From NCBI RefSeq assembly GCF_028464145.1, contig NZ_JAQPCG010000008.1, positions 62,001 through 126,000 of the forward strand: a stretch of 64,000 bases of DNA, written 5' to 3'. Positions 1 to 64,000 of this stretch are shown piece by piece. This stretch comes from Maribacter sp. PR1. GTDB lineage: Bacteria > Bacteroidota > Bacteroidia > Flavobacteriales > Flavobacteriaceae. The translations under genes were made by a program, and so were the position numbers. Each line of letters begins with the position of its first letter. Positions within the stretch are counted from its first letter, which is position 1. The notes beneath the pieces are model-generated. The model did not search any database. It had not been told where the DNA came from and saw only the letters and a list, made by a program, of their open reading frames with translations.

Positions 1-2447
1 ATTACAGTTGGGAAATTTTCAATACGGATGGAAGCCCAACAACTAGAACGGACGATGCAGGTTTCCTTACCGGTTCCGGTACCGTTGCCAATATTCCGGC
101 AGCGGCAGGCAACTATATCGTACGGGTAACACAAGTGGCATTTCCAGAATGTTTCCAGGAAAGATCATTTACGATCAATTCGCCAACTGCGCCGATAACA
201 TTGAATCCGATTATCCTGACCGATGTAGGTTGTTCCAACGATCAAGGTGCCGCGGCCATAACGCCTGCGGGCGGACAAGGTCCGTATACCATAACGCTTA
301 CTCCTGCTTTGGGTACTTCGGTGTCCCAGAACAACGTATTTAGTCATGTTTTCCAAGGACTGAGCGCAGGAAATTACACGGTCACTGTGACCGATGCATT
401 GGGTTGTAGCCAGCTAACTGGTACCAATAGCTTTAGTCTGGTAGTACCTGATCCAATAACCGGTAGCACAGCTAGTACGGCCTTAGTATGTGAAGGCGAC
501 ACAAATGCCTCGATTACGGTAACCTTGAGTCCAAGAAACGTAACGACCAATTATCGTTATGTACTAAACAAGTATACCGATGCGGCGAGAACTACCTTGT
601 TGAGTACTTCGGTTTCGCAAACGAATCCAACGTTCAACAATTTGGGCGCTGGTTTCTATAGTGTATTGGTAACCGATGATATGGGATGTAACGCTACCTT
701 TGATGAGGACATCATTGAACCTACGGACGTAGAGGCACTATTGGTCACAAACCAGCAAATGACCTGCCAGAACGGTGCAGAACTTTTATTGGTGGCTTCG
801 GGCGGTACGGCTCCTTATCAGTGGAGTATCGATGGTGTTTCGTTCAATCCAATGAACGAGACAGTTACTACAAGTACACATTTATTCACCAATGTAACCG
901 CAGGAAATTATCGGTACTACATAATGGACAGTAACAGTTGTGTATCTATAGTTTCCAACTTGGTAGGTGTGGAAGATGTACCAGCGTTAACGATAGATAT
1001 TGACCCAACCGCAGCATTTGTCAACTGTAGCGGTGAGGCTACCGCATTGATTATGGCCGATGCTGAAGGCGGATTAGGAAATTATCAATTTGCCCTTTTC
1101 AGGGACGCAGCCACCACCGATGAGGTTCGACCTAACCAAAACAACGGTACTTTTGTCGACCTTCCCATGGGAACGTATTATGTAAGGGTACAAAGCGGGG
1201 ATTGTGAAACAGTTTCCCAAGCAATACAAATCGATGAACCCACTCCCATGGTGGTGACTCCTGACATAACGGATATTAGTTGTGCAAATGCAAATGATGG
1301 GGCCATTAGTTTGAGTGTTCAAGGAGGCACTGGGAATTATCAATTCGCCATTTCACCCAACCTGAACCAATTTGACGACCAAGGCACTTTTGATGAGTTG
1401 GAAGAAGGTACCTATACGGTGATAGTACAGGATGATAACGGATGTTTTGAAGTCATCGAATTTGAATTAATAGCACCAGAACCCTTGGAAATGGATGCTA
1501 CCAGTACGCCAGAAATATGTGCTGGTGATGAAGATGGTACAATTTCAATTACGGTAAATGGAGGAACGGCCCCTTATAGTACGGCCTTAAATTCCAATGA
1601 AGAAGCAGATTTCGTACAAGATCGCTCGCTTTTTCAATTTCTGCCAGGAGGTACATATATTGTTTTTGTTAAGGATGCTAATGGATGTACAACAAACCAG
1701 ACCATAACTGTTGAAAACGGTGCCAACCTCAACGCCAGTGCAGAAGTCATTTATGAATGTTCTGGAGATATTCCAGATAACAGAATAGCCCTTGTATTAG
1801 AAGACCCAAGTGTTGCAGGGGATGTATTGTATGCATTGGACTCTAGCAATGCCAACGATTATAGGTTAGAACCTGACTTTACCAATATGACCCCTGGTTC
1901 TCATTATGTGAATATCATACATGCCAACGGGTGTACAAATACGATTGAGTTTGAGGTACAGAATTTTGAGCCATTGGAATTAATCTTGGAGCAAAATAAC
2001 CTGAACGAGATTACGGCAGTGGCATCTGGAGGGACTGGTGAATACACCTACTATTTTGGCGACAGGGACAACGGAGATGACAATACAATATATATAACAC
2101 GTACGGATACTTATACCGTTAGAGTATTAGATACAAATGGATGTGAGTCGACGGCAAACATTTTTATGGAATTTATAGATATTGAAATACCCAACTTCTT
2201 TACCCCAGATGGGGATGGAGAGAATGACCGCTGGATTCCTAAAAATATAGAACCATATCCAAATATTTTTGTTAAAATCTTTGATAGATACGGTAGGGAA
2301 ATCTATATCATCAGAAACGGTGAAGAAGGATGGGACGGATTATACCAAGAAACCGATTTACCTACTGGAGACTACTGGTACATTATCAAATTGAAAGGTG
2401 AGGAAGACCAGAGGGAATTTGTAGGGCATTTTACCTTATATCGTTAG
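1..2447 (+). CDS. SprB-repeat surface adhesin with T9SS type B sorting domain (5' end outside window)
   Basis: The frame is open from base 3, so this is the last 814 residues of a larger secreted protein; the first ATG inside the window (135) is not a natural start. It consists of repeated beta-rich modules of about 75-85 residues, each with a GG(T/Q)xPY-type core (GGTAPYQWSIDG, GGTGNYQFAIS, GGTAPYSTALN) and a conserved Asn-Gly-Cys or Gly-Cys turn, as in SprB-like repeats of flavobacterial gliding adhesins. The last ~85 residues are a CHU_C/gliding-motility-associated C-terminal domain: NFFTPDGDGENDRW, then FDRYGREI, GWDGLY and a final GHFTLYR. That domain directs export through the type IX secretion system and cell-surface attachment. 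A rho-independent terminator follows. Family assignment is firm; the ligand and a role in gliding are not shown. Confidence 0.9.
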   Translation, partial: YSWEIFNTDGSPTTRTDDAGFLTGSGTVANIPAAAGNYIVRVTQVAFPECFQERSFTINSPTAPITLNPIILTDVGCSNDQGAAAITPAGGQGPYTITLTPALGTSVSQNNVFSHVFQGLSAGNYTVTVTDALGCSQLTGTNSFSLVVPDPITGSTASTALVCEGDTNASITVTLSPRNVTTNYRYVLNKYTDAARTTLLSTSVSQTNPTFNNLGAGFYSVLVTDDMGCNATFDEDIIEPTDVEALLVTNQQMTCQNGAELLLVASGGTAPYQWSIDGVSFNPMNETVTTSTHLFTNVTAGNYRYYIMDSNSCVSIVSNLVGVEDVPALTIDIDPTAAFVNCSGEATALIMADAEGGLGNYQFALFRDAATTDEVRPNQNNGTFVDLPMGTYYVRVQSGDCETVSQAIQIDEPTPMVVTPDITDISCANANDGAISLSVQGGTGNYQFAISPNLNQFDDQGTFDELEEGTYTVIVQDDNGCFEVIEFELIAPEPLEMDATSTPEICAGDEDGTISITVNGGTAPYSTALNSNEEADFVQDRSLFQFLPGGTYIVFVKDANGCTTNQTITVENGANLNASAEVIYECSGDIPDNRIALVLEDPSVAGDVLYALDSSNANDYRLEPDFTNMTPGSHYVNIIHANGCTNTIEFEVQNFEPLELILEQNNLNEITAVASGGTGEYTYYFGDRDNGDDNTIYITRTDTYTVRVLDTNGCESTANIFMEFIDIEIPNFFTPDGDGENDRWIPKNIEPYPNIFVKIFDRYGREIYIIRNGEEGWDGLYQETDLPTGDYWYIIKLKGEEDQREFVGHFTLYR

Positions 2448-2466
2448 AAAATAGTAATAGAAAAAT

Positions 2467-2495
2467 AAGCCCGTATCTTAAAAGAATACGGGCTT
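2467..2495 (+). terminator. Rho-independent terminator after the SprB-like gene
   Basis: A perfect 10-bp inverted repeat (AAGCCCGTAT / ATACGGGCTT) with a 9-nt loop is followed by TTTT, 20 nt after the stop codon of the upstream adhesin gene. Confidence 0.85.
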
Positions 2496-2637
2496 TTCTA
2501 TTTATCAAAAATAAAGGGAAATAGGGGCCTTGTCGATGAAATACCACATAAATAAGACAATTCACAACAAACTATTGTAGGCCAAACCCCGTTTCATTTT
2601 ATTTGAAAAACACTATACCATTGACAATCAAACTTAG

Positions 2638-5600
2638 ATGTTAAAGCTTAAAATATTCAATTTTCTGGTTGTAGTTTTTATTACTGCTTTCAGCTATGGC
2701 CAGTTGAGTAATCTACATTATTTACCACCGCTGAAACAAGGGCAGAACAATCAGGCTATTCAACAACAGGCTGTACACTTATCTACACCTGTGACTTCTA
2801 GTTTTATGGTTAATGTATACCGTGGTACCAGTATCACTCCAATAACTTCCTTTACAATTTCAAAAACCAGCCCTGCAGTATATGACCCTGGCAATGGTGA
2901 TAACAACATTACCTTAGTAAGTAATAGTAATACTGGAGTCATACTAAGCAATAGCGGTTTACGCTTTGAAGCCCCGAGTGGGGAGAAGTTTTATGTAAAT
3001 TATAGGGGGCGATCCGGATCACAAGCAGCTTCTTTAACCTCGAAAGGTAGGTCGGCACTAGGTACTCGGTTCAAATGGGGCGGTGTTCCAAACTTGGGCA
3101 GTCACCCTTCCAAATCAAATACCTTAGGTATTATGGCCACAGAAGACAATACCACAGTGACCATTTCTGGTTACGACCCTAATTGTGAATTTAGACTGGG
3201 CAATAATGTGGCTGGAATTACGGCAAATTCCTATAGTATTACGTTAGATGCAAATGAGTCCTTCGTATTTGAAAACTATGTGGGCAACTCCCCTACCACT
3301 GCCAATAGTCAGGGTTGGATTGGTGCCTCTGTCCTAGCGGATAAGGATATCGTAATAAGCAACGGTTCACTTAATTATGGTAGACAGGTAGGCAATAGTA
3401 ATAGGGATGCCGGAATTGACCAACCTGTACCGGAAGATAAATTAGGAAAGGAATATGTGTTCGTAAGGGGTAATGGAAACTCTAATGGATGGACCGAATT
3501 CCCCATAATCATTGGTGTAGCTAATAATACACAGATTTTTGTGAACGGCTCAACAACACCTATTGCTACGATTAACAACGGAGAGTATTTTGAGATACCC
3601 AGTAGTAACTACTCCTCTAATTCGGTTGGAGCTAACATGTTTGTGGAAACATCCAAAGATGTATACGCCTACCAATGTTTGGGAGGATCCACAGCAGCCT
3701 ATACCCAAGGACTTAACTTTGTGGCTCCGGTGAATTGTTTACTACCGGACGTCATGGACAATATTCCTGATATTACCGATGTTGCGGGCACAACCATTTC
3801 TGGTGGGGTAACTATAATTGCCTCCACAGCAACTCCTGATGCCAACATAACGGTAATGGATGGTGGTGGAACCGTGAGCTTGCCAGCCTCCAATGCCGTT
3901 GCAGGAAGTACGGACTGGAAAACGTTTTATATACCTAATTTAACAGATGACGTGAGTGTTCAATCTACTGGTCCTGTTGCTGTTGGATTTTTTGGTTTTA
4001 ACGGGGCAAGAGGGGTAGCAGGCTACTTTTCTGGTTTTGATACGACTCCTAATGTGGATTTACAAATTACAGGCGCCGGCTGTTTGCCAGGTGCCGCTTT
4101 AGAAATTGCAGGGAGTGAGACCTTCGACGCATACCAATGGTATAGCGATGGCACTATTATTCCCGGAGCTACCGGTAGTTCCTATGCTGCTAATACTGCT
4201 GGGGATTACTATGTAAGAGTGACCCGAGGTAGTTGTACCTATGACTCCAACGCACTTTCTGTCTATTATTGCAATCCTGATATTCAGCTCATAAAAAATA
4301 CAGATACCGAATCCTTGAACGAGGGTGATATTGTAAACTTTACAATATCCGTTCAGAACTTTGGAGTCAATCCTGCTACAAATACCGTAGTAACGGATGT
4401 ACTGCCTAGTGGAATATCTTTAATATCGGCGACTCCTACTACAGGCAGCTGGTCCTACCCAAACTGGAACGTTGGCACGCTGGTTAGTGGCCAATTGGAG
4501 ACCATTACCATTACTGCTACCGCGAATTTTAATACCTCACCCAATCAAATAGCTCACTTGGCGAATGTTGCCACGAATAGCCAAGATCAGGTAGACAATA
4601 ATTTTAGTTTGGATAAGCCTACTGTAGCATTCATCCTTAATAATGATTTTGACGCGGATGGTGTTGTTGACGTTTTAGACCTTGATGATGACAATGATGG
4701 TATTTTAGATTGTACGGAATCGGAAGATACGCTCACCAATGGTCAATTTGGATGGTATCTAAACTCTCCTTCAGGAACAAGGGCAATGGATGGAATTTAT
4801 GATCCTGCAATCAGTTCCTGGTTCTTGGCATCTAGCACAAATATTGCTTTCAGTGGAATCACGGCAACTACGCCTACTAGTGCCGTGCAAATTAATAACA
4901 TGCCTTCCAATACCTTAGAAGAAGCCTTGTATAATAATGATTATATCGAAGTATCCTTTACTACGGCCAATAACTTGTCCAACCCCGTTCTGAACAGTAT
5001 AAATTGGGGCTGGTATCAACCTTCGGGTGGTGACTCCTATACCATGAGCGCGTATCTATCAGCCGATGGTTTTGTAAGTAGTATCCAAACCGTAGAAGGT
5101 TTGTTCATAACCAATGATGCAACAACCTATCAAGTATTTGATTTAATGAATCAGACTACTATACCGCTTTTAGCGAATACTACTTACACCTTGAGAGTGT
5201 ATGTCTATGGGCAGATTGATGATGATGGGACCAATTTTTCCACATTCGACGATATCAACTTTACCGTTTCATCTTGTAGGGGTGTGGATAGTGATTCGGA
5301 CAACATTATGGACAGTTACGAGCTAGACGCTGATAACGATACTTGCTCCGATGCCAACGAGGCCTATGCAGATTACGATGCGGATGGCGGTGATGATGGT
5401 GTTTATGGCAATGGATTGCCTGCAGTAAACCTAAATGGAACCGTTGTTGCAGCGACCTACCCTACTCCTGCCGATGGGGATTCCAATGGCAACTATGACT
5501 TTCAAGAGACGGGGTCCGCACCCAATATTACGGTACAGCCGATGGATACTACGACATTCGTCAACACGGACTCCAATATAGAAAGTATGGATGATGGGGA

Positions 5601-5862
5601 CAATTACCAATGGCAACTAAGCACAGATGGAGGAACCACTTTTAACGATATTTCTGATGGGTCGGAATACAGCGGAACAACTACCAATACGCTAATTGTA
5701 ATTACTCCGGAAATAGACAAAAATGGATATTTGTATAGGGTGATTATCACCGACGACTCATATGTCTGTGGAAGTACAACCTCTAATTCCGCTTTACTTA
5801 CCGTAGGAATTAGAACGGTCATATCAAACAGGCGTATAACCTATCGCGTAAATAAAAATTGA
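2638..5862 (+). CDS. Secreted IgGFc-binding / DUF11 / thrombospondin type 3 repeat protein
   Basis: 1074 residues. A signal peptide (hydrophobic residues 5-20, ending SYGQ) is followed by an IgGFc-binding-like N-terminal region (about 60-460), an Ig-like stretch (about 465-545, QWYSDGTIIPGA), a DUF11-type repeat (about 550-670) and Ca-binding thrombospondin type 3 repeats: FDADGVVDVLDLDDDNDG near 670, and a second acidic cluster near 885-930. A jelly-roll-like module lies between the two clusters. Another Ig-like module (QWQLSTDGGTTF) is near the end. This is a typical flavobacterial surface or adhesion protein. It has no recognisable CHU_C or Por-secretion domain; instead it ends in a short basic tail, NRRITYRVNKN. 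It lies 190 nt after the adhesin terminator, so it is probably its own unit. Its ligand is unknown. Confidence 0.8.
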   Translation: MLKLKIFNFLVVVFITAFSYGQLSNLHYLPPLKQGQNNQAIQQQAVHLSTPVTSSFMVNVYRGTSITPITSFTISKTSPAVYDPGNGDNNITLVSNSNTGVILSNSGLRFEAPSGEKFYVNYRGRSGSQAASLTSKGRSALGTRFKWGGVPNLGSHPSKSNTLGIMATEDNTTVTISGYDPNCEFRLGNNVAGITANSYSITLDANESFVFENYVGNSPTTANSQGWIGASVLADKDIVISNGSLNYGRQVGNSNRDAGIDQPVPEDKLGKEYVFVRGNGNSNGWTEFPIIIGVANNTQIFVNGSTTPIATINNGEYFEIPSSNYSSNSVGANMFVETSKDVYAYQCLGGSTAAYTQGLNFVAPVNCLLPDVMDNIPDITDVAGTTISGGVTIIASTATPDANITVMDGGGTVSLPASNAVAGSTDWKTFYIPNLTDDVSVQSTGPVAVGFFGFNGARGVAGYFSGFDTTPNVDLQITGAGCLPGAALEIAGSETFDAYQWYSDGTIIPGATGSSYAANTAGDYYVRVTRGSCTYDSNALSVYYCNPDIQLIKNTDTESLNEGDIVNFTISVQNFGVNPATNTVVTDVLPSGISLISATPTTGSWSYPNWNVGTLVSGQLETITITATANFNTSPNQIAHLANVATNSQDQVDNNFSLDKPTVAFILNNDFDADGVVDVLDLDDDNDGILDCTESEDTLTNGQFGWYLNSPSGTRAMDGIYDPAISSWFLASSTNIAFSGITATTPTSAVQINNMPSNTLEEALYNNDYIEVSFTTANNLSNPVLNSINWGWYQPSGGDSYTMSAYLSADGFVSSIQTVEGLFITNDATTYQVFDLMNQTTIPLLANTTYTLRVYVYGQIDDDGTNFSTFDDINFTVSSCRGVDSDSDNIMDSYELDADNDTCSDANEAYADYDADGGDDGVYGNGLPAVNLNGTVVAATYPTPADGDSNGNYDFQETGSAPNITVQPMDTTTFVNTDSNIESMDDGDNYQWQLSTDGGTTFNDISDGSEYSGTTTNTLIVITPEIDKNGYLYRVIITDDSYVCGSTTSNSALLTVGIRTVISNRRITYRVNKN

Positions 5863-5930
5863 GGTAATTCCTGTAACAAATTCGGAAACCGCTCGTCATG
5901 TAAGTACAATCAATCAAAAACATACTTGCT

Positions 5931-6833
5931 TTGAGCACTATACTTACCGTAAATAACCTAACAAAAAAATTTGGGTATCTAACAGCTGTAAAGGACTTAT
6001 CATTTTCTATTGAAAAAGGTAATGTTTATGGCATACTGGGACCGAATGGTAGCGGAAAATCTACAACGTTGGGAATCGTACTCAATGTTGTTAATAAAAC
6101 AAACGGAAATTTTTATTGGTTCGATGGGAATACTTCCACACACGAGGCTCTAAAAAAAGTAGGAGCGATTATTGAACGACCCAATTTCTATCCTTATATG
6201 ACAGCAGTCCAAAACTTAAAACTGGTCTGTAAAATAAAAGAAGTCGGTCAGGACAAAGTCGAGGAAAAACTTGAATTGGTAGGTCTTTTGGACCGAAAGG
6301 ACAGTAAGTTTAGAACGTATTCCTTAGGGATGAAACAGCGTTTAGCCATAGCTTCTGCCCTTTTGAACGACCCTGAAATTCTAATTCTTGATGAACCTAC
6401 CAATGGATTGGATCCCCAGGGAATTCATCAAATCAGGGAAATCATAAAAAAAATAGCCTCACAAGGAACAACAATCCTCTTGGCCTCCCACCTATTGGAT
6501 GAGGTAGAAAAAGTCTGTAGCCATGTAATTATCCTTAGAAAAGGTGAAAAACTCTATTCTGGCCGGGTTGATGGAATGTTGGCCAGCCATGGATTTTTTG
6601 AGTTAAAATCAGAGGATATGAAAAAATTGGAAGAGGCCTTAAAATCAAATAACAACTTCGCCGAAGTAAAACACGAAAATGGATTGATCACCGCCTTTTT
6701 AAAGGAAGAAATGGATGCCAAATCATTAAACGATTCCCTATACAAAAAAGGTATCGTGCTTTCCCACCTTGTAAAAAGAAAAGAAAGTCTGGAAGAGCAA
6801 TTCTTGACCTTGACCAAAAATCAATCTAACTAA
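5931..6833 (+). CDS. ABC transporter ATP-binding protein (ABC-2 exporter type)
   Basis: 300-residue ATPase of an ABC-2 export system. Visible motifs are Walker A GPNGSGKST (37-45), the Q-loop region near 82, a signature SLGMKQ (131-136) in place of LSGGQ, Walker B LILDEP (151-156), the D-loop NGLDP and the H-loop SH near 190. A C-terminal extension of about 80 residues is usual in this subfamily. The start is a TTG: the only nearby in-frame ATG (5898) is followed at once by a stop, and the ATPase fold begins directly after the TTG. The cognate permease starts 9 nt downstream, so the two are co-transcribed. The substrate (lipid, peptide or antibiotic) cannot be told. Confidence 0.9.
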   Translation: MSTILTVNNLTKKFGYLTAVKDLSFSIEKGNVYGILGPNGSGKSTTLGIVLNVVNKTNGNFYWFDGNTSTHEALKKVGAIIERPNFYPYMTAVQNLKLVCKIKEVGQDKVEEKLELVGLLDRKDSKFRTYSLGMKQRLAIASALLNDPEILILDEPTNGLDPQGIHQIREIIKKIASQGTTILLASHLLDEVEKVCSHVIILRKGEKLYSGRVDGMLASHGFFELKSEDMKKLEEALKSNNNFAEVKHENGLITAFLKEEMDAKSLNDSLYKKGIVLSHLVKRKESLEEQFLTLTKNQSN

Positions 6834-6842
6834 TCGAATACC

Positions 6843-7676
6843 ATGATAAGACTATTACAAATAGAATTTATAAAACTATGGAACAATAGGGCCAGTAAAG
6901 TATTGATCATTTCCTATTTTTTCATTCTAACATCGATTGCCTTAGTGGCGGCAATTAAGTTCGATATAGGCCCAGTAAAGTTCCATTTAGCGGATATAGG
7001 CATATTCAACTTTCCATACATTTGGCATTTCAATACTTTTATCACTGCCTTTTTTAAGCTGTTTTTAGCTATTGTAATTGTATCTATGATGTCCAATGAA
7101 TACAGTAACAAAACAATAAAACAGAATCTTATCGATGGCCTATCCAAAAAGGAATTTATACTATCAAAATTTTTAACGGTAGTTTCCTTTTCTATTATAT
7201 CAACGGTTTTCGTCTTCGTGGTATCCCTTATTCTAGGATTGTTTTATTCGGATTATGATGAATTATCCATCATTTTCTCCGATTTGGAGTTCATAGCAGC
7301 ATTCTTTTTCAAATTAATGGGGTTCTTTTCTTTCTGTCTTTTTCTAGGAATACTCGTAAAACGTTCTGCTTTCGCTCTGGGTTTCCTCATTTTATGGCAA
7401 ATACTGGAAGGGATAACTAGGGGACTTATTCGCTGGAAACTATTTGATGGTGATACTACGGACATGGTAATGGGGTTCTTTCCGCTTCAGTCCATGTTTA
7501 ACCTTATCAAAGAACCTTTTACCCGTTTGGAAGCGGTACAAACTGTTGCCGACCAAGTTGGAGAACATATTAATCTGAACTACCAGGTTCATTGGTGGGA
7601 GTTTTTAATTGTCATTTCATGGACCACCATATTCATCTATCTATCATACGTACTGCTTAAAAAGCGAGATTTATAA
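6843..7676 (+). CDS. ABC-2 type transporter permease
   Basis: 277-residue integral membrane protein with about six hydrophobic segments. The first is near residues 20-40, followed by a long extracytoplasmic loop and paired helices. It begins MIRLLQIEFIKLWNNR, the usual ABC-2 permease opening, in which an amphipathic N-terminal helix precedes the first membrane span. It sits 9 nt after the ATPase gene and completes a two-gene exporter. The Glu/Lys-rich cytoplasmic turn SNEYSNKTIKQNLIDGLSKK matches the ABC2_membrane family. Nothing nearby identifies a substrate; the flanking genes are T9SS cargo proteins, which may be coincidence. Confidence 0.88.
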   Translation: MIRLLQIEFIKLWNNRASKVLIISYFFILTSIALVAAIKFDIGPVKFHLADIGIFNFPYIWHFNTFITAFFKLFLAIVIVSMMSNEYSNKTIKQNLIDGLSKKEFILSKFLTVVSFSIISTVFVFVVSLILGLFYSDYDELSIIFSDLEFIAAFFFKLMGFFSFCLFLGILVKRSAFALGFLILWQILEGITRGLIRWKLFDGDTTDMVMGFFPLQSMFNLIKEPFTRLEAVQTVADQVGEHINLNYQVHWWEFLIVISWTTIFIYLSYVLLKKRDL

Positions 7677-7714
7677 GTAGGGTAGAACATCGATATTTTA
7701 TCCTATTTAACACG

Positions 7715-7767
7715 TTTTAAGGCCTTAAAATTTTCATTTTGTAGTATATTGTATTGTTTGCAAACAA
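7715..7767. promoter_or_regulatory. Two perfect palindromes in the gap before the tandem T9SS genes
   Basis: TTTTAAGGCCTTAAAA (7715-7730, 16 bp, no loop) followed by a T-rich stretch, and TTGTTTGCAAACAA (7754-7767, 14 bp) ending 3 nt before the ATG at 7771. The first could act as a terminator of the exporter pair or as an operator. The second overlaps the expected ribosome-binding region of the next gene. Function is inferred only from symmetry and position. Confidence 0.35.
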
Positions 7768-7770
7768 GCT

Positions 7771-9540
7771 ATGAAAATGAAACAGAATACATCAATATGT
7801 AAAATATTGGCTATGCCCATATTTTACATATTGTTTTTATGCTGTATTTTGAAAGTTCCTGCACAGGAATGTCCTTCCCTGGTCAGCCCATTTGATGGAG
7901 AGAATCAGGTAGCCCTAAACGCATCCATCACTTGGGAAGCAGTTGTTGGAGTTCCTGGCTATATTATATCCTTGGGTACCACACCTGGAGGTACGGATAT
8001 CCTTAATGAACTAAATGTTGGGGCGTCTAATAGGTATACGCCACCTACCGGTTTACCTGAAAATACCCAAATCTATATTACCATTACCCTATTCTTCTTT
8101 AACCAGCCCAACATCCCGTGCGAAAGCCAAAGTTTTACAACCGACGAATTAACGGAAGTACCTGACTGTACTTCTTTATCGATTCCTACGGATAATGAAG
8201 TTGATGTGAATACAGGTACCAATATTTCTTGGGAGGTCTCACCAGGTGCTACCAACTATTATTTGACCATTGGCACTACTTTGAATGGGGGTGAAATTAT
8301 AGATAATTTGGAAGTTGGCAATGTGCTGACCTACAATCCAGCTACGGATTTACCATCCGAGACAGAAATTTTCGTATCTGTTGTGCCCCAAAACAGGATT
8401 GGTTTAGCTAGCGGATGTACAACGTTTACATTTACAACGGCTCCTAATGCGGTTTTACCCATTTGCACTAACTTGATTACACCATTTAATGGCGAAACCA
8501 ATGTGCCTTTGAGTCCCGTTTTGGAATGGAATGAAGTACCCAATGCAACCGGCTATAGAGTCTCCATTGGCACTACACCTTTTGAGACCGATATTTTAAA
8601 CAATGCCTCGTTTTTCAGAAATTCCACTATGGTTATCGATTTTGAACCTAACCGTACTTTTTTTATTAAAATAGTCCCCTTTAATGATGCTGGAGAAGCC
8701 ATTGGTTGTTCCCAGGAAACATTTTCAACAATATTGGGGTGTGGCCCCTATTTTGATCCACTTTCAGAAGGTTTAGTTGTTCTAAATCCTGAAATATCCT
8801 TCCCGGAAAGCATAGGAATTTGTTTGGATAATACTACAAATTTAATTTCGGCAACGGATGAGGCCGATGGTTATAGATGGTATAAAGTGGACATCAACGG
8901 TGACGAGAAATTAATCTCAACGGAACCTGAGGTTTCCATTTACGAAGAGGGCGAATACGTTTACGAAATATTTGATATTATCAGCGGTTCCGAAGGAACT
9001 TTTGAATGCTCTTCTTCCAAAATTTTTCAAGTTAAGGAATCTTCTGTCGCTATCATTAACAATGTTCAGGTAACCCAACAAGCAAATGGATTGAATTTTG
9101 AAGTAGAGGTTGAGGGTGAAGGGGAATATGAATATGCTTTGGACAATGCAAATGGGCCTTATCAAGATTCTAATAAATTCATTGGTATTGACTTGGGAAC
9201 ACACATCGTTTTTGTCCGTGATAAAAATGGATGTGGAATTGTGGAAAAAACAGTGAAAACAGATTTGACTGTTGATGGGTTTCCAAAGTTTTTTACTCCT
9301 AATGGGGATAGGATAAACGATTTTTGGCAATATAGATCTATAACGGATAATGAGGATATCCGCATAATAAACATCTATATTTTTAACAGATATGGTAACC
9401 TTTTGGCTCAAATAAACCCAAGTTCCGTTGGATGGGATGGAAGGCTTAATGGTAAGGCCCTTCCGGAATCCAATTATTGGTTTAGGGCCCAGTTTGAAAA
9501 TAATAAAGAAGTAAGTGGATATTTTATTTTAAAAAGGTAG
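7771..9540 (+). CDS. T9SS type B cargo protein with three fibronectin-like repeats
   Basis: 589 residues. A signal peptide (hydrophobic about 10-32, ending VPAQ) is followed by three repeats of about 100 residues. Each starts with Cys-(P/T)-x-L, carries a Trp in the ITWE/ISWE/LEWN strand, and has a G(Y/N)xxSxGTTP-like strand, as in fibronectin III-like or Big-type modules. A non-repeated middle (about 330-490) precedes a CHU_C T9SS sorting domain: FPKFFTPNGDRINDFWQY, FNRYGNLLAQI, GWDGRLNGKALP and a final SGYFILKR. It is therefore a secreted or surface-anchored protein. The next gene is a shorter paralogue 5 nt downstream, so the two are co-transcribed. No enzymatic motif is seen; an adhesin or structural role is likely. 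Confidence 0.87.
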   Translation: MKMKQNTSICKILAMPIFYILFLCCILKVPAQECPSLVSPFDGENQVALNASITWEAVVGVPGYIISLGTTPGGTDILNELNVGASNRYTPPTGLPENTQIYITITLFFFNQPNIPCESQSFTTDELTEVPDCTSLSIPTDNEVDVNTGTNISWEVSPGATNYYLTIGTTLNGGEIIDNLEVGNVLTYNPATDLPSETEIFVSVVPQNRIGLASGCTTFTFTTAPNAVLPICTNLITPFNGETNVPLSPVLEWNEVPNATGYRVSIGTTPFETDILNNASFFRNSTMVIDFEPNRTFFIKIVPFNDAGEAIGCSQETFSTILGCGPYFDPLSEGLVVLNPEISFPESIGICLDNTTNLISATDEADGYRWYKVDINGDEKLISTEPEVSIYEEGEYVYEIFDIISGSEGTFECSSSKIFQVKESSVAIINNVQVTQQANGLNFEVEVEGEGEYEYALDNANGPYQDSNKFIGIDLGTHIVFVRDKNGCGIVEKTVKTDLTVDGFPKFFTPNGDRINDFWQYRSITDNEDIRIINIYIFNRYGNLLAQINPSSVGWDGRLNGKALPESNYWFRAQFENNKEVSGYFILKR

Positions 9541-9545
9541 ACCAT

Positions 9546-10976
9546 ATGAAAGTTAAATCTACATTTTTACCTTTTGCTTTGTGGCATTTTTTCCTGACAC
9601 AAATCAATGCACAGGAATGCCCTACCCTTATTTCCCCATTGGACGGAGACACGGATGTGGCCGTGGACAACCTCATTCAGTGGACCGCAGTGGACGGTAT
9701 TATTGGATATCTCGTATCCTTGGGCACCACTCCTGGAGGTGGAGAAATTATAAACAGAAGATCTTCTGGGCTAAATAATTTTTATCAACCTGAAGTAGGT
9801 TTACCTTCCAATACCGTCGTATACGTTACCATAAGTCTTTTTTTACCTGATGCCCCGATTAAGGTGTGTCCATTAAAAATCTTCACTACGGAAGCTGTCA
9901 CTTCTCCTCCAGCATGCACGCGATTAGCAAGTCCCTTTAATAATGAAACGGAGGTACGGGTAAACACTAATCTTGAGTGGGAATACGCACCAGGAGCGAC
10001 AGACTATAGAATATCTATTGGAACCAGTCCCGGAAATTATGATGTAGTGGAAAATGAATTGACCGGAAATACTATTTTCTATGGACTATCGGATAATTTA
10101 GAACTTGATCAAGACTATTTTGTTCTAATTGTTCCATTAAATGAAAATGGAGATGCTAGTGGTTGTATAGAGGAAAGTTTTACTACAGGTGTCCCCACCG
10201 TGAGCTGTCTGGAATCTGATTTTCCCATTATTACGGTTCCTGATAGGGTAGCGTTGTGTAATGAAGACTCTTTTGGAATTATTCAATCCAATAACCCGGC
10301 CAAGGGATATAGGTGGATTTTTATCAATCCCGATGGAACCGAAAATATACTTTCAGAGGATGCAGAATTACGGTATGATAAAGTTGGGCAATACAGATTG
10401 GAATTATATAATACCTTAAACGAGTTCGGCGGAACTATAGAATGTCCTGTTTCCAAAAATTTTCAAGTGGTTTATTCCAATTCTCCCATAATTGAGGATG
10501 TAATAATATCCAGGGAAAATAATGGTTTAAGAATTAACGTAATGGTCGAGGAACCTGGAAATTATGAATACGCTTTGGACAGTCCAAATTCTGTTTTTCA
10601 GGAGAGTCCAATTTTTACGGATGTTGCTCCAGGGGAAAGAATAGTTTATGTAAAGGACAAATACGGTTGTGGAATAACAGAAAGGTTAATCGAAAAAGAA
10701 CTTTCTAGACAGGATTTCCCTGCATTCTTTACACCGAATGGAGATGGGTACAATGACTATTGGCAATACAAAAAATCTGAAGATACCGGAGAGATAGCTA
10801 TTGAAGTAATACAGATTTTTGATAGATACGGAAGTTTTCTGGGACAAATAGACCCAAAATCTTTGGGTTGGAATGGAGTTTTCAATGGACGCTTGTTGCC
10901 AGCTTCGGATTATTGGTTCCGAGCAATTTCTTTTAATAATAAGGAAATTAAAGGTCATTTTACTTTAAAAAGATGA
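9546..10976 (+). CDS. T9SS type B cargo protein with two fibronectin-like repeats (paralogue of upstream gene)
   Basis: 476 residues. The signal peptide ends INAQ. Two repeats follow, of the same type as in the preceding gene (CPTLISPLDGDTDVAVD... and CTRLASPFNNETEVRVN...), then a middle region alignable with its neighbour's (YRW near 255; a GxYxYALDxxNxxFQ-like stretch near 345), and a CHU_C domain: FPAFFTPNGDGYNDYWQY, FDRYGSFLGQI, GWNGVFNG and a final KGHFTLKR. It has one repeat fewer than the upstream paralogue. Gene order and similarity indicate tandem duplication followed by loss or gain of a module. The product should be secreted by the type IX system; the ligand is unknown. Confidence 0.87.
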   Translation: MKVKSTFLPFALWHFFLTQINAQECPTLISPLDGDTDVAVDNLIQWTAVDGIIGYLVSLGTTPGGGEIINRRSSGLNNFYQPEVGLPSNTVVYVTISLFLPDAPIKVCPLKIFTTEAVTSPPACTRLASPFNNETEVRVNTNLEWEYAPGATDYRISIGTSPGNYDVVENELTGNTIFYGLSDNLELDQDYFVLIVPLNENGDASGCIEESFTTGVPTVSCLESDFPIITVPDRVALCNEDSFGIIQSNNPAKGYRWIFINPDGTENILSEDAELRYDKVGQYRLELYNTLNEFGGTIECPVSKNFQVVYSNSPIIEDVIISRENNGLRINVMVEEPGNYEYALDSPNSVFQESPIFTDVAPGERIVYVKDKYGCGITERLIEKELSRQDFPAFFTPNGDGYNDYWQYKKSEDTGEIAIEVIQIFDRYGSFLGQIDPKSLGWNGVFNGRLLPASDYWFRAISFNNKEIKGHFTLKR

Positions 10977-11090
10977 TTTTTTAGGTATTCTTCTTAAATC
11001 GTATTTATTAACTTCTTCTCTAGCCGAGTTATGGGAAGAATTGTATTCATTCCCTATACTAATAGAAATACTCTTTTGTACTTTTAGGTT

Positions 11091-13082
11091 ATGAAATTTA
11101 AAGTAGAATCAGAGTTTAGCCCTACAGGAGATCAACCCAATGCTATAAAACAACTTTCGGAAGGTATAGAAGGGGAAGAGAAATATCAAACTTTACTGGG
11201 TGTAACCGGATCGGGAAAGACGTTTACCATTGCTAATGTAATTGAGGGAGTACAAAGGCCCACTTTGGTCTTGGCTCATAATAAAACCTTGGCAGCACAA
11301 CTATACTCGGAGTTTAAGCAATTTTTTCCAGATAACGCAATCGAGTATTTTGTTTCCTATTACGATTACTACCAGCCTGAAGCCTACATTCCTACGAGTG
11401 GAGTTTATATAGAAAAGGATTTATCCATAAACGAGGATATTGAAAAATTAAGACTTAGTGCTACATCCTCACTACTATCCGGCAGAAGGGACGTTTTGGT
11501 CGTGGCTTCTGTTTCTTGTCTATATGGTATTGGCAACCCTATAGAGTTTCAGAAAAATGTTATTTCCATAAAAAAGGATCAAGTAATATCCAGAACTAAA
11601 TTGCTGCACCAGCTGGTCCAAAGCTTGTATTCTAGAACAACTGCTGATTTTAGAAATGGAAATTTTAGGGTGAAGGGAGACGTTGTAGATGTTTTTCCAA
11701 GCTATGCGGACCACGCGTTTAGAATTCATTTTTTTGGGGATGAGATAGAGGAGATAGAGTCATTTGACCCCTTTAACAACAATGTACTGGAAGTCTATGA
11801 AAATTTGAACATCTATCCAGCCAATATGTTCGTCACCTCACAGGATGTGCTTCAAAATGCAATTCATAGTATACAGGATGATCTGGTTAAACAAATCGAT
11901 TATTTCAAGGAAATAGGGAAGCCTTTGGAAGCAAAAAGGCTGGAAGAGCGAACCAATTTTGATTTGGAAATGATAAGGGAATTGGGCTATTGTTCAGGAA
12001 TAGAAAATTACTCTAGGTACTTGGATGGACGAGAACCCGGAACAAGACCTTTCTGCTTGCTGGATTATTTTCCTGACGATTACCTCATGGTAATAGATGA
12101 GAGTCATGTTACCATTCCACAAGTCCATGCCATGTATGGCGGGGACCGGTCCAGAAAGGTAAACTTGGTAGACTATGGTTTTAGGTTACCGGCCGCTATG
12201 GATAATAGGCCTTTGAAATTTGAGGAGTTTGAAGCCCTGCAAAACCAAGTGATTTATGTAAGTGCTACCCCTGCGGATTATGAGCTGCAATTGAGCCAAG
12301 GAGTATATGTGGAACAGGTCATACGACCGACAGGATTATTAGATCCAATTATTGAAGTGCGACCTAGTCTCAATCAGATAGATGATTTAGTTGAGGAAAT
12401 ACACCAGCGCGTAGAGAAGGATGAAAGAGTATTGGTCACTACATTGACCAAAAGAATGGCAGAAGAACTTGCAAAATATCTAGATAGAATCAGTGTGCGC
12501 TGTAGATACATCCATAGTGACGTGGATACCTTGGAACGGGTAGAGATAATGCAAGACCTAAGAAAGGGTATTTTTGATGTGCTTATTGGGGTGAATCTTT
12601 TAAGGGAAGGATTGGATCTTCCGGAGGTTTCCTTAGTGGCAATTTTGGATGCCGACAAAGAAGGTTTTTTACGAAATAATAGGTCATTGACACAGACCGT
12701 TGGACGGGCTGCTAGAAACCTAAACGGAAAGGCAATTATGTATGCTGATAAAGTGACGGACAGCATGCAAAAAACAATTGATGAAACAAACTACAGAAGA
12801 GAAAAGCAAATCAATTACAACACCGAAAACAACATTATACCCACAGCACTAAATAAAAATTTAGACAGTGTTTTATCCAAAAATTCAGTCTCTACATATC
12901 ATTATCAAAAAGAAGAATTGCGAGCGGCAGAACCAGACTTGGAGTACCTAACAAAAGAGCAATTAGATAAGCTAATTAAGGACAAAAGAAAAGCTATGGA
13001 AAAGGCAGCAAAAGAGCTAGATTTTATGCAAGCTGCGAAACTCAGGGACGAAATAAAGACCCTTCAAGGGCAAGAAAACTAA
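11091..13082 (+). CDS. uvrB: Excinuclease ABC subunit B
   Basis: 663 residues, normal length. UvrB is the damage-verifying helicase-like subunit of the UvrABC nucleotide excision repair complex in the cytoplasm. Visible are Walker A GVTGSGKT (37-44), the damage-inserting beta-hairpin region YYDYYQPEAYIP (90-101), the DEAD-like VIDESH motif near 340, the late helicase motifs (TLTKRMAEEL, then GVNLLREGLDLPEV and QTVGRAARN), and a C-terminal UVR domain (DFMQAAKLRDEIKTL) that contacts UvrC. The start ATG gives the family's usual N terminus. uvrA and uvrC are not in the window. It is a single-gene unit with an AT-rich gap of 124 nt after it. Confidence 0.98.
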   Translation: MKFKVESEFSPTGDQPNAIKQLSEGIEGEEKYQTLLGVTGSGKTFTIANVIEGVQRPTLVLAHNKTLAAQLYSEFKQFFPDNAIEYFVSYYDYYQPEAYIPTSGVYIEKDLSINEDIEKLRLSATSSLLSGRRDVLVVASVSCLYGIGNPIEFQKNVISIKKDQVISRTKLLHQLVQSLYSRTTADFRNGNFRVKGDVVDVFPSYADHAFRIHFFGDEIEEIESFDPFNNNVLEVYENLNIYPANMFVTSQDVLQNAIHSIQDDLVKQIDYFKEIGKPLEAKRLEERTNFDLEMIRELGYCSGIENYSRYLDGREPGTRPFCLLDYFPDDYLMVIDESHVTIPQVHAMYGGDRSRKVNLVDYGFRLPAAMDNRPLKFEEFEALQNQVIYVSATPADYELQLSQGVYVEQVIRPTGLLDPIIEVRPSLNQIDDLVEEIHQRVEKDERVLVTTLTKRMAEELAKYLDRISVRCRYIHSDVDTLERVEIMQDLRKGIFDVLIGVNLLREGLDLPEVSLVAILDADKEGFLRNNRSLTQTVGRAARNLNGKAIMYADKVTDSMQKTIDETNYRREKQINYNTENNIIPTALNKNLDSVLSKNSVSTYHYQKEELRAAEPDLEYLTKEQLDKLIKDKRKAMEKAAKELDFMQAAKLRDEIKTLQGQEN

Positions 13083-13206
13083 TAAGAATAAAAAAATCTA
13101 GATGTCTAAATATAATGTTCATATAAAATATATTATATAACTGAATTATAATAGATTATAAATATTTTTAGAGTAGTCTAAAAATTAAATAAGCTCTGTA
13201 TATAAA

Positions 13207-14730
13207 ATGAAAAAGATAGTAATTCTTTGTATTCTGTCCAGTATTTTTTTCAGTCAAAGAACATGGTCTCAAAATTTATCAGCTAAGGAAATCGAAGCCT
13301 TGGCCGATGATAATTTCACTGAATCCATTTCGAATTTACAACATTTTTTAACACTACCAAACGATGGTAATTTCCCAGAACAAATTGCCAAAAATAAGGC
13401 ATGGTGCGATAGTGTTTTTACAGCTCTTAATTTTGAAACCAAGACGATTGAAACCGATGGAGCCCCTCTCCTTTTTGCGGAAAAAATATTTCACAAAAAC
13501 AGAAAATCTGTTTTGTTCTATTTGCAAATTGACGGTCAACCCGTGGACTCCACAAAGTGGTTTCAACCCAATCCATATCATGCTGTTTTGAAAGAAAAAA
13601 AAGATGGAAATTGGACCAAAATCGACTTTGATAAATTAAATGAAAAAGTAGACTCGGATTGGAGGATTTTTGCACGATCGGCATCGGACTCAAAAGGACC
13701 TTCCATTTCATTAATTTCCGCCCTTCAAATCCTTCAATCTCAAAAGATAAAACCCGAATACAACATTAAGGTCATTATGGATTTTCAGGAAGAATTGGGG
13801 TCACCCCTTCTTCCAATAGCAGTTCTAGAAAATAAAAAGCTACTGGATGCGGAAATGCTATTTATCCTGGACGGAACGCGCCACTTCTCCAATTTACCAA
13901 CGTTAACCTATGGAGCACGAGGAATAACTACTGCTACCATAAGAATATTTGGACCGCGATATGGATTACACAGTGGTCAATATGGCAATTTTGCTCCAAA
14001 TCCGGTTTTCGAGGCGTCTAGATTAATAGCTAGCCTCAAGGATGAAAATGGAAAAGTGACTATTCCAGGATTTTATGATGGTGTTCGTTTGTCGCCAGCG
14101 GACAAGGAACGATTATCCAAAATACCTGAAAACTTGGACAGCACTCTAATCAGCCTGGGCATTTCAAAACCAGATGCAGTTGCTGAAACCTATCAGGAAT
14201 CATTACAGTATCCTTCACTTAACATAAGAGGATTAAAGGCCGCCTGGGTAGGAAAGGAAGTACGTACCATTATACCATCGGAAATTCTTATAGAGGTAGA
14301 CATACGTTTGGTTCCGGAAACTCCTGGAGAAAGACAGATTCAGCTACTAAAGGAGCACATACAAAATTTTGGATATCATTTGGTCGATACCAAACCCTTG
14401 GAGGAAGAGAGAACTAAATATCCTCGACTGGCCTCTTTTACCTATCATTTGGGCTCTGAACCCTTCAGGACAGAAATGGACAGTCACATCGGAAAATTTC
14501 TCAACAAGGCTCTGAAGAAGGTTTTTGGCCACCAAATTGTGAACATGAGAACTACGGGCGGCTCGCAACCTATGGCGCCTTTTATAAAGACCTTGGATAT
14601 TCCTGCTGTTTCCATACGCATACCCAACCCGGATAATGCCATCCATGGTCCCAACGAAAATCTAAGGCTTGGTAATTTGAAAGAAGGCATTATGAGCTGT
14701 TTAGCTATTTTAACAGAAAAGTTAAATTAA
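13207..14730 (+). CDS. Secreted M20-family peptidase (metal-ligand variant)
   Basis: 507 residues with a signal peptide (about 1-21, TWSQ end). It has the M20 dipeptidase/deacetylase layout: the first metal-binding strand, then ARSASDSKGP with Asp160, the Glu pair FQEELGSP (E194/E195), Asp221 in FILDGTRH, the lid-domain LHSGQYGN, and the closing IHGPNENLR. The usual HxD first ligand pair is Gln107-x-Asp109 (LQIDGQP), so one canonical zinc histidine is missing. Related Bacteroidota proteins may share this change, but activity should not be assumed. The product is probably periplasmic or secreted, acting on peptides. It is followed by an imperfect terminator hairpin. Confidence 0.85.
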   Translation: MKKIVILCILSSIFFSQRTWSQNLSAKEIEALADDNFTESISNLQHFLTLPNDGNFPEQIAKNKAWCDSVFTALNFETKTIETDGAPLLFAEKIFHKNRKSVLFYLQIDGQPVDSTKWFQPNPYHAVLKEKKDGNWTKIDFDKLNEKVDSDWRIFARSASDSKGPSISLISALQILQSQKIKPEYNIKVIMDFQEELGSPLLPIAVLENKKLLDAEMLFILDGTRHFSNLPTLTYGARGITTATIRIFGPRYGLHSGQYGNFAPNPVFEASRLIASLKDENGKVTIPGFYDGVRLSPADKERLSKIPENLDSTLISLGISKPDAVAETYQESLQYPSLNIRGLKAAWVGKEVRTIIPSEILIEVDIRLVPETPGERQIQLLKEHIQNFGYHLVDTKPLEEERTKYPRLASFTYHLGSEPFRTEMDSHIGKFLNKALKKVFGHQIVNMRTTGGSQPMAPFIKTLDIPAVSIRIPNPDNAIHGPNENLRLGNLKEGIMSCLAILTEKLN

Positions 14731-14733
14731 AAA

Positions 14734-14759
14734 AGGTGCCCTGATACTTCAGGACACCT
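14734..14759 (+). terminator. Hairpin after the M20-like gene
   Basis: AGGTGCCCTGA / TCAGGACACCT forms an 11-bp stem with one C-A mismatch and a 4-nt loop, 3 nt after the stop codon. The downstream side lacks a clear U-run, so termination strength is uncertain. Confidence 0.6.
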
Positions 14760-14825
14760 AACTAACTAACCAACTCAACTAAACATTATGAAATCCTATA
14801 CTCAGAATGTACATAACATGTTCTT

Positions 14826-15251
14826 CTAAGACAATTCAATCATGCGTTTTGGCCTAGGCAAAGCTTCCTCTTTTTTAGGCAATGTAAATTTCAAAATACC
14901 ATTCTCGTAAGAAGCTTCAATTCTTTCCTCGTCCACAGATTCAGGCAAAGTAAAAGACCTTTTAAAGGACGAATAACCAAATTCCCTTCTTGTGTAATTT
15001 TCTTCCTTCGATTCTTTTTCAGATTTAACTTCAGAAGAAATAGTTAATAAATTATCATCTATTTCAATATTAAAGTCTTCCTTGGTCCTTCCCGGAACAG
15101 AAAGCTCTAAATCAAATCTATTCTCGCTCTCCTTGATATTAACAGCAGGAACGGAACCATTGAAATTTTCCATACCACCAAACCAATCTGGCTTAAAGAT
15201 TTCATTCATTAAAGAAGGAAACAGAACGTCATTTCTTTTAATTAAACTCAT
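14826..15251 (-). CDS. Small heat-shock protein, Hsp20/alpha-crystallin family
   Basis: 141 residues. This is an ATP-independent holdase chaperone that forms oligomers and binds unfolding proteins in the cytoplasm. The alpha-crystallin domain spans about 38-135: VPAVNIKESENRFDLELSVP, the EDFNIEIDDNLLTIS strand, FGYSSFKRSFTLPESVD, and the conserved ASYENGILKFTLPK signature. A short C-terminal tail (RMIELS) carries the hydrophobic anchoring residues. It is transcribed divergently from the DUF2254 gene. The shared 200-nt gap holds ATGTCA repeats that could be an operator. It is likely stress-induced, though no heat-shock sigma site is recognised. Confidence 0.95.
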   Translation of the reverse strand: MSLIKRNDVLFPSLMNEIFKPDWFGGMENFNGSVPAVNIKESENRFDLELSVPGRTKEDFNIEIDDNLLTISSEVKSEKESKEENYTRREFGYSSFKRSFTLPESVDEERIEASYENGILKFTLPKKEEALPRPKRMIELS

Positions 15252-15329
15252 AACTATATATTTTTTAGATTAAACCTTGTTACGCCTTCATTAAAACAAA
15301 TCACATACCAACTAAAATAATAAGCCATT

Positions 15330-15368
15330 ATGTCATAACAACCTATTAATATAATGTCATATTGACAT
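15330..15368. promoter_or_regulatory. ATGTCA repeat and palindrome between hsp20 and the DUF2254 gene
   Basis: A perfect inverted repeat ATGTCA-TAT-TGACAT (15354-15368) is preceded by another direct ATGTCA at 15330-15335, exactly 24 bp upstream of the palindrome's first arm. This placement in a divergent promoter region suggests a regulator-binding site. No regulator is identified. Confidence 0.35.
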
Positions 15369-15451
15369 GTTTTTATTTATGGGTTCATTAAAATTCGAAT
15401 AGGAGCGTAATTCTGTCGTCTGTCTTAGTAAATTTATGGCAGCCTGCGCAA

Positions 15452-16714
15452 ATGGACAGAATTAAAAACATATTTTTTCAAGTTAGAGGTAAGATTGCCT
15501 TCTATCCCACCCTTATTTCTATAGCAGGGGTACTCGTTGCCTTTCTTTTCATTTATATGGAACAACGTCATGTATCCGAATACCTGATGGATATAGCACC
15601 TGGACTAGTCATAGACAATACGGAAACGGCAAGAACACTCCTTAGCACTTTAATTGGGGGGTTAATTTCTTTGATGGTCTTTAGTTTTTCCATGGTTATG
15701 ATTTTATTGAACCAAGCATCGAGTAATTTTTCTCCTAGGGTACTACCAGGAATAATATCGAACGAAAAACACCAAATTGTACTGGGACTTTATATTGCCG
15801 TTATACTCTATAATATTTTTATCCTTGTTTCCATTGAACCCACAAAGTCGAATTACCAAACTCCTGGTTTTTCTGTATTGATTGCCATTATCCTTACAAT
15901 TATATGCCTTGCGGCTTTTATTTACTTTATCCATAACATATCCCAATCCATTCAAGTGGGTACCATATTGAATTCTATACACTCTAGTGCTAAAAATAGA
16001 CTTCTAAATAGTATTAACACCCAAGAATTTAGGGTGTTCCCAAGTCAGGAAAATTGGTCTGTAAGCGCTATAGAAACTACGGGTTATTTTCAAGGTACAT
16101 TAACGGGCAATCTCCTGGAGACCTGTATCGACAATGATTTAAAAATAGCTCTCGATTTTAGAAAAGGACAATTTATATTAAAGGGCAACAAGGGATTAAA
16201 AACCAATAAACCTATTTCAGATAAAGTGAAGGATAAAATTCTCAGATCACTGATTTTCTCTAGTGAAGAGCTAACTGGAGATAATTATATTTATGGTTTT
16301 AGGCAAATTTCAGAGATTGGAATAAAGGCCATGTCGCCCGGTATAAACGACCCAGGTACGGCCTTGAACAGCATAGATTACTTAACGGAGTTATTTTCTT
16401 TGCTGATGCAAGTTGATGAATTTGAATATTGGACGGACGATAAAAAGACGTTGCGAGTATTTATTGAACGAAACACCTTTTCGGAGGTTCTATTTAATGT
16501 ATTGGCCACTTATAGACCTTATTGCCTAGGAGATATCATTGTATCCCAAAAATTATTATGCATGTTGAACCGATTAAGTGAGCGAGTAATCAACGCTGAC
16601 CAAAGTGAAGCAATAGAGGAAGAAATCACTAATATTAAAAAAGATTTGGAGCTTCAAATCAAAAACTCGAGAGACCTTACTAAAATTAAGGAAGGCTTTA
16701 ATTCCTGGTCCTAA
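15452..16714 (+). CDS. DUF2254 family membrane protein
   Basis: 420 residues. Four hydrophobic segments lie in the N-terminal half (about 17-35, 62-88, 108-128 and 140-162), followed by a soluble C-terminal half. The region EIGIKAMSPGINDPGTALNSID near 290-310 is the characteristic DUF2254 stretch. Family members are inner-membrane proteins of unknown function. It is transcribed divergently from hsp20. Its stop region overlaps by 4 nt the 3' end of the convergent TerB-like gene. Confidence 0.9.
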   Translation: MDRIKNIFFQVRGKIAFYPTLISIAGVLVAFLFIYMEQRHVSEYLMDIAPGLVIDNTETARTLLSTLIGGLISLMVFSFSMVMILLNQASSNFSPRVLPGIISNEKHQIVLGLYIAVILYNIFILVSIEPTKSNYQTPGFSVLIAIILTIICLAAFIYFIHNISQSIQVGTILNSIHSSAKNRLLNSINTQEFRVFPSQENWSVSAIETTGYFQGTLTGNLLETCIDNDLKIALDFRKGQFILKGNKGLKTNKPISDKVKDKILRSLIFSSEELTGDNYIYGFRQISEIGIKAMSPGINDPGTALNSIDYLTELFSLLMQVDEFEYWTDDKKTLRVFIERNTFSEVLFNVLATYRPYCLGDIIVSQKLLCMLNRLSERVINADQSEAIEEEITNIKKDLELQIKNSRDLTKIKEGFNSWS

Positions 16715-17112
16715 TTGTAGTGTGCCTTAAAAATTTTTATAATCACATGAGGGGGAACAATTTTGTCGGGATATTCATGCATTATGGATAATACCTGGTC
16801 AATTGCTGAAGGAGGTAGACCCATACCTAAACCAATATCATGCAATCTCCTAATCTCTGTAAGATTGTTATTGTTGTCCACATTCATCAACAAAATAAGA
16901 CGGTTAAATTGTACAAGTCTATCCGCCTGGGATTTTGGAATAACATGCTCTACCTTCTTTTGAAACAAATTATCAAACTCTTTTTTGCCCACTTCTAGAT
17001 GTTGGGCAACATTAAAAAGAAAATCATATTCAGACTGCATAAGCCTATTATCCACCCTAGCAAAGGCAATCATTTCAGAAAGTATACTTAATTTTTCCTT
17101 TGAGGTGCTCAT
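16711..17112 (-). CDS. TerB-like protein
   Basis: 133 residues, all-helical and soluble. The opening KLSILSEMIAFARVDNRLMQSEYDFLF matches the start of TerB/DUF533-like domains, in which an acidic residue and turn (Asp-Asn-Arg-Leu) lie between the first two helices. Such domains occur in tellurite-resistance and other stress proteins and are thought to bind metal or mediate membrane-associated assemblies. No other ter genes are present, so tellurite resistance should not be inferred. It converges on and overlaps the DUF2254 gene by 4 nt. Confidence 0.7.
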   Translation of the reverse strand: MSTSKEKLSILSEMIAFARVDNRLMQSEYDFLFNVAQHLEVGKKEFDNLFQKKVEHVIPKSQADRLVQFNRLILLMNVDNNNNLTEIRRLHDIGLGMGLPPSAIDQVLSIMHEYPDKIVPPHVIIKIFKAHYN

Positions 17113-17302
17113 TTCATTCAGTTTTATTCTTTTTAAGACTCATATTGATAACACCGAAAACAGAATTATAGTATAGTTAATATGGTTAAAATAGATGATT
17201 TAACAAAGTAATATAAATTCAGAAATTTCTTAGGTATCGCCAGTTGATATATGGAATCATAATTCTAAATTTAAGTGATAACTTGCAATAAAATTCATTT
17301 AG

Positions 17303-17665
17303 ATGACCAACAACGACATATTTAAAAAATTAAGGGTTGCCTTAAAGCTAAGGGACGATGAAATTGTAGAGATTTTAGAATTGGTAGATTTTAAAATATC
17401 AAAAAGCGAGCTAGGGGCATTTTTCAGAAAAGAAGACCACCCCAATTATATGGAATGTGGTGACCAAATATTACGTAATTTTTTGAATGGTTTGGTCTTG
17501 CACTTAAGGGGAACAAAAGAAAATCCAAAAATACCCGGAAAGGTACTTTTAGGAGAAGAATCCAAAAAATCAACACCTAAACCTAAAAGTTTTAAGAAAA
17601 GTCAGTTGAAAAATGTAGATAGAAATTTGAGCAATGTGAAATACAAAAACAAAAAAAAATCCTGA
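17303..17665 (+). CDS. DUF1456 family protein (single domain)
   Basis: 120 residues. Residues 1-72 form one DUF1456 domain (NNDIFKKLRVALKLRDDEI, FFRKEDHPNYMECGDQILRNFL). From memory, E. coli YehS has two such domains, and this protein resembles the second one best. A Lys-rich low-complexity tail (about 95-120, ending KNKKKS) replaces the other repeat and may bind nucleic acid. The function of the family is not established. The stop codon lies inside the stem of a terminator shared with the convergent next gene. Confidence 0.85.
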   Translation: MTNNDIFKKLRVALKLRDDEIVEILELVDFKISKSELGAFFRKEDHPNYMECGDQILRNFLNGLVLHLRGTKENPKIPGKVLLGEESKKSTPKPKSFKKSQLKNVDRNLSNVKYKNKKKS

Positions 17666-17685
17666 CGCTCAAAAGCATCAGGATT
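17658..17685 (-). terminator. Bidirectional terminator overlapping the DUF1456 stop codon
   Basis: Stem AATCCTGA / TCAGGATT with an inner GC pair. On the minus strand the stem is followed by about nine U (the A-run at 17650-17658), so it is strong for the convergent secreted-protein gene. On the plus strand only a weak U-rich stretch follows. The TGA stop of the DUF1456 gene is part of the stem. Confidence 0.8.
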
Positions 17686-17705
17686 CTAAAGTTTTATTTA
17701 AATTT

Positions 17706-18041
17706 TTAAGAGGCTATTCTAACCGGAACCGTGTATAGTTTACCTTCCTCTATATTAGTAATATCCACTTTTTGGTAGTTTAATCTACTCTTTACAAATT
17801 TTTCGAGATTTACGAATTCAGTATCCACCGAAAGTACAACAATCGCTCCTTCGTTGTTCAAGGTAAATCTAACTTGGGCAGTTAAATCGGAGTCCTCGTC
17901 TGAAAACGTGTTATCCTCTAACATTTTTGTGATTTGATTGGAAAGACTTTTCGCAGGTTCTACTCCTTCAGTTGCATTAGCTAAAACATTTCCTGATGCA
18001 AGTAGCAAAGCTGCTACAAAAACTAAACTTAATTTTCTCAT
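17706..18041 (-). CDS. Small secreted protein of unknown function
   Basis: 111 residues. A clear signal peptide (MRKLSLVFVAALLLASGNVLA) is followed by about 90 residues predicted as helix plus beta strands (TAQVRFTLNNEGAIVVLSVD, YTVPVRIAS). The beta portion resembles a TonB C-terminal-like or energy-transducer-like alpha/beta fold, but this is only an impression. It ends at a strong minus-strand terminator. A good TAnnTTTG element lies about 150 nt upstream, implying a long leader. It is probably periplasmic; I do not recognise a named family. Confidence 0.75.
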   Translation of the reverse strand: MRKLSLVFVAALLLASGNVLANATEGVEPAKSLSNQITKMLEDNTFSDEDSDLTAQVRFTLNNEGAIVVLSVDTEFVNLEKFVKSRLNYQKVDITNIEEGKLYTVPVRIAS

Positions 18042-18190
18042 GACTTTTTGTTTTTACTTCCGTTTTTTGGAAGTTGATTAATAATTGATTGATGATGATT
18101 TACTAAAAAGACGCTTCAAAATTCAGAATGTTACAACAAAATCCCATTTTAACATATTTTTAAACAAAATCACCTGTTTTACAGACCCCT

Positions 18191-18198
18191 CAAAAGTA
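18191..18198 (-). promoter_or_regulatory. Candidate -7 element (TACTTTTG) for the small secreted-protein gene
   Basis: CAAAAGTA on the plus strand reads TACTTTTG on the minus strand, an exact match to the Bacteroidota -7 consensus TAnnTTTG. It would give a leader of about 145 nt. No convincing -33 TTTG is seen. Confidence 0.35.
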
Positions 18199-18402
18199 CA
18201 TTGATTATGAAACGAAAAAACATGATGAAGAAGGTTTAACCATAATTTCAAGTAGGTAACCTATAGTTTAAACTAAACCAAAATATTAAGACGAAGTTGA
18301 CACAGATTCTTGTGCCAAACGTTCATAAACACACATGGAATTTGGAATGAATTGACCTTTATAACTTAAATTCAATAATAAATGTGCGATTGTAAAGAAA
18401 AA

Positions 18403-18429
18403 AAGGCAATGTTAAATTAACATTGCCTT
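18403..18429 (-). terminator. Rho-independent terminator of sucC
   Basis: A perfect 11-bp inverted repeat AAGGCAATGTT / AACATTGCCTT with a 5-nt loop. On the minus strand it is followed by a U-run, 27 nt downstream of the sucC stop. Confidence 0.88.
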
Positions 18430-18455
18430 CAATAATTATTTTGAAATAGTGAATA

Positions 18456-19649
18456 CTATTTCAACACTTCTTCCACTTTATCGGCAGCCTCCTTGAATTG
18501 TACGGCTGAATGTACCGCAAGACCTGAATTATCAATAATTTCCTTGGCCAATTCCGCATTGGTACCCTGCAAACGAACTATAATGGGCACTTTAATACTA
18601 TCACCCATATTCTTATAGGCGTCAACAACACCCTGTGCAACTCGGTCGCAACGCACAATACCTCCAAAAATATTTATTAAGATGGCCTTCACCGCTGGGT
18701 CTTTTAGAATAATCCTAAAGGCCTCTTCAACTCTTTTTGCATCAGCCGTACCACCGACATCCAAAAAATTTGCAGGTTCTCCACCGGCCATTTTAATCAA
18801 ATCCATTGTAGCCATGGCCAAACCGGCACCATTCACCATACACCCTACATTACCGTCCAAATCAACATAGTTTAGACCTACGGCCCTAGCTTCCACTTCA
18901 ATAGGATTTTCCTCTCTTAAATCCCTCATTTCCGCATACTGCTTTCTTCTGTAAAGCGCATTGTCGTCGATGGAAACCTTGGCATCTACCGCCATAATCT
19001 TATCGTCAGAAGTTTTCAATACTGGGTTGATTTCAAACATGCTGGAATCACTTTGAACGTATGCCTTATAAAGGGCAGAAATAAACTTTGTCATTTCCTT
19101 AAAGGCAGTTCCTGAAAGTCCCAGGTTAAAAGCAATTTTTCGAGCTTGAAAACCTAACAACCCAGTACCTGGGTCAATTTCTTCCGTAAAAATTAAGTGT
19201 GGCGTTTTCTCGGCTACTTCTTCAATATCCATTCCACCCTCCGTAGAATACATAATCATATTTCTTCCGGTACTTCTATTCAATAAAACGGACACATAAA
19301 ATTCACTGGTCTCACTATCCCCTGGATAGTAAACATCTTCTGCTACTAAAACCTGATGTACTTTTTTTCCTTCGGCTGAAGTTTGAGGAGTAATTAGGTT
19401 CATTCCAATGATTTGTCCTGCCAACTCTTCTACTTCCTTTAGGTTTTTGGCTAATTTTACACCACCTCCTTTTCCACGACCACCAGCATGAACTTGAGCC
19501 TTAATAACATGCCATCCCGTACCTGTTTCTGCCGTCAACTGTTTAGCTGCGTCAACCGCTTCTTTTGCATTGTGCGCAACAATTCCTCTTTGAATGCGAA
19601 CGCCGAAGCTTGATAATATCTCTTTTCCTTGATACTCGTGAAGGTTCAT
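18456..19649 (-). CDS. sucC: Succinate-CoA ligase (ADP-forming) subunit beta
   Basis: 397 residues, normal length. The beta subunit of the TCA-cycle enzyme carries the ATP-grasp nucleotide site and the CoA/succinate-binding C-terminal domain, converting succinyl-CoA to succinate with ATP formation. Seen are MNLHEYQGKEILSSFGV at the N terminus, the Gly-rich ATP-grasp loop GGRGKGGGVKLAK (about 72-84), the metal-binding FEINPVL and DAKVSIDDNALYR, and the C-terminal GGIVRCDRVAQGVV and RLQGTNAELAKEI. sucD is not adjacent, which is common in this phylum. A TATTTTTG element lies 25 nt upstream and a strong terminator follows. Confidence 0.98.
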   Translation of the reverse strand: MNLHEYQGKEILSSFGVRIQRGIVAHNAKEAVDAAKQLTAETGTGWHVIKAQVHAGGRGKGGGVKLAKNLKEVEELAGQIIGMNLITPQTSAEGKKVHQVLVAEDVYYPGDSETSEFYVSVLLNRSTGRNMIMYSTEGGMDIEEVAEKTPHLIFTEEIDPGTGLLGFQARKIAFNLGLSGTAFKEMTKFISALYKAYVQSDSSMFEINPVLKTSDDKIMAVDAKVSIDDNALYRRKQYAEMRDLREENPIEVEARAVGLNYVDLDGNVGCMVNGAGLAMATMDLIKMAGGEPANFLDVGGTADAKRVEEAFRIILKDPAVKAILINIFGGIVRCDRVAQGVVDAYKNMGDSIKVPIIVRLQGTNAELAKEIIDNSGLAVHSAVQFKEAADKVEEVLK

Positions 19650-19673
19650 ATTAGGGTAGTTTTATTTGTTGGG

Positions 19674-19681
19674 CAAAAATA
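19674..19681 (-). promoter_or_regulatory. -7 promoter element of sucC (TATTTTTG)
   Basis: CAAAAATA on the plus strand equals TATTTTTG on the minus strand, matching TAnnTTTG exactly, 25 nt before the sucC ATG. The -33 box is not evident. Confidence 0.55.
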
Positions 19682-19848
19682 GCAAAGACGGTTTAATAAT
19701 GGAAAATTAAACTTGATTAATTATGTAAAGAATCTCTGGAAACAACTACAGGATATTAAAAGTATAAAACTTGTAAGATTATATGTTACCAGGGAATTTT
19801 AAGATATCTAAAATAGTTAACGAATTGATTATCTAAAAGGTGTTGAAA

Positions 19849-20487
19849 TTAGTTTTCAATATTTTTAAAATCTAATGGATCAAAGTTCTTAAAATGCCCA
19901 TTGAGCTCAATTGTTTTTCTTGTTCTTTCTACTTGGGACAACACTTTTATTATGGTTAATAAATGGTTATAAATAAAATCTAAACGATCTTTTTCCTTGC
20001 CTAACTGTAATAGTTCATATTCTTGTTCGTATGAAAGACCTATTTTATGAGCCAATACAAAACTATTGTACTTGCCTACATCGATGGGTGTATTGGTTAG
20101 CTCCATTATTTCATACAACTGTTCAATTTTTTTAAGAACCTCAGCTTTATAACTTGATTGGGCAATGAAATCATATTCCAAGAATTCAACCGTCCCTCCA
20201 GGGTATAGCTTATCACTCATTTGTGGTTCGAAAGAAGTTAATTTGAAAACTTGACGAGCAACACACAATACATCCATTTCCCCTTTCGCGTAGGTATTAA
20301 CTACCTCTACTAACTGGACTTCCGTACCGAATTCCAATTTGTTATTAAAGTAAACCGGTATCCCAAAAGTAATTGCCTCCTCCCTACAATCTGAAATCAA
20401 TTGTTTATATCGCGCCTCGAAAATGTGAAGCGGAACTGTTTCTCCGGGAAAAAAAACAGATTTTAAAGGAAATAGTGGTATTTTCAT
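19849..20487 (-). CDS. LON peptidase substrate-binding domain protein
   Basis: 212 residues. The whole protein is a Lon N-terminal (LON/PUA-like) domain without AAA+ or protease parts: it begins MKIPLFPLKSVFFPGETVPLHIFEARYK, the standard LON opening, with FGIPVYFNN and the YAKGEMDVLCVARQVFKL strand following. A helical tail occupies about 120-212. Stand-alone LON proteins are thought to bind proteins or act as adaptors; no catalytic residues exist. It is a single gene between sucC and the divergently transcribed lysA. Confidence 0.92.
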   Translation of the reverse strand: MKIPLFPLKSVFFPGETVPLHIFEARYKQLISDCREEAITFGIPVYFNNKLEFGTEVQLVEVVNTYAKGEMDVLCVARQVFKLTSFEPQMSDKLYPGGTVEFLEYDFIAQSSYKAEVLKKIEQLYEIMELTNTPIDVGKYNSFVLAHKIGLSYEQEYELLQLGKEKDRLDFIYNHLLTIIKVLSQVERTRKTIELNGHFKNFDPLDFKNIEN

Positions 20488-20670
20488 CTGTCTATTTAAG
20501 AGTTTTACTGGTCAGATAAAATGACCTCGGTTTTCGATTTTACTATAAAACCAGATAGACTTTTCATACCCCCTAAAATACAAAGCCATGGGCTGGAAAC
20601 AAAGTAAAAACTATTTAAGATTGTTATATTTAACACAAATTGTTGTATTTTTCAATTTAACTTCTATTTA

Positions 20671-20702
20671 TTTGTTCTTATCCTACTATAAGTATAGATT
20701 TG
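20671..20702 (+). promoter_or_regulatory. Promoter of lysA
   Basis: TTTG (20671-20674), 20-nt spacer, TAGATTTG (20695-20702). Both boxes match the Bacteroidota housekeeping consensus TTTG-N19-21-TAnnTTTG. Transcription should start near 20708, about 10 nt before the ATG. Confidence 0.75.
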
Positions 20703-20718
20703 CTAAAAATCCAATGCT

Positions 20719-21957
20719 ATGAAAAATGTGGAATTATTAAAAATTGCCGAATCTTACGGTGATCCAGTATATGTCTATGACTCCGAAAAAATAATCTCCC
20801 AGTTTAATCGTCTGACCAAGGCTTTTGGTACCGTTAAGAATTTAAAATTGAATTATGCGGCCAAAGCACTTTCCAATATTACCATACTAAAACTGATGAA
20901 CAGTCTGGGTAGCGGTTTGGATACCGTTTCCATACAGGAAGTTCAATTAGGCCTATTAGCCGGTTTTAAACCTGAATCCATCATTTTTACCCCCAATGGT
21001 GTCTCTTTAGAGGAAATAGAAGAAGCCTCGAAATTAGGAGTAAGAATCAATATTGATAACCTATCCATTTTAGAACAGTTTGGAAGCAAACATCCGGACA
21101 TTCCTGTATGTATTAGAATTAACCCGCATGTAATGGCAGGAGGAAACTCCAAAATATCGGTTGGTCATATCGACTCCAAATTTGGCATAAGTATACACCA
21201 AATACCACACCTATTACGTATCGTGGAATTGACCAAAATGAATATCAACGGAATCCACATGCATACCGGAAGTGATATTTTAGATATCGATGTATTTCTG
21301 TACGCTTCAGAAATTCTATTTGAAACTGCAAAAAATTTCAAAAACCTGGATTTCATCGATTTTGGTAGTGGTTTTAAAGTTCCATATAAGGAAGGCGATA
21401 TAGAAACTAATGTGGAGGAACTAGGTAAAAAATTGGGGTCTCGTTTCAATGAATTTTGTAAAGAATACGGTAGGGAATTAACATTGGCCTTTGAACCGGG
21501 AAAATTTTTGGTTAGCGAAGCAGGCTTCTTTTTAGCAAAGGTAAATGTGGTGAAACAAACGACCTCCACTGTTTTTGCCAGTATTGATTCAGGCTTCAAT
21601 CACCTAATTAGGCCCATGCTTTATGGCGCCAATCATTCCATCGTTAACATTTCAAACCCTGAAGGCAGGGAACGCTACTATTCTGTAGTTGGATACATCT
21701 GCGAAACGGATACTTTTGCCAGTAATAGAAGAATCAACGAAATATCCGAAGGAGATATACTATGTTTTAAAAATGCAGGAGCCTATTGTTTTACAATGGC
21801 CAGTAATTATAACTCTCGTTTTAGGCCCCCAGAAGTTTTATGGCATGAAGGAAAAGCCATTTTAATAAGGAAAAGAGAATCTTTTGATGATTTAATTAAG
21901 AATCAGGTAGATGTAAAAGATTTATTTGAGGTAAAGCAAACGGCCAAAGTAAAATAA
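20719..21957 (+). CDS. lysA: Diaminopimelate decarboxylase
   Basis: 412 residues. This PLP-dependent fold-III decarboxylase converts meso-diaminopimelate to L-lysine, the last step of lysine synthesis. The Schiff-base lysine is K49 in LNYAAKALSN. SGLDTVSIQE, HMHTGSDI, the phosphate-binding DFGSGFKVPY, EPGKFLVSEAG, YICETDTF and KNAGAYCFTMASNYNSR follow in the family order. The start ATG lies just after a near-ideal promoter. The thioredoxin gene follows after 58 nt with no terminator between, so co-transcription is possible. Carboxynorspermidine decarboxylase is a related alternative, but length and motifs favour LysA. Confidence 0.95.
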   Translation: MKNVELLKIAESYGDPVYVYDSEKIISQFNRLTKAFGTVKNLKLNYAAKALSNITILKLMNSLGSGLDTVSIQEVQLGLLAGFKPESIIFTPNGVSLEEIEEASKLGVRINIDNLSILEQFGSKHPDIPVCIRINPHVMAGGNSKISVGHIDSKFGISIHQIPHLLRIVELTKMNINGIHMHTGSDILDIDVFLYASEILFETAKNFKNLDFIDFGSGFKVPYKEGDIETNVEELGKKLGSRFNEFCKEYGRELTLAFEPGKFLVSEAGFFLAKVNVVKQTTSTVFASIDSGFNHLIRPMLYGANHSIVNISNPEGRERYYSVVGYICETDTFASNRRINEISEGDILCFKNAGAYCFTMASNYNSRFRPPEVLWHEGKAILIRKRESFDDLIKNQVDVKDLFEVKQTAKVK

Positions 21958-22015
21958 AGCTTCGGAAAAAACGTTAGTTTTGGTATAATTGTTGGACTAA
22001 CTCCAAAAAATTACT

Positions 22016-22546
22016 ATGAAAACTAATTTTACCCCTGTTATAAAATCCTTTACACTACTGTTATTTGTATTCCAGGCTTTGCAAATTAATGCCCAAGAAG
22101 TTAACTGGCTTAGTTGGAATGAAGCTGCAGAATTAGCTTCGAACGAAAAGAACCCTAAGAAAGTTTTTGTAGATGTCTATACGGATTGGTGTGGATGGTG
22201 TAAAAAAATGGATAAGGATACCTTCCAAAATCCAGAAGTAGCTGCATACATGTCCGAGAATTTCTATATGGTAAAGCTTGATGGGGAAGGAAAAGAACCT
22301 ATAGAATTTAAGGGTAAGACCTATAAATTTGTTCCATCGGGAAGAAAAGGATACCATGAATTCGCTGCCGCATTGATGCAGGGGCGTTTAAGTTACCCCA
22401 CAACCATTTTTTTGGACGAACAACTTAATATGTTATCGCCAGTGCCGGGCTATCAAAAGCCCGAACCATTTTTGAATATTGCCAAGTATTTTGGGGAGGA
22501 TATTTACAAGGAAAAGGATTGGAAAGCTTACTCAGGGGCTAAGTAG
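22016..22546 (+). CDS. Secreted thioredoxin-family protein
   Basis: 176 residues. The signal peptide (hydrophobic about 10-24, ending INAQ) is followed by a thioredoxin fold of the DUF255/thioredoxin_7 type. The redox motif CGWC lies in YTDWCGWCKKMDKDTF (about 59-74), with VKLDGEGKE and the cis-Pro region SYPTTIFLD (about 123-131). It should act in the periplasm on disulfides. It may be co-transcribed with lysA and faces the convergent DUF819 gene 4 nt away. The partner reductase is not in the window. Confidence 0.9.
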   Translation: MKTNFTPVIKSFTLLLFVFQALQINAQEVNWLSWNEAAELASNEKNPKKVFVDVYTDWCGWCKKMDKDTFQNPEVAAYMSENFYMVKLDGEGKEPIEFKGKTYKFVPSGRKGYHEFAAALMQGRLSYPTTIFLDEQLNMLSPVPGYQKPEPFLNIAKYFGEDIYKEKDWKAYSGAK

Positions 22547-22550
22547 GGGC

Positions 22551-23684
22551 TTACAATATAGAAACTACAAAAAAACCTAGGTAAGTTCCCAGAGCATTAC
22601 CCAAGGTCCCAACCAATATAGCGGGTAAAATCAATTCATTCCGATCAAACGTTTCTGCCAAGGCAATGGCCGAAGTTCCGCCGCCCACATTGGCCTGACT
22701 GGCAATAGCCACCATGTCCCAATCCCGGAAAAAAAGTCCTCCCAAAGCAATTATGATCACTCCATGAAGTGCCACCGCTACTAAGGTAAAGCCCAAAAGA
22801 GTTAGACCGATTTGCTGGAGATCAAGAACGGCACCAATTTCACAATAGGCACCGATAACCGCCAAGAAAAGATAAACGATATAAAGTCCCAAACTATGAA
22901 CCCCTTCCAGTTTTTTAATAAAGGGGAATTGAGCCAAAGCTATGCCGAATGTAGAGATAACGAGTATAGTTGGAATTTCTGACCACCAGGCGTGTATCAT
23001 TTCGGAAAGGAACAAGGCTCCAAAACCAATAACCAACGCCATGGCCAAGGAGAATATACCCATCTTCTCATGCAGGTCCTTTCCAGCCTCATCCCCAGGG
23101 ATACTCAGGTTCTTATCTTTAAACCGAGCCCTTAGGGTTTTTGGCAATGCAATGGTGGCTATGACCCAAAAGGCCGTGACTACATTATCCACAGCAATGG
23201 CACCCGCATACAAAAGGCCCTTTTCCTGAAAATCATAAATCAAGGCCACGGCATTGAAATTTACACTGCCTCCTGTATAGGTACCGGTCAACATTCCAGC
23301 AAGTACCTTGGCATCTTCCTCCAATAATTGGTCCGGGCCCACAAGGTACCAAGCTATAAAGATACCCAGAACAGTAGCCAAGGAACCCAATAGGAAAAGG
23401 CCCAACATAGGAAGGCCCGCCTTTTTAATTTCCCGAAGATTGGCCCCTAATAATAAATAGAAGATAGATAAAGGGGCTAAATAGGTAAAAATGCCATCAT
23501 ATAGTGGAATACTATTGGATGCCGATGGAATAACACCCATATTGGCAAGGACAGCGGTAAAAAGTATGACCAAAAGGGCCGCTCCCAAAGGCTTTCCCCA
23601 TTTGGTTTTTGCTGAGTAAATTGAAAGCAACACCATTAGGCAAAGCACAAAAAGCACAAAAACAGAATGGTTGGTGAACATCAT
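22551..23684 (-). CDS. DUF819 family membrane protein
   Basis: 377 residues, about 10 membrane-spanning segments. The family signature stretches are visible: the LLLGANLREIKKAG loop, the GTYTGGSVNFNAVA segment near 140, and SQANVGGGTSAIALAETF near 330-347. Both Gly-rich segments sit at corresponding places of two inverted halves, as in secondary transporters. From memory, DUF819 is distantly related to anion or keto-acid permeases; the substrate is unknown. It is convergent with the thioredoxin gene and divergent from the M1 aminopeptidase gene. Confidence 0.9.
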   Translation of the reverse strand: MMFTNHSVFVLFVLCLMVLLSIYSAKTKWGKPLGAALLVILFTAVLANMGVIPSASNSIPLYDGIFTYLAPLSIFYLLLGANLREIKKAGLPMLGLFLLGSLATVLGIFIAWYLVGPDQLLEEDAKVLAGMLTGTYTGGSVNFNAVALIYDFQEKGLLYAGAIAVDNVVTAFWVIATIALPKTLRARFKDKNLSIPGDEAGKDLHEKMGIFSLAMALVIGFGALFLSEMIHAWWSEIPTILVISTFGIALAQFPFIKKLEGVHSLGLYIVYLFLAVIGAYCEIGAVLDLQQIGLTLLGFTLVAVALHGVIIIALGGLFFRDWDMVAIASQANVGGGTSAIALAETFDRNELILPAILVGTLGNALGTYLGFFVVSIL

Positions 23685-23800
23685 CGCTTACAAGATAGTA
23701 AAAACTTGATGTTAGTTTACCTCCAATCGTAAACAAGCCCCTCCACAAATTGTACCTCCCTGAGATAATGGTTACTTTTCAGTATTGTAAAAACTGAACC

Positions 23801-26377
23801 ATGCGTTATATAGCCTACCTTATCTTTCTTTTCTATTGTCTCTCATGCAACTCGAAAAAAGAAGTACCAATAAGCATAGCCGCCGGTGTGCCCTTATCAC
23901 TGGCGGAAAAGCGGGCCCAGAGCTTAGAAAACGTGGTATATAATCTACAGTTCGACATACCAAACACAATAGAAGCACCCCTTATTGCACACCAAAAATT
24001 AACTTTTGATTTTAAAGGGAACCATAACTTGTATCTCGATTTTAAGGAGGCTAGTGACCATCTTAAAAAGTTGATTGTCAATGGGTCGGAAATAAAGATT
24101 ATACATAGAAATGAACATATAGAAATACCCTTTGAACAATTAAATAAAGGTAAGAATCAAATTGAAATTGATTTTTTGGCCGGGGAACTATCCCTGAATA
24201 GGAATGAAGAATATCTGTATACTTTATTGGTGCCAGATCGGGCAAGAACGCTGTTCCCATGTTTTGACCAACCAAATATTAAAGCAGTCTATAATTTGAA
24301 TATTTCCGCTCCAGAAACCTGGGTTGTACTTTGCGCTGCCCCAGAAATAAATCAAGTGAAGTCGAACGGATTCATAGCCCATCAATTTGGGAGTTCCGAC
24401 AAGATGAGCACTTACCTATTCTCTTTTGTTGCGGGAAAATTTAAATCCGAAAACAAACAAATGGAAAATTTCCCAATGAGAATGTTGTACAGGGAGACCG
24501 ATGAGGAAAAGATTAACTACAGTCTCGATACCATTTTTCAATTACACAATAAAGCCAAAAAATTCCTTGAGACTTATACGAATTACCCCTTTCCTTTTCA
24601 AAAACTAGATTTTGCCGCTATACCAGGGTTCCAGTATGGTGGAATGGAACATGTGGGTGCAATACAATACAGGGAAAGCTCTCTTTTTTTGGATGAAAGT
24701 GCCACAGAAAACCGTAAACTAAGTAGGGCAAAATTAATAGCCCATGAAACGTCACATATGTGGTTCGGGGATTTGGTTACCATGAATTGGTTTAATGACG
24801 TTTGGATGAAAGAAGTTTTCGCCAACTTTATGGCCGATAAAATTGTGAATCCAGCTTTTCCTTCAATCAATCATGAATTGGCCTTTATGGTTGGACATTA
24901 TCCCAGCGCTTACGGGGAAGACAGGACTAAAGGGACTAATCCTATCCGTCAGAATTTAGACAATCTCAACAATGCCGGTTCCTTATATGGCAGCATTATC
25001 TACAATAAGGCCCCTATTATGATGCGGCAATTAGAAGCGGTTCTGGGTAAGGATAAATTTAGACAGGGAATTCAAGAATATATCGCAACCTATAAGAACT
25101 CTAATGCGGATTGGAACAGTCTAATCCAAATTTTAGATGAAAAAAGTGCTGTTGACCTATTAGCGTGGAGTAAAGTTTGGGTAAACCGTTCTGGTAGACC
25201 AATTTTTAAGGACAGTATTTCCTATGACAACAATGGAAATATCTCTTCATTTGAATTATATCAAAAGGCCGAGGATAATTCTGAAAATATTTGGCCTCAA
25301 ACCTTTAAAATTTCTCTGGTTTACCCGGATGATATCCAAACTGTAACTGTAGACATAAGTAATAAATCAACCCATCTAAATGAAATAATCGGTAAGCCAA
25401 AGCCAATAACTATAATTTATAATTCCGATGGTATGGGCTACGGCGTTTTCCCAATTGATTTAAGTTCACTAGAAACTACCAGAAGGCTCAAAGACGAGGT
25501 AAGCCGTGGCTCACTTTATATCAATGCCTATGAAAATGCTTTAAATGGAAATATCAGTCCATCGGAACTTTTAAAATTCTACGAGAATAGACTTTATCTA
25601 GAAGAAAATGAGCTTTTAGTCAATCTACTCTCCGGATACCTAAGGTCCATCTTTTGGAAATACCTATCTCCAGAAGAACAACTTTTGAAGCAACCCTTAT
25701 TAACGGATAGGATTTGGTTCCAACTCGAGAGCAATATTAAACCCAACAAGAAAAAAACATTGTTTACGATTTTCCGGTCTCTAGCCTATACCGGAAAGTC
25801 AAGGGAATTACTTTATGATATTTGGTCCAAGAACGTTGCGATAGCAGATTTAAAACTCAATAAAGATGATTATACTGAAATGGCCATGGATCTTGCTCTT
25901 TACAACCATCCTGAAAAAGAAGATATTTTAAAAACTGCTAAAGCGGCAATCGATAATCCAGATAAATTAAAACGATTCATTTTTTTGCTACCCTCTATTT
26001 CCAGCGATGTAAACATCAAGAGTAAATTTATAAATTCGCTGCAACACGAAAAAAATAGGAGCAAAGAAAGTTGGACTGCAACCGCACTTAATTATATTAA
26101 TCATCCTTTATATGAAAAATATGCGTTGAAACATTTGCGCAGTAGTTTGGACCTTTTAGATGAGATTCAGAAAACTGGAGATATTTTCTTTCCCAAACGT
26201 TGGCTAAGCAGTACGATTGGGCATCACACCTCACCAGAAGCTTATCAGATCGCGTTAGATTACCTAGAATCCAATCCAGAATTGAATCCATCACTAAAGA
26301 GCAAACTTTGGCAGGCTGCTGACGACCTAAGAAGAGTGCAACTTATGAGAAAAAAAGTGGACAAAAGCCTGAATTAA
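23801..26377 (+). CDS. M1 family aminopeptidase (lipoprotein)
   Basis: 858 residues. The lipoprotein signal peptide ends in a lipobox near residues 13-16 (CLSC). Zinc-binding HETSH is at 315-319 with the third ligand Glu338 in WMKEVFAN. The exopeptidase motif appears as GGMEH (280-284) rather than GAMEN. A long helical ERAP1-like C-terminal region follows. The enzyme removes N-terminal residues from peptides, here at the cell envelope, which fits a peptide-scavenging marine bacterium. It is a single gene, convergent with guaB (8 nt apart). Confidence 0.95.
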   Translation: MRYIAYLIFLFYCLSCNSKKEVPISIAAGVPLSLAEKRAQSLENVVYNLQFDIPNTIEAPLIAHQKLTFDFKGNHNLYLDFKEASDHLKKLIVNGSEIKIIHRNEHIEIPFEQLNKGKNQIEIDFLAGELSLNRNEEYLYTLLVPDRARTLFPCFDQPNIKAVYNLNISAPETWVVLCAAPEINQVKSNGFIAHQFGSSDKMSTYLFSFVAGKFKSENKQMENFPMRMLYRETDEEKINYSLDTIFQLHNKAKKFLETYTNYPFPFQKLDFAAIPGFQYGGMEHVGAIQYRESSLFLDESATENRKLSRAKLIAHETSHMWFGDLVTMNWFNDVWMKEVFANFMADKIVNPAFPSINHELAFMVGHYPSAYGEDRTKGTNPIRQNLDNLNNAGSLYGSIIYNKAPIMMRQLEAVLGKDKFRQGIQEYIATYKNSNADWNSLIQILDEKSAVDLLAWSKVWVNRSGRPIFKDSISYDNNGNISSFELYQKAEDNSENIWPQTFKISLVYPDDIQTVTVDISNKSTHLNEIIGKPKPITIIYNSDGMGYGVFPIDLSSLETTRRLKDEVSRGSLYINAYENALNGNISPSELLKFYENRLYLEENELLVNLLSGYLRSIFWKYLSPEEQLLKQPLLTDRIWFQLESNIKPNKKKTLFTIFRSLAYTGKSRELLYDIWSKNVAIADLKLNKDDYTEMAMDLALYNHPEKEDILKTAKAAIDNPDKLKRFIFLLPSISSDVNIKSKFINSLQHEKNRSKESWTATALNYINHPLYEKYALKHLRSSLDLLDEIQKTGDIFFPKRWLSSTIGHHTSPEAYQIALDYLESNPELNPSLKSKLWQAADDLRRVQLMRKKVDKSLN

Positions 26378-26384
26378 ATAAAAT

Positions 26385-27857
26385 CTATCTGCTATAATTG
26401 GGGCTTTCTTTTGTGATAGTAACGTCATGAGGGTGACTCTCATTAATACCACTTGCAGTAATTTTTACAAAGCGCCCATTTTCTTTAAGCTCGTTTATAT
26501 CCTTTGCACCACAGTATCCCATACCCGCTCTTAGACCTCCTATAAATTGGTGAATACTCTCGAACAAATCCCCTTTATAAGGAACACGGCCAACTATACC
26601 TTCGGGCACCAACTTTTTGATATCGTCCTCGACATCCTGAAAATATCGGTCTTTACTACCTTTTTTCATTGCCTCTACAGAACCCATTCCGCGATAACTT
26701 TTGAACTTACGCCCTTCATAAATAATGGTTTCTCCCGGTGATTCCTTGGTTCCCGCCAACAGTGACCCTAACATAACAGTGTCTGCACCAGCCGCAATTG
26801 CCTTGGGAATATCACCCGTATACCGGATTCCACCATCAGCAATCACAGGAACACCTGAACCTTTGATTGCTGCAGAAACCTCTAAAACTGCAGAGAATTG
26901 CGGAAATCCTACACCTGCTACTACCCTAGTAGTACAAATAGAACCTGGACCAATACCAACTTTGACGGCATCAGCTCCTGCTTCAACCAAATATTTTGCA
27001 GCCTCTCCCGTTGCAATATTACCCACAATTACATCTAAATCGGGGAACCTACCTTTAACCTCTTTTAAAACCGTAACTACACCCTTTGTATGGCCATGTG
27101 CAGTATCGATAACAACAGCATCTACACCGGCATTTACTAATGCTTCTGCCCTATCAACCGCATCCATAGTAACACCAAGAGCAGCAGCCACTCGTAGCCT
27201 ACCATATTGATCTTTGTTTGCAATGGGTTTTTGGGTTAGTTTGGTGATATCCCTAAAGGTTATTAATCCAATTAATTTGTAGTCCTTATCAACTACTGGA
27301 AGTTTTTCAATCTTATGCTCCTGTAAAATGTCCTCAGCTTCTGAAAGTGAAGTACCCTCGCCTGCAGTAACTAGGTTTTCAGAGGTCATTACTTCTGAAA
27401 TAGGCCTGTCATTATTTTTTTCGAATCTTAAATCCCTGTTAGTAACTATACCTATCAGTTTTCCCTCATCATCCACGATAGGAATACCTCCAATACTGTG
27501 TTCTTTCATATTGGCTTTGGCATCCTTAACCTTGGAATTCAAGGGCATGGTCACCGGATCTAAGATCATGCCACTTTCTGCTCTTTTGACCTTACGAACT
27601 TTTAAGGCCTGTTGCTCTATAGTCATATTTTTATGAAGCACACCAATTCCCCCTTCTTGGGCAATTGCAATAGCCATACGCGATTCGGTAACGGTATCCA
27701 TGGCCGCGGAAATAATGGGAACATTAATAGTAATGTTTCTAGTAAATTTTGATTGAATATTAACTTCCCGGGGCAATACCTCCGAGAATGCCGGGACTAG
27801 GAGTACGTCGTCGTAAGTAAGACCTTCTCCGAGAATTTTGTTTAGGTGAGCTTCCAT
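26385..27857 (-). CDS. guaB: Inosine-5'-monophosphate dehydrogenase
   Basis: 490 residues starting at the ATG ([20 protein letters not shown]). A TTG two codons further upstream is also in frame but unlikely. IMPDH oxidises IMP to XMP with NAD, the committed step of guanine nucleotide synthesis. The barrel is interrupted by two CBS domains (about 95-210, [20 protein letters not shown] and [16 protein letters not shown]). The active-site Cys lies in GPGSICTTR, with the flap residues FKSYRGMGS and [10 protein letters not shown]. Upstream are a TATATTTG promoter element and a 7-bp inverted repeat in the leader. Confidence 0.98.
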
Positions 27858-27860
27858 GTG

Positions 27861-27890
27861 CAATTAAGGATTTAATTGCGTGCAAATATA
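27861..27890 (-). promoter_or_regulatory. guaB promoter -7 element and leader palindrome
   Basis: CAAATATA (27883-27890) reads TATATTTG on the minus strand, matching TAnnTTTG. Between it and the ATG lies CAATTAA-ggat-TTAATTG (27861-27878), a perfect 7-bp inverted repeat at the likely transcript start. It could be an operator or a 5' hairpin. Confidence 0.5.
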
Positions 27891-28029
27891 ATGAATATAA
27901 TTGGTTAATTTGCTTGGCAATCAGCCTTAATAAAAGGCGATTGCCATGTGTTTTATTTCATCACCAAAATCCTAAATCCAATTTTACCGTCTAAGAATAA
28001 AATTACCAGTGTTATATTCGTTTTTGACT

Positions 28030-30501
28030 TCAAATTTTGAATTGTAAAGTGGTATAGAAAGTTCTGGGTTCCGCAGGTATAATACCCGGGCCTGGATATC
28101 CAGTTGCCCTTCGAGTAAAATAGCTATTATTCAATACATTATTGATTCCTGCCTCGAGCTTCCATTTTTTATAGGAGTAGGACAAGGAAAAGTCCAAAAT
28201 ATCGTATGCCGAAATTTCACCTTCTATACCCCTTTGATTATCGTTTATATCCCGAGGTGCGTTGGTTGCATCCGTAAACTGTTTAGACAAATAGGTATAT
28301 TGTAAACTACCCAAGAGATTTCCATATCCAAAATTGAGCCCTGTCTTTAGATTGACGGCTGGACTAAATTCAACCTTTTTACCTTCTACATTTGTACTTT
28401 CCGATGATATATATTCAGAATCCGTCAATGCCAAGTTCATGAAATAGTTCATTTTCAATTTCTCCTCCGCTGGAAAAAAAGTTTCCTTAAGACTCCAGTT
28501 TGAAAAGCTTTCCAGACCATAAATAAACGCAGTCCCTATGTTACCTCGGAAACGAATGACCCTACCCGTTTCCACTTCTTCCCCGATTGCATTGACACGG
28601 GTTTCATTTTTTAGAATCTCGCCCAATCTATTATCATACAAAAGTCCAAATGCACTTACATCATAGGATAAAATGTTCTCGTACCTTCCCCGAAACCCGA
28701 CATCGGAAGTAAAACCATTTTCATCACTGATATTTTCATCGATTTGAAACGAGGGATTTACTACACGTATATCGCTAAAGGTAACCGATCGATAATTTTG
28801 CGAGAAATTACCATAGAATTCAATGTTTGTATTTAGTTTGTAAGTGGCACCAAGACCAAGAAGAAGGAACGTCCTATTGAACTCCCTATTATCTTGCACA
28901 TCTTCGTTCAACAAAGGGTTACCCGCCAAGTCCAGTACAATATTCTTGTAGCTGCCCATACTTTGTGTTTTTATATGTTCCAACCTAAATCCCGGGGTAA
29001 GAGTCAACTTGGAAGTAACATTAAAAATATTCTCGCCAAAGAAGGCGAGGTTTGCATTTGGAAATTCAAATTCAGATTGTCTTTCATAGTTTGGAAAGTC
29101 TTCATCGGCAAAGTTAAAATCGGCATTGGTGTCAGCAGACCCAGGTCCCTGTCTTTGATCGTTGTTAGTCCTATAAATTTTAGACCCTAAAAGAAGAGCT
29201 GACTGTGAATCTCCCAGCTTATATCTTGTTAGTAAACGGGCCTCTGCACCCCAGTTTTTAAAGTTGTCCACCAATAATTCCCTGGGTTCCTCGAGGTCGT
29301 CCGGTTGGGATACCCTATTGGTCCTAAAACCCAATGCACTTCTAGAGGCATCCAATCCAAATACATTTAGACTAAAATCGGTATTTGTGGAAAATTTATG
29401 GTCGAAGCGTGCCGAATATAATTTCCAACTTACATCGAACCAGTTTCTACTTCTGTTGCTAAAGCTGGGGTCTTGGATGAACTGGGCATCTGTAAGTCCA
29501 CCCGGCTGTTGTGCCAAATAATCAAGAAAAGTGGCCTCGAGGGTCAGTTTTGTCCTATCTGAAACTTGATAACCCAGATGCGCATAGTAATTTCGGCTAT
29601 TATAATTCGAATTTGGCCGAAAACCGTTTCCTTCCTTATAGTTAAAATAGGTATAGTAACTCAATTTTCCTACAGTTCCACCTAGGCTGTTAAAGCTTGT
29701 TTTGAGGTCATAAGAACCTAAAGTCTGTCTACTCACCCATTCTATCTTCTTGGAAGGATTGGGTGCTTTAAACTTAAAGTTGACGAGCCCACCGAATTGT
29801 GTACCATACTGTAGCGAAGCGGCCCCTCTAACGACCTGTATTTCCTCTAGTGCTTCCGCCGGAGGTGTATAGTAGCTTTCGGGATATCCCAAAACATCGG
29901 CACTGATATCGTAACCGTTCTGCCTGGTATTGAAGTTGGCCGTTCTATTAGGATCCAGTCCCCTTCCTCCAATATTTAATTGGAGTCCCGCATCTCCATT
30001 ATCATAGATGTTTAAACCGACTACCTGACTGTAAACCTGTCTTGCGTTGTTGGCCGCCAAATTTCCTGTGATACCTTCCAACAAAACGACCTCACTTTTC
30101 TTTCCCGCATATATGGCCGTGCCATCCACTTTTTTTAGTTGTTTAAGCTCAAATATTTGCTCTCGCTTTTGGGAGAGTACCACTTCCGATAAATTTTGGG
30201 TCTTCAGATGCTCCAGTCTTAAATTAAGATTGGTGTCTTCCCTAAGCGTCAATTCCCTCTCTTGGATTTCAAACTCATAGGCAAAGATTACCAAGGAGTA
30301 ATCTCCCGGTGTTATATTTTCAAAAAGAAAGCGTCCATCCAAATCCGTTGTCTCCAAACGCTCTAACTGTTTCATATAAATTTCCGCATCAACTAAGGGA
30401 ACGCCTTCCTTATCCACAATTGTACCGGAAAAATTAACTTGTCCAAATACTGGAAATGTTATTAAAAACAATAGTATGTAGCTATATTCCCTTAATCTCA
30501 T
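28030..30501 (-). CDS. TonB-dependent receptor (FecA-like, carboxypeptidase-regulatory-like N-domain)
   Basis: 823 residues. The signal peptide ends FPVFGQ. A carboxypeptidase-D regulatory-like domain follows (about 22-100, FSGTIVDKEGVPLVDAEIYM), then a plug (about 115-245) with LQLNIGGRGLDPNR and EIQVVRGAASLQYGTQFGG, then a 22-strand-type barrel rich in aromatic strand ends and finishing FYTTLQFKI. The plug sequence is of the ferric-citrate receptor type. It would move a metal chelate or metallophore through the outer membrane using TonB energy. It is the last gene of a four-gene operon and overlaps the HTTM gene by 20 nt, indicating translational coupling. The substrate is inferred from its partners, not proven. 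Confidence 0.93.
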   Translation of the reverse strand: MRLREYSYILLFLITFPVFGQVNFSGTIVDKEGVPLVDAEIYMKQLERLETTDLDGRFLFENITPGDYSLVIFAYEFEIQERELTLREDTNLNLRLEHLKTQNLSEVVLSQKREQIFELKQLKKVDGTAIYAGKKSEVVLLEGITGNLAANNARQVYSQVVGLNIYDNGDAGLQLNIGGRGLDPNRTANFNTRQNGYDISADVLGYPESYYTPPAEALEEIQVVRGAASLQYGTQFGGLVNFKFKAPNPSKKIEWVSRQTLGSYDLKTSFNSLGGTVGKLSYYTYFNYKEGNGFRPNSNYNSRNYYAHLGYQVSDRTKLTLEATFLDYLAQQPGGLTDAQFIQDPSFSNRSRNWFDVSWKLYSARFDHKFSTNTDFSLNVFGLDASRSALGFRTNRVSQPDDLEEPRELLVDNFKNWGAEARLLTRYKLGDSQSALLLGSKIYRTNNDQRQGPGSADTNADFNFADEDFPNYERQSEFEFPNANLAFFGENIFNVTSKLTLTPGFRLEHIKTQSMGSYKNIVLDLAGNPLLNEDVQDNREFNRTFLLLGLGATYKLNTNIEFYGNFSQNYRSVTFSDIRVVNPSFQIDENISDENGFTSDVGFRGRYENILSYDVSAFGLLYDNRLGEILKNETRVNAIGEEVETGRVIRFRGNIGTAFIYGLESFSNWSLKETFFPAEEKLKMNYFMNLALTDSEYISSESTNVEGKKVEFSPAVNLKTGLNFGYGNLLGSLQYTYLSKQFTDATNAPRDINDNQRGIEGEISAYDILDFSLSYSYKKWKLEAGINNVLNNSYFTRRATGYPGPGIIPAEPRTFYTTLQFKI

Positions 30502-31849
30502 CTTTAAACGGTGTTATCCAATTTTTATGTAAAAACGATTCCTTTTGACTTGTCAAATCTATATTAGGGTCTATGAATTCCGTACTTAATCTCCCATTGA
30601 GGCTCACCTTACAATCCACATAAACCTGAACATTCTTATGGCCATCCTTCTCAAAATGATTTTTTAAGAAATGAGCATATTCCAAAATAAAATCCGGTTG
30701 AAATGCCATTTGTTTTTCCTGAAAAGGGGTCAAAAAATCGGAGTTGTCCACATAGAACCAGCGTCCTGTATCCCCATTGACAATCTTAAACTGTGCGTAG
30801 CCTGTTTTCTCCATCAACATAACCCGCCAAGAAAAGCGATATCCTTCCTCGGTCCAAAAAAGTTCTCCGGGATAAAGAAGATATCTAAAAGGAAATGTCA
30901 ATTGGATTAGGAAGAAGGTTGAAATTACCCCCAACACAAGTTTTCTCCTTAATGGTGTTAGGTACTTGAATTCCTTGTTATTTCTAAAACGACCTACGTC
31001 AATTTTGAAAATTTTTGCCACTCCGTTGAGGATTCTTTGGTGAACATCCGTATCAAAAAATATGAGTGCTGACACGATCATGATATACGGAAACATACCG
31101 ATGGGAAACAAAACTCGGGTAAGCACATGGAAGGTAATTACCAATAAAAATGCATAAGGGCGGGTCCTTTTCACCAATAGTAAAAACGGTATGGCCAAAT
31201 CGTATAAAGCCCCGGACCAACTGAACGCATATTGTAACCATTCCTGCCCCAACAAACCCCCTATGAACGGGATATCAAATTTTGATGGCAACCATATCTT
31301 TAAGGGCATGGCCCTAAACAACCAATCGGAATTTAATTTAGCCAGCCCTGCATAAAAGTAGACGATGCCCAATAGTAATTTTACACTGTTCACCGTCCAT
31401 GCCGGTATATATTGAAAGGCCTTGTTCTTAATTTTCCAAGCATCGATTGAAAAGTAGGTGTTCGCCGGCAAAAAAATCATTAGAAAACTGAGTATACTGA
31501 TGAAATAATAATGGTTCAAGTAGGTAGTCTTGTCCATTAGCTCTATATAGGTAAAACTTAGGAAGAAAATTACAATCGATATTCTATAACGATAACCTAG
31601 GGCTACAAATAAAGTGGCCAGCCCACAAATAAAGAAAATACCATAAGTATAAATGCCTAGAGGTTTAACCCAATCAAAACCATAATAGGAAAAAAAGAAT
31701 TTGGGCTGGATGTACAATTTATCTATCCATCCATAGCTCCAGAATCTAATAATGCTAAAAAGCATCATTAAACCAAAAAAAATGCGAAAGACCGCCAAAG
31801 GGGCGGCCTCCACTGGAGCTTTAATGTATTTCTCAATAATTGACCCCAT
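30482..31849 (-). CDS. HTTM (vitamin K-dependent gamma-carboxylase-like) membrane protein
   Basis: 455 residues. The N-terminal part (about 1-300) has several membrane helices and the HTTM pattern: APLAVFRIFFGLMM near the start, TTYLNHYYFISILSFLMIF near 105-125, and an amphipathic region with YFYAGLAKLNSDWL near 165-180. A mainly soluble C-terminal region (about 310-455) contains EGYRFSWRVMLMEKTGYAQF. HTTM proteins are bacterial relatives of the vitamin K-dependent gamma-carboxylase; bacterial substrates are largely unknown. Its ATG overlaps the imelysin stop as TAATG, and its own 3' end overlaps the TonB receptor start, so it is firmly part of the operon. Confidence 0.88.
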   Translation of the reverse strand: MGSIIEKYIKAPVEAAPLAVFRIFFGLMMLFSIIRFWSYGWIDKLYIQPKFFFSYYGFDWVKPLGIYTYGIFFICGLATLFVALGYRYRISIVIFFLSFTYIELMDKTTYLNHYYFISILSFLMIFLPANTYFSIDAWKIKNKAFQYIPAWTVNSVKLLLGIVYFYAGLAKLNSDWLFRAMPLKIWLPSKFDIPFIGGLLGQEWLQYAFSWSGALYDLAIPFLLLVKRTRPYAFLLVITFHVLTRVLFPIGMFPYIMIVSALIFFDTDVHQRILNGVAKIFKIDVGRFRNNKEFKYLTPLRRKLVLGVISTFFLIQLTFPFRYLLYPGELFWTEEGYRFSWRVMLMEKTGYAQFKIVNGDTGRWFYVDNSDFLTPFQEKQMAFQPDFILEYAHFLKNHFEKDGHKNVQVYVDCKVSLNGRLSTEFIDPNIDLTSQKESFLHKNWITPFKDEIKGI

Positions 31850-32982
31850 TAGTCACCGTCTGCGTCCACAAAATCGATACTGATGCTCATTGCCGAAACC
31901 ATATCCACCTTTAACAAAGGAACCACTTTCTGCACTTCATCATAAGCCAGCAACATATCGGTGGGGGGATTATTATTCTCAATCTCACCTATAAATGTCG
32001 ACAGACCCAGAACAGCCTCCCTGGCCAAATCAAACTGTTCGTTGATCAATAGGGCTAGGTCCTCTCCGTTTTTAACTGAATTTAATTTGTTCAGATAAGT
32101 GGCCAAGCTTTCACCGTTCTCATTGGAACCAAAAGATTTGCCGTTAAAAAAATTTTGAACAGCATTTAGTCCTTCCAAAAACAGGGTTTTGGAAATATCG
32201 CCTTTATAATAGGCCTCAACATTTTGAGGCAAAGGGCTACCAGAAAATACCCCAAGTGGTATACCCATCTTACCCGCTCTTAGGTATTTTTCAAAATAGA
32301 AAATATAATCATTGACCAACCTATCCACCGAAGCTGTTGCCGATGCTCCATCATTGGCAACGAAGGTATCCCTATAACCGCCTGTCCATTCGCTCAAAAC
32401 ACTATCCGTAAGATTTACCATGTCATCTACTACGGAATTTAAATAAGCGAATAGTGCTTCTTTTTCCGTGCCATTATAGCGAGTAACAATGGCAGCATCA
32501 TTTTCCCCCAGGCCATTAATAAGATAATCCAAGGCGGGGAAACCTTTTGCATCCCTATTGGAGGAAAGTGAAAGGTCATAATTATCATTGATGATAAAAC
32601 TTTCTATTTTTTCGCTATCCGTAGGATAGATATTCATGTTCAATTGGTAACCGAGGCTTTCTGCCGGACCAATCTCAAACATGGCCACATGCTGCCAAGT
32701 CGTATATGCCGCAATCCATGATAAGCGCAATTCAATGAGGTTAGTTTCATTTACATCGGATTGGAAGGCCTCCAAAGAAGCTTTTAAGGTTGCCAAATCC
32801 GAAGAGAACTCGGTATAGGCGGGTATAATTATATTGTCCGCCCAATTAACGAGCATGCTACTTCTTTCAAACCTCTCCCCTTCTCCGGGAGATGGGTTTG
32901 GTTCTCCCTCTCCTATGCTATCATCCGAACATGCCCCTATTATAACAAGGATACATATTATACCAAATATTTTTTTCATCAT
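31849..32982 (-). CDS. Imelysin-family lipoprotein
   Basis: 377 residues. The lipoprotein signal has lipobox IIGAC (Cys18). The all-helical imelysin domain begins near 43 with LVNWADNIIIPAYTEF, typical of the family, and contains LSWIAAYTTWQHVAMFEIGP. The family GxHxxE motif appears as GFPALD (147-152), so His and Glu are replaced by Pro and Asp. Imelysin and EfeO-like proteins are associated with iron uptake. It is probably anchored in the outer membrane or periplasm next to the TonB receptor of the same operon. The start lies 53 nt after the DUF4856 gene, and the stop overlaps the HTTM start by one base. Confidence 0.9.
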   Translation of the reverse strand: MMKKIFGIICILVIIGACSDDSIGEGEPNPSPGEGERFERSSMLVNWADNIIIPAYTEFSSDLATLKASLEAFQSDVNETNLIELRLSWIAAYTTWQHVAMFEIGPAESLGYQLNMNIYPTDSEKIESFIINDNYDLSLSSNRDAKGFPALDYLINGLGENDAAIVTRYNGTEKEALFAYLNSVVDDMVNLTDSVLSEWTGGYRDTFVANDGASATASVDRLVNDYIFYFEKYLRAGKMGIPLGVFSGSPLPQNVEAYYKGDISKTLFLEGLNAVQNFFNGKSFGSNENGESLATYLNKLNSVKNGEDLALLINEQFDLAREAVLGLSTFIGEIENNNPPTDMLLAYDEVQKVVPLLKVDMVSAMSISIDFVDADGD

Positions 32983-33035
32983 AACTTTTATCTATAACCT
33001 TAGTATTGAAAAAACTGAATTAAACTTTATTTCTT

Positions 33036-34325
33036 TTATTCTGCGGCCTGTGCTACCGTAAAGTCAAACCTAGCGGCGATTGCCTCAGAAATTGCATCCA
33101 AAGTATCCGGGGTTACATCCCAAAGTCCATTTTCACCATCTCCCAAAAGACTGGTCAAAAAAGCTTCAGTTTCCGATTTTGAAAAATAAGGCTCCTCTGT
33201 ATTTGGATTCCTAGTAAATTGGAGACTATAGATGAAACCATAGGCCTCTGAAAGGGAATGAAAAGCTCCACCATAATTGGGGGTTTCCAAGGATAATTTT
33301 GATTTGCCTCCTTGCAAGTAATAAATGGCACGGATGGCGATTACTTTTGAAATATTTTCCCTAATGATATTGGCCTGTTCATCCCTTACATCATATTTTT
33401 TGGCGACGATAGCCGCACGACCAAGCTTAAAAGCTTGGAATACTTCATCCGCGACACCAGAAAAGTCATCGTCAGATTCTGCTCTTTCAATGTATTCGTT
33501 CAAGAAACTGTCAGCCCCTAAATCTGCATTCGGATCGGAGGGATCCGTATTTAAGCCGTAAGCATATCCGTAAGCTTCATCCCATTTATGCTCCATAGTG
33601 GTGTAAGGTTTACCTTCTTCCACAACCCCCCCGTCATTGTTACCAACATTTTCACCCTCGTCCAAAACCGATGTACTTAAATAGTTGTTCAACATCTGGT
33701 CCGCCATTAAACTACCGATCAATGACTTGGCAAATAGCTGGTTGTATTCCAAACCTTGACCACTTATATACCTTGTTCGCTCCCCATCCGCTATTTGTCC
33801 TGCCGTACCTGGTGCAGCGACTACTTCCCAATTTGGATATACCTCGTTAACCTGTGCACTAATGAAGCCATCCACCGTTGTTCTAATCATAGCTTGATCC
33901 GTAGCATTGGTAGAAAAATAATCTGCCGAAGCTGCAACCTTGCTACGTAAACTTTTATCGGAAGCATTTAAGAAGGCATCCTCAAAGTCGTCCGAGCCTT
34001 CCTCATGTGCGAACATACCTTTTAACTTTTTTAATGAATTAGTTGGAACATTAAAATTGGAAAGTAGTTCCTGACCCATTTTAATTCTGGTGGTTTGTCC
34101 ACTAAAGTTTACCGTATTTTCACCATTTCTGAAAAAAACATAGATTTCTGGGTTTTCAATCGCAGTTTCGCAAGGTGCACAACCACCACCACAATCAATA
34201 CCGGTTTCGTCTCCGTTCATAACACCATCTGCACAGGTTGTTATATCTATACCGTCATCATCGGAACTACAGGAAGCAAAAAAGAGTGTGGAAAGAACAG
34301 TTATTATATAAGTAATTTTTCTCAT
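33036..34325 (-). CDS. DUF4856 domain lipoprotein
   Basis: 429 residues. Lipobox FFASC (Cys19) is followed by a short Cys cluster (Cys31, 45, 49, 52) in a Gly/Asp-rich segment with NGDETGIDCGGGC, resembling a small disulfide or metal-binding module. The rest is an alpha-helical DUF4856 domain (about 60-429). It has GKPYTTMEHKWDEAYGYAYG near 240 and YYLQGGKSKLSL near 345. The pattern of long helices recalls imelysin-like folds, but homology is not claimed. It is the first gene of the operon, directly behind a good promoter. Function is unknown; the context points to metal binding or delivery to the TonB receptor. Confidence 0.88.
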   Translation of the reverse strand: MRKITYIITVLSTLFFASCSSDDDGIDITTCADGVMNGDETGIDCGGGCAPCETAIENPEIYVFFRNGENTVNFSGQTTRIKMGQELLSNFNVPTNSLKKLKGMFAHEEGSDDFEDAFLNASDKSLRSKVAASADYFSTNATDQAMIRTTVDGFISAQVNEVYPNWEVVAAPGTAGQIADGERTRYISGQGLEYNQLFAKSLIGSLMADQMLNNYLSTSVLDEGENVGNNDGGVVEEGKPYTTMEHKWDEAYGYAYGLNTDPSDPNADLGADSFLNEYIERAESDDDFSGVADEVFQAFKLGRAAIVAKKYDVRDEQANIIRENISKVIAIRAIYYLQGGKSKLSLETPNYGGAFHSLSEAYGFIYSLQFTRNPNTEEPYFSKSETEAFLTSLLGDGENGLWDVTPDTLDAISEAIAARFDFTVAQAAE

Positions 34326-34368
34326 GATTTCTATTTAAGTTTATTTAGACTTGTTATAAATAATATTA

Positions 34369-34400
34369 CAAACCTAAAACAACTTTTGAAAAACCACAAG
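34369..34400 (-). promoter_or_regulatory. Promoter of the DUF4856-imelysin-HTTM-TonB receptor operon
   Basis: On the minus strand CTTG (34400-34397), a 20-nt spacer and TAGGTTTG (34376-34369) match the TTTG-N20-TAnnTTTG Bacteroidota pattern with one mismatch. Transcription would start near 34362, about 37 nt before the first ATG. No Fur-box is recognised. Confidence 0.65.
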
Positions 34401-34544
34401 GTTATTTGTAATAAATCTAAATAAATTTAATGGTGGTATAGAGAAGGTTTGGTTTTACCTACAAAAAACCAGTAAGCATCCTCTGCCATATGGTCTCCTT
34501 GAGTAAAGGATTTAGATATACATGGATTTACGGAAATACTATTG

Positions 34545-35720
34545 CTATTGAGTGGAAATCCTATTCTCAAAAAAGAATACCCCATTTTTGTTAGATATTA
34601 CTATATCCGGTTTACCGTCATTAGTAATATCCTGTGCCACTATATTAAGACCAGCACCTGAATCATCGTCCAATACGTGCTCCTTAAAGTATGGTGCAAT
34701 TCCCGGAGTAAACTCAAACCATAAAAGATATGGAGTATCGGCATCGCCTTCATCCCTGCCGTTGTGTGCCAAAAAACGCTTTCCTGTTATATAATCTTCC
34801 CGACCATCACCATTAAGGTCAGCCATTATAGAAGAATGGGTCTGGGCGGTAGTTTCGCTCATCAAATAAGTCTTAAAGCTACCGTCCTGAAGTTGCTCAT
34901 GCCACCAGATTCCCAATTTATGGGCCGATGCACTTACGACATCCTTCTGGCCATCGCCGTTTACATCCAATACCTGCATATGGGAACAAGGTTCCCCCAG
35001 GCTTGTTTTATGAAATTTCCAGTCCCCGGATGATTTATCTTTTTTTCCTTCAAACCAACCATCTGCAATTACTACATCTTTTATACCGTCTTTATTCACG
35101 TCCCCATATCCTATTCCATGAGAATACCTGTCCGTTCCAGGAACATTTTCAGCACTTAATGCATGTCTTTTCCACTCTTTTTCTCCACTTTTCAAGGGTG
35201 CTTGCAACCATACAATTTGTTTTTTTTCTACATCCCCACATAAGATATCCAAGCGACCATCCCCATCTATGTCCACAAAGCCTGGTGATTCATTCGCTAT
35301 ACCCATGGAATCGGCAATCATGTGTTTCTCCCACTGTTGATTTTCTTGCTTGGGGTTTTCAAACCAAAAACCCGCCTTTCCCGGATAATCAATAATAACC
35401 ACATCGTCCCATCCATCTAAATTTACATCCATTCCCAAATTTAGAAACGACTCGCTATACTCTTCATAGGGATCAAACACCCTTGACGGTGCCAATTCAT
35501 GTTTTTCCCAACTTGGTGCCTTAAACCAATAATACCCGGCGATGATATCCAATAGGCCATCTTTGTTTAAATCGGCAACTGCCACACCTTCGGATATAAA
35601 ATCCCGTGTCAATACCGTTTTCTTGAAATTACCCTCTTCAACATTCTGTCCAAATAGGGAACTCGTAGTTATCATACAAAACAACCCGTATTGTAGCATG
35701 GCAAACGTTACTTTTTTCAT
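34545..35720 (-). CDS. Secreted FG-GAP/VCBS repeat protein
   Basis: 391 residues. The signal peptide ends SLFGQ. Seven or so beta-propeller blades follow, each with a Ca-binding DxNxDGxxD-like loop: VADLNKDGLLDIIAG, DVNLDGWDDVVIIDY, DIDGDGRLDILCGD, DVNKDGIKDVVIADG, DVNGDGQKDVVSAS, DLNGDGREDYITGK, DITNDGKPDIVIS. This is a calcium-stabilised periplasmic or surface propeller used for binding rather than obvious catalysis. It is the last gene of the DUF1080/cupredoxin-dehydrogenase operon, 22 nt behind its neighbour. Such proteins often accompany PVC-type dehydrogenases and may bind the same sugar polymer. Confidence 0.9.
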   Translation of the reverse strand: MKKVTFAMLQYGLFCMITTSSLFGQNVEEGNFKKTVLTRDFISEGVAVADLNKDGLLDIIAGYYWFKAPSWEKHELAPSRVFDPYEEYSESFLNLGMDVNLDGWDDVVIIDYPGKAGFWFENPKQENQQWEKHMIADSMGIANESPGFVDIDGDGRLDILCGDVEKKQIVWLQAPLKSGEKEWKRHALSAENVPGTDRYSHGIGYGDVNKDGIKDVVIADGWFEGKKDKSSGDWKFHKTSLGEPCSHMQVLDVNGDGQKDVVSASAHKLGIWWHEQLQDGSFKTYLMSETTAQTHSSIMADLNGDGREDYITGKRFLAHNGRDEGDADTPYLLWFEFTPGIAPYFKEHVLDDDSGAGLNIVAQDITNDGKPDIVISNKNGVFFFENRISTQ

Positions 35721-35742
35721 CTTTTAATACTCTTTTTAGATA

Positions 35743-38610
35743 TTATTCGGTCAATAGGGAATCGATCATACTACCATACACTATGGCCTTTTCCGAATTC
35801 TTATTTTTAAATTTTGTCAATATACTTCTTGAGGTAACATTCTTATCGGAGGCAATCTTTCTAAGGGTATATTCCAATATCGTACTGAATTTGGATTTTT
35901 CAGCCAAATCAAGCACCCTTTCCGCATCTAACTCTGTCATGGGTTCCGCGGCATACCAAAGCATCAACGGAAGATTGTGATCGTCTACATCCTCTTCACG
36001 TTGTAGCAATGCTCCCAAAACCTCCCAGCGCTTGGATTCTTCCATACGTTGCATTGCCGACGCAAGGTACAACCTCACCAAGGCGGAATCTTCATCTTTC
36101 GCCATATCTACAAAAAGTTGCAAGGTTTCATCTGAAACTTTTTTGTCCTCCATGGCAAGTTGTACCGCCCAGCTTCTCATATATTCATCCTGGTTTCCTA
36201 AAAGCTCATTTACGTAATTTTCATCCAAACCATTGGTTACCTGAAGTGTCCAAAGTGCCCTCAACCTTTTGGTAATATCCGGGTTTTCATTGATAATTTT
36301 CTTTAGGGCTATATAGATTTCAGGATTGCCTCCACGCTCCTGCAAAATAGTCCTTGCTTGGCGAACGTACCAATCATTACTATGTAACTGATAATTTACC
36401 AGTTCCATATCCGAAGCCTTGTATAAATCTTCTTGAACCCATGTATCGTTTTTGTGGGAAATTTTAAAGATACGTCCCAAAGTTTTGTCATGAACATCAG
36501 GATTTGGGCTATGACATTGATTCTGGTCGTACCAATCGATTACATATACGGACCCACTGGCATCATATTTAAAATTCAGCCACTGTGACCAAGAGTCGTT
36601 CATGATTATAAAATCCTTTCTATGTGATGCCACGTAACCCGAGCCTTCCCTGGTAAGCTGGTCATTGTTCATAATGGCTCCGTTAATATTGTTCATGAAT
36701 ATGGTATTGCGGTATTCTTCGGGCCAAGTATCTCCCCCTAAATAGATCATTGCGCCTGCATGCGCATGTCCGCCACCGGCAGCGGCTGACCTAAAGTTAC
36801 CGGCATGAGGCCCCCTATCACCTAAATAATGCCTATGATCGACAATAGTTTTTATATCATCATAGGTATATGGGTTAAAATGCTCGCCCCCTTGGCGCTC
36901 GTACCTTGCACCCTGAATAACGTGATACATATGAGGAATAACACATACCGTTATAAATGGGTGACCGTAATCGTTGAAATCAATTCCCCAAGGATTGCTT
37001 GTACCCTGTGAAAAAACTTCAAACTCATGTTTTGTTGGATGATACCTCCATACGGCAGCATTCACTTTTGTTCTTTCGTCCTCCGGTGTACCCGGTTTTC
37101 CCACCTTAGAGTGTGTAAAGACCCCATGAACCCCGTAAAGCCAACCATCCGGTCCCCAACGGAGATTGTTCAACACCTCATGTGTATCATCCAAACCCCA
37201 ACCATCGAGCAATATTTCCGGCTCTCCTTTAGGTTCATCATTTTCAAAATCGGTAGGGATAAACATTAGATATGGTGCGGCTCCCAACCAAACACCCCCC
37301 ATCCCCACTTCAATACCACTGGCCATATTGAGGCCTTCCATAAAGACTTTTCTTTTATCCAAAGTACCATCGCCATTGGTGTCCTCAAAAATAAGAATGC
37401 GGTCACGACCTTTTCCTTCTTCAGCCGGAACAGGATATGTATGACCTTCAACTACCCAAAGTCGTCCACGAGCATCTATGGTAAAGCTTATGGGACGTAC
37501 CACATCCGGTTCAGAGGCAGCAAGGGTAATTTCAAATCCAGCGGGCAAGGCCATGGCCTTTGCCGCCTCCTTACCCGAAAGACCAGCATTGATTATTGGG
37601 TCTAATGGCGGCATTACAATAATATCCTCTTGTTTCAATTCATTAACAAATTGGGGTCTCACCGGATAAAACAAAAAATCGTCAAAACTAATATGGGCCA
37701 ATTCATCCGGCCCGATGTAAGGTATCGGAGAAAGTCCTGTTTCATTATCTATAATTCTGATGAATATTTCCTTATCCAGATAATTGGTTAAATCAACAAC
37801 AACGGGTTGCATATTGGTCCTCCCTTGTCCAGTTGTTTTAAATATCACCTCACCGTCATCGGTTGAGACCAATTCTACCCTTGTTTCCTCCATAGCTCCA
37901 CCGGAAACCTTAAAGGAGGCGAAAGGATGTATGACAGTAAAAGGTACCGAAGTCAATGTCCCTGTTTTTTCAGAATCTTTGGTGCCTCCGCTACTTACAA
38001 AGTATTCGCCGTCAAACCCAATCTTGGTGTTTAATTTATGAATGGAATCAGCCCTAGTAAAAAGTGGATTTTTAAAGGCATCGCCTTGGGCTTTCCAATC
38101 ATTCAAATTTCCTCTTTCAAAGCCAACATTTACCGGTTTTCCATTTTTAAAGGGAACGATCCCGGCAATCACCGAAGTGCTAAAATTACCATCTACTATC
38201 TTGAATTCGCCAACCATTCCGGCAGCACGGTGACCCGGAACCGTACAGAAATATGTGTCGTCAGAATTTGCCCAAAAGGTAATACTGGCACTCTTTCCAA
38301 CTTCGTTCAAAGTTTTACTTGTTATCCCCAAGTTTTCCATGGATATATCATGCGTCATATTCTCCATATTAATTATGGTAATACGAACACGATCTCCTTT
38401 GTTGGCTTTTAACGTCGGGTTTCTAGTTCCATCTGGAGCAAAATACCCGAGCATACTGGCCTCCAAAGTATATTCCCTATTGATTACCGTAGAATCCCTT
38501 TCTATACTTTGAACGATTTTCTCTTTTCCTTCGTTCTGCTTGCAGGAAGCCACGAACACAAAAGCTAGAATTACTTTTATGGAAAGCTTTGCCACCTTAT
38601 GTTTTTTCAT
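35743..38610 (-). CDS. Cupredoxin-PVC-type dehydrogenase-HEAT fusion lipoprotein
   Basis: 955 residues. Lipobox VASC (Cys23) is followed by a plastocyanin-like cupredoxin domain (about 45-140) with a type 1 copper site: His87, Cys122, His127, Met132 (FCTVPGHRAAGM). A galactose-binding-like beta domain follows (about 150-335). A PVC-type membrane-bound dehydrogenase beta-propeller comes next (about 350-740, GFEITLAASEPDVVRPI, HRHYLGDRGPHAGNFR, GGGHAHAGAMIYLGG), with HEAT-like helices to the end. No CxxCH haem motif is present, unlike many PVC-type relatives. I infer an envelope oxidoreductase whose copper domain takes over the electron-transfer role. It is co-transcribed with a DUF1080 gene upstream and the FG-GAP gene downstream. 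Confidence 0.88.
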   Translation of the reverse strand: MKKHKVAKLSIKVILAFVFVASCKQNEGKEKIVQSIERDSTVINREYTLEASMLGYFAPDGTRNPTLKANKGDRVRITIINMENMTHDISMENLGITSKTLNEVGKSASITFWANSDDTYFCTVPGHRAAGMVGEFKIVDGNFSTSVIAGIVPFKNGKPVNVGFERGNLNDWKAQGDAFKNPLFTRADSIHKLNTKIGFDGEYFVSSGGTKDSEKTGTLTSVPFTVIHPFASFKVSGGAMEETRVELVSTDDGEVIFKTTGQGRTNMQPVVVDLTNYLDKEIFIRIIDNETGLSPIPYIGPDELAHISFDDFLFYPVRPQFVNELKQEDIIVMPPLDPIINAGLSGKEAAKAMALPAGFEITLAASEPDVVRPISFTIDARGRLWVVEGHTYPVPAEEGKGRDRILIFEDTNGDGTLDKRKVFMEGLNMASGIEVGMGGVWLGAAPYLMFIPTDFENDEPKGEPEILLDGWGLDDTHEVLNNLRWGPDGWLYGVHGVFTHSKVGKPGTPEDERTKVNAAVWRYHPTKHEFEVFSQGTSNPWGIDFNDYGHPFITVCVIPHMYHVIQGARYERQGGEHFNPYTYDDIKTIVDHRHYLGDRGPHAGNFRSAAAGGGHAHAGAMIYLGGDTWPEEYRNTIFMNNINGAIMNNDQLTREGSGYVASHRKDFIIMNDSWSQWLNFKYDASGSVYVIDWYDQNQCHSPNPDVHDKTLGRIFKISHKNDTWVQEDLYKASDMELVNYQLHSNDWYVRQARTILQERGGNPEIYIALKKIINENPDITKRLRALWTLQVTNGLDENYVNELLGNQDEYMRSWAVQLAMEDKKVSDETLQLFVDMAKDEDSALVRLYLASAMQRMEESKRWEVLGALLQREEDVDDHNLPLMLWYAAEPMTELDAERVLDLAEKSKFSTILEYTLRKIASDKNVTSRSILTKFKNKNSEKAIVYGSMIDSLLTE

Positions 38611-38634
38611 GAATTGTTTTAGTTACGTTGGTTG

Positions 38635-39267
38635 TTATTTTAATTCTTGAATGGTAATCTCCTTAACGTGTACTTGAGCTTTTCCACCTCCGTGTACTTG
38701 GATTCCAATCAAACCGGTCTGTGGTATGGTTTCATCTGCTTCTGTATAATCTATGGACTGATGTCCATTAATATAAAGTCGGATTCTTCTATCCTCTGCC
38801 CTAATCTCATAATCGTTCCAATCGTTAATTTTGATCCATTGTAAAACCTGTGCAGAATCTGGTGCGACCAAAGTCCTGTTTCTTCGAGACTCATCGTAAA
38901 GGCTTATCCAATACCCTTCTCCAAAGTCGGCCTGATATCCTATCATTTCATAATCCGGATCAGACATCCTTTTGCTCCGAAATTGGATTCCTGAGTTTAC
39001 AAAACCTTCCTCCCCAAGGAGTTTTATTTTAAGTTTCAAAATGAAATCATCATAAGCATCCTTTGTGACCAAAAAATAATTATGAGCTACGGTTTGGTTC
39101 AGTGACCCACCTATTATGGTTTCATTTTCAATTCGCCATATATTCAAAGTATCACCCTCCCAGCCATTGAAGTCTTTACCATTAAAAAGTGTTTTAGTAT
39201 AATTAGCAGGTGAATCTTGACAAGATGCCAAAAGAAAAAAAATAAATATCGCAATATACTTTTTCAC
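38635..39267 (-). CDS. DUF1080 (3-keto-disaccharide hydrolase-like) lipoprotein
   Basis: 210 residues when started at the GTG that yields MKKYIAIFIFFLLASC, a clean lipoprotein signal with lipobox LASC. A TTG 13 codons upstream (39306) is open too, but it falls in a promoter-like AATTTTTG. The mature part is a concanavalin-like beta sandwich with the DUF1080 features LFNGKDFNGWEG, GIQFRSK, GYQADFGEGYW and TGLIGIQVHGG. The family includes 3-keto-glycoside hydrolases or lyases. As first gene of the operon it would act in the periplasm on products of a sugar dehydrogenase. Confidence 0.85.
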   Translation of the reverse strand: MKKYIAIFIFFLLASCQDSPANYTKTLFNGKDFNGWEGDTLNIWRIENETIIGGSLNQTVAHNYFLVTKDAYDDFILKLKIKLLGEEGFVNSGIQFRSKRMSDPDYEMIGYQADFGEGYWISLYDESRRNRTLVAPDSAQVLQWIKINDWNDYEIRAEDRRIRLYINGHQSIDYTEADETIPQTGLIGIQVHGGGKAQVHVKEITIQELK

Positions 39268-39394
39268 TAATACTATGAAATTCAAATTCTTAGAAGTAAA
39301 GTACAAAAATTATTCTAGCGATTGTATGGCACTATGCTGACAAATTAAAAATTATACGTTTAGTGAAGAGGAGGTACCGTGAATTAGGATAGAA

Positions 39395-40264
39395 TCAGTG
39401 ATACTTTGAAAACAATTCGGTCGCCTTATTGTAAGCGGCTTCAAAAACCATCCAATTGACATTGGAATCTGCCTTTTGAGCCGTTAAGTAGGACAATAAC
39501 TTTTCGGTGGGCATATTCCCCGTAAGTTCATCTTTTGCCATGGGACAACCACCGAAACCCTGAATAGCTCCATCAAATCTGCGACAACCCGCTTTATATG
39601 CCGCTTCTACTTTTTCGTGCCATTTGGAAGGCGTAGTATGTAAGTGGGCCCCAAACTCAATATTGGGGTATGCAGGAATCAAATGTGAAAACAAGTAATC
39701 AATGGTTTCAGGGTCCGATGTACCCACAGTATCCGAGAGCGACAAAATCCTTGCCCCCATAGAAGCTAGTTTTTCGGTCCATTCCCCCACGATTTCGACA
39801 TTCCAAGGGTCCCCATAAGGATTTCCAAATCCCATAGAAATATAAGTGACCACCTCCTTATTTGCTGCATCGGCAATATTGAAAATCTCGTGGAGAGTTT
39901 CCACGGATTGTTCAATGGTCTTATGGGTGTTTCGCATTTGAAAATTTTCCGAGATGGAAAATGGAAAACCCAAATAATCGATTTCTGGAAACCTTACTGC
40001 ATCTTTCGCCCCACGTACATTGGCAATAATGGCCAATAATTTACTTGGGGTCCTGGACAAGTCCAATTTGGATAAAACTTCAGCAGTATCCACCATTTGG
40101 GGAATGGCTTTTGGGGAAACAAAACTACCAAAATCAAGCGTATCAAAACCACACCCCAAAAGCGATTGGAGGTATTTGACCTTTTCCTCAGTTGGAATAA
40201 AGGTCTTAATGCCTTGCATGGCATCCCTTGGACACTCTATAAGTTTTACTTTGGTGCTAGACAT
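39395..40264 (-). CDS. Hydroxymethylglutaryl-CoA lyase-like enzyme
   Basis: 289 residues from the ATG giving MSSTKVKLIECPRDAMQG; an upstream in-frame TTG (40279) is less likely. HMG-CoA lyase cleaves HMG-CoA to acetoacetate and acetyl-CoA in leucine catabolism. It is a DRE-TIM metallolyase with the Arg-Asp pair in ECPRDAMQG (usual form GPRDGLQ), the metal-binding His pair in GAHLHTT, and the Cys loop GFGGCPMAKDELTGNMPTE. The family order and length fit. The variant ECPRDAM start motif is shared, as far as I recall, by Bacteroidota members. It is a single gene, between the DUF1080 operon and the divergently transcribed Dabb gene. Confidence 0.9.
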   Translation of the reverse strand: MSSTKVKLIECPRDAMQGIKTFIPTEEKVKYLQSLLGCGFDTLDFGSFVSPKAIPQMVDTAEVLSKLDLSRTPSKLLAIIANVRGAKDAVRFPEIDYLGFPFSISENFQMRNTHKTIEQSVETLHEIFNIADAANKEVVTYISMGFGNPYGDPWNVEIVGEWTEKLASMGARILSLSDTVGTSDPETIDYLFSHLIPAYPNIEFGAHLHTTPSKWHEKVEAAYKAGCRRFDGAIQGFGGCPMAKDELTGNMPTEKLLSYLTAQKADSNVNWMVFEAAYNKATELFSKYH

Positions 40265-40488
40265 ACAGTAAAAATACAAACAACCAATAGAAGTAATGTT
40301 ATTAAATCAATCAAAGGACCTACCTGATATATTAAAAATCTTAAAAAAGATTAAATACGTAAAGCAATTTTAAAATATACTACTTCAAGTTAAATGCCTC
40401 AACCAAAACTTTCTTTTAAAATCAGTTCGATGGACCTTCAGTTAATTAGCTAACCTATTTTTTATATCTTGTTGAAAATTTAAAAACC

Positions 40489-40905
40489 ATGAAAAACAAA
40501 ATTGCGGGGATAGTTATACTATTTGCATGTATTTGCTACAGTTTCTCTTATTCGAATGAAAATAATGATACCATGAAAGAACTAGTGGAACAATCCAACG
40601 ATAGTGTATTAAGACATGTTGTTCTATTTAAATTTAAGGAAGGAACTTCCAAAGAAAATATTAAAAAAGTAGAAGAGGCCTTTCATGCCCTACCCTCAAA
40701 AATTCCACAAATAGCAGGATATGAATGGGGAACAAATAATAGTCCAGAAGGTTTGAACAAAGGATTTACACATGTATTCTTCCTTACCTTTAACAGTGAA
40801 GAAGACAGAGCCATTTATTTACCTCATCCAGACCATAAGGCCTTTGGAGCTGTGCTTGGTCCACATTTGGATGATGTTCATGTTATGGATTATTGGACAA
40901 ACTAA
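40489..40905 (+). CDS. Dabb (stress-responsive A/B barrel) domain protein, secreted
   Basis: 138 residues. The signal peptide covers about 1-21. The dimeric alpha/beta-barrel (Dabb) domain spans about 40-138: LRHVVLFKFKEGTSKENI, the AFHALPSKIPQIAGYEWG turn, FTHVFFLTFNSEEDRAIYL, and the His-rich HPDHKAFGAVLGPHLDDVHVMDYW. The domain occurs in stress proteins and small cyclases or lyases; no specific reaction can be named. Secreted Dabb proteins often lie near Gfo/Idh/MocA and DUF1080 genes in Bacteroidota, and both are present in this window. It is convergent with pyrD. Confidence 0.9.
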   Translation: MKNKIAGIVILFACICYSFSYSNENNDTMKELVEQSNDSVLRHVVLFKFKEGTSKENIKKVEEAFHALPSKIPQIAGYEWGTNNSPEGLNKGFTHVFFLTFNSEEDRAIYLPHPDHKAFGAVLGPHLDDVHVMDYWTN

Positions 40906-40911
40906 TCCTAT

Positions 40912-41952
40912 TTATACCTCTTGTTTTAGAATAGCCCGATTTATTTTTTTAACTAAAATTGGTCCTTCATATATAAAACCAGTCCATAACTGAATTAAAT
41001 CCGCTCCGGCGGTTAACTTTTCTAATGCATCTTCTGGGGAGTGGATACCCCCTACCCCGATTATTGGGAAGGCTTTATTACTTTTTTCGGCCAAGAACCT
41101 AATTACTTCGGTACTTCGGTTCTTTAAAGGTTTTCCGCTTAGACCTCCATTTTCCTCCACAATTTGACTGGGTGATTTCAAATTTTTGCGTTCAATGGTA
41201 GTATTGGTAGCAATTACCCCGTTTATTTTGGTATCCGATACTATTTCAATTATATCCAAGAGCTGGGCATCTGTTAAATCTGGGGCAATTTTTAACAATA
41301 TAGGTTTTCTTTTTACTGACTTTTCAACGGCCAATTTTTTATTGGCCACTTCCAGTTCCTTTAAGAGTTTTGTTAATGGTTCCTTATCCTGAAGCTCTCG
41401 AAGTCCCGGGGTATTAGGTGAACTGACATTGACCACAAAATAATCCACATAATCAAAAAGAGCATCATAACATATCAAGTAATCATTGATGGCCTCCTCG
41501 TTTGGGGTTACTTTATTCTTCCCAATGTTTCCCCCGATAATTATTTTATGCTCCTTTTTTAGTCGCTCTACCGCTTCAAAAACTCCTTCGTTATTAAAAC
41601 CCATCCTATTGATAATGGCGCTATCTGCTTTTAAACGAAACAGTCTTTTCTTTGGATTACCTTCCTGTGTTTTCGGAGTTAGTGTCCCAATTTCAATAAA
41701 GCCAAAACCAAAATTGGAAAGTTCATTGTATAGTACAGCATTTTTATCAAAACCAGCGGCTAATCCTACAGGGTTCTTAAACTTAATTCCAAAAACCTCA
41801 CGTTCCAATCTTTTATCTTCCAAGGAAAAAAAGGGCCTTGCCAAACTAAGCACACCTATTTTGGAAAGAATTTTAATAAGTGAAAAACTGAAATGATGGA
41901 CTTTTTCAGGGTCGAATAAAAATAAAATCGGACGTATAATCGACTTGTACAT
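40912..41952 (-). CDS. pyrD: Dihydroorotate dehydrogenase (quinone)
   Basis: 346 residues, class 2. This FMN enzyme oxidises dihydroorotate to orotate in pyrimidine synthesis, passing electrons to membrane quinones. The N-terminal amphipathic helix (about 1-35, [20 protein letters not shown]) gives membrane association. [42 protein letters not shown], the catalytic Ser in [31 protein letters not shown] and GVGGI follow in order. A TATTTTTG promoter element is 18 nt before the start. Confidence 0.97.
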
Positions 41953-41970
41953 TCTAAGGTGGGTTTATAG

Positions 41971-41978
41971 CAAAAATA
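41971..41978 (-). promoter_or_regulatory. -7 promoter element of pyrD (TATTTTTG)
   Basis: CAAAAATA on the plus strand reads TATTTTTG on the minus strand, matching TAnnTTTG, 18 nt before the pyrD ATG. The -33 box is not clear. Confidence 0.5.
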
Positions 41979-42031
41979 CGAAGAGTGGTAGTTTTAATTT
42001 CACCTATGCAAAACAAAAGATATCTAGTTTT

Positions 42032-42478
42032 CTACCGCTGTTTTGGTCTAAGACTATCGGCATAAACTTTTGGTGTAATTATATAAGGTGATCTGGCTGC
42101 CTCTTGACATAAGGTAAGGTAGAATTCGTATTGTTTTTGATTAAATAGGGAAAGTACCTTCTTATCTATCATGGCCTGTACGATTTTCATGCTATCCATC
42201 ACACCACGGTATTTGACAGCCAACTCGTTTATTTCCTCCACGGTACTTTGAGGGTGACGGGTATATATATTTTCCAACTGATTATTTAAAACTTCGTTTC
42301 TATATTTTAGTTCTGCCGAAAAATTTGCAAGATTTTCTTGTTGCATCTCATTCATCTGAAAAACCTGTGCAATTATATCATTATCCGTTATACCAACACC
42401 AAGAACACAATCTGATTGAGACCATGAAGAAAGAGAGTAAAAGCAAGTAAAAATTAGTACAATGCGTTGAAAATTCAT
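42032..42478 (-). CDS. Secreted helical protein of unknown function
   Basis: 148 residues. The signal peptide ends SSWSQ. The mature protein is largely helical and charged (NEMQQENLANFSAELKYRNEVLNN, then HPQSTVEEINELAVKYRGVM), recalling Spy/CpxP-like or other periplasmic helical stress proteins, but without their LTxxQ repeats. Two Cys remain (near 24 and 127). It is transcribed divergently from pepT with a closely spaced promoter pair. I do not recognise a family. Confidence 0.75.
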   Translation of the reverse strand: MNFQRIVLIFTCFYSLSSWSQSDCVLGVGITDNDIIAQVFQMNEMQQENLANFSAELKYRNEVLNNQLENIYTRHPQSTVEEINELAVKYRGVMDSMKIVQAMIDKKVLSLFNQKQYEFYLTLCQEAARSPYIITPKVYADSLRPKQR

Positions 42479-42503
42479 GGTGATTTAACAAGTATATGAA
42501 GCC

Positions 42504-42531
42504 CAAAAATACGATTTAAAAGCTATTTTTG
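42504..42531. promoter_or_regulatory. Divergent promoter elements for the helical secreted protein and pepT
   Basis: CAAAAATA (42504-42511; TATTTTTG on the minus strand) points to the 42478 gene, and TATTTTTG (42524-42531, plus strand) points to pepT. Both match TAnnTTTG exactly; the facing -7 boxes are only 12 nt apart. Confidence 0.5.
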
Positions 42532-42546
42532 AATTAAAACCTAAAT

Positions 42547-43773
42547 ATGCAAGACATTATTAATCGTTTTATAAGTTATATCACCATTGACACACAAAGC
42601 GACCCTTCTTCGGATGCTACTCCAAGTACTGCAAAGCAATGGGACTTGGCCAAAAAATTGGTAAACGAACTGGAAGAAATGGGAATGTCAGAGGTTAGTA
42701 TAGATGAAAATGCTTATATCATGGCCACTTTGCCGAGTAATGTCGATCATGAAGTACCCACTGTTGGATTTATTTCGCATTTTGATACTTCACCTGACTT
42801 TTCAGGAACTAATGTTAATCCGCAAGTCATAAAAAATTATGACGGAAAGGATATTGTCCTGCATGCAGAAAAAGGAATTATTCTGTCTCCAGATTACTTT
42901 GACGATTTAAGGCAATATAAGGGCAAAACGCTTATAACAACTGATGGAACAACCCTATTGGGCGCTGATGATAAAGCTGGTATTACAGAGATAATGACCG
43001 CTATGGAATACTTGATCAATCATCCAGAAATTAAACACGGGGCTATTAAAGTTGGTTTTACTCCGGATGAAGAGATTGGCCGTGGAGCACATAAATTTGA
43101 TGTTAAAAAATTCGGGGCTGATTGGGCCTATACCATGGATGGAAGTCAAATAGGTGAATTGGAATATGAGAATTTCAATGCGGCAAGCGCCAAAATAACC
43201 GTAGAAGGTAGAAGTGTACACCCTGGGTATGCCAAAGGTAAAATGGTAAATGCCATTTTAATCGCAAACAGAATTATTTCATCGCTGCCAGAAAATGAAG
43301 TTCCCCAAAAGACCGAGAATCGAGAGGGTTTTTTTCATGTACACAGTCTTACTGGAAGCATAGAACATGCAGAAATTAAAATGATTATCCGGGACCATTC
43401 CAGAGCTTTGTTTGAAGCCAGAAAAAAAACAATAAGAGATATTGTTTCAAAATTAAATTTGAATTGTAACCATGCTATAGACCTAGAAATAAAGGATCAG
43501 TACTACAACATGAGGGAGAAGGTAGAACCCGTTTTCCATATTGTTGAAATAGCAAAAGAGGCCATGGACGCTGTGGGAGTAACACCTATAATAAAACCTA
43601 TACGGGGTGGAACTGATGGTTCTCAATTAAGTTTTATGGGACTTCCGTGCCCAAATATTTTTGCAGGAGGTCATAATTTTCATGGTAAATACGAGTATGT
43701 ACCCGTAGAAAGCATGGAAAAAGCGGTTGAAGTTATCGTCAAAATTTGCGAACTTACAGCTTTCAAAAGCTAG
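42547..43773 (+). CDS. pepT: Peptidase T (tripeptidase)
   Basis: 408 residues. This cytoplasmic M20B zinc aminotripeptidase releases N-terminal residues from tripeptides. Metal-binding and catalytic motifs are intact: the [10 protein letters not shown] His-x-Asp, GADDKAG, the Glu pair in [16 protein letters not shown], the lid-domain [12 protein letters not shown], and the final [19 protein letters not shown] with His in [11 protein letters not shown]. Length is normal. The YdeI-like gene starts 5 nt downstream and should be co-transcribed. A TATTTTTG promoter element lies 16 nt before the ATG. Confidence 0.97.
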
Positions 43774-43777
43774 TTCT

Positions 43778-44377
43778 ATGGAAAAGTTTGAAAAATTAAA
43801 AGTCTTTTTTTCCGAAGAACATAAATTCAAAAATCCGGTTGGGCGGTTAAGGGATATTGTCCTAAAAACAGGATTGCACGAAACTTTTAAATGGAATTTT
43901 CCCACGTATACTTTGAACAAGAAAAATGTAATAGCCATTGGCAAGTTTAAAAACCATTTTGGCATTTGGTTTTTTAAGGGTTCCTTACTTAGTGATTCTG
44001 ACCAAGTTTTGGAGAATGCCCAAGAAGGCAAGACCATAGCAATGAGGCACTGGAAGTTTTATAAAGAAAGTGAAATTGATGAAAAAAGGGTTTCTAAATA
44101 TATTACTGAAGCTATTGAAATTCAAAAAAAGGGAATAGAATTTAACACTACCAAAAAGAAGAAACCTACCAAGTCAGATATACCCGCTATACTGGCAAAG
44201 ACATTCCAGACTAATTTAGGAGTAAAACAAGCCTTTGAAGGACTTACACCCTATAAACAAGAGGAATATATCCAATACATAATAGAAGCAAAACAGGAAA
44301 AGACCAAAATTTCCCGTTTATCCAAAATTATCCCGATGATCTTGGATGGAAAAGGTTTACATGATAAATACAGGTAA
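43778..44377 (+). CDS. YdeI/OmdA-like protein with DUF1801 domain
   Basis: 199 residues from the ATG 5 nt after pepT; an earlier in-frame start inside pepT is unlikely. The N-terminal DUF1801 part (about 10-115) has TGLHETFKWNFPTYTLNKKNV and FGIWFFKGSLL. The C-terminal OmdA/YdeI part (about 130-199) has ILAKTFQTNLGVKQAFEGLTPYKQEEYIQYI, the family signature. Homologues are named for bacteriocin-protection phenotypes in enterics; the biochemical role is unknown. It forms an operon with pepT. Confidence 0.88.
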   Translation: MEKFEKLKVFFSEEHKFKNPVGRLRDIVLKTGLHETFKWNFPTYTLNKKNVIAIGKFKNHFGIWFFKGSLLSDSDQVLENAQEGKTIAMRHWKFYKESEIDEKRVSKYITEAIEIQKKGIEFNTTKKKKPTKSDIPAILAKTFQTNLGVKQAFEGLTPYKQEEYIQYIIEAKQEKTKISRLSKIIPMILDGKGLHDKYR

Positions 44378-44392
44378 TTCTTCTTAAACTAA

Positions 44393-45742
44393 TTAAACCA
44401 TAGGGAGTTTCCAACCATTCTGATACTTAGCCTTTAAGTATTGATTGGCTTCTTCATTTTTAAATTTACCGGCTGTTTCGTCCCAATAAATTCTATTGCC
44501 TGTCTTAAACGCTACGTTCCCCATATGAGAAACCAAAGCGGCATCGTATCCTACTTTTATTGGAGCTGTCAATTTGGAAGCGTCCCTGCTTTTTACGGCA
44601 TCCATAAAGTTTTTGGTATGTAAATCCAAACCACTCTGTCCGCCATTGTCAAAAGACATAGGCTCCATTTTGGGTATACCTTCCTTCCCCCAACCTTGAA
44701 ATTCTTCTTCAGGTATTACTTCCCACCCTTGTCGGTCCAAAACTAGCGTCCCATTGTTACCGATAAAGGCAATACCGTGGTTTCTTCCATAATTTCCACC
44801 ATCGATACCCGTTGCATGTTCCCATAGTATGGAAAAACCATCATATTCATAAACGGTTTGCAAAGTGTCCGGCGTTTCGGATGCATCATTAGGATAGGCA
44901 AATTTACCTCCAAGGGCCATTACTGATTTTGGAGTTCCTGCCTTCATACCATATAATGCATAATCTATAAGGTGTACTCCCCAATCTGTCATTAAACCGC
45001 CGGCATAATCCCAGAACCACCTAAAATTGAAATGGAAGCGATTTGGGTTAAAAGGCCTTTGAAGTGCTGGACCCAGCCACATGTCATAATCCACACCTTC
45101 AGGTGCAGCAGAATCGGGTACAATTGGTACGGGTTTCATCCAGCCTTGATAGGCCCATGCCTTGGCCAACCTTATTTCACCGAGCTTCCCTGAATGTACA
45201 AAATTGATTGCGTCTACAAAATGTGGCTGACTTCGTTGCCATTGCCCTATTTGTACCATTCTATCACTAGAGCCTACATAATCTAGCATAATATTGGCCT
45301 CCTGCACAGAATTTGCAATCGGTTTCTCGCAATATACATCCTTACCCGCTTGGAGCGCATCGGTCAACTGTAAACAATGCCAATGATCCGGAGTTCCAAT
45401 AATAGCTACATCAACATCTTTATTTTCTAGTAGTCTTCTATAATCCCGATACCATTTAGGCTTTTTTATCCCTGCTTTTTCCAAATCAGCCGTTCTTGCC
45501 TTCAATACGTTTTCATCCACATCACAGAGGGCAATCACATTAATGTCGCTCATTTTTAGAAATGAGGAAAGGTCGGAGAAGCCCATACCATTACACCCAA
45601 TTAGTCCAACATTTACCGTATCGTTGGGTCCAACTCTTTTTCTCATCGTGGCCAACAGCTCCATTGGAAACATAAACGATGCTCCGGATACCAATAGACC
45701 TGCCGTACTTTTCTTTATAAAATCTCTTCTGTTGCGTAACAT
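44393..45742 (-). CDS. Gfo/Idh/MocA family oxidoreductase, Tat-exported
   Basis: 449 residues. It begins with a twin-arginine-type signal (NRRDFIKKS, then a hydrophobic stretch), so it should be folded with NAD(P) in the cytoplasm and exported. The Rossmann fold shows VGLIGCNGMGFSD, IALCDVD, and the characteristic GTPDHWHCLQLTDALQAGKDVYCEKP (about 115-142), with the catalytic Lys in EKP. The C-terminal domain carries RFHFNFRWFWDYAGGLMTDWGVHLID. Related enzymes oxidise sugars at C3. It is a single gene with no close partner, but a DUF1080 and a PVC-type dehydrogenase gene are about 6-9 kb away. Confidence 0.92.
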   Translation of the reverse strand: MLRNRRDFIKKSTAGLLVSGASFMFPMELLATMRKRVGPNDTVNVGLIGCNGMGFSDLSSFLKMSDINVIALCDVDENVLKARTADLEKAGIKKPKWYRDYRRLLENKDVDVAIIGTPDHWHCLQLTDALQAGKDVYCEKPIANSVQEANIMLDYVGSSDRMVQIGQWQRSQPHFVDAINFVHSGKLGEIRLAKAWAYQGWMKPVPIVPDSAAPEGVDYDMWLGPALQRPFNPNRFHFNFRWFWDYAGGLMTDWGVHLIDYALYGMKAGTPKSVMALGGKFAYPNDASETPDTLQTVYEYDGFSILWEHATGIDGGNYGRNHGIAFIGNNGTLVLDRQGWEVIPEEEFQGWGKEGIPKMEPMSFDNGGQSGLDLHTKNFMDAVKSRDASKLTAPIKVGYDAALVSHMGNVAFKTGNRIYWDETAGKFKNEEANQYLKAKYQNGWKLPMV

Positions 45743-45787
45743 GTATAATTATTTTGTACTTGGAATATATGAAATTTAGTCATAAAA

Positions 45788-45815
45788 AAAGCACCAATTT
45801 TAAAATTGGTGCTTT
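45788..45815 (-). terminator. Terminator of the nusB-DUF1573-yajC operon
   Basis: A perfect 14+14 palindrome beginning AAAGCACCAATTTT. On the minus strand it runs into a U-rich stretch (plus-strand A-run at 45784-45790), 23 nt after the yajC stop. Confidence 0.85.
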
Positions 45816-45837
45816 AGAAATTTCCCATCAAGAGAAA

Positions 45838-46125
45838 TTATTTCTTTTCTGGAGTGGCTAACTTTTTGCTCATCTCCAAGGAAATGGCAGATCTATCGAA
45901 TTTCAATTTTCCGGCCATGGTTTCCAATACACAAGAAAAATCCTTGTCATTTAATTCCACCACTTTGCCGTGTAGACCACTTTTCGTTATTACCCTATCT
46001 CCGCGCTTTAATTCCGCAGCGAATTTCTTCTCGTCTTTCTGCCTTTTCATTTGTGGTCTTATCATAAAAAAATATGCGACCACAAAAATCAAAATCATTG
46101 GAAGAAACTGTCCTATATCACCCAT
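45838..46125 (-). CDS. yajC: Preprotein translocase subunit YajC
   Basis: 95 residues, the usual size. There is one N-terminal membrane span (about 7-24, LPMILIFVVAYFFMIRPQ) followed by the conserved cytoplasmic KRQKDEKKFAAELKRGDRVITKSGLHGKV. YajC is an auxiliary of the SecDF complex. It is third in an operon after nusB and the DUF1573 gene (27-nt gap), an order common in this group, and ends at a strong terminator. Confidence 0.96.
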   Translation of the reverse strand: MGDIGQFLPMILIFVVAYFFMIRPQMKRQKDEKKFAAELKRGDRVITKSGLHGKVVELNDKDFSCVLETMAGKLKFDRSAISLEMSKKLATPEKK

Positions 46126-46152
46126 TATCTGGTACTTTTAAATTTTATTACC

Positions 46153-46623
46153 TTATTTAACAGGTCCTAGTGGCGCTGCTCCTTTTGGATTAACAAATGC
46201 CTTAATTCTAAGAATCTCTGAACCCTTTTCTGTATTTGCAGTCACTGTAATAGTTTTTGTAACTTGATTCTGACCAGAACCATTAAATTTCACGAGCAAC
46301 TCACTTGATTCACCTGGAGCAATTGGTTCTTTTGGAGGATTTGGCACGGTACAACCACAGCTGCTTTTTGCATCTGTTATGATTAATGGTGCATTACCCG
46401 TATTGGTAAATTTAAATGCAGTTTCCTGTGGAGTTCCTTGCTCAATTGTGCCAAAGTCATGTTCCGCCTTTTCAAAGGACATTACAGGAACCGCTTTCGC
46501 AGCTTCATCTCTAACTGCCGCTTCTGCAACATTATCGGATTTGATTTTACTCGATGCATTATCCTTACAGGAAGTAAAGGCAATTAAACCTACCACACCA
46601 ATGGCAAATACTACTTTTTTCAT
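46153..46623 (-). CDS. DUF1573 lipoprotein or secreted protein
   Basis: 156 residues. The signal region has a lipobox-like AFTSC near 15-19. A DUF1573 immunoglobulin-like domain follows (about 50-150): FEKAEHDFGTIEQGTPQ, FKFTNTGNAPLIITDAKSSCGCTVP, APGESSELLVKFNGSG. The SSCGCTVP motif with vicinal Cys is the family hallmark. It is envelope-located with unknown function and the middle gene of the nusB-yajC operon. Confidence 0.93.
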   Translation of the reverse strand: MKKVVFAIGVVGLIAFTSCKDNASSKIKSDNVAEAAVRDEAAKAVPVMSFEKAEHDFGTIEQGTPQETAFKFTNTGNAPLIITDAKSSCGCTVPNPPKEPIAPGESSELLVKFNGSGQNQVTKTITVTANTEKGSEILRIKAFVNPKGAAPLGPVK

Positions 46624-46664
46624 TATTATTTTTTTTAAGATTAAAACAAAATTAGAAAATATTT

Positions 46665-47615
46665 TTATAATAGGCCTCGCCCCATTTTATTTAACTTGCC
46701 CTCTTTTTTATATTCTTTAGTGAGCTTATCCAATATACCATTGATGAAAATACTGCTCTTCGGGGTAGAATACTCCTTGGCAATCTCTAAATACTCATTA
46801 ATAGTAACACGTTCTGGTATGGATGGAAAGTTAAGCAACTCGCAAATAGCCATCTTCAAAAGGATAGAATCGACATCTGCAATTCGGTCCTTGTCCCAAT
46901 TGGGAGTTTTACCTTCTATTTCCTTTTCCAAAAAATCGTTATTCAACAACGTCTTTTTGAGCAATTTATTGGCAAAGTCCATATCTTCTTGGTCCTTTAA
47001 CAACTTGGGAAGAAAATAATTAGGGCTTTGGTTTGGCTTTACCTTCTTAAGAAGCTTAACCAAAAATGTATTTACAATGGGAATATCATCTATCCATGTG
47101 AGTTTATTATCCTCAAAGTACTCATATATTTTATCGTTCGGAGCTATGATTTCTTTGAAAAGGGTGATGATAATTTCCTTGTCCTCCTCATAACCGTCAG
47201 AGGCCCTTAGCATATAGTCTTTATAAATGTCACTTTCTACAATTGACTTATAGATAAGTTTTACGTATTCTTCGTTCAGGTACCAATTTTCTAATTTTCT
47301 TTTTGATAGCTCTTCTTTGATGGAACTATTTTCTTGGAGTTGAGCCAACAACCTATTGTTCACGAACTTATCCTTTTTGGGATATCTATTTTCGGTATCA
47401 TCCGAAAGGTATTTCTTGGATGATAGATTTAATTGTTCCGCAGCCCTTTGCTGTATCTCAATTAATAGACTAAGCCATAATAAATATAAAGTATAGGTGT
47501 TCTCAATACTTACAGCTAAAAATTTCTCCTGTTTCTGGAGCGAGTCATCCTTGGATTGAATCAGGGCATAAATGCATTGCATTACTTTAACCCTAATATG
47601 CCTTCTTGTAAGCAT
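46665..47615 (-). CDS. nusB: Transcription antitermination factor NusB
   Basis: 316 residues, about twice the E. coli length because of an inserted or extended helical region, as is usual in Bacteroidota. The NusB fold is divided between the start (LTRRHIRVKVMQCIYALIQ) and the C-terminal third (WDKDRIADVDSILLKMAICELL, ERVTINEYLEIAKEYSTPKSSIFINGILDKL). NusB with NusE binds boxA RNA and supports rRNA antitermination. It is the first gene of the nusB-DUF1573-yajC operon behind a near-consensus promoter. Confidence 0.94.
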   Translation of the reverse strand: MLTRRHIRVKVMQCIYALIQSKDDSLQKQEKFLAVSIENTYTLYLLWLSLLIEIQQRAAEQLNLSSKKYLSDDTENRYPKKDKFVNNRLLAQLQENSSIKEELSKRKLENWYLNEEYVKLIYKSIVESDIYKDYMLRASDGYEEDKEIIITLFKEIIAPNDKIYEYFEDNKLTWIDDIPIVNTFLVKLLKKVKPNQSPNYFLPKLLKDQEDMDFANKLLKKTLLNNDFLEKEIEGKTPNWDKDRIADVDSILLKMAICELLNFPSIPERVTINEYLEIAKEYSTPKSSIFINGILDKLTKEYKKEGKLNKMGRGLL

Positions 47616-47652
47616 GTTAAAGAACTTTTGTTTTGATGGATTTAAACTGGGG

Positions 47653-47684
47653 CAAAAGTACGCATCTATTTAAATCGTAACAAA
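47653..47684 (-). promoter_or_regulatory. Promoter of nusB-DUF1573-yajC
   Basis: Minus strand TTTG (47684-47681), 20-nt spacer, TACTTTTG (47660-47653): an exact match to the Bacteroidota TTTG-N20-TAnnTTTG pattern. It lies about 38 nt before the nusB ATG. Confidence 0.78.
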
Positions 47685-47852
47685 ACCATTTGTTCTTTAT
47701 TTTAATAAAAACTAAGAATTCCAAAACAAACCATTGTATTTGAATGTTTATCCTAGAATAGGATTTTTAGTGAAATTGATTAAATGGGAGACTTAATATA
47801 CACGATATAAATCTTAGGTATTTTATAACATTTAATTAGAAAGCAAAAAACC

Positions 47853-47860
47853 TATCTTTG
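47853..47860 (+). promoter_or_regulatory. -7 promoter element of the ABC exporter gene (TATCTTTG)
   Basis: TATCTTTG is an exact TAnnTTTG match 36 nt before the preferred ATG (47897). The TTG within it is in frame with the gene but is promoter, not a start codon. A TTTA at 47831-47834 with an 18-nt spacer is a possible -33 box. Confidence 0.62.
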
Positions 47861-47896
47861 AAGACTGTAATTTTAAACAACTACCCGTATTTTTCC

Positions 47897-49648
47897 ATGA
47901 AGGAACTTAGGCATCTTAATAAATACTTTAAAAAATACTGGCTTAAACTCTTCTTAGGAATTATCATAACCATTATTGCTAGAGTCTTCCAATTGGTTAT
48001 GCCATCCTATGTAAATAAAATAATTACAGTTGTTGAGCAATTTTTAAATACAGAAATTGCCGAAACAGCGGCAAGAGACCTTCTATTGGAATACATTTTG
48101 ATTATTGTGGGTGCTGCTTTACTATCTGGTTTTTTTACCTTCTTAATGCGGCAAACCATAATCAATGTTTCTCGCTACATAGAATATGATTTAAAAAATG
48201 AGATTTTTGACCACTACCAAAATCTTAGTCTCAATTTTTATAAACAAAATAGAACTGGTGACTTAATGAATCGCATTAGTGAAGATGTGAATCAAGTTCG
48301 TTTATATGCCGGTCCTGCAATTATGTACGGTATACAAACCTTAACGCTCTTTGTCTGCCTTGTTCCTCTTATGTTCATAAAAGCACCCACATTAGCCGCT
48401 TACACGCTGTTGCCATTACCCATTCTCTCTGTGTTAATTTACAAAATAAGTAAGATAATACACAAAAGAAGTACCATTGTCCAAGAATATTTATCGACGT
48501 TGTCCACTTTTACACAGGAAGTATTTTCTGGTGTGTCGGTAATAAAAGCTTATACTCTGGAACCTCAGACCAATGCCGAATTGAACGTATTGGCGAATGA
48601 CGGTAAAGATAAGAGTATGAGTTTGGCGCGGGTTAATGCATGGTTCTTTCCGCTGATGATCTTACTAATAGGTATAAGTAATATCCTAGTCATCTATATA
48701 GGTGGAATGCAATATATAAGAGGTGAAATCGGTGTAGGCCTGATTGCAGAATTTATTCTATACGTAAACATGCTTACATGGCCGGTAGCCATCGTTGGAT
48801 GGCTCACCTCCATAGTACAAAGAGCCGAGGCAAGTCAAAAAAGAATCAACGAATTTTTAGACCAGCATTCGGAGTTGGAAAACGGAAATATTCAACTTAA
48901 AGACTTGGAAGGTGAAATAGAATTCAAAGATGTAAGTTTTACTTATGAGGACACGGAAATAAATGCCCTCAAAAAAATTTCTTTTACTATCAAGCCAGGT
49001 GAAACTATTGCTATTCTTGGGAAAACGGGTTCAGGAAAATCAACCATTTTAGATTTGGTCGCACGTCTGTATGATGTTACATCTGGTGAAATATTGATTG
49101 ACAGTAAACCTATCAAAGATTTTGAGCTCACAAGTTTAAGAGGGTCCATAGGAGCTGTTCCACAAGATGCGTTCTTGTTTTCGGACAGTATAAAAAACAA
49201 TATCAAATTTGGTAAGGAAGATGCCACGGATGAGGAGATAGTTTCCATTGCAAAAGATGCTGTGGTACACGAAAATATCATGGGCTTTTCCAAAAAATAC
49301 GATACCGTTTTAGGTGAACGGGGCATTACCCTAAGTGGCGGACAAAAACAAAGGGTCTCCATAGCAAGGGCACTCATAAAAAATCCAAAAATATATTTGT
49401 TTGATGATTGTCTTTCGGCGGTTGACACGGAGACAGAGGAAGAAATCCTAAACAATCTAAAAAAAGCCTCCAAGGAAAAGACCACATTAATTGTAAGCCA
49501 TAGAGTATCTTCCGCCAAAAATGCTGATAAAATTTTGGTTTTAGAGGACGGTAGGCTAATACAGGAAGGCACACACGAGAAATTAAATATGATAGACGGC
49601 TACTATAAAGAGCTTTATAAGAATCAACTATCAGAGAAAGAAAACTAA
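47897..49648 (+). CDS. ABC exporter half-transporter (MsbA/BmrC-like) with degenerate Walker B
   Basis: 583 residues from ATG 47897 (MKELRHLNKYFKKYW); the upstream in-frame TTG is part of the promoter. An N-terminal six-helix exporter domain (about 15-320, with the coupling-helix region MNRISEDVNQVR) is fused to an ATPase domain. The ATPase shows Walker A GKTGSGKST, Q-loop GAVPQDAFLFSDSI, signature LSGGQKQR, Walker B IYLFDD, D-loop LSAVD and H-loop SHR. The residue after Walker B Asp is Asp, not the catalytic Glu, as in the degenerate site of heterodimeric exporters. Substrate is unknown (lipid or drug). No second half-transporter is adjacent. Confidence 0.92.
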   Translation: MKELRHLNKYFKKYWLKLFLGIIITIIARVFQLVMPSYVNKIITVVEQFLNTEIAETAARDLLLEYILIIVGAALLSGFFTFLMRQTIINVSRYIEYDLKNEIFDHYQNLSLNFYKQNRTGDLMNRISEDVNQVRLYAGPAIMYGIQTLTLFVCLVPLMFIKAPTLAAYTLLPLPILSVLIYKISKIIHKRSTIVQEYLSTLSTFTQEVFSGVSVIKAYTLEPQTNAELNVLANDGKDKSMSLARVNAWFFPLMILLIGISNILVIYIGGMQYIRGEIGVGLIAEFILYVNMLTWPVAIVGWLTSIVQRAEASQKRINEFLDQHSELENGNIQLKDLEGEIEFKDVSFTYEDTEINALKKISFTIKPGETIAILGKTGSGKSTILDLVARLYDVTSGEILIDSKPIKDFELTSLRGSIGAVPQDAFLFSDSIKNNIKFGKEDATDEEIVSIAKDAVVHENIMGFSKKYDTVLGERGITLSGGQKQRVSIARALIKNPKIYLFDDCLSAVDTETEEEILNNLKKASKEKTTLIVSHRVSSAKNADKILVLEDGRLIQEGTHEKLNMIDGYYKELYKNQLSEKEN

Positions 49649-49715
49649 AAATTAGTTGCCGAATAACATTTTTTTTTCCATTTTTGGTAGACTAACCATA
49701 GAATATAATTAGGAA

Positions 49716-50096
49716 ATGAGCGACAGAGATTTAATGGATCAAGAGGAAATTCACTCAAAAGTTTTAAGAGCAGGTAGAAGAACTTATTTTTTTGATGTTC
49801 GTAGCACGAAGGCTGGGGACTATTATTTAACGATTACAGAGAGTAAGAAATTTACACACGACGATGGTTCTTTCCACTACAAAAAACACAAGATTTATCT
49901 CTACAAAGAAGATTTTGAAGCTTTTAGGGAAAATGTAGCCGAAATGATGGATTTCATTATAGACGAAAAAGGTACGGAGGTAATTTCAGAGAGACATCAA
50001 AAAGATTTCAAAAAAGAAGAAGAAGAGGAAACAAGTACCGCCAACGATGCTAACTCGAGTGGTAATTTTACGGACGTAAGCTTCGACGATATTTAA
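49716..50096 (+). CDS. PUR-family (DUF3276) nucleic-acid-binding protein
   Basis: 126 residues. The PUR-alpha-like fold occupies about 10-90: EEIHSKVLRAGRRTYFFDVR, GDYYLTITESKKF, KHKIYLYKEDFEAF. It is a small cytoplasmic single-stranded DNA/RNA-binding protein almost universal in Bacteroidota. The acidic and Ser-rich tail (about 98-126) is probably disordered. It is a single gene with a downstream terminator. Confidence 0.95.
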   Translation: MSDRDLMDQEEIHSKVLRAGRRTYFFDVRSTKAGDYYLTITESKKFTHDDGSFHYKKHKIYLYKEDFEAFRENVAEMMDFIIDEKGTEVISERHQKDFKKEEEEETSTANDANSSGNFTDVSFDDI

Positions 50097-50120
50097 AATA
50101 AGTTTTTAAAATTCAAATCA

Positions 50121-50142
50121 ACGGCCCTTTTTTAAGGGTCGT
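50121..50142 (+). terminator. Terminator of the PUR-family gene
   Basis: ACGGCCCTT / AAGGGTCGT stem (one G-T wobble) with a 4-nt T loop, followed by TTTTT, 24 nt after the stop codon. Confidence 0.82.
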
Positions 50143-50164
50143 TTTTCGTTTAGGAAAATAATGC

Positions 50165-51211
50165 TTAGGTCAATTTTACTAAAATTCGATTGAGTAAGAA
50201 AATTGCAATTATAACGAACAAAGCCATTGTAAAACTCCAAATAAGGGAGACTGCAATGAATAGAATTAGATAATAAACCGTAAAACCTACCAAAGCCGTC
50301 GCAAATCTCAAAGTTCCAATAAACTCCTGTTCCCAAATCTTAGGTTTAACAAAGAAATTCCATGATATCCATATTGGAAAGTTTAAAATTCCTATCAAGA
50401 TCTTAAAAAAGGAAAAACTACTGGATTTGGAAGGAACATTTTCTATGGGAGTTATTTTTTTGATATTTAATTTATTTATACATTCATTTACGGTATTTGG
50501 CCTTAAAAAAGAAACCTTTTCCGCTTCCAAACTTTGTAAAACATTGCCATAGTCAGCTTCTGATTCTATATGAGTAGTAAGCCTTTTTAACGCGTTTGAA
50601 ACTTTTCTCTTCATCCTTTTTTGGGAACCTTTACTATCAGATGCATCATAGAGCTCGTTCACTGATATAGGTGCACCATAATAAATTGTTACAGAATCCG
50701 GAAAGCTTGTTGCATCCTTATAATTTAAGCCCACAGGGACAATTTGTAAATCCAAATTAGAATTCTGCCGAATTGTCCTTAAAACTATTCGGGTAAATCC
50801 TTTGCTCAAAGGCCTTACCCTTCGCTTTAGATTATGATTGGCTTCTGGAAACATCACCAATGATTTGTTCTCTCCCAGAATTTCTGAACAGGTATTAAAA
50901 ACTTCCTCGTTTTTACTCAGGGAACTACGTCCATCTCGGATTCGATACACCGGAATCATCTGGAAAAAATTAAATACTTTATTTAGTAAGGGTTTACCAA
51001 AAACATCCGATCGAGTTAAAAAATAAGGTTTCCTATTGCAATCGACGGCTATTAATAACACATCCAAAAGGGCACTTTGGTGATTTGGCAAAAACAATAC
51101 AGGTTTATCTTTTGGTACATTATCCAAACCAATAACCTCTATTTGCTTATGATAGGAATAAAGCCCCGTTTTAACGTAGTTCTTAACTAGGTTATACATA
51201 AAGTTTTTCAT
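50165..51211 (-). CDS. 1-acylglycerol-3-phosphate acyltransferase-like protein
   Basis: 348 residues. PlsC-type motifs: LPNHQSALLD (NHxxxxD, about 41-50), VYRIRDGRSSL, and MFPEANHN (a variant of FPEGTRS) with VPVGLNY. The C-terminal 80 residues contain two or more membrane spans. The enzyme would acylate lysophospholipids or a related glycolipid at the inner membrane. It overlaps the upstream symporter gene by 4 nt, so the two are translationally coupled. The FPEA-NH variant suggests a specialised acceptor. Confidence 0.9.
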   Translation of the reverse strand: MKNFMYNLVKNYVKTGLYSYHKQIEVIGLDNVPKDKPVLFLPNHQSALLDVLLIAVDCNRKPYFLTRSDVFGKPLLNKVFNFFQMIPVYRIRDGRSSLSKNEEVFNTCSEILGENKSLVMFPEANHNLKRRVRPLSKGFTRIVLRTIRQNSNLDLQIVPVGLNYKDATSFPDSVTIYYGAPISVNELYDASDSKGSQKRMKRKVSNALKRLTTHIESEADYGNVLQSLEAEKVSFLRPNTVNECINKLNIKKITPIENVPSKSSSFSFFKILIGILNFPIWISWNFFVKPKIWEQEFIGTLRFATALVGFTVYYLILFIAVSLIWSFTMALFVIIAIFLLNRILVKLT

Positions 51212-52146
51212 GCAAGCTTCTTACCTTTTAAAGGTTTAAAATTCCAATAACTTGCCAATAGCAGTCCTGAAACCATATGCCATATGCCCCAAAAAGCAGC
51301 AAGAAGGGCCATGCCCCCTAGACCATCAAAAAAAGTAAAAATCAATAAGAGACCCAATCCAGAATTCTGTATTCCAGTTTCTATGGTAATGGACCTGGTA
51401 TTTTTGGAATCCAGTCTAAAAATTTTTGAAAGGCTATATCCACCTAGGAATGCCATTAAATTGTGTATTAAGACAATCCAAAAAATGTACAGAATATAAT
51501 CGAGGAAAACCGTTATATTTTTTGCCAATGCCAAAAAAACCAAAAAAATAAAAAATACCAACGAAACAATTTTAAATACTTTGGCCAATTTATTTGATAG
51601 TGATGGTTTCCAGTGATTCATTAACATACCCAAAATTAAAGGAACTCCTAATAGTAAAGCGACAAGTTTTACCATCTCAATTGGCTCAATAGCCACTGAA
51701 TTCAGCAATTCAGCAGTAGGTGGATACATACCTCCCCAGAATTCCAGATTAAAGGGTGTCATAAATATTGCAACTAGGGTAGCGATAGCCGTAAGACATA
51801 CAGAAAGCGCTGTGTTTCCTCCCGCCAAATGGGTGATGTAGTTGGAAATGTTTCCGCCGGGACATGCCGCTACCATAAACATCCCCAAAGCTACACTAGG
51901 ATACGGTCTTAGAAAATAGACCAAAATAAAAGTTATTGCCGGAAGCAAAAAAAACTGACTGAAAAAACCAACAAGCACTGGTTTTGGTTTTACCCAAAGT
52001 TGTTTAAAATCATTGACCGAAATCTCTAACGCAATACCAAACATAACCAATGCTAAGACAATGTTCATTAGCCAAAGGGCCTCACTATCAAAATTAATTT
52101 GAACATTATCCAGAAAAACTTCCGTCAAAAAAATAGTATCAAGCAT
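51208..52146 (-). CDS. Bile acid:sodium symporter family transporter
   Basis: 312 residues, about 10 membrane spans (BASS/ASBT family). Seen are ALEISVNDFKQLW, the crossing-helix segment AACPGGNISNYITHLAGGNTALS (two parts, near 95-117) and the second crossing region ETGIQNSGLGLLLIF near 258-272. These unwound helices bind substrate and Na+. In marine bacteria such carriers move keto acids or organic anions rather than bile acids. It is the first gene of an operon with the PlsC-like acyltransferase. Confidence 0.93.
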   Translation of the reverse strand: MLDTIFLTEVFLDNVQINFDSEALWLMNIVLALVMFGIALEISVNDFKQLWVKPKPVLVGFFSQFFLLPAITFILVYFLRPYPSVALGMFMVAACPGGNISNYITHLAGGNTALSVCLTAIATLVAIFMTPFNLEFWGGMYPPTAELLNSVAIEPIEMVKLVALLLGVPLILGMLMNHWKPSLSNKLAKVFKIVSLVFFIFLVFLALAKNITVFLDYILYIFWIVLIHNLMAFLGGYSLSKIFRLDSKNTRSITIETGIQNSGLGLLLIFTFFDGLGGMALLAAFWGIWHMVSGLLLASYWNFKPLKGKKLA

Positions 52147-52277
52147 AAAACAATCTTATTTTTTAAAAGGTTTTTCCTTTTAACTAAACAAGATTGGCAA
52201 TATAGTAATTTAGCCCTAAATCACTATGAGCCATTAATAAATCCGAAAAACAATAAAACCTTTGTAATAAATGGATA

Positions 52278-52580
52278 TTATTGAATCTTAAGCTTTTTTA
52301 TCATCTCTCTGGAAATATTACCCGCATAGGCCCCATAAGCATCTACTAATAGCCCTTTTTCTCCTGTACTGGTTTCAATTACGTACAGAATGGTACTATC
52401 ATCTGGACTTGTTTGTCCTTCAAATCGATAAAATTTAATAACATTTAAATCGACCGCTTTGTGAATTTTCTTTTTCGACTTATTCTCCACACCAGCATCG
52501 CATAGATTAAAATCCTCGGTGAAACCCTCCTTTTTAAGTGCATTGATAGCTTCGGACAATGATATGTATGATTTTTCCAT
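52278..52580 (-). CDS. Small conserved cytoplasmic protein
   Basis: 100 residues from the ATG giving MEKSYISLSEAINALKKEGF; an 18-codon upstream extension is open but unlikely. An N-terminal helix (SEAINALKKEG) and an antiparallel sheet (HKAVDLNVIKFYRFEGQTSPDDSTILYVI) are followed by GLLVDAYGAYAG. From memory, similar Bacteroidota proteins are labelled phosphoribosylpyrophosphate synthetase, but no PRPP-binding motif is present, so that name should not be used. Function unknown. Confidence 0.8.
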   Translation of the reverse strand: MEKSYISLSEAINALKKEGFTEDFNLCDAGVENKSKKKIHKAVDLNVIKFYRFEGQTSPDDSTILYVIETSTGEKGLLVDAYGAYAGNISREMIKKLKIQ

Positions 52581-52646
52581 AATTAGTATTTTAATGTTAT
52601 ATAAGTTAAGAATAGATTCTTCCATTCGCAACACTTATAGTTTTTA

Positions 52647-52654
52647 TAACTTTG
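52647..52654 (+). promoter_or_regulatory. -7 promoter element of the redoxin gene (TAACTTTG)
   Basis: TAACTTTG matches TAnnTTTG exactly, 18 nt before the preferred ATG at 52673. The in-frame TTG within it should not be taken as the start codon. Confidence 0.6.
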
Positions 52655-52672
52655 TTCAGTAAAATTTTTACC

Positions 52673-53233
52673 ATGGCAAGGACTGAAAGTAATATGCTGA
52701 AACTGGGAACAAAAGCTCCAAAATTTAATCTTTTGGATACCGTTTCAGGGAAAATTTTGAATCTTGAAGAACTAAGTGGCGCAAAGGGAACGGTAGTAAT
52801 GTTTATCTGTAACCATTGCCCTTTTGTTATTCATGTAAACCCAAAAATATCGGAACTCGCCAAGATTTATCGATCCAAGGGTATACAGTTTATTGCGATA
52901 TCGAGCAATGATGTCGAGAATTACCCCCAAGATGGGCCCAACCTTATGAAGAAAAAGGCTAAGGAAGAGGATTATACGTTTCCTTATCTATACGACAAAA
53001 CCCAGGAGGTTGCTAAGGCCTATGATGCTGCATGTACACCTGATTTCTATTTATTTGATGCTGATTTAACCTTAATATATAGAGGGCAGTTAGATGATTC
53101 CCGGCCCGAAAACGGAATACCCTTGACCGGTAGTGACCTGATGGGAGCTATGGATGCCCTTCTTAGTGGAAGTGAGGTAAAAGAACCTCAAAAACCTAGT
53201 ATTGGCTGTAATATTAAATGGAAATCCTCTTAA
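52673..53233 (+). CDS. Thioredoxin/AhpC-type redoxin
   Basis: 186 residues from ATG 52673 (MARTESNMLKLG). Redoxin fold: APKFNLLDTVSG, the active-site strand VVMFICNHCPFVIH with CxxC as CNHC (about 45-48), AISSNDVENYPQDGP, and a cis-Pro region AACTPDFYLFDADL. No signal peptide, so it is cytoplasmic. Family members are thiol-disulfide oxidoreductases or peroxiredoxin-like proteins; the electron donor is unknown. The acetyltransferase gene follows after 34 nt. Confidence 0.9.
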   Translation: MARTESNMLKLGTKAPKFNLLDTVSGKILNLEELSGAKGTVVMFICNHCPFVIHVNPKISELAKIYRSKGIQFIAISSNDVENYPQDGPNLMKKKAKEEDYTFPYLYDKTQEVAKAYDAACTPDFYLFDADLTLIYRGQLDDSRPENGIPLTGSDLMGAMDALLSGSEVKEPQKPSIGCNIKWKSS

Positions 53234-53267
53234 TTATACTTTGAAAACTGTAGTATTATCTAAGACA

Positions 53268-53795
53268 ATGAACGAGGGTGTTCAATTTGAACCACTTGAA
53301 CCAGGTTTTTACAATACCTATATTGAAATAGGAACAAGAGCTTATAATCAACATTACAGACACTTATGGCCAAATGGGGATACCACAACTTATATACAAA
53401 ACAGCTTTACCCATGAAGTCTTATTAAAAGAGGAGCAGGACTTGGATACCGCCCTATATCTAATTAAGTCAGACCACACTTATGTTGGAATATTAAAGAT
53501 TACACTGAATAAAGAAATTCTAGAATACAGGAATCATCAAGCACTCTATTTAGATAAAATTTACCTTCTCAAAGAATTTTCCGGAAAGGGAATTGGAAAA
53601 GAGTGCCTTCAATTTGTTGGAAACATCGCCACTAAACTTTCTAAAAAAGTAGTATTCTTAGAGTCTATGCAAAAAGGGAAGGCGTTACCATTTTATTTGG
53701 CCAATAAATTTTCCATAGTTGACAACACCAAAGTACCCTTCGAAAATGTTATCGAAGAAGAAAAGTCAATGTATTTATTAATGAAAAAAATATAG
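53268..53795 (+). CDS. GNAT family N-acetyltransferase
   Basis: 175 residues from ATG 53268 (MNEGVQFEPLEPGFY). The open frame extends upstream into the redoxin gene, but no good start exists there. The acetyl-CoA-binding signature is YLLKEFSGKGIGKECLQFV (pattern QxxGxG with GKGIGK, about 103-121), with LYLDKIYLL as strand 4. The substrate is unknown. It is probably co-transcribed with the redoxin gene; a TTG at 53241 is a weaker alternative start. Confidence 0.88.
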   Translation: MNEGVQFEPLEPGFYNTYIEIGTRAYNQHYRHLWPNGDTTTYIQNSFTHEVLLKEEQDLDTALYLIKSDHTYVGILKITLNKEILEYRNHQALYLDKIYLLKEFSGKGIGKECLQFVGNIATKLSKKVVFLESMQKGKALPFYLANKFSIVDNTKVPFENVIEEEKSMYLLMKKI

Positions 53796-53799
53796 ACTC

Positions 53800-54336
53800 C
53801 TACCAACCCTTTCTTATTGCTAAATTCTCAATATGGGCGAAATGATGATTGCCATGCCAGGCATATTTGCCAATATTTTCTGCCACGGTAACCTTAGTAT
53901 CTCCATCAGGATGCATGTAGCCCTTGTTGAAGTCCGATTCACTTAAACCTTTTAACAAATAAACTAGTTTTGTATGAAGCGCCAGTAAATAATCTAGGGA
54001 AATTTCTATTGGAGCGGTTCGGGAATCAAACAAATTGCTCCATTTCTTTTCCTCATAGGCCTTGATTAGAGGTTCTTCTTCTGTAAGTGCCCATTTGAAT
54101 CGGGTATAGCTATGGTGATGGCTGTCTGCAATATGATGAACCAATTGCCGGACCGTCCAACCATCTTGTCTATAAGGAGTTTCCAACTGTTCCTCATCCA
54201 ATTTCAGCACTAGGCCACTCAGTTTCTCTGGTAAGTGTTCTAATTCCCTTATCCAAGATTCCCTATACTCCTTTGTAATGACCTTTGGACAATGAAAATG
54301 TCCTATGGGGTAGCGCAATTTTTCCAAATCTTCCAT
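53800..54336 (-). CDS. YfiT/DinB-like putative metal-dependent hydrolase or bacillithiol transferase
   Basis: 178 residues, a DinB four-helix bundle. The opening LEKLRYPIGHFHCP and the three metal-binding His positions (His67 in QLVHHIADSH; the pair in WHGNHHFAHI near 160 and 164) match YfiT. YfiT-type proteins are nickel-binding hydrolases or thiol transferases. It lies in a cluster with other thiol and redox genes, convergent with the GNAT gene. Confidence 0.9.
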   Translation of the reverse strand: MEDLEKLRYPIGHFHCPKVITKEYRESWIRELEHLPEKLSGLVLKLDEEQLETPYRQDGWTVRQLVHHIADSHHHSYTRFKWALTEEEPLIKAYEEKKWSNLFDSRTAPIEISLDYLLALHTKLVYLLKGLSESDFNKGYMHPDGDTKVTVAENIGKYAWHGNHHFAHIENLAIRKGW

Positions 54337-54435
54337 TTCTTAAATTTAAAAACTTTAATAGACTTTTAACCTTAATATTCCCTTAATACTATTAATAATC
54401 TAGTAATTTTATAGGGTTATTAAAAATAAAATAAA

Positions 54436-55074
54436 ATGGCAACAATACGATTAGGTGATAAAGCACCGGATTTTACAGCGGACAGTTCAATGGGAACTAT
54501 AAATTTATATGATTATTTAGGAGATAGTTGGGGAATATTGTTCTCTCACCCTGCAGACTTTACTCCTGTTTGCACCACTGAACTGGGAACCGCAGCGAAC
54601 TTTAAACCGGAATTTGATAAAAGAAATGTGAAAATGTTGGCGCTAAGCGTAGACGGTGCGGCATCACACAACGAATGGATCAAGGATATTAACGAGGTAC
54701 AGAAGACAACAGTCAACTTTCCCATAATTGCGGATGAGGACAAAAAAGTCTCCACACTCTACGATATGATTCACCCAAAAGCGGATAGCAATCTTACGGT
54801 GCGTTCCGTATTTATTATTGCACCGGATAAATCCGTAAAACTGATTCTTACTTATCCAGCCTCTACAGGAAGAAATTTTTACGAGTTACTAAGAGTGATA
54901 GATTCATTACAGCTAACAGCGTATCACAAGGTGGCAACACCTGCTAATTGGGAACATGGCAACGATGTTGTCGTAAGCCCAGCAATTTCAACTGATGAGG
55001 CCAAGGAAATGTTTACCAAAGGTGTCGAAGAAATAAAACCTTATTTGAGAATGACACCTGACCCAACTGCATAA
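54436..55074 (+). CDS. 1-Cys peroxiredoxin (Prx6 type)
   Basis: 212 residues. The peroxidatic Cys is in HPADFTPVCTTELG (about 38-51), with the catalytic Thr and Arg (TVRSVFII) in place. It is the only Cys in the protein, so it is a 1-Cys enzyme. The C-terminal dimerisation extension (AYHKVATPANWEHGNDVVVSP) is typical of Prx6. It reduces H2O2 and organic hydroperoxides in the cytoplasm with an external thiol as resolving partner. A single gene, adjacent to the YfiT-like gene. Confidence 0.95.
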   Translation: MATIRLGDKAPDFTADSSMGTINLYDYLGDSWGILFSHPADFTPVCTTELGTAANFKPEFDKRNVKMLALSVDGAASHNEWIKDINEVQKTTVNFPIIADEDKKVSTLYDMIHPKADSNLTVRSVFIIAPDKSVKLILTYPASTGRNFYELLRVIDSLQLTAYHKVATPANWEHGNDVVVSPAISTDEAKEMFTKGVEEIKPYLRMTPDPTA

Positions 55075-55165
55075 TTAATAGATTAAGGCCTTGCCGTTAT
55101 ATATTGCTGAAATCCTTAATATTAAGATAACGTTGTAAAAAGCTATTAATTAAATATTTATGTAC

Positions 55166-55173
55166 TATCTTCG
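55166..55173 (+). promoter_or_regulatory. -7 promoter element of the cold-shock gene (TATCTTCG)
   Basis: TATCTTCG is the common TAnnTTcG variant of the Bacteroidota -7 box, 30 nt before the csp ATG. The AT-rich leader could fold with temperature, but this is not shown. Confidence 0.5.
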
Positions 55174-55203
55174 CGCTTTAATTAATATATAATTTTTTCT
55201 ATT

Positions 55204-55398
55204 ATGAGTAAAGGAACAGTAAAATTCTTCAACGATTCCAAAGGTTATGGTTTCATCACTGAAGATGGTTCAAACACAGATCATTTTGTACACATTTCTG
55301 GCTTAATCGACGAAGTTCGTGAAGGTGATGTTGTAGAATTTGAACTACAACAAGGTAAAAAAGGATTGAACGCCGTTAATGTGAAAGTTGTTGACTAG
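55204..55398 (+). CDS. Cold-shock protein (CspA family)
   Basis: 64 residues, one cold-shock domain. RNP1 is in GTVKFFNDSKGYGFI (lysine and aromatic residues on the surface) and RNP2 is DHFVHISGL, followed by GDVVEFELQQGKKGLNAVNV. It binds single-stranded RNA/DNA and melts RNA structure. A perfect terminator follows 27 nt after the stop. Microprotein genes lie immediately downstream. Confidence 0.96.
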   Translation: MSKGTVKFFNDSKGYGFITEDGSNTDHFVHISGLIDEVREGDVVEFELQQGKKGLNAVNVKVVD

Positions 55399-55425
55399 GT
55401 AACGTATAAACTTTTTTATAGTTCT

Positions 55426-55450
55426 AAAGCCCGGATTTTTTCCGGGCTTT
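55426..55450 (+). terminator. Rho-independent terminator of the cold-shock gene
   Basis: A perfect 10-bp stem AAAGCCCGGA / TCCGGGCTTT with a 5-T loop, followed by a T-rich tail. Confidence 0.9.
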
Positions 55451-55537
55451 TATTTTTAATAAAAATCAACGCAACCTTTTAAACCTTTTGAATCTCTCTA
55501 TTAAACAATCTCAGTTTCCCCAATATAAAACTGACCT

Positions 55538-55624
55538 ATGAATACTTTTTTCGGCGTACTTCTTCTTCTTATACTCGTTAATATAGCTATGTTGGCAACT
55601 AGTTTGAGAAAGAAAAAAAATTAA
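55538..55624 (+). CDS. Membrane microprotein (28 residues), first of a tandem pair
   Basis: Codons run ATG to TAA for 28 residues: Met-Asn-Thr, a hydrophobic segment FFGVLLLLILVNIAMLATS, then a basic RKKKN tail. That is one membrane span with the positively charged end inside. It lies between the csp terminator and a hairpin at 55805-55830. The next microORF shows the same pattern: Asn in the middle of the helix, Ser near its end and a Lys-Lys tail (N-x3-L-x2-S-x3-K-K). That similarity, at this short length, argues for real genes. Function unknown. Confidence 0.5.
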   Translation: MNTFFGVLLLLILVNIAMLATSLRKKKN

Positions 55625-55719
55625 ACACTTTATATATCACAAAGTAGGGTTTTCAAAGAACAAATTGTTATCCATTTAGAGAAGGAAACATTTTGGCTAA
55701 CCTTTTATCCCTATTCCCC

Positions 55720-55803
55720 ATGAAAATATTCTTAGCTATAATTATGTTGCTGGTTTTGTTCAATGCTATCTTATTGTTTGCCAGCTACCATAGCAAAAAA
55801 TAA
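55720..55803 (+). CDS. Membrane microprotein (27 residues), second of a tandem pair
   Basis: 27 residues: MKIFLAIIMLLVLFNAI then LLFASYHSKK. Like its upstream neighbour (95 nt away), it has a hydrophobic span containing Asn, with Ser at the membrane end and a Lys-Lys tail. A hairpin begins 2 nt after the stop codon, consistent with a transcript ending here. It may be a regulator or stabiliser of a membrane complex. Function unknown. Confidence 0.5.
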   Translation: MKIFLAIIMLLVLFNAILLFASYHSKK

Positions 55804-55804
55804 A

Positions 55805-55830
55805 AAACCTCTGTTTAAGACCAGAGGTTT
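55805..55830. terminator. Bidirectional terminator between the microproteins and the PPIase gene
   Basis: AAACCTCTG / CAGAGGTTT stem (9 bp) with an 8-nt loop. The minus-strand side has a long U-rich run, so it is strong for the PPIase gene; it also closes the microprotein region on the plus strand. Confidence 0.8.
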
Positions 55831-55855
55831 CTTGTATTTATCAATTAAAGAAAGG

Positions 55856-56788
55856 TTATCCAACCCTCATCAATTCCACATCGAAAATAAGTGTGGCATC
55901 TGGAGGGATAACACCTCCGGCACCCGCACTTCCATAAGCCAACTCAGAGGGTATTACAAAACGGGCCTTATCACCAACTTGCAATAACGAGATACCTTCG
56001 TCCCAACCTGGAATAACTTGACCTATTCCCAATTGAAATTCAATGGGTGAATTCCTTTTATAAGAAGAATCGAATACCTGACCGTCGGTTAAGGAACCTT
56101 CATAATGAACAGCTACTTTCTTTCCCTTTTCCGCTTTCGGTCCATCTCCTTTTTGAATCATCTTATATCGAAGTCCGGATTCTGTCTCATCGAATCCAGA
56201 AGAAATTTTATCCAACGCAGCAGCTTGTGCAGCTTTTGCAGCCGCTAATCGTTCCTCTTTCGATGCTACAAATGAATCAAAGGCCTTAACAGCATCCCAT
56301 GCTTTAGCTTCCTCCCCGACCCTAAGAATTTCAAGAGATTCAATGGTATCCCCTTGGGCTATGTCGTCTACCACTTCCTGTCCAGCAGCAACATTTCCAA
56401 AAACAGTGTGCTTTCCATCTAACCACGGAGTAGGCACATGGGTTATAAAAAATTGACTGCCATTAGTTCCAGGTCCTGCATTTGCCATTGATAATACCCC
56501 AGGACCGCTGTGCTTTAATTCAGGATGAAACTCATCATCAAATTTATAACCGGCATCGCCAGTACCCGTTCCTTGTGGACAACCTCCCTGAACCATAAAA
56601 TCGGGAATTACCCTATGAAATTTCAATCCATCATAATAAGGTTCTCCTAAGTCTTTTACCGAATTTTTCTTTTTACCTTCGGCCAAGGCCACAAAATTTC
56701 CAACTGTTCCCGGCGTTTTATCATAGGTAAGTTTTACCAATATTTCGCCCTTTGAAGTATTGAACTTTGCGTATAATCCGTCTTCCAT
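55856..56788 (-). CDS. Cyclophilin-FKBP fusion peptidyl-prolyl isomerase
   Basis: 310 residues joining two unrelated isomerase folds. The cyclophilin domain (about 1-155) has [19 protein letters not shown] and [10 protein letters not shown]. An Ala/Lys-rich linker (about 160-212) is followed by an FKBP domain (about 215-310) with [36 protein letters not shown] and ELAYGSAG. No signal peptide is present, so it is probably cytosolic. It catalyses cis-trans isomerisation of prolyl bonds during folding. The promoter has a TAACTTTG element. Confidence 0.95.
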
Positions 56789-56810
56789 TTTACTATTTTT
56801 AAATGAGCCG

Positions 56811-56818
56811 CAAAGTTA
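56811..56818 (-). promoter_or_regulatory. -7 promoter element of the PPIase fusion gene (TAACTTTG)
   Basis: CAAAGTTA on the plus strand reads TAACTTTG on the minus strand, an exact TAnnTTTG match, 22 nt before the ATG. Confidence 0.55.
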
Positions 56819-56862
56819 CATAAAAGTTGGTAGTTGGCATTCTAATTTCAATGAATACAGAC

Positions 56863-58272
56863 TTAGTTTTCCAGAGTTAAGCCGTACTTATCAACAAGGT
56901 AAATTAAACTTGTCATAGATGCTGCACCTAATTCCAACTCCCTTTTATTTACATGTTCAAAGGTATCATTTTCAGCATGATGATAATCGAAATAGCGTTG
57001 GGAATCTGGCCGTAATCCAGCAAGCATTATATTTTCATTCTTTAACGGTCCAATATCGGCACCGCTTCCCCCTTTTTTGAACATATGAACAAGATAAGGC
57101 TCAAATAGCCCCTGCCAACTCTTAATTTTTTCCAAACTGGAATCCGGTCCATCAAAAGTAAAACCACGCGGTGTAAATCCACCTGAATCGCTTTCTAGGG
57201 CAAAAATATGCATCTCACTCTTACTTTCAGCTACTTTAGCATATTCTGTACCTCCCCTTAATCCATTTTCCTCATTCATAAATAAGACAACTCTTATGGT
57301 CCTCTTCGGTTTATATCCTGTTTCTTTTATAAGGTTCAATACTTCCATACTTTGAACACAACCCGCTCCATCATCATGAGATCCATCACCTAAATCCCAA
57401 GAATCTAAATGCCCTCCAACGACCATAACCTCCTTTGGATACGTACTTCCGGTAATTTCACCAATGACATTATAGGATTCTACGTCCGCATACTGCTTAC
57501 AATTTTGCTTAAAATAAAATTGTATACTCGGATTCAATTTAAGCGTTGTGCTCAAAAGTTCTGCAGCATTGGTACTAATGGCCGCAGCTGGTATCCTTTT
57601 GTTTTCCGGTACATCCCCGTAACTCATGGAACCCGTATGCGGATAGTCGTCGAGTCTTAAATTCATGGACCTAACAATTACACCCAAAGCACCATATTTT
57701 GCAGCTTCCATTGCACCTGCATAACGTTGGTCCACACATCCCGAATAAGCCGAAAAAGTGTTTATTTGGGTGGGGTCCATAGGTCTATTGTAAAAAACAA
57801 TTTTCCCTTTGATTTTTTCCTCTCCTAGTTCAGCCAATTCCTCAATAGCTCTGACCTCGATTAGTTCCGATTTAACCCCGGTAGGAGGCGTTGGCACTGA
57901 CCCCCCGAGTGCGACAATTGGAATATTTGTAGTAACCCCGGGCGATGTTTCAAAGTAAGCAAATTCAGGAGTTCCCCGCACCCATTTGGGAACCATAACC
58001 GGTTGTAACCAAACATTATCCAAACCTATTGAGTCTAACTGTTGTTTGGTATAGTTGACTGCCCTCTGCGCTTGAATTGAACCCGACAATCGTCCTCCAA
58101 TCTGGTTAGATAGATAGTTAAGCCAATCATAGGACTTACCTTTTGTAAGTGCTGTATTATAAATAGCCTTTATTTGTTCTTCATCGGTCTTTTGGGCATG
58201 TCCCAGTTGAATAAAAATAAAACAAATTAGGATTAGATCAATCTTCCTTTTCACTACGTAGTTGATTTTCAT
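56863..58272 (-). CDS. Secreted M28-family metallopeptidase with PA domain
   Basis: 469 residues. The signal peptide (hydrophobic about 11-25) ends QLGHAQ. A protease-associated (PA) domain (about 115-255) sits before the M28 catalytic domain, which has the zinc ligands in GGHLDSWDLGDGSHDDGAG (His/Asp pair), Glu-Glu in FMNEENGLRGG, Asp in ESDSGGF, and the final His in YFDYHHAENDTF. This is an aminopeptidase or carboxypeptidase-like exopeptidase acting outside the cytoplasm. Its ATG lies 35 nt inside the end of the PPK2 gene, so the two are co-transcribed. Confidence 0.94.
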   Translation of the reverse strand: MKINYVVKRKIDLILICFIFIQLGHAQKTDEEQIKAIYNTALTKGKSYDWLNYLSNQIGGRLSGSIQAQRAVNYTKQQLDSIGLDNVWLQPVMVPKWVRGTPEFAYFETSPGVTTNIPIVALGGSVPTPPTGVKSELIEVRAIEELAELGEEKIKGKIVFYNRPMDPTQINTFSAYSGCVDQRYAGAMEAAKYGALGVIVRSMNLRLDDYPHTGSMSYGDVPENKRIPAAAISTNAAELLSTTLKLNPSIQFYFKQNCKQYADVESYNVIGEITGSTYPKEVMVVGGHLDSWDLGDGSHDDGAGCVQSMEVLNLIKETGYKPKRTIRVVLFMNEENGLRGGTEYAKVAESKSEMHIFALESDSGGFTPRGFTFDGPDSSLEKIKSWQGLFEPYLVHMFKKGGSGADIGPLKNENIMLAGLRPDSQRYFDYHHAENDTFEHVNKRELELGAASMTSLIYLVDKYGLTLEN

Positions 58273-59125
58273 AAGCGTCTAAATTAGCCATTATTTCATC
58301 TTCCAGCACCTGCTCCTTGATATCTTTATACTTTTTTAACCTTTCTAAAAGTATCTTGGCTACGATGACACGGGCCGCCTTTTTATTATCCGCAGGAATG
58401 GTATACCATGGAGCATGTTCTTTGGTTGTATTGTTAATGGCTTCTTCATAGCAATATCTATACTTATTCCAAAGCTTTCTTTCCTTTAAATCTCCTGGAG
58501 AAAATTTCCAATGCTTTTCTCGTATGGAGAGCCTTCTTAAAAGCCTCTGACGTTGTTCTTCTTTAGAAAGATTAAGGAAAAACTTAAAGATTATAGTACC
58601 ATTCTCATGGAGATGCCTTTCAAAATTATTAATCTGCTCGAACCTTTTTTCCCAGAATTTTTCATCAATATCTTCCACCTCATGAATACCTGGAATACGT
58701 TCACTTAAAATATACTCCGGATGAACTCTAGTTACGAGTACATTCTCGTAATGTGTTCTATTAAATACTCCAAATTTACCCTTGGCAGGTAGTGCCAAAT
58801 AATGACGCCATAGGTAATTGTGGTCCAATTCCAATTCGGTGGGTACCTTAAAACTATGTACCTGTACGCCTCTTACATTAAAGTCCTTGAAAACTTCTCG
58901 TATTAAACTATCTTTTCCCGCCGTATCCATTCCTTGAAGACAGATTAGGACGCTATACTTGTTATGGGCATAAAGTGTATCCTGAAATTCTCCAAGATCC
59001 CTCCTAATCTTTTTGAGATCTTTTTTTAATTTTTTATCACTTCGCCCAAAATCCTCAAGGGTGGCTACATCCGCTATTTTAAGTTTTCCCTTTACCCTGT
59101 ACTGCTCCGTATTTATATAATCCAT
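58238..59125 (-). CDS. Polyphosphate kinase 2 family protein
   Basis: 295 residues, one PPK2 domain. Walker A is GMDTAGKDS (65-73), followed by the lid-type RTHYENVLVTRVHPE (about 123-137) and a kinase-like LRRLSIREKHWKFSPGDLKER near 190-210. The enzyme transfers phosphate between polyphosphate and nucleotides, making NTPs in the direction of polyphosphate use. Its 3' end overlaps the M28 peptidase gene by 35 nt. The single-domain form resembles the class of PPK2 that can phosphorylate both mono- and diphosphates. Confidence 0.94.
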   Translation of the reverse strand: MDYINTEQYRVKGKLKIADVATLEDFGRSDKKLKKDLKKIRRDLGEFQDTLYAHNKYSVLICLQGMDTAGKDSLIREVFKDFNVRGVQVHSFKVPTELELDHNYLWRHYLALPAKGKFGVFNRTHYENVLVTRVHPEYILSERIPGIHEVEDIDEKFWEKRFEQINNFERHLHENGTIIFKFFLNLSKEEQRQRLLRRLSIREKHWKFSPGDLKERKLWNKYRYCYEEAINNTTKEHAPWYTIPADNKKAARVIVAKILLERLKKYKDIKEQVLEDEIMANLDAYENQLRSEKED

Positions 59126-59319
59126 GCTGAAATATAAAGTTTTAATCGATGAACCGTTCTCAAATGTTAAAAAAAATAGTGCTTTACCAAGGGAAATGTG
59201 CTATTTGTCCGATAAACGAGCGAGTAAGGTATTCGGTCGAAAAAATAATAAACCACAACTTTCAATACTTAATTTTACCGCTGTAAAGTCCCAAATTTTA
59301 CAACTTAATACGCCTATCT

Positions 59320-60012
59320 ATGTCCAAAACATATAGAACCCTTTCACTGCTTCTAGTTTTGTTATCGCTTACTTCGTTTAAAAGTGATAAGGAATGCCAA
59401 TACGCCGGTGCTAATATTGATTTTGTAAAATCACAAACGGAAAAGGCTTTGGAAAATATTGATATAAATATTTTGAGATATCATGCCTTTAAAGCGATAA
59501 GCGCAATTCAAAAAACTGAAAAAAAACTATCCAATTGCGGCTGTATATTTGCGGAGGAAGGACTCCAGAATAGTATTAAAAATTTAAAATTAGCCACGAA
59601 GGAGGAGAACATAGATGTTGCAAAGGATTTGTTATCGATGTCGCTGGAAAGTACTATAGAAAGTCTAAACCAACTAAAGGAGCATGAATTTCACAGAAAT
59701 GTCAGTACAGCCCGGAGTAACGAAATAACTTCCAAGGAATTCGAAAATGGTAATTCTACCACGTATAAACCTGTAAAGGCAATCTACACGAAAATTGACC
59801 AATCTTTAGAAAAATACAGGAATTCATTAAACACGGTTGTGGAAACCGTGGATTGTAAAGAAGCCCACAGTTTCACAAAAAACATCGTTGAACAATGCGA
59901 AAATCAACTCCTTAGTGAAACCCTCACCGAAGGTAAAAAGTATTATTATTTAAGGACAAAAGAGATTACCCTTGGCGCTATGGAGCTGCTTAACGATTGT
60001 GTAAGCAAATAA
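59320..60012 (+). CDS. Secreted helical protein with paired cysteines, unknown function
   Basis: 230 residues. The signal peptide covers about 1-20 (SLTSFKS). The mature part is helical with six Cys: Cys near 26, the CGC near 72-74, and three further Cys near 177, 192 and 227, suggesting disulfides in the periplasm. Charged heptad-like helices (EKALENIDINILRYHAFKAI; NLKLATKEENIDVAKDLL) dominate. It is convergent with the response-regulator gene 8 nt away. I do not recognise a family. Confidence 0.78.
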   Translation: MSKTYRTLSLLLVLLSLTSFKSDKECQYAGANIDFVKSQTEKALENIDINILRYHAFKAISAIQKTEKKLSNCGCIFAEEGLQNSIKNLKLATKEENIDVAKDLLSMSLESTIESLNQLKEHEFHRNVSTARSNEITSKEFENGNSTTYKPVKAIYTKIDQSLEKYRNSLNTVVETVDCKEAHSFTKNIVEQCENQLLSETLTEGKKYYYLRTKEITLGAMELLNDCVSK

Positions 60013-60020
60013 TTCCAGGA

Positions 60021-61184
60021 CTATTTACTGGCAAAAAGCTTTACGTCCTCTTCGGACACTTCTTCACCTCCTAAAATAATGAGTCTCTCAACCACATTTC
60101 TAAGCTCTCTTATATTACCTGTCCAATCATAGGCTTTCAATAGCCCTGTTGCCTTATCGGAAAATGTTTTGGCGGGCATACCCTGTTCCTTAGTAATTTT
60201 CTCTGAAAAGTGATTGATTAACAAGGGAATATCACCCCTTCTTTCATTGAGGCTAGGTACCTTTATTAAAATAACGGCTAATCTGTGATAAAGGTCCTCG
60301 CGAAACCTGCCGTCCTCTATCTCCTTCTGTAGGTTTTTATTTGTGGCAGCGAGTACCCTAACATCTACTTTAATATCCTTGTCAGTACCTACCCTTGATA
60401 TTTTATTTTCCTGTAAGGCCCTTAGTACCTTAGCTTGTGCGGAAAGACTCATATCCCCGATTTCATCCAAAAATATAGTACCCTTATTGGCCGCTTCAAA
60501 TTTCCCGGCCCTATCTTTTACTGCTGAGGTAAACGCCCCTTTAACATGGCCGAACAACTCACTCTCGATTAACTCGGAAGGAATCGCAGCACAGTTCACT
60601 TCAATAAATGGAGCTTTACTGCGGGAACTCTTCTCATGCAACCAATGAGCCACTAATTCCTTTCCAGTTCCGTTAGCACCCGTGATAAGAACCCTTGCAT
60701 CAGTTGGTGCGACTTTTTCTATTATATCTTTTATTGCGGAAATCTCATCGCTTTCCCCAATCATTTCATAATTTTTACTGACTTTCTTTTTTAGAATTTT
60801 GTTTTCAACCACTAAATCCTTTCGGTCCAGGGCATTTCGAACAGTTGTCAATAACCGATTTAAATCGGGCGGTTTGGATATATAATCGAAAGCTCCCAAT
60901 CGCATTGTGTTTACAGCAGTATCTAAATCTCCGTGCCCGGAAATCATAATAAAGGGTATTTCTGGCTTAATTTTTCTTGCAGCTTCCAATACCTCAACAC
61001 CATCCATTTTAGGCATTTTAATATCGCATAAGACCAGGTCGTAGTCATTATTTTTTATTGTTTCCAGCCCCTTTAGACCATCTTCGGCTTCCTCCACCAT
61101 ATAAGCATCACTTTCTTCCGAAAGGATTTTAACCAATACCCTTCTAATTGCCGCTTCATCTTCTATTACTAAAATTTTTGACAT
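60021..61184 (-). CDS. Sigma-54-type response regulator lacking a DNA-binding domain
   Basis: 387 residues. The receiver domain (1-120) has the acidic pocket, phospho-acceptor Asp54 (CDIKMP) and Lys104. The AAA+ sigma-54 interaction domain (about 140-385) has Walker A GANGTGKE (169-176), Walker B TIFLDEIGD (236-244) and the arginine-finger region DGRFREDLYHRLA. The sigma-54 contact loop reads GAFTSA (216-221) rather than GAFTGA. The protein ends near residue 387 without the usual Fis-type helix-turn-helix, so it may act without binding DNA directly. It is the last gene of an operon with DUF6268, MscS and an ABC permease. No histidine kinase is in the window. Confidence 0.92.
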   Translation of the reverse strand: MSKILVIEDEAAIRRVLVKILSEESDAYMVEEAEDGLKGLETIKNNDYDLVLCDIKMPKMDGVEVLEAARKIKPEIPFIMISGHGDLDTAVNTMRLGAFDYISKPPDLNRLLTTVRNALDRKDLVVENKILKKKVSKNYEMIGESDEISAIKDIIEKVAPTDARVLITGANGTGKELVAHWLHEKSSRSKAPFIEVNCAAIPSELIESELFGHVKGAFTSAVKDRAGKFEAANKGTIFLDEIGDMSLSAQAKVLRALQENKISRVGTDKDIKVDVRVLAATNKNLQKEIEDGRFREDLYHRLAVILIKVPSLNERRGDIPLLINHFSEKITKEQGMPAKTFSDKATGLLKAYDWTGNIRELRNVVERLIILGGEEVSEEDVKLFASK

Positions 61185-61193
61185 AACTTCTTT

Positions 61194-62066
61194 TTAAATT
61201 CCTATTCTGAAACCAGTTCTAAAATATAATCCAGCTTCATCGTTCAACGTAAAAATATCCTGTCGTTCATTATCTCTTAAGGCCCCATTTTGAAAAAGTG
61301 AATGACCACCTACGAGATATATGGACATATCCTTTGTTATCTTATACTGATATCCCAGCGTCAATAATAATGCCGTGTACGATACATCCGTAGAAAGCGT
61401 ATTCCCCGAAAGCAAAATATTATTCTGAATATTAACATAATACCCGTCTAAAAACAACTCAGTTTGTAGAAAATGTCCTTTTGGGGTAAAATATTTCATT
61501 CCTGATTTTGGCACTCCTAAAACATAGGACCAATTAGGACGAAAACGTTTTTCATAATATAGTACGGGTAACGGAACTTGCACGGGTGAGGTAGAATTAT
61601 AAGATAGCCCTAAAACCAGCCTAAAGGGTTTTTCTACATTTTTTTTATCCTGATACGCGCCAACGGTGTAATTTATATTAAAATCATCTTCTTGCAATTC
61701 CTCAACAAAATTTGAGGACCACCTTGGTGTTACAACCCCGACCAACCGCCATTCCTCCGTAAGTTTGTATACATAAGCAAGGTTTACATCTATGATATGT
61801 AGTTTCTTTAAATCCCCGGAGTCTGTAAACAGAGTATCAGGTACTTCAAAATTGTATCGATTATATTCACTACCAACGACCACATAGTCCTTTTTTCCAC
61901 GAACAGGAATAGGGATATTTGCAAGTAACTTTATCCTAGAAGTTTCTACACCAGCCCTATTTTCAGGCATTAACATATATTCCGCCCTAAAAACATCCGG
62001 TGTTTGACCCCAACCGGTATAGTATGCAATTATTACTATAAACAGGAACCATTTAAACCTGCTCAT
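61194..62066 (-). CDS. DUF6268 family outer-membrane protein
   Basis: 290 residues. The signal peptide ends YYTGWGQ. The mature part has alternating amphipathic strands (RIKLLANIPIPV, WRLVGVVTPRWSSNF, SIYLVGGHSLF) and ends with FRTGFRIGI, as an outer-membrane beta-barrel would. This matches DUF6268, of unknown function. It overlaps the MscS gene start-stop as TAATG and precedes the response-regulator gene by 9 nt. Confidence 0.8.
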   Translation of the reverse strand: MSRFKWFLFIVIIAYYTGWGQTPDVFRAEYMLMPENRAGVETSRIKLLANIPIPVRGKKDYVVVGSEYNRYNFEVPDTLFTDSGDLKKLHIIDVNLAYVYKLTEEWRLVGVVTPRWSSNFVEELQEDDFNINYTVGAYQDKKNVEKPFRLVLGLSYNSTSPVQVPLPVLYYEKRFRPNWSYVLGVPKSGMKYFTPKGHFLQTELFLDGYYVNIQNNILLSGNTLSTDVSYTALLLTLGYQYKITKDMSIYLVGGHSLFQNGALRDNERQDIFTLNDEAGLYFRTGFRIGI

Positions 62067-62992
62067 TACTTATTGATATCTTTTTGGACATTACTATGCT
62101 GAAATGGAGCCTGTTGGAAAATATGCACATCTCTTTGAGGAAATGGTATGGTAACTTTATTTTCCCTGAAAGCTGCATCGATTTTATATCGCAAATCACT
62201 TTTTATTCTTGGGTCAGAGAAGCTATCACCTATATAAAAGCTTAAAGAAAATAATAGAGCAGAATCACCGAAATCTTCGAAAAGCACGAATGGTTTGGGG
62301 CTTTTTAATACACCCCTTTGCCCCTTTACAATAGATTCCAAAATATTGGTTACAAGTTGAACATCACTTCCGTAGGCGACCCCTACTTTTACGCTCTCCC
62401 TTGTAGTTTTATGATTTTGGGTGTAGTTATATACAATATCACTGATGAAGTGGTGATTGGGTATGATAATAATTTTATCATCTCTTGTTATTGCACGTGT
62501 TGTTCTAAGCTTTATTTCAAATACCTTACCTACCTTTTGGTCCACCTCAATAATGTCACCCACCCTGAGTGATTTATCTACTATGATGAAAATACCTCCT
62601 ATAATATCTTGAAATAGTTCCTGTAAAGCCAGTCCAAGTCCTACAAAAAGTGCTGCTGATGCGGTGATTAGTATGGTAATATCAATTCCCGCAGCGCTCA
62701 TCGTAAAAAGTATCACCAGAATATAGACTACGTACTTAATAAATTTGAAGATGCTTACAAACTTCAGTTTATCCTCGGATTCCATCCTTCTTGTGAACAG
62801 CTTACGAATCCACTGCAGAAAAAAACTGGTTACTACGAAGGCCAGTGTTAGTACTAACAATAACCCTATAGTGATATGAATAGACTTGTCACCTGTGGTG
62901 TAGTGAAATCCAAGGTCTAGAAATTCTTTGATAGATCCCCAGATATCCTCTTCAATAATTTCCTTTAGTTTTTCCTTTTCCTCCTGAGCCAT
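62066..62992 (-). CDS. MscS-family mechanosensitive channel
   Basis: 308 residues. Three to four N-terminal spans (about 40-150) include the pore helix SAAGIDITILITASAALFVGLGLALQ (Gly/Ala-packed, split here as SAALFVGLGLALQ). The beta domain follows with IIGGIFIIVDKSLRVGDIIEV and TRAITRDDKIIIIPNH. The C-terminal vestibule contains VGVAYGSDVQLV. The channel opens on membrane tension to release solutes on osmotic downshock. It is 2 nt after the ABC permease gene and overlaps DUF6268, in a tight operon. Confidence 0.95.
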   Translation of the reverse strand: MAQEEKEKLKEIIEEDIWGSIKEFLDLGFHYTTGDKSIHITIGLLLVLTLAFVVTSFFLQWIRKLFTRRMESEDKLKFVSIFKFIKYVVYILVILFTMSAAGIDITILITASAALFVGLGLALQELFQDIIGGIFIIVDKSLRVGDIIEVDQKVGKVFEIKLRTTRAITRDDKIIIIPNHHFISDIVYNYTQNHKTTRESVKVGVAYGSDVQLVTNILESIVKGQRGVLKSPKPFVLFEDFGDSALLFSLSFYIGDSFSDPRIKSDLRYKIDAAFRENKVTIPFPQRDVHIFQQAPFQHSNVQKDINK

Positions 62993-62994
62993 GA

Positions 62995-64000
62995 TTAATA
63001 TTTAAGCCATTTAATCAACTCCTTGTAGCTCGGCTTTTTACCGTACATCAGTATCCCAACCCTATATATTTTTGCCGCCAGCCAAACGATACCAATAAAG
63101 GTAGCTATTAAAATCAAAATAGATGATATCAGCTGCCATATTGGAACGCCTCCCTCCCCTATACCACCGGGAAGACGCATAAGCATAACAATTGGAGAGG
63201 TAAGCGGAAATAAAGAAAACCCGACCGCTATAGGACCATGTGGATTGCTGAACACGGAAAAGAAGCCAACATAAATAGCCAACATGAGGGGCAAAATTAT
63301 TGGAAATATAAATTGCTGTGTATCCGTTTCATTGTCTACCGCAGCACCTATGGCAGCATAAATAGAACTATATATTAAATAACCCAAAATGAAATATATG
63401 ATAAAGAAGAAAATTAAAAGTACCCACGGAATATCCAAAATCTCCTGCGCATAAAGGAGCATCGTTGTATCTGCGGAGGAAGTTATAGGATTAGGTGTAT
63501 TTCCAATTCCAGGACTCATACCTCCTTCGGAAATACTTGTGGGATCAATATCGAATAGGGCCATGGCTACGAATAGTAATACCCCTCCAGATATTATCCA
63601 TATACCGAATTGAGTAATACCAGCCAATGAAGTACCAATTATTTTACCAAGCATTAGTTGAAACGGCTTAACGGAAGATATAATTACCTCAATAATTCTA
63701 CTGGTTTTTTCCTCGATAACACTCCGCATTACAAAGCCTCCATAAATAATAATGAACATCATAATCAAATAACCAAAGCCTCCTCCAATGATGGCCTTTA
63801 TTTCATTAATACCCTTTAAATTATGTTCCCCATCATAGGTGGAAATATTCAATTCGTACTCATTATCCATTTCGGCATACTCACTGGCAGAAATTCCAAA
63901 CTCGCGAAGTCGCTCCTGCTTTAATCGCTCCTTAAAAATACGTTCCAGGCGTTCAAGGGCATTTGTACTAGGAGCCTCCTTACTATAGAAAAAAGACCTC
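62995..64000 (-). CDS. ABC-2 type transporter permease, NatB-like (5' end outside window)
   Basis: At least 335 residues in the window; the frame runs open to the right edge, and the internal Met at 63870 is not the start. The visible part begins with a soluble region (LERLERIFKERLKQERL) and then shows six spans. The pattern GGGFGYLIMMFIIIYGGFVMRSVIEEKT and SVKPFQLMLGKIIGT fits the ABC2_membrane_3/NatB family, with a large extracytoplasmic part upstream. It should pair with an ATPase encoded just outside the window. It leads the four-gene operon with MscS, DUF6268 and the response regulator. Confidence 0.9.
   Translation of the reverse strand, partial: RSFFYSKEAPSTNALERLERIFKERLKQERLREFGISASEYAEMDNEYELNISTYDGEHNLKGINEIKAIIGGGFGYLIMMFIIIYGGFVMRSVIEEKTSRIIEVIISSVKPFQLMLGKIIGTSLAGITQFGIWIISGGVLLFVAMALFDIDPTSISEGGMSPGIGNTPNPITSSADTTMLLYAQEILDIPWVLLIFFFIIYFILGYLIYSSIYAAIGAAVDNETDTQQFIFPIILPLMLAIYVGFFSVFSNPHGPIAVGFSLFPLTSPIVMLMRLPGGIGEGGVPIWQLISSILILIATFIGIVWLAAKIYRVGILMYGKKPSYKELIKWLKY

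Follow-up and report, generated by a model that had tools for sequence, protein, structure and literature searches.

A four-gene operon and its conservation

The window, the 64-kb stretch of DNA analyzed here, carries on its minus strand four tightly joined genes behind one promoter. The earlier note had read this layout from the sequence, and gene coordinates, Pfam matches and the promoter match confirmed it; Pfam also confirmed the four products as the note had named them, namely a DUF4856 protein, an imelysin, an HTTM protein related to vitamin K-dependent carboxylases and a TonB receptor. In the direction of transcription, the features are:

34404..34422, minus strand: Fur box 1, adjoining the -33 element on its upstream side, 14.7 bits
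34369..34400, minus strand: promoter CTTG-N20-TAGGTTTG, the sole match in the 64-kb window
34343..34361, minus strand: Fur box 2, covering the presumed start of transcription, 15.7 bits
33036..34325, minus strand: DUF4856 lipoprotein, 429 aa, first gene; Pfam DUF4856 (PF16148)
31849..32982, minus strand: imelysin-like lipoprotein, 377 aa, IPPA-like; Pfam Peptidase_M75 (PF09375), imelysin fold
30482..31849, minus strand: membrane protein with HTTM and VKGC lumenal domains (Pfam), 455 aa, homologue of human GGCX
28030..30501, minus strand: TonB-dependent receptor, 823 aa, with an N-terminal carboxypeptidase-regulatory-like domain (Pfam)

By their coordinates, a 53-nt gap lies between the DUF4856 and imelysin genes, one base belongs both to the stop codon of imelysin and to the start codon of HTTM (TAATG), and the HTTM and receptor genes overlap by 20 nt.

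Loss of this gene order in related genomes had been named in advance as evidence against the note's reading; we looked for it, and the order is kept. All four genes lie in order at 73 of 80 HTTM loci, a proportion that leans high because these are the best 80 of 571 relatives, chosen by likeness to HTTM. Two of the seven exceptions are cut by contig ends and one begins near a contig end. A 148-genome sample of the phylum gives a fairer count, and there 22 of 24 DUF4856 genes have an imelysin and an HTTM gene adjoining (genes counted as neighbors within 3 kb, or within 4 kb in the case of DUF4856 and HTTM). The overlap of the HTTM and receptor genes has a median of 20 nt in the 73 loci. Two Roseivirga loci hold DUF4856 and HTTM only, and one genome (G108) has an operon-like HTTM gene with no partner gene adjoining. 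Because one locus stands in both of our sets (L029 = L144), the 107 imelysins, 111 operon HTTM proteins, 97 upstream regions and 98 DUF4856 rows counted below are 106, 110, 96 and 97 distinct ones.

The 148-genome sample contains 41 imelysins, excluding one match under the family cut-off (G105:C3). Thirty lie beside an HTTM gene, ten beside DHOR, a di-haem peroxidase, and none beside both; the remaining one is at a contig end. This mutually exclusive neighborhood of HTTM and di-haem peroxidase is new here. Only the neighborhood is exclusive: 12 of the 30 cluster genomes hold DHOR elsewhere, so HTTM is no genome-wide substitute for it. The genome studied here has no DHOR.

Promoter, Fur boxes and iron

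The promoter match is weak on its own, because shuffles of the window often hold one (mean 0.40; at least one match in 32 of 100), and we rejected CTTG-N20-TAnnTTTG alone as promoter evidence. Its recurrence was examined in 97 upstream regions, comprising those of the window, of 20 further loci and of those 76 of the 80 HTTM loci in which DUF4856 is the first gene. The Bacteroidota promoter form TTG-N19-23-TAnnTTTG lies upstream of DUF4856 in 69 of the 97, against 2.0 expected, so the promoter is real.

A matrix built from Riemerella Fur boxes was scored in the 64-kb window on both strands. The score of box 1 was reached at four positions and that of box 2 at two, each count including the box itself. 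Among the 97 upstream regions, 93 have a Fur box at p<0.05 (60 shuffles) and 92 have one of at least 12 bits, versus 17 of 305 control gene starts. Box 1 starts 46 nt before the -7 element at the window locus, and relatives have the same spacing: among the 25 regions listed, the distance from the start of box 1 to the -7 element is 45–47 nt, and box 2 starts 14–26 nt past that element, except in one region that has no second box. A Fur-box pattern searched through the whole genome found 14 distinct places, two of them at this operon; since box 1 of the window was known when the pattern was drawn up, its match follows by design, and that of box 2 does not. We inspected eight of the 12 other places, in seven stretches: three stretches lead into TonB receptor or PepSY_TM genes, and in two the site lies within an open reading frame. 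PepSY_TM genes occur at two other Fur-box loci of this genome.

A similar set of genes is known from Riemerella anatipestifer, where RAYM_09779–RAYM_09794 are among the Fur-regulated genes and rise in iron restriction (PMC5609570, Table 4). As here, a receptor, a “vitamin K-dependent gamma-carboxylase”, an imelysin and a hypothetical protein have consecutive locus tags; the hypothetical protein, from its place, is probably DUF4856. The text of PMC5609570 at hand does not treat these genes as a system. In that study, their rise in low iron persists in a fur mutant (2.70–3.07), and loss of fur changes them only modestly when iron is plentiful (ratios 1.36–1.93; probably log2); a second iron-responsive route may therefore act as well. 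Two Fur boxes flanking the promoter at conserved distances, together with the Riemerella listing, make iron control of the operon well supported, and a lack of iron seems to turn the four genes on. The same evidence supports the metal uptake suggested by the earlier note and narrows it to iron.

In the literature searched, mainly open-access and without preprints, we found nothing on DUF4856 and nothing joining any two of imelysin, HTTM and DUF4856; imelysin, TonB-dependent receptor and vitamin K-dependent together led only to PMC5609570. We considered the haem receptors of F. psychrophilum as a comparison and dropped them, as the part of PMC9331221 at hand gives no sign of these genes.

The four proteins

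The receptor has a TonB barrel (Pfam E 9.3e-26) with a plug and a carboxypeptidase-regulatory domain. The description “FecA-like” did not hold beyond a weak match: the receptor scores 95.9 bits against NCBIfam FecA, with an equivalog cut-off of 1100, and 121.4 bits against the siderophore subfamily, with a cut-off of 223.5. In the PDB it weakly matches YncD/PqqU, which is named as a pyrroloquinoline quinone transporter, at E about 2e-7, and no others at E 0.001 or better.

Peptidase_M75 is the only Pfam domain found in the imelysin (E 3.1e-26; 93.1 bits against a cut-off of 23.5). Its fold aligns to ICMP (7xrx) with a Z of 32.5 over 321 residues (rmsd 2.4), to IPPA (3pf0) with 30.9 and to EfeO with 20.7. 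The imelysin-type fold is shared with the EfeUOB/M ferrous iron transporters (Z 20 to 21 to EfeO, EfeM and Algp7); this genome has no FTR1-type permease (PF03239) such as the EfeU of EfeUOB. Where GxHxxE is expected, the window imelysin has GFPALD. The motif His is lost in all 107 HTTM-linked imelysins, whereas GxHxxE is present in nine of ten imelysin matches from nine DHOR-linked stretches. In the IPPA/PA4372 branch the motif is GxxxxE, with the His lost and the Glu kept; the window protein has Pro in place of the His, as in IPPA, but its motif Glu is Asp (as in 98 of the 107), so we call it IPPA-like. E231 and E256 are Glu in 107/107. An Asp-Gly-Asp C-terminus is also found in 107/107 (106 distinct); we dropped the idea that it is tied specially to HTTM, since the solved IPPA protein (3pf0) ends likewise, as does an additional imelysin from L148, one of the DHOR-linked stretches.

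Imelysins have been linked to iron elsewhere (PMC3143127). The PA4370–PA4373 genes of P. aeruginosa and the LruB locus of Leptospira combine imelysins, Fur or iron control and a peroxidase-like partner gene (PMC3143127, PMC13066512). Unlike those systems, the present operon has HTTM in the place of the di-haem peroxidase and an imelysin with GFPALD and the Asp-Gly-Asp end.

The DUF4856 lipoprotein matches PF16148 with E 4.6e-145 (483.5 bits; cut-off 22.3), and its AlphaFold model is predicted to have a mostly helical body (pLDDT 89.8). It has two similar HxxxE motifs, H246/E250 and H356/E360. Both pairs are found in 93 of 98 relatives and E360 is Glu in 98/98, counts that leave out two rows outside HTTM clusters (L043 and L061). 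Foldseek found no match for the model in the PDB at E 0.001 or better (best 1.7). Two candidate relationships were rejected: alpha-catenin bundles reached a Z of 7.9 at most, within the unspecific range for helical models, and a profile comparison with imelysins aligned only 25 columns around the signal peptide. PADLOC had no match for HTTM, imelysin or DUF4856.

The HTTM protein matches Pfam HTTM (E 4e-81, 272.9 bits) and VKGC_lumenal_dom (E 1.2e-61, 207.5 bits), both with cut-offs of 27.7, and human GGCX chains at E about 1e-43. Similar to GGCX, it has the HTTM and lumenal domains, the catalytic lysine and the vitamin K pocket. The roles of the base K218 and of the pocket residues in GGCX are described in PMC12589487. 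K171 of HTTM corresponds to K218, H113 to H160 and N112 to N159, and all three are kept in 111/111 operon HTTM proteins. The pocket residues W223, G259, F286, F294 and F299 are likewise identical in 111/111, with M401 replaced by Val throughout.

In contrast to human GGCX, the window protein is shorter, and its Glu pocket is incomplete: N158 is Leu in 111/111, R436 is Gln in 107/111, and the position of Y395 varies between Tyr (82 of the 111) and Phe (29). The coupling residue K217 is Ala in 111/111, and both cysteines of the C99–C450 disulphide are Phe in the window protein. The alignment runs only as far as human residue 505 and so misses the arch domain and most of the second propeptide lobe, as PMC12589487 delimits them. 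VKOR is present in four of the 30 cluster genomes and lacking from 26, and this genome has none either; compared with 28 of 118 other genomes (Fisher p 0.32), it shows no link to HTTM either way, and we dropped it as such. On the earlier note's suggestion that HTTM modifies a carboxyl or Glu side chain, the evidence is divided: the base, the quinone pocket and two Glu-holding residues never vary, but the protein lacks K217, N158, R436, the disulphide and most of the second propeptide lobe, and VKOR is mostly absent.

A second HTTM clade, sampled in six genomes, has the same base and pocket in 6/6 and no imelysin neighbors; a pocket of this kind is therefore not peculiar to iron uptake. In one locus of that clade (L002), read by eye, the neighbor is ribF. 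A bacterial GGCX homologue in Leptospira is also mentioned in PMC4555120.

A proposed role for HTTM in iron acquisition

We favor a Fur-repressed iron-acquisition operon in which a menaquinol-using HTTM protein is the redox partner in the place of a haem peroxidase, a reading to which we give about an even chance. Its iron part is firm, and a reaction of HTTM in iron uptake is what we infer. Under iron shortage, Fur would leave both boxes around the promoter and the four genes would be made together. The TonB receptor would carry an iron complex across the outer membrane, and the DUF4856 and imelysin lipoproteins may bind or pass on iron or its complex. HTTM would sit in the inner membrane, facing the periplasm, with a menaquinol cofactor deprotonated by K171 as base; menaquinone is the quinone of these bacteria. 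It would serve as redox partner where other imelysin systems have a di-haem or DyP-type peroxidase, and would help to reduce or free iron, which could then enter via a ferrous carrier such as FeoB, present in this genome. We know of no HTTM protein that is a ferric reductase. The exchange with di-haem peroxidase speaks for a redox role of HTTM more than for Glu modification. Against such a role, the equivalents of N159 and H160, the residues by which human GGCX holds the Glu side chain, are invariant as well, and HTTM retains the lumenal domain that an enzyme modifying proteins would need. The Roseivirga pairs of DUF4856 and HTTM, and the HTTM of G108 without partners, also count against it.

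We tentatively propose, at somewhat less than even probability, that either HTTM under iron shortage uses menaquinol to carboxylate Glu of DUF4856 or imelysin to iron-binding Gla, or electrons of menaquinol, deprotonated by the GGCX-type lysine, go to ferric iron and not to oxygen, making HTTM a haem-free ferric reductase. Taken by itself, a Fur-controlled iron uptake system in which HTTM is a menaquinol-dependent carboxylase, turning Glu into a Gla metal site in DUF4856, imelysin or the receptor, seems unlikely. It would account for the invariant equivalents of K218, H160 and N159, for the Tyr or Phe at Y395, for the lumenal domain and for the lone DUF4856–HTTM pairs of Roseivirga, and it is in keeping with the invariant E360 of DUF4856 and E231 and E256 of imelysin. 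The same enzyme would have to work with the substitutions at K217, N158 and R436, with the arch domain and the greater part of the second propeptide lobe absent, and in most cluster genomes without VKOR to recycle the epoxide.

Rather improbable, in our view, is that HTTM helps the lipoproteins or the receptor to mature or assemble, as in surface export, with no part in iron chemistry and no Glu-modifying activity. Its gene sits between the lipoprotein and receptor genes, with the median 20-nt overlap onto the latter, and SdpB of Bacillus, an HTTM family member, is required for production of the SDP toxin. In this phylum, a run of acidic residues behind the lipobox Cys is a surface-export signal, and by a simple lipobox pattern at least two Asp/Glu occur at +2 to +6 in 85 of 100 DUF4856 proteins and in 55 of 106 imelysins with a lipobox. 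A maturation factor leaves unexplained the invariant quinone pocket and catalytic base, as well as the exclusive choice between HTTM and di-haem peroxidase as neighbor.

It is very improbable that the operon works for some other metal or for a ligand without metal, with the Fur boxes reflecting general stress control only, as might be read from a receptor that falls under every iron-siderophore cut-off and finds only YncD/PqqU in the PDB and from the lack of specific haem or ferric ion binding by the imelysins PIBO and IPPA in thermofluor assays (PMC3143127), because the Fur boxes recur in 93 of 97 regions at a conserved position, the Riemerella genes are listed as Fur-regulated (PMC5609570) and imelysins elsewhere are iron-linked.

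The literature searched gives no settled answer on the role of bacterial relatives of vitamin K carboxylase. Here, one such relative is linked with a defined physiology, iron shortage, has constant partner genes and takes part in an exchange with a haem peroxidase that can be tested, which provides a genetic handle in marine flavobacteria and offers a function for DUF4856, a family so far without one. If either the Gla or the ferric-reductase reading is true, bacterial vitamin K chemistry would serve iron. The operon may also reveal what the fold behind animal blood clotting did at an earlier stage of its chemistry.

Gene order and conservation of the operon

Pfam gave firm names to all four genes of the operon:

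33036-34325, minus strand, DUF4856 gene
31849-32982, minus strand, imelysin gene
30482-31849, minus strand, HTTM gene
28030-30501, minus strand, TonB receptor gene

Coordinates and Pfam matches bore out the four-gene minus-strand unit described in the earlier note, together with its joints: a 53-nt gap between DUF4856 and imelysin, a one-base TAATG overlap between imelysin and HTTM, and a 20-nt overlap between HTTM and receptor. The single promoter which that note placed before the four genes also stands, inside a 219-nt gap that parts the operon from upstream FG-GAP/haem-binding genes. That upstream region (34545-38610, on the operon's strand) holds an FG-GAP repeat protein, and a plastocyanin-type (copper-binding) domain and a PVC-type haem-binding CxxCH region occur there in one protein; guaB, read by eye, lies downstream of the operon.

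In a sample of 148 Bacteroidota genomes, we found DUF4856 in 24, HTTM in 42 and imelysin in 37, with imelysin and HTTM adjoining DUF4856 in 22 of its 24 matches. Among 40 stretches read, the receptor immediately follows HTTM in all 29 that have neighbouring imelysin and HTTM genes (L027-L042 and L044-L056). The more distant members have a diverged DUF4856-like gene before imelysin, and only some of these genes are detected by Pfam; our own profile matched 9 of the 10 in loci L047-L056, two of the nine being part of its seed, and gave no match to the gene in L049. Comparing gene order in relatives, as had been proposed earlier, showed the order to be fixed: among the best 80 of 571 relatives, chosen by HTTM likeness, 73 of the 80 named loci keep all four genes in order, with a median HTTM-receptor spacing, in these complete loci, of a 20-nt overlap. 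The other seven of these 80 were three loci lacking DUF4856 (one of which, L131, starts at a contig start), two cut loci (L070 and L143) and two Roseivirga loci (L098 and L104). The Roseivirga loci carry only DUF4856 and HTTM, with neither imelysin nor receptor, so that DUF4856 may be the gene most closely tied to HTTM.

Fur boxes and evidence for iron control

We searched for Fur boxes with a matrix built from 11 boxes published for Riemerella, a list that does not contain this operon. In the window, two boxes flank the promoter:

34404-34422, Fur box
34343-34361, Fur box

Of the 97 regions lying upstream of DUF4856, 93 had a box at p<0.05 (60 shuffles each) and 92 had one of at least 12 bits, a score reached at 17 of 305 other gene starts; 73 of the 97 had at least two boxes. 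In the 25 regions listed, the first box begins 45-47 nt ahead of the -7 element; the second, absent from one region, begins 14-26 nt beyond it. Across the whole genome, which has five FUR-family matches, the pattern matched 16 times, at 14 places, and the reversed control 6 times. In seven other Fur-box stretches read, sites lay 29-93 nt before genes, and in two of the stretches they fell inside reading frames. The genes behind these sites encode a TonB receptor, a TonB receptor with a PepSY_TM gene, a PepSY_TM protein, an AraC regulator and a SPOR protein. The Fur-box-like site at L159:2113-2156 precedes an AraC-family regulator by 43 nt, in divergent orientation to a gene read by eye as hemA.

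In Riemerella anatipestifer, a published study lists four consecutive locus tags (receptor, "vitamin K-dependent gamma-carboxylase", imelysin and hypothetical protein) as Fur-regulated, with low- versus high-iron ratios of 2.11-3.07 in wild type (PMC5609570); the paper's threshold suggests that these are log2 values. Because the fur mutant still shows the low-iron rise (2.70-3.07), another iron-responsive route may act too. For one species, a published table already gives the gene membership and the iron control. The finding is real and goes beyond what the earlier note could know: the operon is widely conserved, with good support for control by iron.

HTTM in the place of a di-haem peroxidase

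Among 41 imelysins above the cut-off in the 148 genomes, 30 adjoin HTTM, 10 adjoin a DUF1111 di-haem peroxidase (DHOR), none adjoins both, and one lies at a contig end. This exclusive choice of partner concerns neighbours, not genomes; DHOR proteins, mostly members of a lower-scoring group, occur elsewhere in 12 of the 30 genomes with the HTTM arrangement. Genome G108 carries an HTTM that resembles the operon type but has no partner gene alongside (L057:6915-8285), and both of its imelysins adjoin DHOR.

The imelysin motif GxHxxE is kept in 9 of 10 imelysin matches in nine DHOR-linked stretches, the tenth being an additional IPPA-like copy with a DGD end. The window's protein, modelled with an imelysin fold, has GFPALD instead, and alignment found the motif His in none of 107 HTTM-linked imelysins. 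All 107 (106 distinct) end exactly in Asp-Gly-Asp, with identity to the window's copy as low as 27% (alignment of 29). This tail, encoded at 31852-31860, is of low confidence in our model; the solved imelysin-like protein IPPA (3pf0) likewise ends in DGD, and in its structure the C-terminal tail, residues 384-389, is disordered (PMC3143127). The tail is conserved despite disorder in IPPA.

The HTTM protein aligns to residues 55-505 of human GGCX, for which published residue roles assign K218 as catalytic base, W223, G259, F286, F294 and F299 to the vitamin K pocket, and N159/H160 to the Glu side chain (PMC12589487). The pocket is retained: every one of the 111 operon HTTMs (110 distinct) has the human residue at all of these positions. 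Substituted are K217 (Ala, 111/111), N158 (Leu, 111/111), M401 (Val, 111/111) and R436 (Gln, 107/111), and, in contrast to human GGCX, most of the second propeptide lobe and the arch domain are missing. VKOR occurs in 4 of the 30 HTTM-imelysin genomes and is absent from that of Maribacter sp. PR1. Quinone chemistry is thus probably kept, whereas it is doubtful whether the protein has a classical site for a protein substrate or relies on epoxide recycling. The operon HTTMs group in a single clade (support 0.86) that includes the partnerless G108 copy. A second clade, away from imelysin, keeps base and pocket as well as N159 and H160 in 6 of 6 sampled, but differs from the operon type at positions 158 (Asn), 401 (Met) and 395 (His). 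To this clade belongs a second HTTM/VKGC-lumenal protein of Maribacter sp. PR1 (L002:1483-2802; G000:C1:644458-645234), right after a gene read by eye as ribF.

DUF4856 is predicted with good confidence (pLDDT 89.8) as a mainly helical protein, and comparison with the PDB gave no clear match. It has two similar motifs spaced by 110 residues, H246-x-x-D-E250-A-Y-G-Y and H356-x-x-S-E360-A-Y-G-F, and both His-Glu pairs occur in 93 of 98 relatives; at i, i+4 on predicted helices, two His and two Glu would suit a candidate metal site. After the lipobox, residues 31-52 (gene 33036-34325) form a linker with NGDETGIDCGGGCAPC; of the 100 DUF4856 proteins gathered, only 11 have such a DCGG linker.

Proposed role in iron uptake

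We propose that the receptor would import an iron complex, the lipoproteins would bind iron or its ligand, HTTM would free or reduce the iron with menaquinol, and ferrous iron would enter by FeoB, which is present in the genome; FTR1 is absent from it. The proposed redox role for HTTM draws on the exchange with di-haem peroxidase, on the lack of VKOR in most carriers, and on the PepSY_TM genes that two more of the genome's Fur-box loci hold. A role of HTTM as glutamate carboxylase, which draws on N159, H160 and the lumenal domain, seems less likely; sequence by itself leaves the choice between the two undecided.

In the literature searched we did not meet the partner exchange, the DGD tail, the enzyme residues or the DUF4856 motifs. 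Our main new observation is that HTTM stands beside imelysin in the neighbour place held by the peroxidase in imelysin/di-haem peroxidase iron systems. The Maribacter operon represents a variant form of imelysin iron system and includes an unexplained enzyme of the vitamin K type.
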